A stretch of DNA of 23,873 nt, from assembly GCA_021808425.1 (NCBI GenBank), contig JAKBBS010000036.1, positions 1 through 23,873 of the forward strand, in the 5' to 3' direction. Shown one piece after another: positions 1 to 23,873 of this stretch. Positions within the stretch are counted from its first letter, which is position 1; each line of letters opens with the position of its first letter. Both the position numbers and the translations under genes were made by a program. The notes beneath the pieces are model-generated. The model searched no databases, had not been told where the DNA came from, and saw only the letters and a list, made by a program, of their open reading frames with translations. The DNA is from Actinomycetes bacterium. GTDB taxonomy: Bacteria > Actinomycetota > Acidimicrobiia > Acidimicrobiales > Palsa-688.

Positions 1-7
1 TAATCCA

Positions 8-13
8 TATACT
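8..13 (+). promoter_or_regulatory. Possible -10 element before the DUF559-like gene
   Basis: TATACT lies 3 nt before the ATG at 17 and 9 nt before an in-frame GTG at 23. The mRNA would have almost no leader; if it begins at the usual distance from the -10, the GTG at 23 could be the real first codon. The -35 region is outside the window. Confidence 0.4.
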
Positions 14-16
14 CTC

Positions 17-964
17 ATGTCTGTGGATGGTGACCAGCGCGTCGGGTTGCTTGCTGAGCTGCGCCGGGTGGCCGGTGGCCAGCATGGCGTCGTAACGTCC
101 GAGCAGTTTCTGGCGATCGGCCCGCAACCAGGGTCTCGGGGGCGGCGATTCGCGGAACGTCTGGTGTGCGAGGGCTGGCTCCATCCGGTGCTGGGCGGCG
201 CGTACGCCGTGGGCGCGGCGCCAAGCGACTGGCAGACCGCGGTAGCGGCGGTGTTGCTGAGCGGTCCCGGATCGGCGTTGTCGCACAGGAGCGCAGCGAG
301 ATGCCACCGGTTCTCCGACCTGGTTCAACAGACGACACCCGAAGTAACGCTGCCGCAGTACAGCCACCGGCGAGCCTCGGGGGTCATCGTGCACCGGGTC
401 GCAGCACTCGATGACGACGACGTTTTCCTGCATCATGGAATCCGGGTTACCAGCCCCGAACGCACCCTCGTCGACCTCGCTTACGATCTGGACATCGGGC
501 TTCTAGAGCGGGTATTCGACGAGGGAGCCATTGCTCGCCTTTGGAGCGCCCAGAGTGTCGCAGCAGCCGTGGAGCGCAACGCCGGTCGACGGGGAACGAT
601 TGCCTTACGGCGGATCGTTGCGTGCCGGGCCGATCTGGCGCCTGGAGAATCGACACTCGAATCCCGGGCAGTCAAAGTCCTCGCACCATACGGCCCTTTC
701 GAAGTCCAGTATCAGCTGAGCGTCGACGATCGGCTGGTGATCATCGACATTGCATGGCCGAAACTCCGAGTGGCGGTCGAATGTGACGGCTGGACCGTGC
801 GCAGCCGCTCGAGAGGAAAGTTCGACGCGGACCGGCGGCGAGACAATATCCTCGCCTCTCACGGGTGGTCAGTAGTCCACCTCACTACTGCGATGTCTGA
901 CGATGAGATGCGGAGGGTCGTGTTCCGTCAGCTCATCCGGGCTGGCAGTGGTGACGTCGAGTAG
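17..964 (+). CDS. AbiEi-like N-terminal domain plus DUF559/Vsr-like nuclease domain protein
   Basis: A 315-residue cytoplasmic protein with no signal peptide. Residues about 1-65 look like the winged-helix start of AbiEi-type antitoxin-like proteins (GVVTSEQF, then a helix and GWLHPVLGGAYAV). Residues about 75-160 carry the linked motifs LSHRSAARCH and TSPERTLVDLA seen in that family. The C-terminal part (about 210-300) resembles the DUF559/Vsr branch of the PD-(D/E)XK nuclease fold, with E215, D244 in IIDIAWP, and E255/D257 in VAVECDG, followed by a basic helix (FDADRRRDNIL) and the GWSVVHLT strand. In this architecture the enzyme activity and targets are unknown; such genes are common as scattered single copies in actinobacteria. 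No partner toxin is visible. The start could be ATG 17 or GTG 23. The family placement is from motif recognition and the nuclease activity is inferred. Confidence 0.8.
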   Translation: MSVDGDQRVGLLAELRRVAGGQHGVVTSEQFLAIGPQPGSRGRRFAERLVCEGWLHPVLGGAYAVGAAPSDWQTAVAAVLLSGPGSALSHRSAARCHRFSDLVQQTTPEVTLPQYSHRRASGVIVHRVAALDDDDVFLHHGIRVTSPERTLVDLAYDLDIGLLERVFDEGAIARLWSAQSVAAAVERNAGRRGTIALRRIVACRADLAPGESTLESRAVKVLAPYGPFEVQYQLSVDDRLVIIDIAWPKLRVAVECDGWTVRSRSRGKFDADRRRDNILASHGWSVVHLTTAMSDDEMRRVVFRQLIRAGSGDVE

Positions 965-980
965 AGCGTGGCAGTTGGCT

Positions 981-1039
981 TGTTGTGACCGGCCGCGGGT
1001 GGTTGTGACCGGCCGCGGGTGGTTGTGGGCGTCGCGGGT
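981..1039 (+). repeat. 20-bp GC-rich tandem repeat, two full copies and one degenerate
   Basis: The unit GGTTGTGACCGGCCGCGGGT occurs at 981-1000 (first base T instead of G) and 1001-1020 (exact). A degenerate third copy at 1021-1039 keeps GGTTGTG and CGCGGGT. It begins 16 nt after the stop of the first gene and ends just before the structured element at 1050. No function is evident. Confidence 0.85.
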
Positions 1040-1049
1040 GGAGATCGTG

Positions 1050-1230
1050 ACCGTCAAATTTGGTCAGGATCTTCGAGTCGTAAAACTTTTGTACCAAGAA
1101 GTGCGTTTTCCAAGCGAGGGCCGGTACAGGATCTTTTGGGAGCGAAGATCGTGTACCAAAAAGTGCGAAAAAACGCTTCAAATGGTCAGGCTGTTACAAA
1201 CCCGCGAAGATCCTGACCATTTTTAACGGT
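1050..1230. repeat. 181-bp intergenic element with 26-bp terminal inverted repeats and an internal hairpin
   Basis: The outer arms 1050-1075 and 1205-1230 match at 23 of 26 positions as inverted repeats, with a perfect 15-bp core (TGGTCAGGATCTTCG at 1061-1075). An internal stem pairs 1123-1135 with 1145-1157 (12 of 13 positions) around a 9-nt loop. Near-identical direct repeats GTACCAAGAAGTGCG (1091-1105) and GTACCAAAAAGTGCG (1154-1168) sit between the arms. The segment is clearly more AT-rich than its neighbours and holds no convincing reading frame. It could be a MITE-like non-autonomous mobile element, a dispersed palindromic repeat, or a cluster of protein-binding sites. The structure is read directly from the sequence; what it does is unknown. 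I see no clear target-site duplication. Confidence 0.75.
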
Positions 1231-1287
1231 TTGGGTCGCCCTGGGCATCCCCGAACCCGGGATCCGGCAGGCATGACGCCCTTCGCC

Positions 1288-2487
1288 TCACTCGAGCGCT
1301 GGCGCGCCACCCCGGATGAAGTATTTACCGAGCGAATCGGTCTGGCGCTGGTAGTTCGACTTTCGTCCCTGTCCGTAAAGGACGGTCGGCTCCTCGAGCA
1401 TCCGCTCGAATGTGAGCTTGCATACCTGCTGGCCGTCTTCGATCATGAACGGCACGTCGTGCGCCCGAACTTCGAGAGCGGCCCTGGCTCCGAGGAACGC
1501 TCCGACAGTGTCGTAGCCGAATCCGGGATCGAAGAATCCGGCGTAGTGGGTGCGAAGCTCCCCGCTGGTGGGGTCGTACGCTGTCATCTCCGATGCCAAG
1601 CCGGGGGCGATGACCACCGCCTCCTTGGACATGAGGAGATAGAACTTCTTCTTGCTTAGAACCACCCGACCCGGAGCGGAGGAGGCCGAGTGGATGGAGG
1701 AGGCCGAGCGCGCCCCTGCGACGGCCTCCCGGCGTACCGTCTCCCAGAAAGGGTCAGCTGCAACGGGCGCCGGAACCGTAAGATCGAGAAGCGGGGCGCT
1801 TTCCCTTGCGCTGTATCCGATCCGGCCACCGTCATCGCCGCGCAGGTCGAGGCTGAGGAACAATCCACCGGAGAGAGTCAGTCCACCTTCGGGAACGGGC
1901 CGCCCATCGACGTATAACAAGGGCTGGCGGCAATGCAGGTCGGCGATATCAGCGTCACTGAGCTCGCTCAGCTCGCGTGGGCCAGCCGCGAGCCGAAGCT
2001 GATTCAAAGTGAGGCCACGGCGAACGCGCACTGCGAACGAAAGCGGCACCACCTCCAGATAGAGGGCGCCGACATAGCCGTCTGCAATCTCGTCGAAGCG
2101 GTAACTGCGATCTGTGATGACCCTGGTGAACACGTCGACGCGACCAGTCGAGCTCTTAGGGTTCGCCTTGCCGCGAATCCCGGGGGGCAGCTGCAGCCGC
2201 TCTTGGAGAGGGATGAGGTACGGGCGGTTTGTCTCGAGGACAGCCCCGTCCCCGGTCAGGTCGAGCCGGTCGATCGCCAGTTCGCTGATGCGGGTCTCGA
2301 CGTCGGTGTTGCCGGCAAGGAAGCTACAGCGCATCCGATATGCAACGTCGCCGAGCCGCAGGTCCATACTCGCGGGTTGAATGTTTGACGACTCGAGGCC
2401 CGACGGGCCGACGTCGATGATCCCCTCGTCGATCGCGCGCAGCAGATAGTGGTTTGGGAGAACACCGTGTCTGCCGGGCGGGATCAT
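1288..2487 (-). CDS. dcd: Two-domain 2'-deoxycytidine 5'-triphosphate deaminase (DCD family)
   Basis: This 399-residue protein is about twice the length of ordinary dCTP deaminase (about 190 residues) and fits the long family with two dUTPase-fold domains. The family deaminates dCTP to dUTP (plus ammonia), feeding dTMP synthesis. Domain 1 (about 10-190) has NIQPASMDLRLG (35-46), ANPKSSTGRVDVFTRVI (108-124) with the Ser-Ser motif, and GYVGALYLEVVPLS (137-150), whose Glu145 is at the place of the catalytic glutamate. Domain 2 (about 265-395) repeats the fold with HYAGFFDPGFGYD, AALEVRAHD and GQQVCKLTFERM. Its ATG overlaps the TGA of the upstream MFS gene (ATGA), so translation is probably coupled; GGAGGG lies directly against the start. 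The membership is firm, the exact substrate less so. The symbol is used in the family sense. Confidence 0.85.
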   Translation of the reverse strand: MIPPGRHGVLPNHYLLRAIDEGIIDVGPSGLESSNIQPASMDLRLGDVAYRMRCSFLAGNTDVETRISELAIDRLDLTGDGAVLETNRPYLIPLQERLQLPPGIRGKANPKSSTGRVDVFTRVITDRSYRFDEIADGYVGALYLEVVPLSFAVRVRRGLTLNQLRLAAGPRELSELSDADIADLHCRQPLLYVDGRPVPEGGLTLSGGLFLSLDLRGDDGGRIGYSARESAPLLDLTVPAPVAADPFWETVRREAVAGARSASSIHSASSAPGRVVLSKKKFYLLMSKEAVVIAPGLASEMTAYDPTSGELRTHYAGFFDPGFGYDTVGAFLGARAALEVRAHDVPFMIEDGQQVCKLTFERMLEEPTVLYGQGRKSNYQRQTDSLGKYFIRGGAPALE

Positions 2488-3791
2488 CCCTCCAACTGTA
2501 ACGCCCGCCCGTCATCGACCTTCCGAGTGGTGCCCCCGGAAGCGATTTCGTTGCGGCCGGATTTGAGCCCGCTCACCCACATCGCTACCGCGACAAGGCC
2601 GAAAGCCCCTCCGAGCGCCGAAGACGCCACCCATCCCCCGCTCGAGTACGCGGCAGAGGCCCCCAAAGACCCGAGCGTGCCCCCGACGAAATAGACCGAC
2701 ATGTAGGTGGCGGTGATCCTGCTTCTGGCCTCGGGTCTCAGCTTGTAGATCAGGCTCTGGTTCGTGATGTGCAGGCCCTGGCAGGCGAAGTCCAAGACGA
2801 TCACACCGACGATCAGCGTGGCAATCGAGGAGCGGCCGAACCCGATAGCGATCCAGGTGAGGGCCAACAGCATCGAGGTTGCCGCGGTCATGGTCCCAGC
2901 TCCGCCCCGGTCGGCGAAACGTCCTGCGAGAGACGCCGTCACGGCCCCGACGACCCCGAAAAGCCCGAACAGGCCGATGGTCGAGGTCGAGTAGTGGTAC
3001 GGCGAGCGCGACAGTAAGAAGGCAAGCGGAGTCCACAGGGCGTTAAAGGCACCAAAACTGGCCGCGCCGAAAATCGCACGCCGGCGGATCAGAGGTTCCT
3101 CGACTAGCAGCATCGGTACCGAGGTGATCGCCTGCACGTAATTGACACGAGGCCGTCGTGACTCTCCGGGGAGCGTCTTCAACAAGACCACGGCCATTAC
3201 GACCATTGCCCCGGCCGCAACCTGAAACGGGGTCCTCCAGCCCCCGAAATTGGCCAGGTAGCCAGCTATGGTGCGAGCCAGCAGGATCCCAAGGAGAAGA
3301 CCGCTCATGACGGTGCCGACGACGCGGCCGCGAATGGCGTCCGGGGCGAGGGTTGCTGCGAACGCTACTGACATCTGCGCCGCCACCGATAGTGCGCCCA
3401 CGGCGATGGCCGACACGAGCAACACCGGCACGTCCGGGGAAACTGACATCGCCAGAAGGGACAGGGCAATCCCCGCGACCATGGTGGGCACGAGCCGGCG
3501 GCGGGCGAAGATGTCACCGAGCGGGACAACCAGCAACAGACCGGCGATGTAGCCGACCTGCGTGGCGGTGACGATGAGCCCGGCAGTTGTCGTCCCCAGA
3601 TGCAGCGACACCTTGATCGACTGGAGGAGCGGCTGCGCATAGTAGAGGCTCGCTGCGGACATGCCTGTGCAGATGGCAAGGGTTACGATGAGCTGGCGCG
3701 TCGGCCCCACCTGTGGGTTACTACTCTCATCGGAGAGCGCTCCCTGGGGGGCATTATCCTTCCGCGACTTCGTGTTCCGGGCCTTATTCAC
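2484..3791 (-). CDS. MFS transporter, 12-helix drug/metabolite efflux type
   Basis: A 435-residue integral membrane protein with a hydrophilic N-terminal tail (about 30 residues) and 12 predicted hydrophobic helices. LYYAQPLLQSI in helix 1 and the loop 2-3 signature GDIFARRRLVP mark the major facilitator superfamily, near the YgaY/YfcJ-like efflux branch. The substrate cannot be told from sequence. The start is GTG at 3791, which lies 6 nt after CATACT on the minus strand, so the mRNA is probably leaderless. The stop overlaps the start of the dCTP deaminase gene by 4 nt, making a two-gene operon. The pairing of an exporter with a nucleotide deaminase could hint at nucleoside or nucleoside-analogue export, but that is speculation. 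Confidence 0.88.
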   Translation of the reverse strand: MNKARNTKSRKDNAPQGALSDESSNPQVGPTRQLIVTLAICTGMSAASLYYAQPLLQSIKVSLHLGTTTAGLIVTATQVGYIAGLLLVVPLGDIFARRRLVPTMVAGIALSLLAMSVSPDVPVLLVSAIAVGALSVAAQMSVAFAATLAPDAIRGRVVGTVMSGLLLGILLARTIAGYLANFGGWRTPFQVAAGAMVVMAVVLLKTLPGESRRPRVNYVQAITSVPMLLVEEPLIRRRAIFGAASFGAFNALWTPLAFLLSRSPYHYSTSTIGLFGLFGVVGAVTASLAGRFADRGGAGTMTAATSMLLALTWIAIGFGRSSIATLIVGVIVLDFACQGLHITNQSLIYKLRPEARSRITATYMSVYFVGGTLGSLGASAAYSSGGWVASSALGGAFGLVAVAMWVSGLKSGRNEIASGGTTRKVDDGRALQLEG

Positions 3792-3797
3792 TGGTCC

Positions 3798-3803
3798 AGT
3801 ATG
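3798..3803 (-). promoter_or_regulatory. -10 element of the MFS/dCTP deaminase operon, leaderless arrangement
   Basis: Reading the minus strand, CATACT is followed by 6 nt and then the GTG start at 3791. This spacing puts the transcription start at or next to the start codon. A good -35 hexamer is not visible. The start codon also lies in a short interrupted palindrome (ACTGG-T-CCAGT on the plus strand, 3790-3800) that could be an operator. Confidence 0.5.
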
Positions 3804-3862
3804 GCCACGACGGGATCGATTACAGCAGATGGTTGACCGGACCGAGGGATTGGTGTCAGCTC

Positions 3863-3929
3863 AACACCCGGTGGGTGGGTTGGCGGTCCGACAATGGGGT
3901 CGGATCGTCCGACCCACCCCGAGGGTGTT
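3863..3929. terminator. Large nested inverted repeats downstream of the P450 gene
   Basis: The outer arms 3863-3880 and 3912-3929 pair at 15 of 18 positions. Inside, 3897-3904 pairs perfectly with 3908-3915 (GGGTCGGA/TCCGACCC, 3-nt loop), and 3887-3892 can pair with 3899-3904 instead, so the inner stems are mutually exclusive. The structure starts about 18 nt past the P450 stop on the minus strand and precedes the MFS promoter. Position suits a terminator, though no T-tract follows; an attenuator or a protein-binding site is also possible. Confidence 0.5.
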
Positions 3930-3946
3930 AGCGGGCTCCGAAGGTG

Positions 3947-5218
3947 TTACCGGCGGCGCGCCAATGCCTTCGTGGGCGTGAAGCGAACTGGAAGGTGCTT
4001 GATCCCACCCACCAGGGGTATGCCGAGGGACTGCAGCGGGACCGGCGCTCCAGTCACTTCGATGTCCGGCAGCCTCGTCAGTAACTGACGGAACGCTACC
4101 GACACCTCCCTGCGGGCGAGGTGTGCTCCAAGGCAGAAGTGCGGGCCGGGTCCGCCGAAGCCGACGTGATTGTTCGGTTCACGGCGGATGTCGAAATGCT
4201 CCGGGTCGGGAAACACCCGCGGGTCACGGTTGGCGGCGCCGTAAAACATGACGAGGCGTTCCCCCTCCTCGAGGAGTTCGCCTGCCAACTCGACCGATCG
4301 TGTGGTCGTCCGGCGCATGAACACGACAGGGGAGGCCATCCGCACAATCTCCTCGACGGCTCCAGGGGTGAGGCGTTCGAGATCGGCCTGCCATGTTTTG
4401 CGCTGCGCCTCGTACTGGGCGAGCAGATTCATCCCGTGGCTGATTGCCGTACGCGTGGTGTCGTTGCCTGCGACCGCGAGGAGGATGAAAAAGGGTGCCA
4501 ACTCCGACGGAGCGAGCATGTCCTCGCCCAGGTCGTTGTGGACAAGGGCGCTGGTCAGATCGTCGGTGGGGTTCTTGCGGCGCTCCTCGGCAAGTTCGTT
4601 CATGAGCCCGGCGAGCTCGAACCCGGCTTCGAGCAGAGCGCCCATCACGTCGTCCCGGCCGCCGAGCATGTCAGGGTCCCCGGCGCCGAGGATGATGTTC
4701 GTGTCTCGAAGAACGGTCGGGAACTCGCTTCTCGGAATGCCCATCATGTCGCAGATCACGAGGAGCGGGAACGGCTGGGAGAGGACTTTGACTAGGTCCG
4801 CCTCACCGTCCTCGCAGAAGCCGTCGATGACTTCCGAGCAGATTCGCTCCACTGAGTCGAGCACTCCCTGCAGCGCGCGCGGAGTGAAAGATCGTGCCAC
4901 GATGTTGCGCTGCCTAGCGTGGCGCGGGTCGTCCATGACGATAAAGGACCCGAAGAACTCCATTGCGTCGGTCTGCAGGTCTGCGATCGCAGTCGATCCC
5001 TTGCCGGAACAAAAGTCGAGCGGCCTCCTGCTGACTTCGACTACGTCGGAATACCGGGTGAGCGCTCGGAACTTGAGGTCCTCCCCGGTGAAAGCGTCAG
5101 TGATTTGAACCGAAGGTAGCGGCCCTTGCTCTCGGATCTGGGCGAACTGAGCCATCCGATCCGCCAACGGCTGATGCCAGAAAGAGGGGTCGGCGATTAT
5201 CTGAGCATCGATGCCCAC
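3947..5218 (-). CDS. Cytochrome P450, CYP124/125/142-like
   Basis: A 423-residue soluble bacterial P450 of normal length, expected to hydroxylate a substrate using O2 and electrons from a ferredoxin. The I-helix oxygen-activation motif is AGNDTT (250-255), the K-helix E290-x-x-R293 is in EEIVR, and the heme-binding loop FGGPGPHFCLG has the ligand Cys362. AGN(D/E)TTR followed by xxISHG, and HFCLGAHLARRE, resemble mycobacterial CYP124, CYP125 and CYP142, which oxidise sterol side chains and methyl-branched lipids; a sterol or lipid substrate is therefore a reasonable guess. The start is GTG at 5218, 4 nt after the stop of the nitroreductase gene, so the two are co-transcribed. No ferredoxin is adjacent; the nearest is at 16036 on the other strand. 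Confidence 0.92.
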   Translation of the reverse strand: MGIDAQIIADPSFWHQPLADRMAQFAQIREQGPLPSVQITDAFTGEDLKFRALTRYSDVVEVSRRPLDFCSGKGSTAIADLQTDAMEFFGSFIVMDDPRHARQRNIVARSFTPRALQGVLDSVERICSEVIDGFCEDGEADLVKVLSQPFPLLVICDMMGIPRSEFPTVLRDTNIILGAGDPDMLGGRDDVMGALLEAGFELAGLMNELAEERRKNPTDDLTSALVHNDLGEDMLAPSELAPFFILLAVAGNDTTRTAISHGMNLLAQYEAQRKTWQADLERLTPGAVEEIVRMASPVVFMRRTTTRSVELAGELLEEGERLVMFYGAANRDPRVFPDPEHFDIRREPNNHVGFGGPGPHFCLGAHLARREVSVAFRQLLTRLPDIEVTGAPVPLQSLGIPLVGGIKHLPVRFTPTKALARRR

Positions 5219-5222
5219 AGCT

Positions 5223-5639
5223 TCAGTTGGCCCGGGTCAACTCGACGACCGGGATCACCCGGCTCGTCTTGGCGGCGTACTCGGCAAAACCCGGGTAGCG
5301 GCTTGCCTGCTCGGCGTAGATCCGACCGCGCTCGTCGTCGGGTAACGCCGCTGCCGTCGCTTCGTAGGTTTCGGAGCCGACTTCGACGGTGACCGCCGGG
5401 TTCGCCGCAAGGTTGTGGTACCAGTCCGGGTTGGTGTCGGCGCCCGCCTTCGAAGCGAACACGAATCGACGTCCGTCGAGCTCGAGGTACATCATCGGAT
5501 TTACCCGCTGCTGCCCGCTCTTGGCGCCAGTCGTGTGGAGCAAGAGCATGGGAGCTCCCTCGAATTGGCCGCCCAACTTCCCCTGGTTCGCTCTGAACTC
5601 GGTGATTATTTGGGCATTCCAGTCGTTGACATCGGTCAT
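5223..5639 (-). CDS. F420-dependent nitroreductase-family (Ddn-type) oxidoreductase
   Basis: A 138-residue protein of the deazaflavin-dependent nitroreductase family (split-barrel fold, as in mycobacterial Ddn), cytoplasmic or membrane-associated. The diagnostic run is LLLHTTGAKSGQQRVNPMMY (32-51), followed by FVFASKAG, NPDWYHNLAANP and VEVGSETYEA. Family members use reduced F420 to reduce quinones, enones or nitro compounds. The length is normal. It is the first gene of the operon with the P450, suggesting a shared substrate or a reductive step before or after the hydroxylation. An ATG at 5639 is used; an AAAGGA on the minus strand about 14 nt upstream is a distant ribosome-binding site at best. 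Cofactor choice (F420 over FMN) is from family membership. Confidence 0.9.
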   Translation of the reverse strand: MTDVNDWNAQIITEFRANQGKLGGQFEGAPMLLLHTTGAKSGQQRVNPMMYLELDGRRFVFASKAGADTNPDWYHNLAANPAVTVEVGSETYEATAAALPDDERGRIYAEQASRYPGFAEYAAKTSRVIPVVELTRAN

Positions 5640-5710
5640 GTCGTGCCAAATTCCTTTCGTCGGAGACGCTCGGAGAGATTCGAGATGCTAGGCAGTCGCT
5701 TTGCGCAGTT

Positions 5711-8140
5711 TCACAGGTTAGCTGTCTCTTCGTGCACCAGGCCACGCCGTGCAGTCGAGCTCGCGAATGTGGTAGCCCATTTCGACTGAGGGTCCGCGTC
5801 GACGAGGGCGCTACGCAAAGCGGCCGTGTCTGTCGGTCGGCCGCCGCCAAGCTCGGCAATGTCGGCGTCGTGTTCGAAGTCGCGGACGAGCTGTTCGAGT
5901 CGAAGCGCCAAGATGTCGTCATCGACTGACATCCGCGGCGAACGTCCACCGAGCAAAGGCAGTGCTTCGTGGATCCACGACTGTATCCAGGCCTGTTCAG
6001 CCTCTTCTGAGCCGGGGCTGTGGAGGCGAGCCCTGCCGTCCGCTATCAGCGACCGGCCACCCAGGTCCTTGTCGAGGCGACGGGTCACCGAAAGGCCGGT
6101 CACTCCCGCCCTCCCGAGAATGCGGGCTAGAGCTCCGAGTCGCTCTAGCGAGTTCACTTCCACGCTTAGATGGTCGTCGAAGATTGTGACGGTCCCACGA
6201 ACCCAGCGGCGAGGACCGTTGCTCATCTGTACGGAGGCCGGGTCGAGTCCTCGGCCTATCATCGCCTGGCGTGCCGCCTCCAAAGTCGACTGTTCCTCGG
6301 CAGGTGTCAGCTCGCGGCCGTGCCAGACTAGCTGCACTGACCCGTCGCCTCGGTCGCCTTCGTCGAAGTCCGGCCGGCGAGCAAGGACCTGCTTAAGCGC
6401 GGAGGGATCCTCCACAGACCCGATGGCATTGAGCATCTCCATCGCTTCTCCGTCGGAGTTCTTGATCCGATCGGCGCGTGCGCGCGAAGCCGAGATGTCG
6501 CCTAGCAGGTTTGCCAGCATCAAGCCGGTGACTGTGTGATGCATCGCCGCGGACTCCCGCTCCATCGGAGCGTCGAGTTCGGCCAGCACTCCGTGTGGCG
6601 GAGGGTCGTCGACAAGCGGCCGCCTTGGGTTGTCCGACATGCTGCCTGGTAAGCCGAGCTCCCTCGCCATGTGGACTGCTACTGCTTCCGTAGCCGTCTG
6701 CAGCACCTCCACTGCCCGGTCAGCCTCGAATGGGTACAGCCGGGCGAGCGCTGTCCCCGAGCGCCAGACGCCCCGGTCCGGGACGACCGTCCCGGCGAGG
6801 ACCGTCCATCGGGGTAGGTCGACGATTTGGGAGGGCGCAAGATGCACCCAGCGCCTCGAGTTCGTCACGAGGTCGGTGAGCCACAGTCCAGGCCGTTCGG
6901 AGGGGTCTTCGACCTGCCAGAGTCCGCACTCGGCGCGCCGTGACCACCCCAAGGCCAGTTCGCCCTGCTCGGGCGGCGTGGCGGGGTCGTCGGCGAAACG
7001 CCGTATGAGCGAGTTGCGGTTCGGGTCTTCGCTGTCGCGTGCTATTCGCTCGGCGAAGCTCGCCTCGACGTCTGGATCGTCGTCTTGCGGCCCACGCTGC
7101 CAGAGGGCCTCTGTGGCGATCCGGGTCAGCGGGTCGGCGCCCGAGGCCCCGATTCCGGCGTCGAGCGTCACCTCTAGACGCGAGCGTCGAAGCTCTTCCC
7201 CGGCGGTCGGCTCGACGGCCCATTGGGCGGTCTCTTGATGAAGCCAATCGGCAACCTCCGGGTCGCGGGCGACCCACTCGTCGAAGCTGGCGTGCAGAGC
7301 GCCTATGGTTGCGCGGTTCGTGACCCTCCCAAGAATTTCCACTTCTCCGGCGTGGCAGCAGTCCGACCAGGCGTTTTCGCTCCCGCAGACGCACGAGTCG
7401 CGGGCTGCGGACGGATCGGCGTGGCGTTGCGCGATATTTGTCACTGACGCCGCAAGAAGGTTCATCGCGCCAACGTCGAAAGGATCCGCCTCGCAAAGTT
7501 CGAGGGCGAGCCGGGCGGCGCCGAGATATCGACCTGTCTCCAGTCGAAGCTGAGCCAAGGCGACAGCGGCGACGCGAGTCGGGTCGCCGTCTTCAACGGT
7601 GGTTGTCGCGGAGCGGGCGCCTTGTTCTGTCGGCGTCGCCTGTTCACGGCCACCGGTCAGCTCGAAGGCCTCGGTGGCAGCCGCGTCCGCCGCCAGAGCC
7701 CGGCCGGCAAGTTGATAGAACGATGCGGCCCACCACAGCATTGCGGCTTTCACCGAGAAGCGCTTCTCGGTGGTAGGCGCTGTGGAGGCGGACGGCGTGG
7801 ATGGCGCGCTTTGTTCGCCCGCCATCGTCTGAAGCGACAGCGCGATATCGGCGGCTCTCTCGACTGCTTGGTCACCAAGCTGGTTGGTCAGGTTTACACC
7901 TCGGACAGCGATGGACGGGTCCCTCAGTCCGTCATAGGAGCCGCCTTCCTTCAAGCGTTTGGCCAGGAGTTCCGCAAAACGTTCTGGGGGTGACGCAAGG
8001 TCACTAGCGGCATCGCGAAGCTCGGATACCACTGCGACGATGTCGCCGACGAGGGACCTGACGTGGCCGAGTTCTTCACGTCGCTGTTTCGCGGCGCGGC
8101 GGATCTCGTGCTGGCGCTTCTTGTCTCGCTTGGATGTCAC
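5711..8140 (-). CDS. Large protein of unknown function with a SEC-C zinc motif
   Basis: I do not recognise a named family for the whole 809-residue protein. It begins with a very basic, coiled-coil-like segment (about 1-30, rich in Lys, Arg and Glu). Residues about 130-240 are Ala-rich helices that may be TPR-like (QLRLETGRYLGAARLAL). A compact SEC-C motif follows: C250-x-C252-G-S with C261-C262-H263, as found at the end of SecA and in many unrelated proteins, where it binds zinc. The remaining 540 residues are hydrophilic, acidic and Trp-containing, with no signal peptide or membrane helix, so the protein is likely cytoplasmic. The start is GTG at 8140, and it is divergent from the acetyltransferase gene across 96 bp. 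It stands alone as a transcription unit. Frame continuity and codon use support a real gene. Confidence 0.8.
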   Translation of the reverse strand: MTSKRDKKRQHEIRRAAKQRREELGHVRSLVGDIVAVVSELRDAASDLASPPERFAELLAKRLKEGGSYDGLRDPSIAVRGVNLTNQLGDQAVERAADIALSLQTMAGEQSAPSTPSASTAPTTEKRFSVKAAMLWWAASFYQLAGRALAADAAATEAFELTGGREQATPTEQGARSATTTVEDGDPTRVAAVALAQLRLETGRYLGAARLALELCEADPFDVGAMNLLAASVTNIAQRHADPSAARDSCVCGSENAWSDCCHAGEVEILGRVTNRATIGALHASFDEWVARDPEVADWLHQETAQWAVEPTAGEELRRSRLEVTLDAGIGASGADPLTRIATEALWQRGPQDDDPDVEASFAERIARDSEDPNRNSLIRRFADDPATPPEQGELALGWSRRAECGLWQVEDPSERPGLWLTDLVTNSRRWVHLAPSQIVDLPRWTVLAGTVVPDRGVWRSGTALARLYPFEADRAVEVLQTATEAVAVHMARELGLPGSMSDNPRRPLVDDPPPHGVLAELDAPMERESAAMHHTVTGLMLANLLGDISASRARADRIKNSDGEAMEMLNAIGSVEDPSALKQVLARRPDFDEGDRGDGSVQLVWHGRELTPAEEQSTLEAARQAMIGRGLDPASVQMSNGPRRWVRGTVTIFDDHLSVEVNSLERLGALARILGRAGVTGLSVTRRLDKDLGGRSLIADGRARLHSPGSEEAEQAWIQSWIHEALPLLGGRSPRMSVDDDILALRLEQLVRDFEHDADIAELGGGRPTDTAALRSALVDADPQSKWATTFASSTARRGLVHEETANL

Positions 8141-8236
8141 AGCGTCGATGATTGCAGGCCCAGCGGTGTCACGCGTTCAACCCATCGCAGGTACGGTTAT
8201 CGTGGGGCCGGCAGCGCAGTGATATTTTCTCCTTGA

Positions 8237-8746
8237 ATGAATCGGGCTCACATCGCAGGACTCGACGTCGCCGTTCGCGAAGCTTCAGTCGAAGACGCTG
8301 CGCGCCTCGCGGTGCTCCTCGACGGCGGGTCGCTCACCGTCAAGGAGGACGTTACAGACGTCGCTGCTTACCGCGATGCGCTTTCGGAGATCCTCGAGAC
8401 GGACGGCCAGACGGTACTGGTTGCTGAGCGCGCCGGTGAGGTTGTTGGAATGTGCCAGTTGATCACCTTCCGCCACATACAAGAGCGCGGGGGCAGGTGC
8501 GCGGAGGTGGAGTCCGTTCACGTCGACGAGGCGTGGAGAGGGCGCGGTGTTGGATCAACCCTCATGGGTGAGGCGGTACGCAGGGCTCGCGCCGAAGGGT
8601 GCTATCGGGTGCAGCTCACCAGTAACGTCGCCCGGGTCGATGCGCATCAGTGGTACGAAGGCCTTGGCTTCGAGGCCTCACACACCGGATTCAAGCTGTA
8701 CCTCGACGGGCGGGGTATCGCTAGAAAGCAGGGGCCGGGGTCGTAG
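8237..8746 (+). CDS. GNAT-family N-acetyltransferase
   Basis: A 169-residue single-domain GNAT protein, expected to move an acetyl group from acetyl-CoA to an amine; the acceptor is unknown. The acetyl-CoA pyrophosphate-binding loop is R-G-R-G-V-G (101-106) after AEVESVHVDEAW (strand 4), and the late motif QWYEGLGFEASHTGFKLYL (138-156) is typical of the family. An in-frame TGA directly before the ATG fixes 8237 as the earliest start. A TATTTT at 8223-8228, 8 nt upstream, may be the -10 of a near-leaderless transcript. The next gene (Fur family) begins 3 nt after the stop, so the two form an operon. Confidence 0.9.
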   Translation: MNRAHIAGLDVAVREASVEDAARLAVLLDGGSLTVKEDVTDVAAYRDALSEILETDGQTVLVAERAGEVVGMCQLITFRHIQERGGRCAEVESVHVDEAWRGRGVGSTLMGEAVRRARAEGCYRVQLTSNVARVDAHQWYEGLGFEASHTGFKLYLDGRGIARKQGPGS

Positions 8747-8749
8747 CGC

Positions 8750-9244
8750 ATGGAAAGCCTGCTCGATGTCGACCTACTCCCTGAGCCGCGCACGGGGCCT
8801 GCGGCTAGCCCGCAGGACGTGCTCGACTTGCTACGCACGAACGGTGGGCGGGTTACCCGGTCGAGGCGGGTGCTGCTCGACGTTTTGTTCGAAGCTTCGA
8901 GGCACTTAAACGCAGAGGAGATCGCCGAAGCGGTCGCACGAGTCGAGCCGGCGGTCAACATGTCGACGGTCTACCGCAACCTAGATGAGCTCCAGCACCT
9001 TGGTGTCGTCGTCCACACCCACCTGGGCCATGGACCGGCGACGTACAGGTTGGCGGCTTCGGCCCACCCACATCTCTACTGCGAAACCTGCAGGGGGATC
9101 TTCCACCTGCCGCCGGCGGTCTTCGACGAATTGGTGCACGTAGCGTCTCGCGAACACGGCTTCACCGTCGATGCCAACCACTTCGCGATCCCGGGTCGCT
9201 GCGCCGGCTGTGTGGCAAAAGGTGTCGCCCCCGGGGTGCCTTAG
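8750..9244 (+). CDS. Fur-family metal-responsive regulator
   Basis: A 164-residue Fur/Zur/PerR-type repressor. The winged helix covers about 23-88, with the recognition segment NMSTVYRNLDEL (70-81). The dimerisation domain has the metal-ligand run AHPHLYCETC (105-114) and DANHFAIPGRCAGC (141-154). The two Cys pairs, C111/C114 and C151/C154, are those that hold the structural zinc in the family. Which metal or signal it senses cannot be told. It is translated 3 nt after the acetyltransferase stop. Its TAG overlaps the TAA of the convergent acetoacetyl-CoA synthetase gene, leaving no room for a terminator between them. I found no obvious Fur box in the window. Confidence 0.92.
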   Translation: MESLLDVDLLPEPRTGPAASPQDVLDLLRTNGGRVTRSRRVLLDVLFEASRHLNAEEIAEAVARVEPAVNMSTVYRNLDELQHLGVVVHTHLGHGPATYRLAASAHPHLYCETCRGIFHLPPAVFDELVHVASREHGFTVDANHFAIPGRCAGCVAKGVAPGVP

Positions 9245-11226
9245 CGGTCCTGGACGCGAGCGCCCGCTCGCCGTCGGGCCAGCTCGACGATCGGGTCTAG
9301 GCTCGATGGATCGGTGAGCGCCGCCGTCGAGAGCACGTCGGAGGGTTGCGCTCCGAGCAGCACCCGCTTGACCGGGACCTCCAGCCTTTTGCCTGAGAGC
9401 GTCCTCGGGATGGCGGTTACGAACTCCACCCGATCTGGAACGTGACGGGGGGAGAGACGACGGCGAAGCTCAGTACGGATCACGTCTGTGACTTCGCCCT
9501 TGTCAGCTCCGGGCGTGCCGACCACCAGCACCAGCAGTTCACCGGGTCCTCCGCCCGGGTCCTCGAGGTGTACGGCGAGGCTGTCGGACACCTCGGGCAG
9601 GGAGTCGAGCACCGAGTACAGCTCGGCAGTACCCATACGCACACCGCCCCGGTTGAGGGTCCCGTCGGATCGGCCTGTGATCGTTACGGTCCCCCGGTCC
9701 GAGAGGACGGCCCGGTCGCCGTGGTGCCACACCCCGGGGTAGCGCTCGAAATACGCGGAATGCAGGCGCGAGCCATCTTCGTCGTCGACGAAGGCAACAG
9801 GCATCGATGGCAGTGGTGCCGTCAATACAAGTTCGCCCTCCGAACCGACTTGGCTGTTTCCGGCGTCGTCGAACACTTCAACTTTCGCTCCGAGGCAGCG
9901 ACAGGAGATCTCTCCAGCCCAGACCGGATGTAGCGGGCTGGCGCCCACGAAACCTGTGCAAACGTCGGTGCCTCCACTAAACGACGAGAGGAGGACGTCA
10001 GGGTTGACTGCTTCGTAAACCCACTGCGCTGCGTCGACCGAAAGGGGGGATCCTGTAGCGCCAAGGGTTTTCAGCCGGGACAGGTCGTAGCGGTCCCCTG
10101 GCCGGTGGCCCACCTTCGCCCCGGCCGCAAGATAACTCGCACCGACGCCTCCACAGGAGACTTTCTGTGAAGACATGAGATCCCAGAGCCGATTGCCGTC
10201 GGTTCCTGACGGGTCGCCGTCATAGAGGACGATTGTCGATCCGGCGATTAGACCCGATGCCAAAAAGTTCCACATCATCCAGCCGGTCGTCGTGTACCAG
10301 AAGAATACGTCAGACGTGCCGACATCGAAGTGGAGTCGGAGCGCCTTGGCGTGCTCGAGGGAGATGCCGCCGTGGCCGTGCACGATACCTTTCGGCTTTC
10401 CGGTCGTGCCCGAAGAGAAGAGCACGTAAAGCGGATGATCGAACGCGACGGCCTCGAATTCGAGTCCGTCGATTGCACTGCTGCGCACGCTGAACTCAGA
10501 CCAGTGCTGCCAGCCTCGCGGTGGGTCTGCAGACGGGTGGAGGTACGGGACCCATACCCGTCGGCTGAGAGAGGGCAGGGCGTCTGCGATTGCCGTTATC
10601 TCACGTCGTCTGTCGATGCTCTGCGAGGCGTAGCGGTAACCGTCGACGGCGATCAGCAGCTTCGGGGCGACCTGCTTCAGCCGTTCGACGCAAGCATCAA
10701 CGCCCATCTCGGGTGCGCAGCACGTCCACATCGCACCGAGGCTGGCGGCGGCGAGCATCGACGCCAGTGCCTCCGAAATATTTGGCAGATAGCCTGCTAC
10801 ACAGTCACCCGAGCTGACTCCAGCGTCGATGAGTCCGCCACGGATTCCAGCTACCATGTGTCGCAGTTCGCTCCACGTCAACTGCGACTCCGGCCGTGTT
10901 TGCGAGATCGAGATCACCGCAGCCCGCTCCCCGCCGGCCCGGTCCGCGAGGCAGAGCTCCGCGTAGTTGAGCGTCCCTCCGGGGAACCATCCAGCCCCGC
11001 TCGGCTTCTCGGGGTCGCGGACCAGTGACGCCGACGGCTGATCGCGCCAAGCGACACCCAGGTGATCGGCGGTGAAAGCCCAAAAGTCCGCGGCGCTCGA
11101 AGGATCGACCGACCACGCCCAGGTGTCGTCGTAGCTGTCGAAGCCGGCGTCGACAATGAAACGCCACATCGCCGACTCCCGCTGGCGTTGCGGCGAGGGA
11201 GACCAGAGTGGCACGGGTCTAATCAT
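9241..11226 (-). CDS. Acetoacetyl-CoA synthetase (acetoacetate--CoA ligase)
   Basis: A 661-residue adenylate-forming enzyme that activates acetoacetate with ATP and CoA. FPGGTLNYAEL (81-91) is a hallmark of acetyl/acetoacetyl-CoA synthetases. The P-loop FSSGTTGKPKGIVHGHGG (270-287) is followed by GWMMWNFLASGL. The C-terminal catalytic lysine is in LSGKRLEVPVKR (Lys613). This length and GWMMWNFL favour acetoacetyl-CoA synthetase over acetyl-CoA synthetase. The frame is open to 11325, but ATG 11226 is the better start: it has AGGAG 5 nt upstream, and the protein then begins at the conserved N-terminus. It lies 16 nt after the MFS gene stop in the same direction, so the transporter may import or export a short acid used here. 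Its stop overlaps the stop of the convergent Fur gene. Confidence 0.92.
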   Translation of the reverse strand: MIRPVPLWSPSPQRQRESAMWRFIVDAGFDSYDDTWAWSVDPSSAADFWAFTADHLGVAWRDQPSASLVRDPEKPSGAGWFPGGTLNYAELCLADRAGGERAAVISISQTRPESQLTWSELRHMVAGIRGGLIDAGVSSGDCVAGYLPNISEALASMLAAASLGAMWTCCAPEMGVDACVERLKQVAPKLLIAVDGYRYASQSIDRRREITAIADALPSLSRRVWVPYLHPSADPPRGWQHWSEFSVRSSAIDGLEFEAVAFDHPLYVLFSSGTTGKPKGIVHGHGGISLEHAKALRLHFDVGTSDVFFWYTTTGWMMWNFLASGLIAGSTIVLYDGDPSGTDGNRLWDLMSSQKVSCGGVGASYLAAGAKVGHRPGDRYDLSRLKTLGATGSPLSVDAAQWVYEAVNPDVLLSSFSGGTDVCTGFVGASPLHPVWAGEISCRCLGAKVEVFDDAGNSQVGSEGELVLTAPLPSMPVAFVDDEDGSRLHSAYFERYPGVWHHGDRAVLSDRGTVTITGRSDGTLNRGGVRMGTAELYSVLDSLPEVSDSLAVHLEDPGGGPGELLVLVVGTPGADKGEVTDVIRTELRRRLSPRHVPDRVEFVTAIPRTLSGKRLEVPVKRVLLGAQPSDVLSTAALTDPSSLDPIVELARRRAGARVQDR

Positions 11227-11228
11227 GT

Positions 11229-11239
11229 TCTCCTGATCG
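11229..11239 (-). promoter_or_regulatory. Ribosome-binding site deciding the acetoacetyl-CoA synthetase start
   Basis: On the minus strand, CAGGAG precedes the ATG at 11226 by 5 nt or fewer. It is one of the few good Shine-Dalgarno sequences in the window and argues for 11226 over the upstream open frame, which overlaps the preceding transporter gene. Confidence 0.6.
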
Positions 11240-11242
11240 GGG

Positions 11243-12808
11243 TCAGTGCTCGTGCGTAGCCGACGCTGCGGCCGTCGCCACGTCCGAAGGGTAGAAGCGC
11301 AGGCCTCGCAGAAGTATGATCCCACTCGCCGTGAGAGGTAGGAGCATCACCAAGAAAGTGTAGCGGAACCCTTGGTGCGTGCTCGCGAGCAGATCGGCGA
11401 GCCCTCCGAATGCCAGGGGGGCGATCGCCTGGGCGGCAGAACGCAGCAGCGTTCGTATCCCTTCCGCCCTGCCCCACAGCAGCGGCGGCATGATGTCGAG
11501 GCGGGCGGCGTCGAGCGTAGGGTTCTGGGCAGTCAGGAAAAAGCCGGCGGCCGCAATATAGGGCAGGGCCGTAACAGCGCTTCTCGTGAGTAGGGGAGGG
11601 ATGAAAAGCACGACGGTCGCTATCGCCGCAACGCCCGCCACGAGCATCCGCCCGTCGATGCGTCCGCGTTTGACCATTGCGTCCCCGGCCCGACCTCCTG
11701 CGAGAACCCCGAGGACCGCACCGATACCAATAGCGAGCATCATGAGGGTGGCCACGACGGTGCCGACGCCGTACTGTTGGCCCACGAACTCCAAGCCGAA
11801 AGTCTGAACCCCGGTGAGGAAGAAGTACGCGCAGGCGCTGGAGACGATCAGCACCACATTGGTGCGCACTCGAAGCACGTAGCGCGCTGCCGCCACGATC
11901 CCAAGCCGTCTGGGGTCGACTCGCAGGATCATCGCCGAGTCCGCTACGACGCCCGTGTCTCGCGCTAGCTGTTGCACGTCGCTCATCTGGTTTGAGCCGG
12001 GCGCCTCGACGGGCTCGGCCCCAGCACCAGCCCCGACCCTCGGGCTTCGAGCGGCGCGCGCCGGCTCGGTGAGCTTGCGAAGTTGCCAGGAGACGAGAAA
12101 GGCGGGGAACGCGAGGAGGAGGAAAGCCGCCCGCCATGAGATTGCGGCGATGTCACCCGAGATGAAAAAGCCGATGCCCCCGCCTACGAGCTCTCCGGTC
12201 AGTATGTATCCGTATATGGTCCCCCGCTCCTGGCCTGGGAAGTAGTCACCTACGAGTGAGGCGACCGCCGGCCCCGCTACAGCGGTGACGAAGCCGAGGA
12301 ACACCCTTACGAGCAGGAGATCGCCGAACGAACTGACGAGTGCGCTGGCGATCATTGCTAGGCCCCACGTCCAGATCGTCGTCGAAAGGAGCGTCGTTCG
12401 CTTCACCCTGTCGACGAGCATCCCGAACGGGACGCTAGCGACGGCGCCAACGGCCGCCGACACCGAGACGAGCAGGCCGATATCGGTGTTGTCGATGTGG
12501 AGGCTCGCCCGAAGTTCGCTTGCTGCCGCCCCTACCGTCGAAGTGTCAGCGCTGCTCAGCGCAAGAACCGAAGCCAAGGTGACGATAACGAGCGACCGAT
12601 CGGACCCGCCCAAAGTCGTCTCAAGGCGCCGCCTTGTAGCGCCGATAGCGGACCCGCCGGAGAAGCGGAACCGGTGGATGCGTCGCCTTGCCCGTGAAGC
12701 AGAGCCCGGGGTCGAGCCGGGATCGGGGCGTGAGAGTTGGCGGCGCTGTCCGGTATGGAAGGGGCGGTTCATTCGTCGGTGTAGACAATACGGCGGCCGT
12801 TCGTCCAC
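11243..12808 (-). CDS. MFS transporter
   Basis: A 521-residue protein with about 12 hydrophobic helices after an unusually long, Arg-rich hydrophilic N-terminus (about 70 residues). MFS signatures are GMLVDRVKRTTLL (loop 2-3), YFPGQERGTIYGYILTGELVG in the helix 4-5 region, and a long central cytoplasmic loop (about 235-290). It resembles Spinster-like or metabolite MFS proteins. Substrate unknown. GTG 12808 gives the full frame; ATG 12772 is an alternative that would remove 12 residues, and the true start could be further in because the N-terminus is poorly structured. A weak -10 (CAGAAT) lies 5 nt before the GTG on the minus strand. It is followed 16 nt later by acetoacetyl-CoA synthetase, making an operon. 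Confidence 0.85.
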   Translation of the reverse strand: MDERPPYCLHRRMNRPFHTGQRRQLSRPDPGSTPGSASRARRRIHRFRFSGGSAIGATRRRLETTLGGSDRSLVIVTLASVLALSSADTSTVGAAASELRASLHIDNTDIGLLVSVSAAVGAVASVPFGMLVDRVKRTTLLSTTIWTWGLAMIASALVSSFGDLLLVRVFLGFVTAVAGPAVASLVGDYFPGQERGTIYGYILTGELVGGGIGFFISGDIAAISWRAAFLLLAFPAFLVSWQLRKLTEPARAARSPRVGAGAGAEPVEAPGSNQMSDVQQLARDTGVVADSAMILRVDPRRLGIVAAARYVLRVRTNVVLIVSSACAYFFLTGVQTFGLEFVGQQYGVGTVVATLMMLAIGIGAVLGVLAGGRAGDAMVKRGRIDGRMLVAGVAAIATVVLFIPPLLTRSAVTALPYIAAAGFFLTAQNPTLDAARLDIMPPLLWGRAEGIRTLLRSAAQAIAPLAFGGLADLLASTHQGFRYTFLVMLLPLTASGIILLRGLRFYPSDVATAAASATHEH

Positions 12809-12940
12809 CCGTCATTCTGCACACTCCCGAGCGAGGCGTTGCTCCAAAGGAGCCATCTCTGGGATAGACGGGGTCCCGTCGGCGGGCCGGAAGCCCGAAA
12901 AAATGTTCTCACCTGCACCTGTTGCCTCCCTCGATCCGCC

Positions 12941-12946
12941 TACCCT
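12941..12946 (+). promoter_or_regulatory. -10 element of the cytochrome-b-like gene, leaderless arrangement
   Basis: TACCCT (matching TANNNT) is followed by exactly 6 nt and then the GTG at 12953. This supports a leaderless mRNA and this start codon. No good -35 is seen. Confidence 0.5.
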
Positions 12947-12952
12947 TACCTT

Positions 12953-13633
12953 GTGGTACCCAGAGACGCCCGACGATATGGGCCGCCGCCCGTGCGGCGT
13001 CACCTTGCGCATCCCCGTTCGAAGGCCGACGCAGGCGTAGAGTCGAACTCGCGCCTGACTGGGTCGACGGCGCTCGCCCTTCTGCTTCTCTTGGCGGTGG
13101 AGGGGGCGACGATTCTTCAGATCTCGTCGCATGTGAGCATCCACGTGTTCGTTGGCATGCTGCTGATCCCGCCCGTGGTACTCAAAATCGGCTCGACATC
13201 ATGGCGTTTCGTCCGCTATTACAGCGGCTCCCCGGCGTACGTGCGCAAGGGGCCGCCCGCTCCGTTGCTGCGCCTCCTCGGTCCTTTCATCGTCGTGCTG
13301 ACCGTAGTGATGCTCGCCTCCGGCGTGGTGCTGGTGCTCGTGCCGAAGTTCGCGGGAAGCCAGATGCTGTTCATCCATAAGGCGAGCTTCGTCTTGTGGT
13401 TCATTGCGATGGTGGCGCACGTGCTCGGCCATCTCGCAGAAACTGCTCGCTTGGCGCCCCTCGACTGGGTCTACCGGACGAGGTCGCAGGTCGCGCACGC
13501 CACAACCCGTCAGTGGGCGCTCGTGATCTCGCTGGCGGTCGGGCTGCTATTGGGGGTGGCGATGATCGGCCCAGCGTCGCATTTTCTCACCAACTTCTAC
13601 GGTCCGAGCGGCTTCAAGGCGCACCACCGCTAG
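12953..13633 (+). CDS. Membrane cytochrome-b-like protein (cytochrome b561/DUF4405-like)
   Basis: A 226-residue protein with about four membrane helices: near 37-56, 62-80, 106-128 and 142-160, plus a last helix near 190-206. Conserved-looking histidines fall in pairs in the helices: H60/H64 (SSHVSIHVFVG), H142 (LFIHKASF) and H156/H160 (VAHVLGHLAE). This is the pattern of a heme-binding quinone or electron-transfer cytochrome, so a transmembrane electron carrier is likely; heme binding is inferred. The frame is open from 12839, but GTG 12953, 6 nt after TACCCT, fits better, since the earlier part is not protein-like (Cys- and Pro-rich). It precedes a block of four redox-related genes by 109 nt and is probably part of the same functional unit. 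Confidence 0.72.
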   Translation: MVPRDARRYGPPPVRRHLAHPRSKADAGVESNSRLTGSTALALLLLLAVEGATILQISSHVSIHVFVGMLLIPPVVLKIGSTSWRFVRYYSGSPAYVRKGPPAPLLRLLGPFIVVLTVVMLASGVVLVLVPKFAGSQMLFIHKASFVLWFIAMVAHVLGHLAETARLAPLDWVYRTRSQVAHATTRQWALVISLAVGLLLGVAMIGPASHFLTNFYGPSGFKAHHR

Positions 13634-13641
13634 ATTGGCGA

Positions 13642-13657
13642 CGCCTGTCCGCAGGCG
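13642..13657 (+). terminator. Hairpin after the cytochrome-b-like gene
   Basis: CGCCTG, loop TCCG, CAGGCG forms a perfect 6-bp stem 8 nt after the stop codon. There is no T-tract, so termination or processing here is only plausible. The next gene has its own promoter at 13731. Confidence 0.4.
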
Positions 13658-13730
13658 AGCGCACGAATCGGATGACCCCGTAATGAGAGAATTTTAAGGT
13701 CCGTCTCATGCGGTCATCATCTCGAAAGCC

Positions 13731-13736
13731 GATAAT
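13731..13736 (+). promoter_or_regulatory. -10 element of the redox operon, leaderless arrangement
   Basis: GATAAT is followed by GAAAAA and the GTG at 13743, again a 6-nt spacing. It would drive the Gly/Ser-rich gene, apbE, the ferric-reductase-like gene and the ferredoxin. No clear -35. Confidence 0.55.
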
Positions 13737-13742
13737 GAAAAA

Positions 13743-14279
13743 GTGAGTCGGACTTCACAACGCGATCGCGCCGTGCAACTCCTCCGTTCAAGCACGAACT
13801 GGCTGACGGCCGGAGCGCTCGCGGGCACCGGCTTGCTATCTGTCGGTGTAGCCATGTCGCTACCGGGCCGCTCGACGTCGACGACCGCTGCTAGCGGTGG
13901 AGGCGTCGCGTCGGTGTCGTCTGGATCTCCGGCGTCATCGTCCGGCTCGACCTCGGGCTCCCAGGCGTGCTCGACGGTGCTGCCGTCAGGATCGACGCCG
14001 CTCGGCGGTGGCCAGGTGCTGGGCGGAGGGTCGGGTCTCTTGCCGGGTTACTCCGGAGGTTACCGATCTGACGACGGGTCGGGCGGGGGCCGCGACCGCT
14101 CCGGCGGAGGCGACGGCTTCGGATCCGATACGGCCTTCCTAAGCGGACCGACGGCTGGGACCGGTGTCACGGTCCTGGCCGCCTGCGCATCCAACCAGGG
14201 CTCGCAGCAGTCGTCTCCCCAAGTTGCGGCGCCTCAACCGGCGGTACAGGCGCCGATTGTGTCATCCGGAGGATCGTGA
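13743..14279 (+). CDS. Membrane-anchored Gly/Ser-rich low-complexity protein
   Basis: A 178-residue protein of unknown function. Residues about 19-40 form a single hydrophobic segment (signal anchor or uncleaved signal), after a basic N-terminus. The rest is a disordered-looking Gly/Ser/Thr-rich stretch with only two cysteines, C76 (QACSTVL) and C148 (LAACASN), a possible disulfide pair once outside the membrane. There is no FMN_bind domain and no clear D-x-x-S/T-G-A-T flavinylation motif; LSGPTAGTGVTV (133-144) is only a loose similarity. Its position as first gene of the operon with apbE, overlapping it by 4 nt (GTGA), makes it the candidate extracytoplasmic partner by location alone. The GTG start is set by GATAAT 6 nt upstream. 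Codon use and the precise overlap with apbE support a real gene. Confidence 0.7.
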   Translation: MSRTSQRDRAVQLLRSSTNWLTAGALAGTGLLSVGVAMSLPGRSTSTTAASGGGVASVSSGSPASSSGSTSGSQACSTVLPSGSTPLGGGQVLGGGSGLLPGYSGGYRSDDGSGGGRDRSGGGDGFGSDTAFLSGPTAGTGVTVLAACASNQGSQQSSPQVAAPQPAVQAPIVSSGGS

Positions 14280-15313
14280 GCGGTGCTGGCGGAGTGACGG
14301 TGCCGGCGGCGAAGCCAGTAGGACACGGACCGCTCGCCAATGGTATCCACCATGTGTCGACTTTCGCTGCGCTTGGGACGACGGCGGTGCTGTTCGTCAC
14401 CAAAGCCGGCTCAGGTTCCGATGCTCTTCGAATCCTCACGTCGTGGGTGTCCGACATCGACACGGCCTGCAGCCGCTTCAGAGCCGACAGCGAGATCATT
14501 TCGTTGGGCCGTGCGCAGCGAGGCGGCCCTCAGGCGGCGAGCCGACTGCTTTTCGAGGCCGTCGAAGTGGGGTTGCGGGCCGCGGAGCTAACAGGCGGGA
14601 TCGTGGACCCGACAGTCGGCGCGGCAATGCAGCTGATCGGCTACGACCGGGATTTTCCTCTAGTCGCAGAGGACGGACCTGCGATCACCTTCAAGGCGGT
14701 CTCGGTCCCTGGATGGAGAGCAGTGAAGTTGGACTACGACCGTCGCACGGTGGATGTTCCTCCCGGCGTGGTGATCGACCTGGGGGCGACGGCCAAGGCG
14801 CTGTGCGCCGACCGCGCAGCCCGGTCGATCGCAGAGGAGCTGAAGACCGGTGTCTTGGTCAGTTTGGGTGGCGACATTTCCGTGGCAGGGCCGTCTCCGG
14901 AGGCGGGATGGCCGATCCGGATTGCCGACGATCACGCTGCTCCCTTGGACGGCGACGGCCCGGTCGTTTCGATACTCTCCGGCGGCCTGGCGACGTCCTC
15001 GACGACAGTGCGCGCGTGGAAGCGGGGAGGTGTGGCGATGCACCACCTGATCGACCCCGCTACATCGCTTCCGGCCCGGGAGTACTGGCGAACAGTAAGT
15101 GTCGCCGCCGGCTCCTGCGTCGACGCGAACACTGCGTCGACTGCTTGTATCGTTATGGGTGCGGGGGCTGCCGGCTGGCTTCGGCGGAACTTCCTTCCCG
15201 GCCGGCTCGTGCGTCCGGACGGCAGCGTGGAGACCGTCGGCGGCTGGCCGGCTGACCCCGAGGCGGCCTCGGCCTCCCACGCGCCCGCGAACCGACAGGC
15301 GGTCGCGTCGTGA
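14276..15313 (+). CDS. apbE: FAD:protein FMN transferase, ApbE family
   Basis: ApbE enzymes take FMN from FAD and attach it covalently to a Thr or Ser of a target protein in an electron-transfer chain. This 345-residue protein has the family motifs in order: DIDTACSRFRADSEI (60-74), GGIVDPTVG (107-115), VIDLGATAKALCADRAA (166-182), SLGGDIS (196-202), ATSSTT (239-244), HHLIDPATSLPA (256-267) and DANTASTACIVMG (283-295). HHLIDPATSLP has Ser where the family often has Gly. The N-terminus (about 25 residues) shows no signal peptide or lipobox, unlike many ApbE proteins, so it is probably cytoplasmic or the true start is missed. Its GTG overlaps the preceding TGA by 4 nt, and its TGA overlaps the next GTG by 4 nt. 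Confidence 0.92.
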   Translation: MSGAGGVTVPAAKPVGHGPLANGIHHVSTFAALGTTAVLFVTKAGSGSDALRILTSWVSDIDTACSRFRADSEIISLGRAQRGGPQAASRLLFEAVEVGLRAAELTGGIVDPTVGAAMQLIGYDRDFPLVAEDGPAITFKAVSVPGWRAVKLDYDRRTVDVPPGVVIDLGATAKALCADRAARSIAEELKTGVLVSLGGDISVAGPSPEAGWPIRIADDHAAPLDGDGPVVSILSGGLATSSTTVRAWKRGGVAMHHLIDPATSLPAREYWRTVSVAAGSCVDANTASTACIVMGAGAAGWLRRNFLPGRLVRPDGSVETVGGWPADPEAASASHAPANRQAVAS

Positions 15314-16023
15314 TCCTCGCGGCGGTCAATTCGCAGGATCTCTGGTACACGACGCGCGGGTCGGGGATCATGGCTCTCTTGTTGCTCACGGCGTCGGTGG
15401 TGCTCGGGATCAGCCAGATCGGGCGGGTCTCCGGGCAGTCGATGCCGAGGTTTGTGGTGGCGGGGTTGCACCGCAACGTCTCCCTTCTCGCAGTCGTATT
15501 TCTCGGACTGCACATAGCTACTGCCGTAGCGGATCCTTTTGCCCCTATCACGGTCGCAGACTCGTTCGTGCCTTTCGTCGGCACGTACCGCCCGATATGG
15601 CTTGGACTCGGTGCGATAGCCACCGATCTGCTCGTAGCTTTGGTGGTGACAAGTCTGTTGCGTTACCGGATCGGCTTTCGCACGTGGCGAGCGACGCACT
15701 GGGTGTCGTACGCCTGCTGGCCGATCGCCGTGTGGCACGGGCTCGGAACCGGAAGCGACAGCCGTGTCGGGTGGGTGCAGTTGATCTACGTCGTGTGCAC
15801 GGTCGCGGTGCTTGCTGCTCTTGGGTGGAGGCTAACGACGCGATGGGGAGGAACTGATCCAGGGCAGCGAACGCTGGCGGCCTTCGGCGCCGCTGTGGTT
15901 ACCATCGCGCTAACGGCATGGGCGTTTCAGGGACCGCTACGCCCCGGCTGGGCTAAGCGGTCTGGCACCCCATCGGGCCTTCTCGGCGGAACGACGACCA
16001 CGACCTCGCCGTCGGGTGGATGA
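15310..16023 (+). CDS. Ferric-reductase-like transmembrane cytochrome
   Basis: A 237-residue membrane protein with about six helices. The four histidines typical of the ferric-reductase-like (FRD/MsrQ) heme-binding core are present: H54 (GLHRNVSLL) and H68 (LGLHIATAV) in one helix, H130 (RATHWVSYA) and H143 (AVWHGLGTG) in another, so two b hemes are likely by analogy. The family moves electrons across the membrane to iron, quinones or methionine-sulfoxide repair. There is no NAD or flavin domain, so it depends on partner proteins, presumably the flavoprotein made by ApbE and the ferredoxin downstream. The C-terminus ends in a Thr/Ser/Gly tail. Its GTG overlaps the apbE stop by 4 nt. Confidence 0.85.
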   Translation: MILAAVNSQDLWYTTRGSGIMALLLLTASVVLGISQIGRVSGQSMPRFVVAGLHRNVSLLAVVFLGLHIATAVADPFAPITVADSFVPFVGTYRPIWLGLGAIATDLLVALVVTSLLRYRIGFRTWRATHWVSYACWPIAVWHGLGTGSDSRVGWVQLIYVVCTVAVLAALGWRLTTRWGGTDPGQRTLAAFGAAVVTIALTAWAFQGPLRPGWAKRSGTPSGLLGGTTTTTSPSGG

Positions 16024-16035
16024 GAGGATCCGCTG

Positions 16036-16302
16036 GTGGCGCTTAGAAAGCAACAATTGCTCGTCGTCGACCCGATCGCGTGCGAGGCGCACGGGCTTTG
16101 CGCGGAATTGCTCCCTGAGATGATCGTGCTCGACGACTGGGGGTATCCGATCGTGGCGGCGGGGCCGGTGCCTCCAGCTGCACGGGTTCACGCCCGCAGA
16201 GCTGTTGCGGCGTGCCCGACGCTAGCTCTTCGACTGGTCGACGCCCCGAGCGCGCCCCCCTCGCCGTCTCGGGGCGACGGCACACAGCTGCGGCGCAGTT
16301 GA
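16036..16302 (+). CDS. Small [3Fe-4S]-type ferredoxin
   Basis: An 88-residue protein with the single-cluster pattern C-x5-C (CEAHGLC, 16-22) and a later CP (ACPTLAL). Three cysteines and the lack of a fourth in the usual place point to a [3Fe-4S] cluster, as in actinobacterial ferredoxins that serve P450s. DPIACEAHGLCAELLPEM and RAVAACPTLAL match that family. The last about 20 residues are Pro/Ser-rich. The start is GTG at 16036, 12 nt after the ferric-reductase-like stop, with GAGAGG a few bases upstream as ribosome-binding site. It is the last gene of the redox operon and would supply electrons to the membrane cytochromes, or possibly to the P450 at 3947-5218. Confidence 0.85.
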   Translation: MALRKQQLLVVDPIACEAHGLCAELLPEMIVLDDWGYPIVAAGPVPPAARVHARRAVAACPTLALRLVDAPSAPPSPSRGDGTQLRRS

Positions 16303-16351
16303 ATTCGCCAAAGATCGAGCGAGTCGCGCTTCAGTTCAGGCGCCAGAGGGG

Positions 16352-16357
16352 TACAAT
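16352..16357 (+). promoter_or_regulatory. -10 element (TACAAT) upstream of the L,D-transpeptidase
   Basis: TACAAT is a good -10, about 73 nt before the ATG at 16431, with a poor -35 (TTCAGT at 16330-16335). The leader holds a 5-bp stem-loop (GGGAG-TTT-CTCCC, 16366-16378). Confidence 0.4.
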
Positions 16358-16430
16358 TCGTCTGTGGGAGTTTCTCCCTCGCGATGCACAGATCAAATTT
16401 TGACTATCTCGACCTCGGAAATGGGCAGTT

Positions 16431-18137
16431 ATGAGTGCCAAGCACGCACGTAGTCATTCGACGGGCAGTGGTGGTATGTCCAAAACCTTCAAGCGAGTCC
16501 TGATATCTCTGGGTGGGCTTGCGGTCGTAGGCGGGGTCGGCGTAGGAGTTGCGCTGTCGGTCGGACAACCGAAAGTGTCGGTCGCTGCCGGCCGGAATCA
16601 TCTGTTTACCTTGAAGGTAGGCGGGGCCGGCGCCACTCTGAGCAGCGTCACAGCGTCCGCCGCTGGCCACTCCATTTCCCTCGTGCGGTCCGGCAGCGGG
16701 TACATCCCAGCGTCGGCCGTGCCCCAGGGCGAGACCGTGACTGTGACAGCCACGGCTTCGGCTCCGTCGTGGCTCGGATGGCTAGTCGGGTCGGGTGCCT
16801 CCCAGACGATCACAGTGCGCACTCCGGCTGCGAGCCCTTCAGGTTCGTTGGCTCTGGCGCCTCAGCCCGGTCATCTGCCGGTCAATTTCAGTGCGCCGGT
16901 AAGCGTTGTCAACTACAGCTTCGGGTCCGGGCCGATGAAGACGCTGCACCTCGCCACCCCGTCCACCCAAGCGGACCTTCCGTCTCCGGGGACAATGCTC
17001 GCCGGCAAAGTCACAGTCAGCGCCAGCCCGCTCCCGTGGGAGCAGCCCCAAAGCCAGCCTTCCACATTGACCTGGTTCGTTCAAAGCCCGACAGGACCCC
17101 CGGTGGCTATCGTCAACCCGTCACCCGGAAGCTCGACCGCTACGTCCGACGCCCCGATTTCGCTCACCTTCGACCAGCCGGTCTCGAAAGTTCTAGGCTC
17201 GTCACGGCCGACTTTGAGTCCCTCGGTAGCAGGAAGCTGGTCCCAGCCAGGACCGGACCAGCTTGTCTTCACCCCAAGCGGTTTCGGATATGGGGCAGGT
17301 AGCACCGAGACAGTATCGTTCGGCCGATCGGTCAACTCGATCGGTTCGTCGAGCGCGAGCGTCTCGACCACGGCCGCCGTCGCCTCTGAGTCCTTCAAGT
17401 TCCAGACGGCCCCCGCCTCACTGCTGCGCCTCGAGCAGATCCTCGCTTCGCTGCACTACATACCGTTGAAGTTCGCCCCGGCCTCGGGTGTGAGCCTCCC
17501 CACGACGATGGCCGGCGAAGTGGCGTCGATGTCCCAGCCGCTCGCCGGGTCGTTCTCTTGGAGGTGGGCGACGACACCGGCGTCCCTGCAGTCGCAGTGG
17601 TCCGTCGGCGCCGCGAACGAGATGGTCAAGGGCGCGCTGATGGACTTCAACGCTGTCCGTAATGCCTACGACGGCTACAACGAGGAGTTCGCGTCGGTGG
17701 CCCAGCTAGCGACCCCGTCGCTTTGGCGGGCACTCCTGCAGGCGTCGCTCGCAAAGCAGATGGACCCGAATCCCTACTCCTACGTGTATGTCACCGAGCA
17801 GCTGCCCGAGACTCTCACCTTGTGGGAGAACGGTTCCGTGGTCCTCACAGCTGCAGCGAACACCGGCCTGCCCGGCTATGCGACCCAACTCGGGACCTAT
17901 CCGATCTACATCCGCTTCACTCAGAACTGGATGAACGGCACGAACCCGAACGGCACCACGTACCACGACATGGTCTACTGGATCAACTACTTCTACGGTG
18001 GGGACGCCGTCCACGCGTTCCCCCGGGCCACCTACGGCTCGCCGCAGAGCCTCGGGTGCGTGGAGCTGCCCAAAGCGACTGCCCAGGTAGCGTTCAACGA
18101 TCTGGCAATAGGAGACTTGGTCACAGTCGTCAGCTAG
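16431..18137 (+). CDS. L,D-transpeptidase (YkuD domain) with Ig-like domains
   Basis: A 568-residue cell-wall enzyme expected to make 3-3 peptidoglycan cross-links or attach proteins to the wall. The basic N-terminus is followed by one hydrophobic segment (about 22-44), a signal anchor that puts the rest outside the cell. Residues about 50-320 are Ser/Thr/Gly/Pro-rich beta-type repeats like bacterial Ig-like domains, including PSPGSSTATSDAPISLTFDQ (232-251). The catalytic YkuD domain occupies roughly 440-568, with H528 (HAFPRATYG) and the active site S540-L-G542-C543 (SLGCVELP). After the Cys the usual Arg is replaced (CVEL rather than CIRL). A second possible start is ATG 16476. It follows the redox operon but has its own promoter. 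Confidence 0.87.
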   Translation: MSAKHARSHSTGSGGMSKTFKRVLISLGGLAVVGGVGVGVALSVGQPKVSVAAGRNHLFTLKVGGAGATLSSVTASAAGHSISLVRSGSGYIPASAVPQGETVTVTATASAPSWLGWLVGSGASQTITVRTPAASPSGSLALAPQPGHLPVNFSAPVSVVNYSFGSGPMKTLHLATPSTQADLPSPGTMLAGKVTVSASPLPWEQPQSQPSTLTWFVQSPTGPPVAIVNPSPGSSTATSDAPISLTFDQPVSKVLGSSRPTLSPSVAGSWSQPGPDQLVFTPSGFGYGAGSTETVSFGRSVNSIGSSSASVSTTAAVASESFKFQTAPASLLRLEQILASLHYIPLKFAPASGVSLPTTMAGEVASMSQPLAGSFSWRWATTPASLQSQWSVGAANEMVKGALMDFNAVRNAYDGYNEEFASVAQLATPSLWRALLQASLAKQMDPNPYSYVYVTEQLPETLTLWENGSVVLTAAANTGLPGYATQLGTYPIYIRFTQNWMNGTNPNGTTYHDMVYWINYFYGGDAVHAFPRATYGSPQSLGCVELPKATAQVAFNDLAIGDLVTVVS

Positions 18138-18173
18138 GCGAGCTGGCGGACCCGGCCGGCGGAACAGGCCCGG

Positions 18174-20330
18174 CTAGCCGATCAGAGGGTCGCGGGGCAG
18201 GCCGAGGATCCGCTCGCCGATCTGGTTACGCTTGATTTCGGAAGTCCCTCCCGCGATAGCGAGCGCCCGGGCGGAGAGGATCTGCAAGCCGACCTCCTCG
18301 CTCGCCCCGTCGAGATAGGACGCCTCTGGACCGGCCAGTGCGGCGAGTATCGACGCCGAATCCTGGCGCAACTCCGACAGGACCAGCTTGGTGATGTTTC
18401 CTTCCGGGCCCGGGGCATCGCCCGAGATGGCTCGGTGCGCGCTGCGCAAGTTGAGCAGTTCCGTCGCCTCCGAGCGGGCGATGTGGCGACCGACCCTTGC
18501 GCGGCCACCCGGGAGACGTTGCTCGTGGTCGCGCAGCGGGCCGAAGAAGCTCCGGTACGAGGTCGCGAGCCCCCCGGCGCCCCCGCCGATACTGACGCTC
18601 TCGTTTCCCAGCGTCGCTCGCGCCACCGTCCACCCGCCGTCGACAGGACCGACCACGTCGTCGTCGGCGACGAAGACATCGGAGAAAAAGACCTCATTGA
18701 ACTCCGAGTGGCCGGTCGCCTGGCGAAGCGGCCGGACCGTGACCCCCTCGGCGTGCATGTCGATCACCATCATCGTCACGCCCTTGTGCTTGGGGGCATC
18801 AGGATCGGTGCGGACCGTCGCAAGCCCGAACGAAGCGTACTGAGCGCCGCTCGTCCAGACCTTCTGGCCGTTGATCACCCAGCCCCCCTCGACTCGCCTC
18901 GCCCTGGTCTTGATCCCCGCAGCGTCAGAGCCTGCGTCGGGTTCGCTGAAAAGCTGGCACCAGATCACCTCCTGGGCCAACGCCGGGCGAACCCAACGGC
19001 TGATCTGGTCCTCGGTGGCGAACTGGGTGAGAGTCAGGATCACCCATCCGGTGATCCCGTACATCGGGCGGCGGATCCCGGCAGCCGCGAACTCCTGCTC
19101 TATGACGAGCTGTTCCACCGCCTGCGCCCCCCGACCCCACGGCTTGGGCCAGTGCGGCATCGCGTAACCCGAGTCGAGAAGGGCTTCGAGTCGAGCCCCG
19201 TCGGCTCTGCCTTCAAGAGAAGCAGCGAACGCGCGGACCTCATCTCGAAGCGCCTCCGCCGACGCCGGCAGCTCCACGGCCCGGCTGCGGCGCGTCCCCG
19301 CTTCGGCGAGGTCAGCGACCTCGATCGCGGCCGCCTCGCTGCCGAGCACAGCGGCGATGCCGGCAGCCCGTCGGAGGAAGAGATGCGCGTCGTGTTCCCA
19401 CGTGAAGCCGATCCCGCCGTGTACCTGGATGTTTAGGTTGGCGGCCAGGTCGGCGGCCTCGACGGCGAGCGTCGCTGCTATAGCGGCGGCGAAGCGAAGC
19501 TGGTCTGGACTTGAAGTCGCTGCGCGGGCGGCATCCCAGGCTGCGCTCGTAGCGAGCTCGCTGGCGACGGCCATGTTGGCGCAGTGGTGCTTGATGGCCT
19601 GGTAGGTTCCGATCGGCCGGCCGAACTGCACTCTGAGCTTCGCGTACTCGGCAGCCTCGTCGGTGCACTGGCGAGCGACTCCTGTCGCCTCGGCTGCCAG
19701 GATCAGCCGGGCGTTGTCGACGAGAACCTGGCCGCCGCCTGTGATGAGCTCTACCGCTGCACCGTCTAGGACCACGCGCGACGCGCGCCGGGACGGGTCT
19801 AGGTTCGCACGCGTTTCGATCGAAACCCCGGGCGCTTTGGCGTCTATCACGGCAGCGTCGTCCCCGACGACCATAACTATCACGTCCGCCACGGCAGCAG
19901 AGAGAGCGGCCGGGGCGGAACCGAACAGGCGGCCGTCGCGGACTTCCACGTCGGATTCCAACGCGAACGCTCCTACCGTCTCGCCGTTCGCGAGGCCGGG
20001 CAGGAGTCGAAGGCGAAGATCCTCCGAGGCGCACGCGCAAAGCGTCGCACTGGCCACCACCGTCGCAACGAGTGGACCCGGGCAGATCGCCCGGCCTGCT
20101 TCCTCGACGACGACCGCCAACTCGGACAGCCCGAAACCCGAACCCCCGAACGTTTCTGGCAGGTGAAGACCCAACCAGCCAAGATCCGCGAACTCGCCCC
20201 AAAACGAGGGAAGAACCTCGTCGGCTGCCTCTAGCAGCGAGCGGTTAGCGGAACGTGCGCCGTGCTTCGACAGGAACTCGTTGACGGTAGCGCCGAGCGA
20301 ACGGTGCTCATCGGAAATGGCGATGGACAT
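18174..20330 (-). CDS. Fused two-domain acyl-CoA dehydrogenase (FadE34-like)
   Basis: At 718 residues this is about twice a normal acyl-CoA dehydrogenase, and both halves belong to that family. Domain 1 (about 1-345) has LGWLGLHLPETFGGSG, AEYAKLRVQFGRPIGTYQAIKH (228-248 region) and HGGIGFTWEHDAHLFLRRA (304-322). Domain 2 (about 355-718) has MPHWPKPWG, SEPDAGSD (462-469), NGQKVWTSGAQ and the C-terminal IAGGTSEIKRNQIGERILGL. The enzymes introduce an alpha-beta double bond into an acyl-CoA, passing electrons to ETF via FAD. Such fusions are like the mycobacterial FadE34, which works on cholesterol side-chain intermediates; by analogy one half may keep the catalytic base and the other be structural. 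It follows the hydrolase gene by 48 nt in the same direction. Confidence 0.92.
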   Translation of the reverse strand: MSIAISDEHRSLGATVNEFLSKHGARSANRSLLEAADEVLPSFWGEFADLGWLGLHLPETFGGSGFGLSELAVVVEEAGRAICPGPLVATVVASATLCACASEDLRLRLLPGLANGETVGAFALESDVEVRDGRLFGSAPAALSAAVADVIVMVVGDDAAVIDAKAPGVSIETRANLDPSRRASRVVLDGAAVELITGGGQVLVDNARLILAAEATGVARQCTDEAAEYAKLRVQFGRPIGTYQAIKHHCANMAVASELATSAAWDAARAATSSPDQLRFAAAIAATLAVEAADLAANLNIQVHGGIGFTWEHDAHLFLRRAAGIAAVLGSEAAAIEVADLAEAGTRRSRAVELPASAEALRDEVRAFAASLEGRADGARLEALLDSGYAMPHWPKPWGRGAQAVEQLVIEQEFAAAGIRRPMYGITGWVILTLTQFATEDQISRWVRPALAQEVIWCQLFSEPDAGSDAAGIKTRARRVEGGWVINGQKVWTSGAQYASFGLATVRTDPDAPKHKGVTMMVIDMHAEGVTVRPLRQATGHSEFNEVFFSDVFVADDDVVGPVDGGWTVARATLGNESVSIGGGAGGLATSYRSFFGPLRDHEQRLPGGRARVGRHIARSEATELLNLRSAHRAISGDAPGPEGNITKLVLSELRQDSASILAALAGPEASYLDGASEEVGLQILSARALAIAGGTSEIKRNQIGERILGLPRDPLIG

Positions 20331-20378
20331 GTGACAAAGGTACTGGTTTTCGGCAAATGCCGCCCGGGGCGGCCCCGT

Positions 20379-21275
20379 CTACTCCGCTCGTGCGAACCTG
20401 CGAGCCAGGAACTCGACTACCGAGTCGTTGAACAGGTCGTTTCGGTCCCCTGCAACCATGTGACCTGCACCTGCCACGTCGACCATCTCGCCTTCTCGGA
20501 CCATTTCGAGCAACTCCCGGGCCCCCTCCTCGGAGAGGAGGTCGCTCTGGCGGCCACGGACGATCAGAACCGGGCAGTCGACGGCTCGGGCGGCAGATTC
20601 AAGTACGCCGGGCGCCGCAAGCGAGGAGCGTGTCTCGTCCGGACCTCCCCGAAGCCCGACCATGAACTGAGGGTCCCAATGCCAGAACCATCGCCCGTCT
20701 CGATACCGCAGGTTTTTTCGAAGGCCCGAAAGGTCTTTCGGTCGGGGTCGGTGCGGATTGTAGGCCGCTATGGCGTCGGCCACTTCGTCCAGGGAAGCAA
20801 AGCCGTCCGACACGTGCTCGAGCATGAAGCGGCCGACCCTTTGGCGTCCCGCCTCCTCGATCCGGGGCGCCACGTCGACGAGCACGAGGGCGCTGGCGAG
20901 TCCGCCGCCTGGCTGTGAGCCGGTTGCGAGCAGGGAGGAAAGGCCGCCGAGCGATGCACCGACGAGTGCCGGGGGTTTGCCCAACACCCGCGAGACGGCG
21001 CTGACATCCCCGGCGAACGCATCCAGGGAGTAGTCGCCGTCTTTCGCCCAGTCGCTGTCGCCGTGGCCGCGCTGGTCGACGCTGTAGACGCGCCATCCCT
21101 CGGCGCCAAGCGACGAGAGGGTCGTGGCCCACGAGTGACGGGTCTGCCCGCCGCCGTGGAGCAATACTACGGGTCGTCCGTCGGAAGGGCCTGCGGCGCT
21201 CGCTGCGAGGCGGTTCCCGTCGCGTCCTTCGAAGGTCACGTCGGCGTCGGAAGGCGTAGCACTCACTTCGCCCAT
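20379..21275 (-). CDS. Alpha/beta-fold hydrolase
   Basis: A 298-residue hydrolase with the catalytic triad in place: nucleophile S108 in GASLGG (106-111), probable acid D245 (RGRQSDLLS) and H272 (GAGHMVAGD). The oxyanion loop is HGGGQTRHSW (40-49), and SVDQRGHGDSD (65-75) is typical of epoxide hydrolases, lipases and C-C bond hydrolases. The substrate is not determinable. The frame is open to 21308, starting at a TTG, but ATG 21275 is the more likely start because the earlier residues are not conserved-looking. It is divergent from the PadR gene (start 21301), so they share a 25-bp promoter region. It lies 48 nt upstream of the acyl-CoA dehydrogenase in the same direction. Confidence 0.88.
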   Translation of the reverse strand: MGEVSATPSDADVTFEGRDGNRLAASAAGPSDGRPVVLLHGGGQTRHSWATTLSSLGAEGWRVYSVDQRGHGDSDWAKDGDYSLDAFAGDVSAVSRVLGKPPALVGASLGGLSSLLATGSQPGGGLASALVLVDVAPRIEEAGRQRVGRFMLEHVSDGFASLDEVADAIAAYNPHRPRPKDLSGLRKNLRYRDGRWFWHWDPQFMVGLRGGPDETRSSLAAPGVLESAARAVDCPVLIVRGRQSDLLSEEGARELLEMVREGEMVDVAGAGHMVAGDRNDLFNDSVVEFLARRFARAE

Positions 21276-21289
21276 GTTAGGGAACGATG

Positions 21290-21295
21290 TAGCCT
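21290..21295 (+). promoter_or_regulatory. -10 element of the PadR gene, leaderless arrangement
   Basis: TAGCCT (TANNNT) lies 5 nt before the GTG at 21301. An autoregulated PadR operator here would also cover the divergent hydrolase promoter. Confidence 0.45.
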
Positions 21296-21300
21296 CTGGC

Positions 21301-21837
21301 GTGCCCAAACTTCGGGAGCTGTCACCCGGGGAGTGGGCCGTGCTCGGCCTCGTAGCTGAACGCCCGACGCACGGCTTTGCTATAGCGCAAATCCTTGCCC
21401 CGAGCGGTGAGCTCGGCTCGGTGTGGACTATGGCGAGACCAGCCGTCTACAACGCCGTCAACAAGCTCGGCTACCTTGGACTTGTCCATCCGGTGTCGAG
21501 CGAGCCAGGGACCCGGGGACCAACCCGAACCGTTGTCTCTGTCACCGTGTCCGGCCGCCAGGCGCTCGCGGAATGGCTCGACCGACCGGTTGACCACGTC
21601 AGGGACATACGATCGTTGCTCCTCGTGAAGCTGGCGCTTCTGCACCGTTCCGGGTCAGATCCGGGTCGGCTGATCGCCGCCCAGGAAGCAAAGCTCGTCG
21701 AGCAGGTGGAGTCCCTGTCAAGGGCACGCGACAAGTCCGCTGGATTCGACAGGGTGCTAGTCGAGTGGCGCCTGTCGAGCTCGAAGGCCACCGTCGAGCT
21801 CCTGGCGTGCGTGAAGGCATTGCAAACGCCACTCTGA
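21301..21837 (+). CDS. PadR-family transcriptional regulator
   Basis: A 178-residue regulator. The N-terminal winged helix begins right at PKLRELSPGEWAVLGLVAER (2-21), continues with PTHGFAIAQIL and ARPAVYNAVNKLGYLGLVHP, and the wing carries GPTRTVVSVTVSGRQALAEWL. The C-terminal helices (about 95-178) are the dimerisation region typical of the longer PadR/Vir-like group. GTG 21301 is preferred over an upstream ATG at 21274, because the domain begins immediately after it and TAGCCT lies 5 nt upstream. It may repress the divergent hydrolase and acyl-CoA dehydrogenase genes, or the transporter downstream; the sequence does not decide. The 75-bp gap to the transporter contains a hairpin and a promoter. 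Confidence 0.88.
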   Translation: MPKLRELSPGEWAVLGLVAERPTHGFAIAQILAPSGELGSVWTMARPAVYNAVNKLGYLGLVHPVSSEPGTRGPTRTVVSVTVSGRQALAEWLDRPVDHVRDIRSLLLVKLALLHRSGSDPGRLIAAQEAKLVEQVESLSRARDKSAGFDRVLVEWRLSSSKATVELLACVKALQTPL

Positions 21838-21846
21838 CAACGGGGC

Positions 21847-21863
21847 GTCCCGTCGACCGGGAC
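21847..21863 (+). terminator. Hairpin after the PadR gene
   Basis: GTCCCG, loop TCGAC, CGGGAC: a perfect 6-bp stem 9 nt past the stop. No T-tract. It precedes the promoter at 21878-21906, so partial termination of the PadR transcript is plausible. Confidence 0.4.
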
Positions 21864-21877
21864 ACCGTAGGCCGGTA

Positions 21878-21906
21878 GTCACAGTCTGACTATTGGGGGC
21901 TATAGT
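21878..21906 (+). promoter_or_regulatory. Promoter of the tungstate/molybdate transporter, leaderless arrangement
   Basis: GTCACA at 21878-21883 (4 of 6 to TTGACA), a 17-nt spacer, and TATAGT at 21901-21906, followed by exactly 6 nt and the GTG at 21913. This is the best promoter in the window. A short palindrome AGTC-T-GACT lies in the spacer region and may be an operator. Confidence 0.6.
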
Positions 21907-21912
21907 GGCGCC

Positions 21913-22884
21913 GTGCCCGCCAAGCTGTCATCCATCCACGCAACCCGTCGACTGAAGGCTTTCGGTGCTCTTGTCGGTGCGGCCGGGCTTCTGGCGTCGT
22001 GTGCTAGCGGCGTGACCAGCACGTCGGCTCCGAACAGTGTCGCAGCGTCGCCTGCTTCACAGTCGTCGGGCACGACGTCTACGACCACGGCGCGTGGTAG
22101 CGGGCCTGTGGACGTGCTCTACGCCGGATCGCTCGTCGACTTGATGGAGAAAGGGCTCGGCCCGGAGTTCGACGCAGCTACCGGCTTCAGCTTCCAGGGC
22201 CGCTCCGGTAACGCCGGGGCGCTCGCCAACGAGATCAAAGGAAAAACCGTCGTCGGGGACGTGTTCATCGGCGCCGCTCCTGCGAACGACTTGGCGCTGG
22301 AGGGTTCGGCTAACGGGAACTGGGCGTCTTGGTACGCGACGTTCGCGCAGTCGCCGCTCGTCATCGGCTACAACCCGGCCAGCAAGTTCGCCCAGGATTT
22401 CAAGGCCATGCCCTGGTACAAGGTCCTCGCCCTCCCCGGGATACTCGTAGGGCGAACTGATCCCGCTACCGACCCGAAGGGCGCGCTCACGGTGACAGCG
22501 CTCAAAGCCGGAGCGGCAGTGCAGAACGAGCCTGCCCTCACGCAGCTCGCTGCCGACAGCTCCAGCGTCTACCCAGAGAACACCCTCGTCGGGCGCCTCC
22601 AGGCCGGCCAGCTTGACGCAGGATTTTTCTACTCGGTCGAAGCGGTCGCAGGGAACTTTCCGACCGTCCCGCTCACCGGTGAACCCTCCCCGCTCGCTGC
22701 GAAGTACACGATTACCGTCCTGGCCGGCGCGCCGCACCTAGCAGCCGCCGACGCGTTCGTGAAGTTCCTGCTCGGGCGGACAGGCTCAGCAGATCTAGCC
22801 AAGTACGGTCTCAGCGTAGCGAGCCCCGTTCCTGTGTCGGGTACCCTCCCTCCAGCTCTGTCGGGAGTACTCTCCGGGTCTTGA
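21913..22884 (+). CDS. Tungstate/molybdate-type ABC substrate-binding lipoprotein (WtpA/ModA-like)
   Basis: A 323-residue exported lipoprotein that should bind an oxyanion outside the cell and hand it to the permease. The signal peptide has a basic N-terminus, a hydrophobic core (about 16-27) and the lipobox LASC with lipidated C30, followed by a Ser/Thr-rich linker to about residue 63. The mature domain begins VDVLYAGSLVDLMEKGLGPE, close to WtpA-type tungstate/molybdate binders; PWYKVLALPGILVGRTDPAT in the middle of the domain is also WtpA-like. Tungstate, molybdate or another oxyanion cannot be separated by eye. The GTG start is set by TATAGT 6 nt upstream. Its TGA overlaps the TTG of the permease gene by 4 nt. 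Confidence 0.82.
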   Translation: MPAKLSSIHATRRLKAFGALVGAAGLLASCASGVTSTSAPNSVAASPASQSSGTTSTTTARGSGPVDVLYAGSLVDLMEKGLGPEFDAATGFSFQGRSGNAGALANEIKGKTVVGDVFIGAAPANDLALEGSANGNWASWYATFAQSPLVIGYNPASKFAQDFKAMPWYKVLALPGILVGRTDPATDPKGALTVTALKAGAAVQNEPALTQLAADSSSVYPENTLVGRLQAGQLDAGFFYSVEAVAGNFPTVPLTGEPSPLAAKYTITVLAGAPHLAAADAFVKFLLGRTGSADLAKYGLSVASPVPVSGTLPPALSGVLSGS

Positions 22885-23873
22885 GCTCGCTGACGCCGTC
22901 AAAGACACTGTCGTGGTTAGGCGCCCTACTGGCCGTGTACCTTGCGGTGCCTTTGGCGGCGTTCGCGGTTCGCCTGGCAAGCGCGTCGCATAGGGGTTTT
23001 AGCAACGCCGGCCTTTGGCCGGCTGTGCGAACCTCACTGGAGGCTGCGACTATCTCGACGGCGATCGTCGCCGCGGTCGGTATCCCGCTGGCGTTCGTGC
23101 TTGCGCGCAGCGCCGGGAGGATCGCAAAGGTCGTAGGAGCGATCGTGGTCCTGCCGCTAGCGCTGCCCCCGGTGATGGCCGGGATCCTCCTCGTGTACCT
23201 GTTCGGTCCGTACACGACCGTCGGGAAGCTGTTCGGCGGCCGACTCGTAAACTCCCTCGCCGGGATCGTCGCCGCCCAGGTGTTCGTCTCGGCCCCGTTC
23301 ATGATTGTCGCAGCGCGCTCCGCGTTCGCATCGATCGACCCGTCGTTGGACGACCTCGCTGCGACACTCGGCCACGGGCGGCTCGCACGATTCTGGAGGG
23401 TCAGCCTGCCGGTGGCGGACAGGGCGATCAGGGCGGGCCTGCTTCTCACGTGGCTGCGTGCAATCGGCGAATACGGGGCGAACGTCGTCGTCGCCTACCA
23501 CCCTTTTACCATCCCGGTGTACACCTACGTGCAGTTCTCGGGTGCGGGGATCCCCGACACGCAGGCGCCGACCGTCCTTGTCTTGGCGGCCGCCGGCGTA
23601 GCTACCGCCGTGATCGCTTCGCGCAGGCCGGCGTTTCTGAGGCGCCGACCGGCCGACCCCGATCCTGCTACGCCCGGCAGGTTCGTGGCGACGAAGGTCG
23701 AGTTCGACATCGACGTTCGGGTCGGCTCGTTCGCTCTTCGCGTCGCTCACAATGCGGGAAGTCACAGGCTGGCGATACTCGGGCCTTCCGGATCGGGAAA
23801 GTCGATGACGCTCAAGTCGATTGCTGGGCTACTAGGCGCCGACGCCGGGCACGTCAGCTTCGAAGGCGCTGAC
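22881..23873 (+). CDS. ABC transporter permease-ATPase fusion (WtpB/ModB-WtpC/ModC-like), partial at 3' end
   Basis: The reading frame starts with TTG at 22881, inside the stop of the binding-protein gene (TTGA), and stays open to the window edge: 331 codons. Residues about 10-245 are an oxyanion ABC permease with about five or six helices, including VRTSLEAATISTAIVAA and the EAA loop LDDLAATLGHGRLARFW (156-172) then SLPVADRAIRAG and WLRAIGEYGANVVVAY. A short Arg/Pro linker (about 248-266) leads to a beta strand and the Walker A motif GPSGSGKS (301-308) of an ATPase. The rest of the ATPase lies beyond the window. I found no stop or frameshift between the parts. Fused ModBC proteins are known elsewhere, for example in cyanobacteria. 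A frameshift error is the main alternative. Confidence 0.82.
   Translation, partial: MSSLTPSKTLSWLGALLAVYLAVPLAAFAVRLASASHRGFSNAGLWPAVRTSLEAATISTAIVAAVGIPLAFVLARSAGRIAKVVGAIVVLPLALPPVMAGILLVYLFGPYTTVGKLFGGRLVNSLAGIVAAQVFVSAPFMIVAARSAFASIDPSLDDLAATLGHGRLARFWRVSLPVADRAIRAGLLLTWLRAIGEYGANVVVAYHPFTIPVYTYVQFSGAGIPDTQAPTVLVLAAAGVATAVIASRRPAFLRRRPADPDPATPGRFVATKVEFDIDVRVGSFALRVAHNAGSHRLAILGPSGSGKSMTLKSIAGLLGADAGHVSFEGAD

What the first reader, a model, noticed from the sequence alone, without database searches (positions are those of the whole stretch)
12953..16302. Candidate undescribed flavin/heme electron-transfer system
The block encodes two membrane cytochrome-like proteins with heme-ligand-like histidines, an ApbE flavin transferase, a membrane-anchored low-complexity protein and a [3Fe-4S]-type ferredoxin. 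The last four are overlapping or 12 nt apart. ApbE with ferric-reductase-like cytochromes is a known theme in extracytoplasmic electron transfer, but here there is no FMN_bind, NqrC/RnfG-type or other standard ApbE acceptor. A new acceptor type, or an acceptor elsewhere, is implied.
Basis: partly seen in the sequence, partly recalled or inferred. Interest (0 to 1): 0.7.

Follow-up and report, generated by a model that had tools for sequence, protein, structure and literature searches.

The report
Flexible arm with predicted flavin tip
An actinobacterium-like genome fragment carries an electron-transfer gene set whose unexplained small protein looks like a floppy membrane-tethered arm ending in the likely attachment point for a flavin, which would be a new, fold-free kind of electron carrier.

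Summary
In 81 sequences (80 relatives plus the window), a choice blind to the last eight residues found a B-type ORF in 73; 68 end exactly in [S/T]-G-[G/A]-[S/T]-COOH, the ApbE recognition tetrad, against 8 of 5,559 other ORFs. Codons at the tetrad vary and only 18 of 75 genes carry a Shine-Dalgarno-like 5-mer there, so protein-level selection is implied. B has no Pfam domain and is modelled as one helix plus low-confidence coil. Ten of 40 surveyed genomes hold no ApbE but the cluster's and no detectable FMN_bind, DUF2271 or DUF3570 protein. Proposed: ferredoxin/NADH, then D hemes, then FMN esterified to the C-terminal Ser of a flexible arm. Covalent FMN is inferred, not shown. Against: the ApbE triad Asp is Asn in 62 of 62 hits, the tail lacks the usual leading Asp, some relatives have cysteine-type tails, and ApbE lacks an obvious export signal. 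The membrane half resembles known MsrQ-like systems; the domain-free acceptor appears new.

The parts
12953..13633 (+). A: membrane protein with four conserved His, candidate b-type cytochrome; optional neighbour, not core
   Evidence: no Pfam family above cut-off; His conservation in 22 sequences; 15 of 80 loci have it near D on the same strand
13743..14279 (+). B: N-terminal helix, low-complexity linker, C-terminal SGGS; proposed ApbE acceptor
13749..13859 (+). B residues 3-39: single predicted helix, membrane anchor or signal
   Evidence: AlphaFold model, block pLDDT 75-94 over residues 1-40
14265..14276 (+). codons TCC GGA GGA TCG: C-terminal Ser-Gly-Gly-Ser, proposed flavinylation tetrad with FMN on the last Ser
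14276..15313 (+). C: ApbE-family FMN transferase; Ser241 and His257 kept, triad Asp replaced by Asn285
15310..16023 (+). D: MsrQ-like/Ferric_reduct membrane cytochrome, four invariant His, six long predicted helices
   Evidence: moderate confidence
16036..16302 (+). E: small single-cluster ferredoxin, proposed cytosolic electron donor
   Evidence: hit in 64 of 80 loci

Best explanation
An MsrQ-like transmembrane electron-transfer system whose ApbE acceptor is B, a membrane-tethered flexible arm. ApbE (C) esterifies FMN onto the carboxy-terminal Ser (Thr in a few relatives) of the conserved [S/T]-G-[G/A]-[S/T] end of B. Electrons from ferredoxin E, and in relatives from a NuoF-like NADH dehydrogenase, cross the membrane through the hemes of D, are taken up by the FMN at the tip of the arm and carried to an extracytoplasmic acceptor (unknown; iron, quinone or oxygen are guesses). 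Shown here: the gene set, its conservation, protein-level selection on the last four residues, no recognised domain in B, and no detected standard acceptor in ten assemblies whose only ApbE is the cluster's. Inferred: covalent FMN, heme occupancy, electron direction, tail outside the membrane, final acceptor. As C lacks an obvious export signal, FMN would have to be attached in the cytosol before the tail crosses (inference).
For: Motif-blind: 68 of 73 picked B ORFs (of 81 sequences) end in [ST]G[GA][ST]; background 8 of 5,559 other ORFs of >=100 aa and 6 of 4,275 inner positions of the same linkers. The end matches the ApbE motif [S/T]GA[S/T] (PMC8238504 section 5 part 1; PMC11334425 passages). 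Varied codons at all four positions in 58 genes next to apbE and in 15 genes next to D; an SD-like 5-mer in 18 of 75. ApbE is next to or near B and D in most loci and its active-site residues Ser241, His257 are kept in 62 of 62. Ten of 40 genomes have only the cluster ApbE (by coordinates) and no FMN_bind at E<=10, DUF2271 or DUF3570. In the relative G002 a classical cluster pairs an anchor-linker-FMN_bind protein (ISGAT) with its own ApbE that also shows no obvious signal peptide: B looks like that acceptor without its fold. Engineered 7-residue flavin-tags work best at N or C termini (PMC12052999, passages).
Against: No flavin was measured. The triad Asp of ApbE (V. cholerae Asp285) is Asn in 62 of 62 hits. 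The leading Asp of the full motif D-x-x-[S/T]-G-A-[S/T] is absent; one source reports only minor effects of its loss (PMC12052999 section 8), another calls it essential for V. cholerae ApbE (PMC10722498 passage). Ser is a poorer target than Thr, yet Ser is usual here. L095-L100 and L121 have cysteine-type tails with ApbE retained; L060 has D without B. ApbE has a clearly hydrophobic N-terminus in only 3 of 62 while charge puts the tail outside in 63 of 75. G014 and G001 have one ApbE but also FMN_bind proteins (three and one matches). The last ~20 residues of the B model have pLDDT about 69-80, not lowest.
Confidence: 0.68

Rival explanations
1. The conserved tail is a docking, sorting or processing signal (for D, the NuoF-like protein, a protease or an export factor) and is not flavinylated; ApbE modifies something else.
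For: The tail also occurs where apbE is not adjacent; the ApbE triad Asp is Asn; cysteine-type and TRxS tails exist.
Against: The residues kept are the ones ApbE recognises, including the exact classical SGAT/SGAS/TGAS forms in 11 of 75; ten genomes have no other detected acceptor class of the three searched.
Confidence: 0.18
2. The acceptor is an FMN_bind protein encoded elsewhere in the genome and B is an accessory linker protein.
For: 19 of 40 genomes have an FMN_bind match at E<=0.001, among them the two closest relatives of the window; the window's own genome is not held.
Against: 21 of 40 have none at that threshold (two of these have a divergent copy); in G002 the FMN_bind gene has its own ApbE next to it; it does not explain the conserved tail.
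Confidence: 0.08
3. ApbE flavinylates the extra C-terminal domain of D found in longer relatives.
For: 73 of the 120 listed D relatives have about 130 extra residues.
Against: Only 9 of those 73 have [ST]GA[ST] after residue 215, at scattered places, none with D..[ST]GA[ST]; the window's D lacks the domain.
Confidence: 0.03
4. The SGGS end is a by-product of an in-frame Shine-Dalgarno sequence for the next gene.
For: In the window the codons TCC GGA GGA TCG lie just before the apbE start.
Against: Codons vary (Gly -3: GGC 24, GGG 15, GGA 14, GGT 4, and one Ala GCT, of 58), Ala replaces Gly -2 in 9 of 58, Ser/Thr at -4 and -1 are not needed for it; SD-like 5-mer in 18 of 75.
Confidence: 0.02

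Closest known systems
MsrQ-like flavinylation systems, Meheust et al. 2021 (PMC8238504; section 10 read)
   Same: apbE with a PF01794 membrane cytochrome, common in Actinobacteria; 31 of their clusters have a NuoF-like gene, as most relatives here do
   Different: Theirs typically include an FMN_bind gene; here the proposed acceptor has no recognised domain, and no NuoF-like gene lies in the window's set
FMN_bind, DUF2271, DUF3570, Flavodoxin_4 and FMN_red ApbE substrates (PMC8238504 section 5 part 1; PMC11334425 section 6)
   Same: [S/T]GA[S/T]-like site, co-localised apbE; an L. lactis FMN_red has its sites on an unstructured C-terminal extension
   Different: All are recognised domain families; in FMN_red and Flavodoxin_4 the site sits by a flavin-binding fold. 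B has no domain and the site is the chain end
Engineered flavin-tag (PMC12052999 passages; PMC10722498 passages)
   Same: A short peptide at a chain terminus is enough for ApbE
   Different: Artificial, seven residues with a leading Asp; here a natural conserved end without Asp
Classical actinobacterial FMN_bind cluster in the relative G002 (L111)
   Same: Anchor plus low-complexity linker plus ISGAT site, directly before an ApbE without obvious signal peptide, after a PF01794-like protein
   Different: Ends in an FMN_bind domain; its ApbE keeps the triad Asp (ICDALAT)

Membership tests
MsrQ-like flavinylation system | PF01794 protein within five genes of an apbE | tested here: met
MsrQ-like flavinylation system | FMN_bind acceptor in the cluster (typical, not strict) | tested here: not met
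   No FMN_bind hit in A-E of the window
MsrQ-like flavinylation system | Signal peptide or lipidation on ApbE/FMN_bind/DUF genes (their filter) | tested here: not met
   Crude hydrophobicity only: ApbE N-terminus above threshold in 3 of 62 relatives; no SignalP available
MsrQ-like flavinylation system | NAD-binding or NuoF-like cytosolic donor | tested here: not met
   Absent from the window's set; present in 65 of 80 relatives and on another contig in the two closest
ApbE family (PF02424) | Family profile match | tested here: met
   E 9e-46; matches solved FMN transferases
ApbE family (PF02424) | Ser241-His257-Asp285 triad | tested here: not met
   Ser and His kept 62 of 62, Asp is Asn 62 of 62 (numbering mapped through)
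ApbE substrate | [S/T]-G-A-[S/T] site | tested here: met
   Window SGGS, with Gly for Ala; 11 of 75 relatives have Ala
ApbE substrate | Leading Asp three residues before the first S/T | tested here: not met
   Window tail ...APIVSSGGS
ApbE substrate | Covalent FMN on the last S/T | not testable with these tools
   needs co-expression and mass spectrometry
FMN_bind protein (PF04205) | FMN_bind domain | tested here: not met
   Not among families matched at E<=0.01 by the 73 B proteins scanned

The most novel reading that the evidence does not exclude
Actinobacteria use natural flavin-tags: fold-free membrane-tethered arms that carry FMN esterified to the carboxy-terminal residue. At least two ApbE subfamilies (Asn, and in the few checked Glu, at the triad Asp position) serve such arms, whose general end is [S/T]-x-x-[S/T]-COOH, and some lineages have replaced the flavin tip by a cysteine-containing one.
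Probability: 0.55. Interest if true: 0.9.

Novelty: new variant of a known kind. Interest (0 to 1): 0.8.

Why it matters
The ApbE substrate classes described in the two flavinylation papers read in part here are recognised domain families. A conserved natural acceptor that is only an anchor, a floppy linker and four terminal residues would mean that a flavin can work at the end of a flexible tether, would explain part of the orphan-apbE genomes left open by Meheust et al. (4%, 670 genomes), and would be missed by surveys based on domains and signal peptides. One co-expression and one point mutation test it.

Tried and rejected
Rejected: Shine-Dalgarno by-product; acceptor on D's extra domain; a recognised domain in B (families matched at E<=0.01 hit at most 3 of 73 members). 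Considered and dropped: covariation of ApbE residue 283 with tail type; mapping to solved ApbEs showed the triad position is 285, which is Asn also in the cysteine-tail clusters shown. Led nowhere: D against solved structures by sequence (one hit at E 0.2); seven literature searches for a described C-terminal or disordered ApbE substrate (open-licence PMC, no preprints); a term search in PMC4767422 (none found). The D model is moderate (pLDDT 62.7), so no fold search was made. One search gave the abstract and outline of PMC8238504.

Rows dropped or choices that bear on counts. Set 1 (80 loci + window): the blind pick took 73 of 81; not picked L006, L017, L019, L030, L036, L047, L051, L060; of the 5 misses one (L013) was a wrong ORF. 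Family scans took 73 of the 75 B proteins. Set 2: 24 loci, 4 taken as repeats (L081, L083 by genome; L085, L087 by identical tail), 20 left: 9 exact (found with the motif), 3 ending SSGS, 6 cysteine-type, L092 none, L102 contig end. Set 3: 18 loci, 9 in places already seen, 9 left: 4 exact (L135, L139, L141, L142), L137 TRVS, L140 SSGS, 3 with no B seen in the short flank. Set 4, more distant ApbE: 15 loci; L158 showed no suitable ORF; of 14, 12 end in [ST]xxS, L157 and L161 do not; the ORF was chosen by eye among frames with under 16% Arg, and L149 repeats L120. Other ApbE places in FMN_bind-negative genomes (18 places): 9 end in [ST]xx[ST], 3 have TGGS/TGAS two to five residues inside the end (L122, L126, L127), 1 cysteine-type, 2 FMN_bind-like, 3 none of these. 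The genome census took 40 of the 80 loci; Flavodoxin_4 and FMN_red were not searched.
Full report
What is in the window. Pfam identifies ApbE (C), Ferric_reduct (D) and a single-cluster ferredoxin (E); A and B match nothing above cut-off. D has four invariant histidines in 14 aligned relatives and is modelled with six long helices at moderate confidence. A has four conserved histidines in 22 sequences. The next gene, 16431-18137, is L,D-transpeptidase-like and also follows the set in the two closest relatives.

Relatives. A scan of genome contigs with a D alignment confirmed 246 relatives, of which 80 loci were kept; by their record titles most are actinobacterial MAGs, with nine isolate records (Streptomyces, Actinoallomurus, Micromonospora, Actinocrinis). 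Of 80 loci, ApbE is hit in 62, ferredoxin in 64, a NuoF-like protein in 65 and A in 23. The NuoF-like protein (Complex1_51K and NADH_4Fe-4S in L003) usually lies between D and E. The commonest order is B-C-D-NuoF-E (25 loci); others, such as C-B-D-NuoF-E, occur. The window and its two closest relatives lack the NuoF-like gene in the set; both relatives have a homologue (46-47% identity) on another contig, in G002 next to a second B-type gene ending VVSGGS.

The acceptor. Listing ORFs that end near the apbE start, without using a motif, showed anchored low-complexity proteins with a nearly constant end. With the last eight residues hidden from selection, a B-type ORF was picked in 73 of 81 sequences and 68 end in [ST]G[GA][ST]; the five others are SGQS (L008), TSGS (L011), a wrong ORF (L013, whose B ends SGGS), SAVS (L038) and SGGSAP (L044). 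A search that used the motif found 75 of 81 (58 SGGS, 5 SGAS, 4 TGAS, 3 TGGS, 2 SGAT, 1 SGGT, 1 SGQS, 1 SAVS); the other six are L017 (contig end, SGGS seen), L044, L011, L060 (no B), L030 and L051 (contig ends). Background: 8 of 5,559 other ORFs of at least 100 aa, and 6 of 4,275 inner positions of the same linkers. In the 75, entropy is 0.24, 0.80, 0.10 and 0.45 bits at -1 to -4 and 1.89-3.52 at the other positions printed (these were chosen with the motif, so the blind count is the fair figure). Elsewhere B has diverged strongly (mean column identity 13%, 73 sequences).

Protein-level selection. The window's codons contain an SD-like stretch, so this was tested. Over 58 genes, codons at -3 are GGC 24, GGG 15, GGA 14, GGT 4, GCT 1; at -2 GGC 19, GGA 10, GGG 10, GGT 8, Ala codons 9, CAA 1, GTG 1; Ser at -4 uses five codons. 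In 16 loci B stands directly before D and still has the exact end; 15 of them were tabulated and their codons vary too. An SD-like 5-mer is present in 18 of 75.

Why this points to flavinylation. ApbE modifies the last S/T of an [S/T]GA[S/T]-like motif (PMC8238504 section 5 part 1; PMC11334425 passages and section 6). Engineered seven-residue tags work best at chain ends (PMC12052999 passages). In 40 of the loci's genomes ApbE is found in 40 and FMN_bind in 19. Ten have a single ApbE gene, the cluster's own when I compared coordinates by hand (in G013 it is split over two frames), and none of the ten has FMN_bind at E<=10, DUF2271 or DUF3570. Most are incomplete MAGs. Two other genomes first counted as FMN_bind-free have a divergent copy. 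Two genomes (G001, G014) have one ApbE and also FMN_bind matches, so there one ApbE may serve both. In G002 a classical cluster pairs an anchor-linker-FMN_bind protein (ISGAT) with its own ApbE, also without obvious signal peptide: B looks like that acceptor without its fold.

Extension. Two further sets of D relatives keep exact tetrads in 9 of 20 and 4 of 9 new loci (72, 75, 77). More distant ApbE clusters have ends such as TRAS, TRTS, SRAS, TASS, SGGS; 12 of 14 fit [S/T]-x-x-S-COOH (ORFs chosen by eye; background for [ST]xx[ST] 150 of 5,559). In L126 and L127 a TGAS lies two to five residues inside the end. All misses are under Tried and rejected.

Results against the reading. The ApbE triad Asp is Asn in 62 of 62 while Ser241 and His257 are kept in 62 of 62 (the mapping to V. 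cholerae numbering uses the alignments): a specialised enzyme, or a warning about activity. L120 and L123 have Glu there (by eye). The leading Asp of the full motif is missing; sources differ on its importance. L095-L100 and L121 have cysteine-type tails, e.g. CYTSPSGNVTCY, with ApbE retained. L060 has D without B. ApbE shows a clearly hydrophobic N-terminus in 3 of 62 while charge places B's tail outside in 63 of 75. An A-x-A-like site before the conserved Pro in 48 of 75 leaves open whether B is anchored or cleaved. In the B model residues 3-39 form one helix, most of the rest has pLDDT about 45-60, but the last ~20 residues 69-80 without regular structure.

Proposed mechanism. Ferredoxin and, in relatives, the NuoF-like NADH dehydrogenase reduce D from the cytosol; its hemes carry electrons across; the FMN ester at the tip of B collects them and, on a tether of 36-167 residues after the helix (median 66), passes them to an outer acceptor. 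Direction, hemes, FMN and acceptor are inferred. A is probably an extra b-type cytochrome used in a minority of lineages.

Comparison and novelty. The membrane and donor parts work like, and lie close to, the MsrQ-like flavinylation systems of Meheust et al.. The acceptor fails the usual feature of described acceptors, a recognised flavin-binding domain. No description of a fold-free or carboxy-terminal natural ApbE acceptor was found in seven searches of an open-licence PMC library; subscription papers and preprints were not searched.

Noticed in passing
L095-L100 (ORF before ApbE) and L121: B-type proteins with cysteine-type tails (e.g. CYTSPSGNVTCY) instead of the SGGS end; ApbE retained. 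Unexplained alternative tip.
   Followed up: partly
L110:9086-9934 (-) beside NuoF-like 7707-9002 (-): In the close relative G002 a second B-type gene ending VVSGGS lies directly before a NuoF-like gene, away from apbE and D; in G001 the same place (L109, before 6917) shows no intact B.
   Followed up: partly
L113, L115-L117, L119, L120, L123, L149-L163: More distant ApbE clusters whose upstream low-complexity protein ends in [S/T]-x-x-S (often TRxS).
   Followed up: partly
window 15128-15130 (C residue 285): ApbE subfamily with Asn at the catalytic-triad Asp position, 62 of 62 relatives, beside invariant Cys281.
   Followed up: partly
L022 (L134, L145, L148; G016:C107): Three D genes in tandem in one cluster, with two B-type genes.
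   Followed up: no
L118:2204-2716 and L125:2496-2951: Divergent FMN_bind-like proteins (NMVSGAS) that fall below the family search threshold used first.
   Followed up: yes
window 16431-18137 (+): L,D-transpeptidase-like gene after the set, also in L001 and L002; function link unknown.
   Followed up: no
window 5711-8140 (-): 809-aa ORF with no Pfam family at E<=0.001.
   Followed up: no
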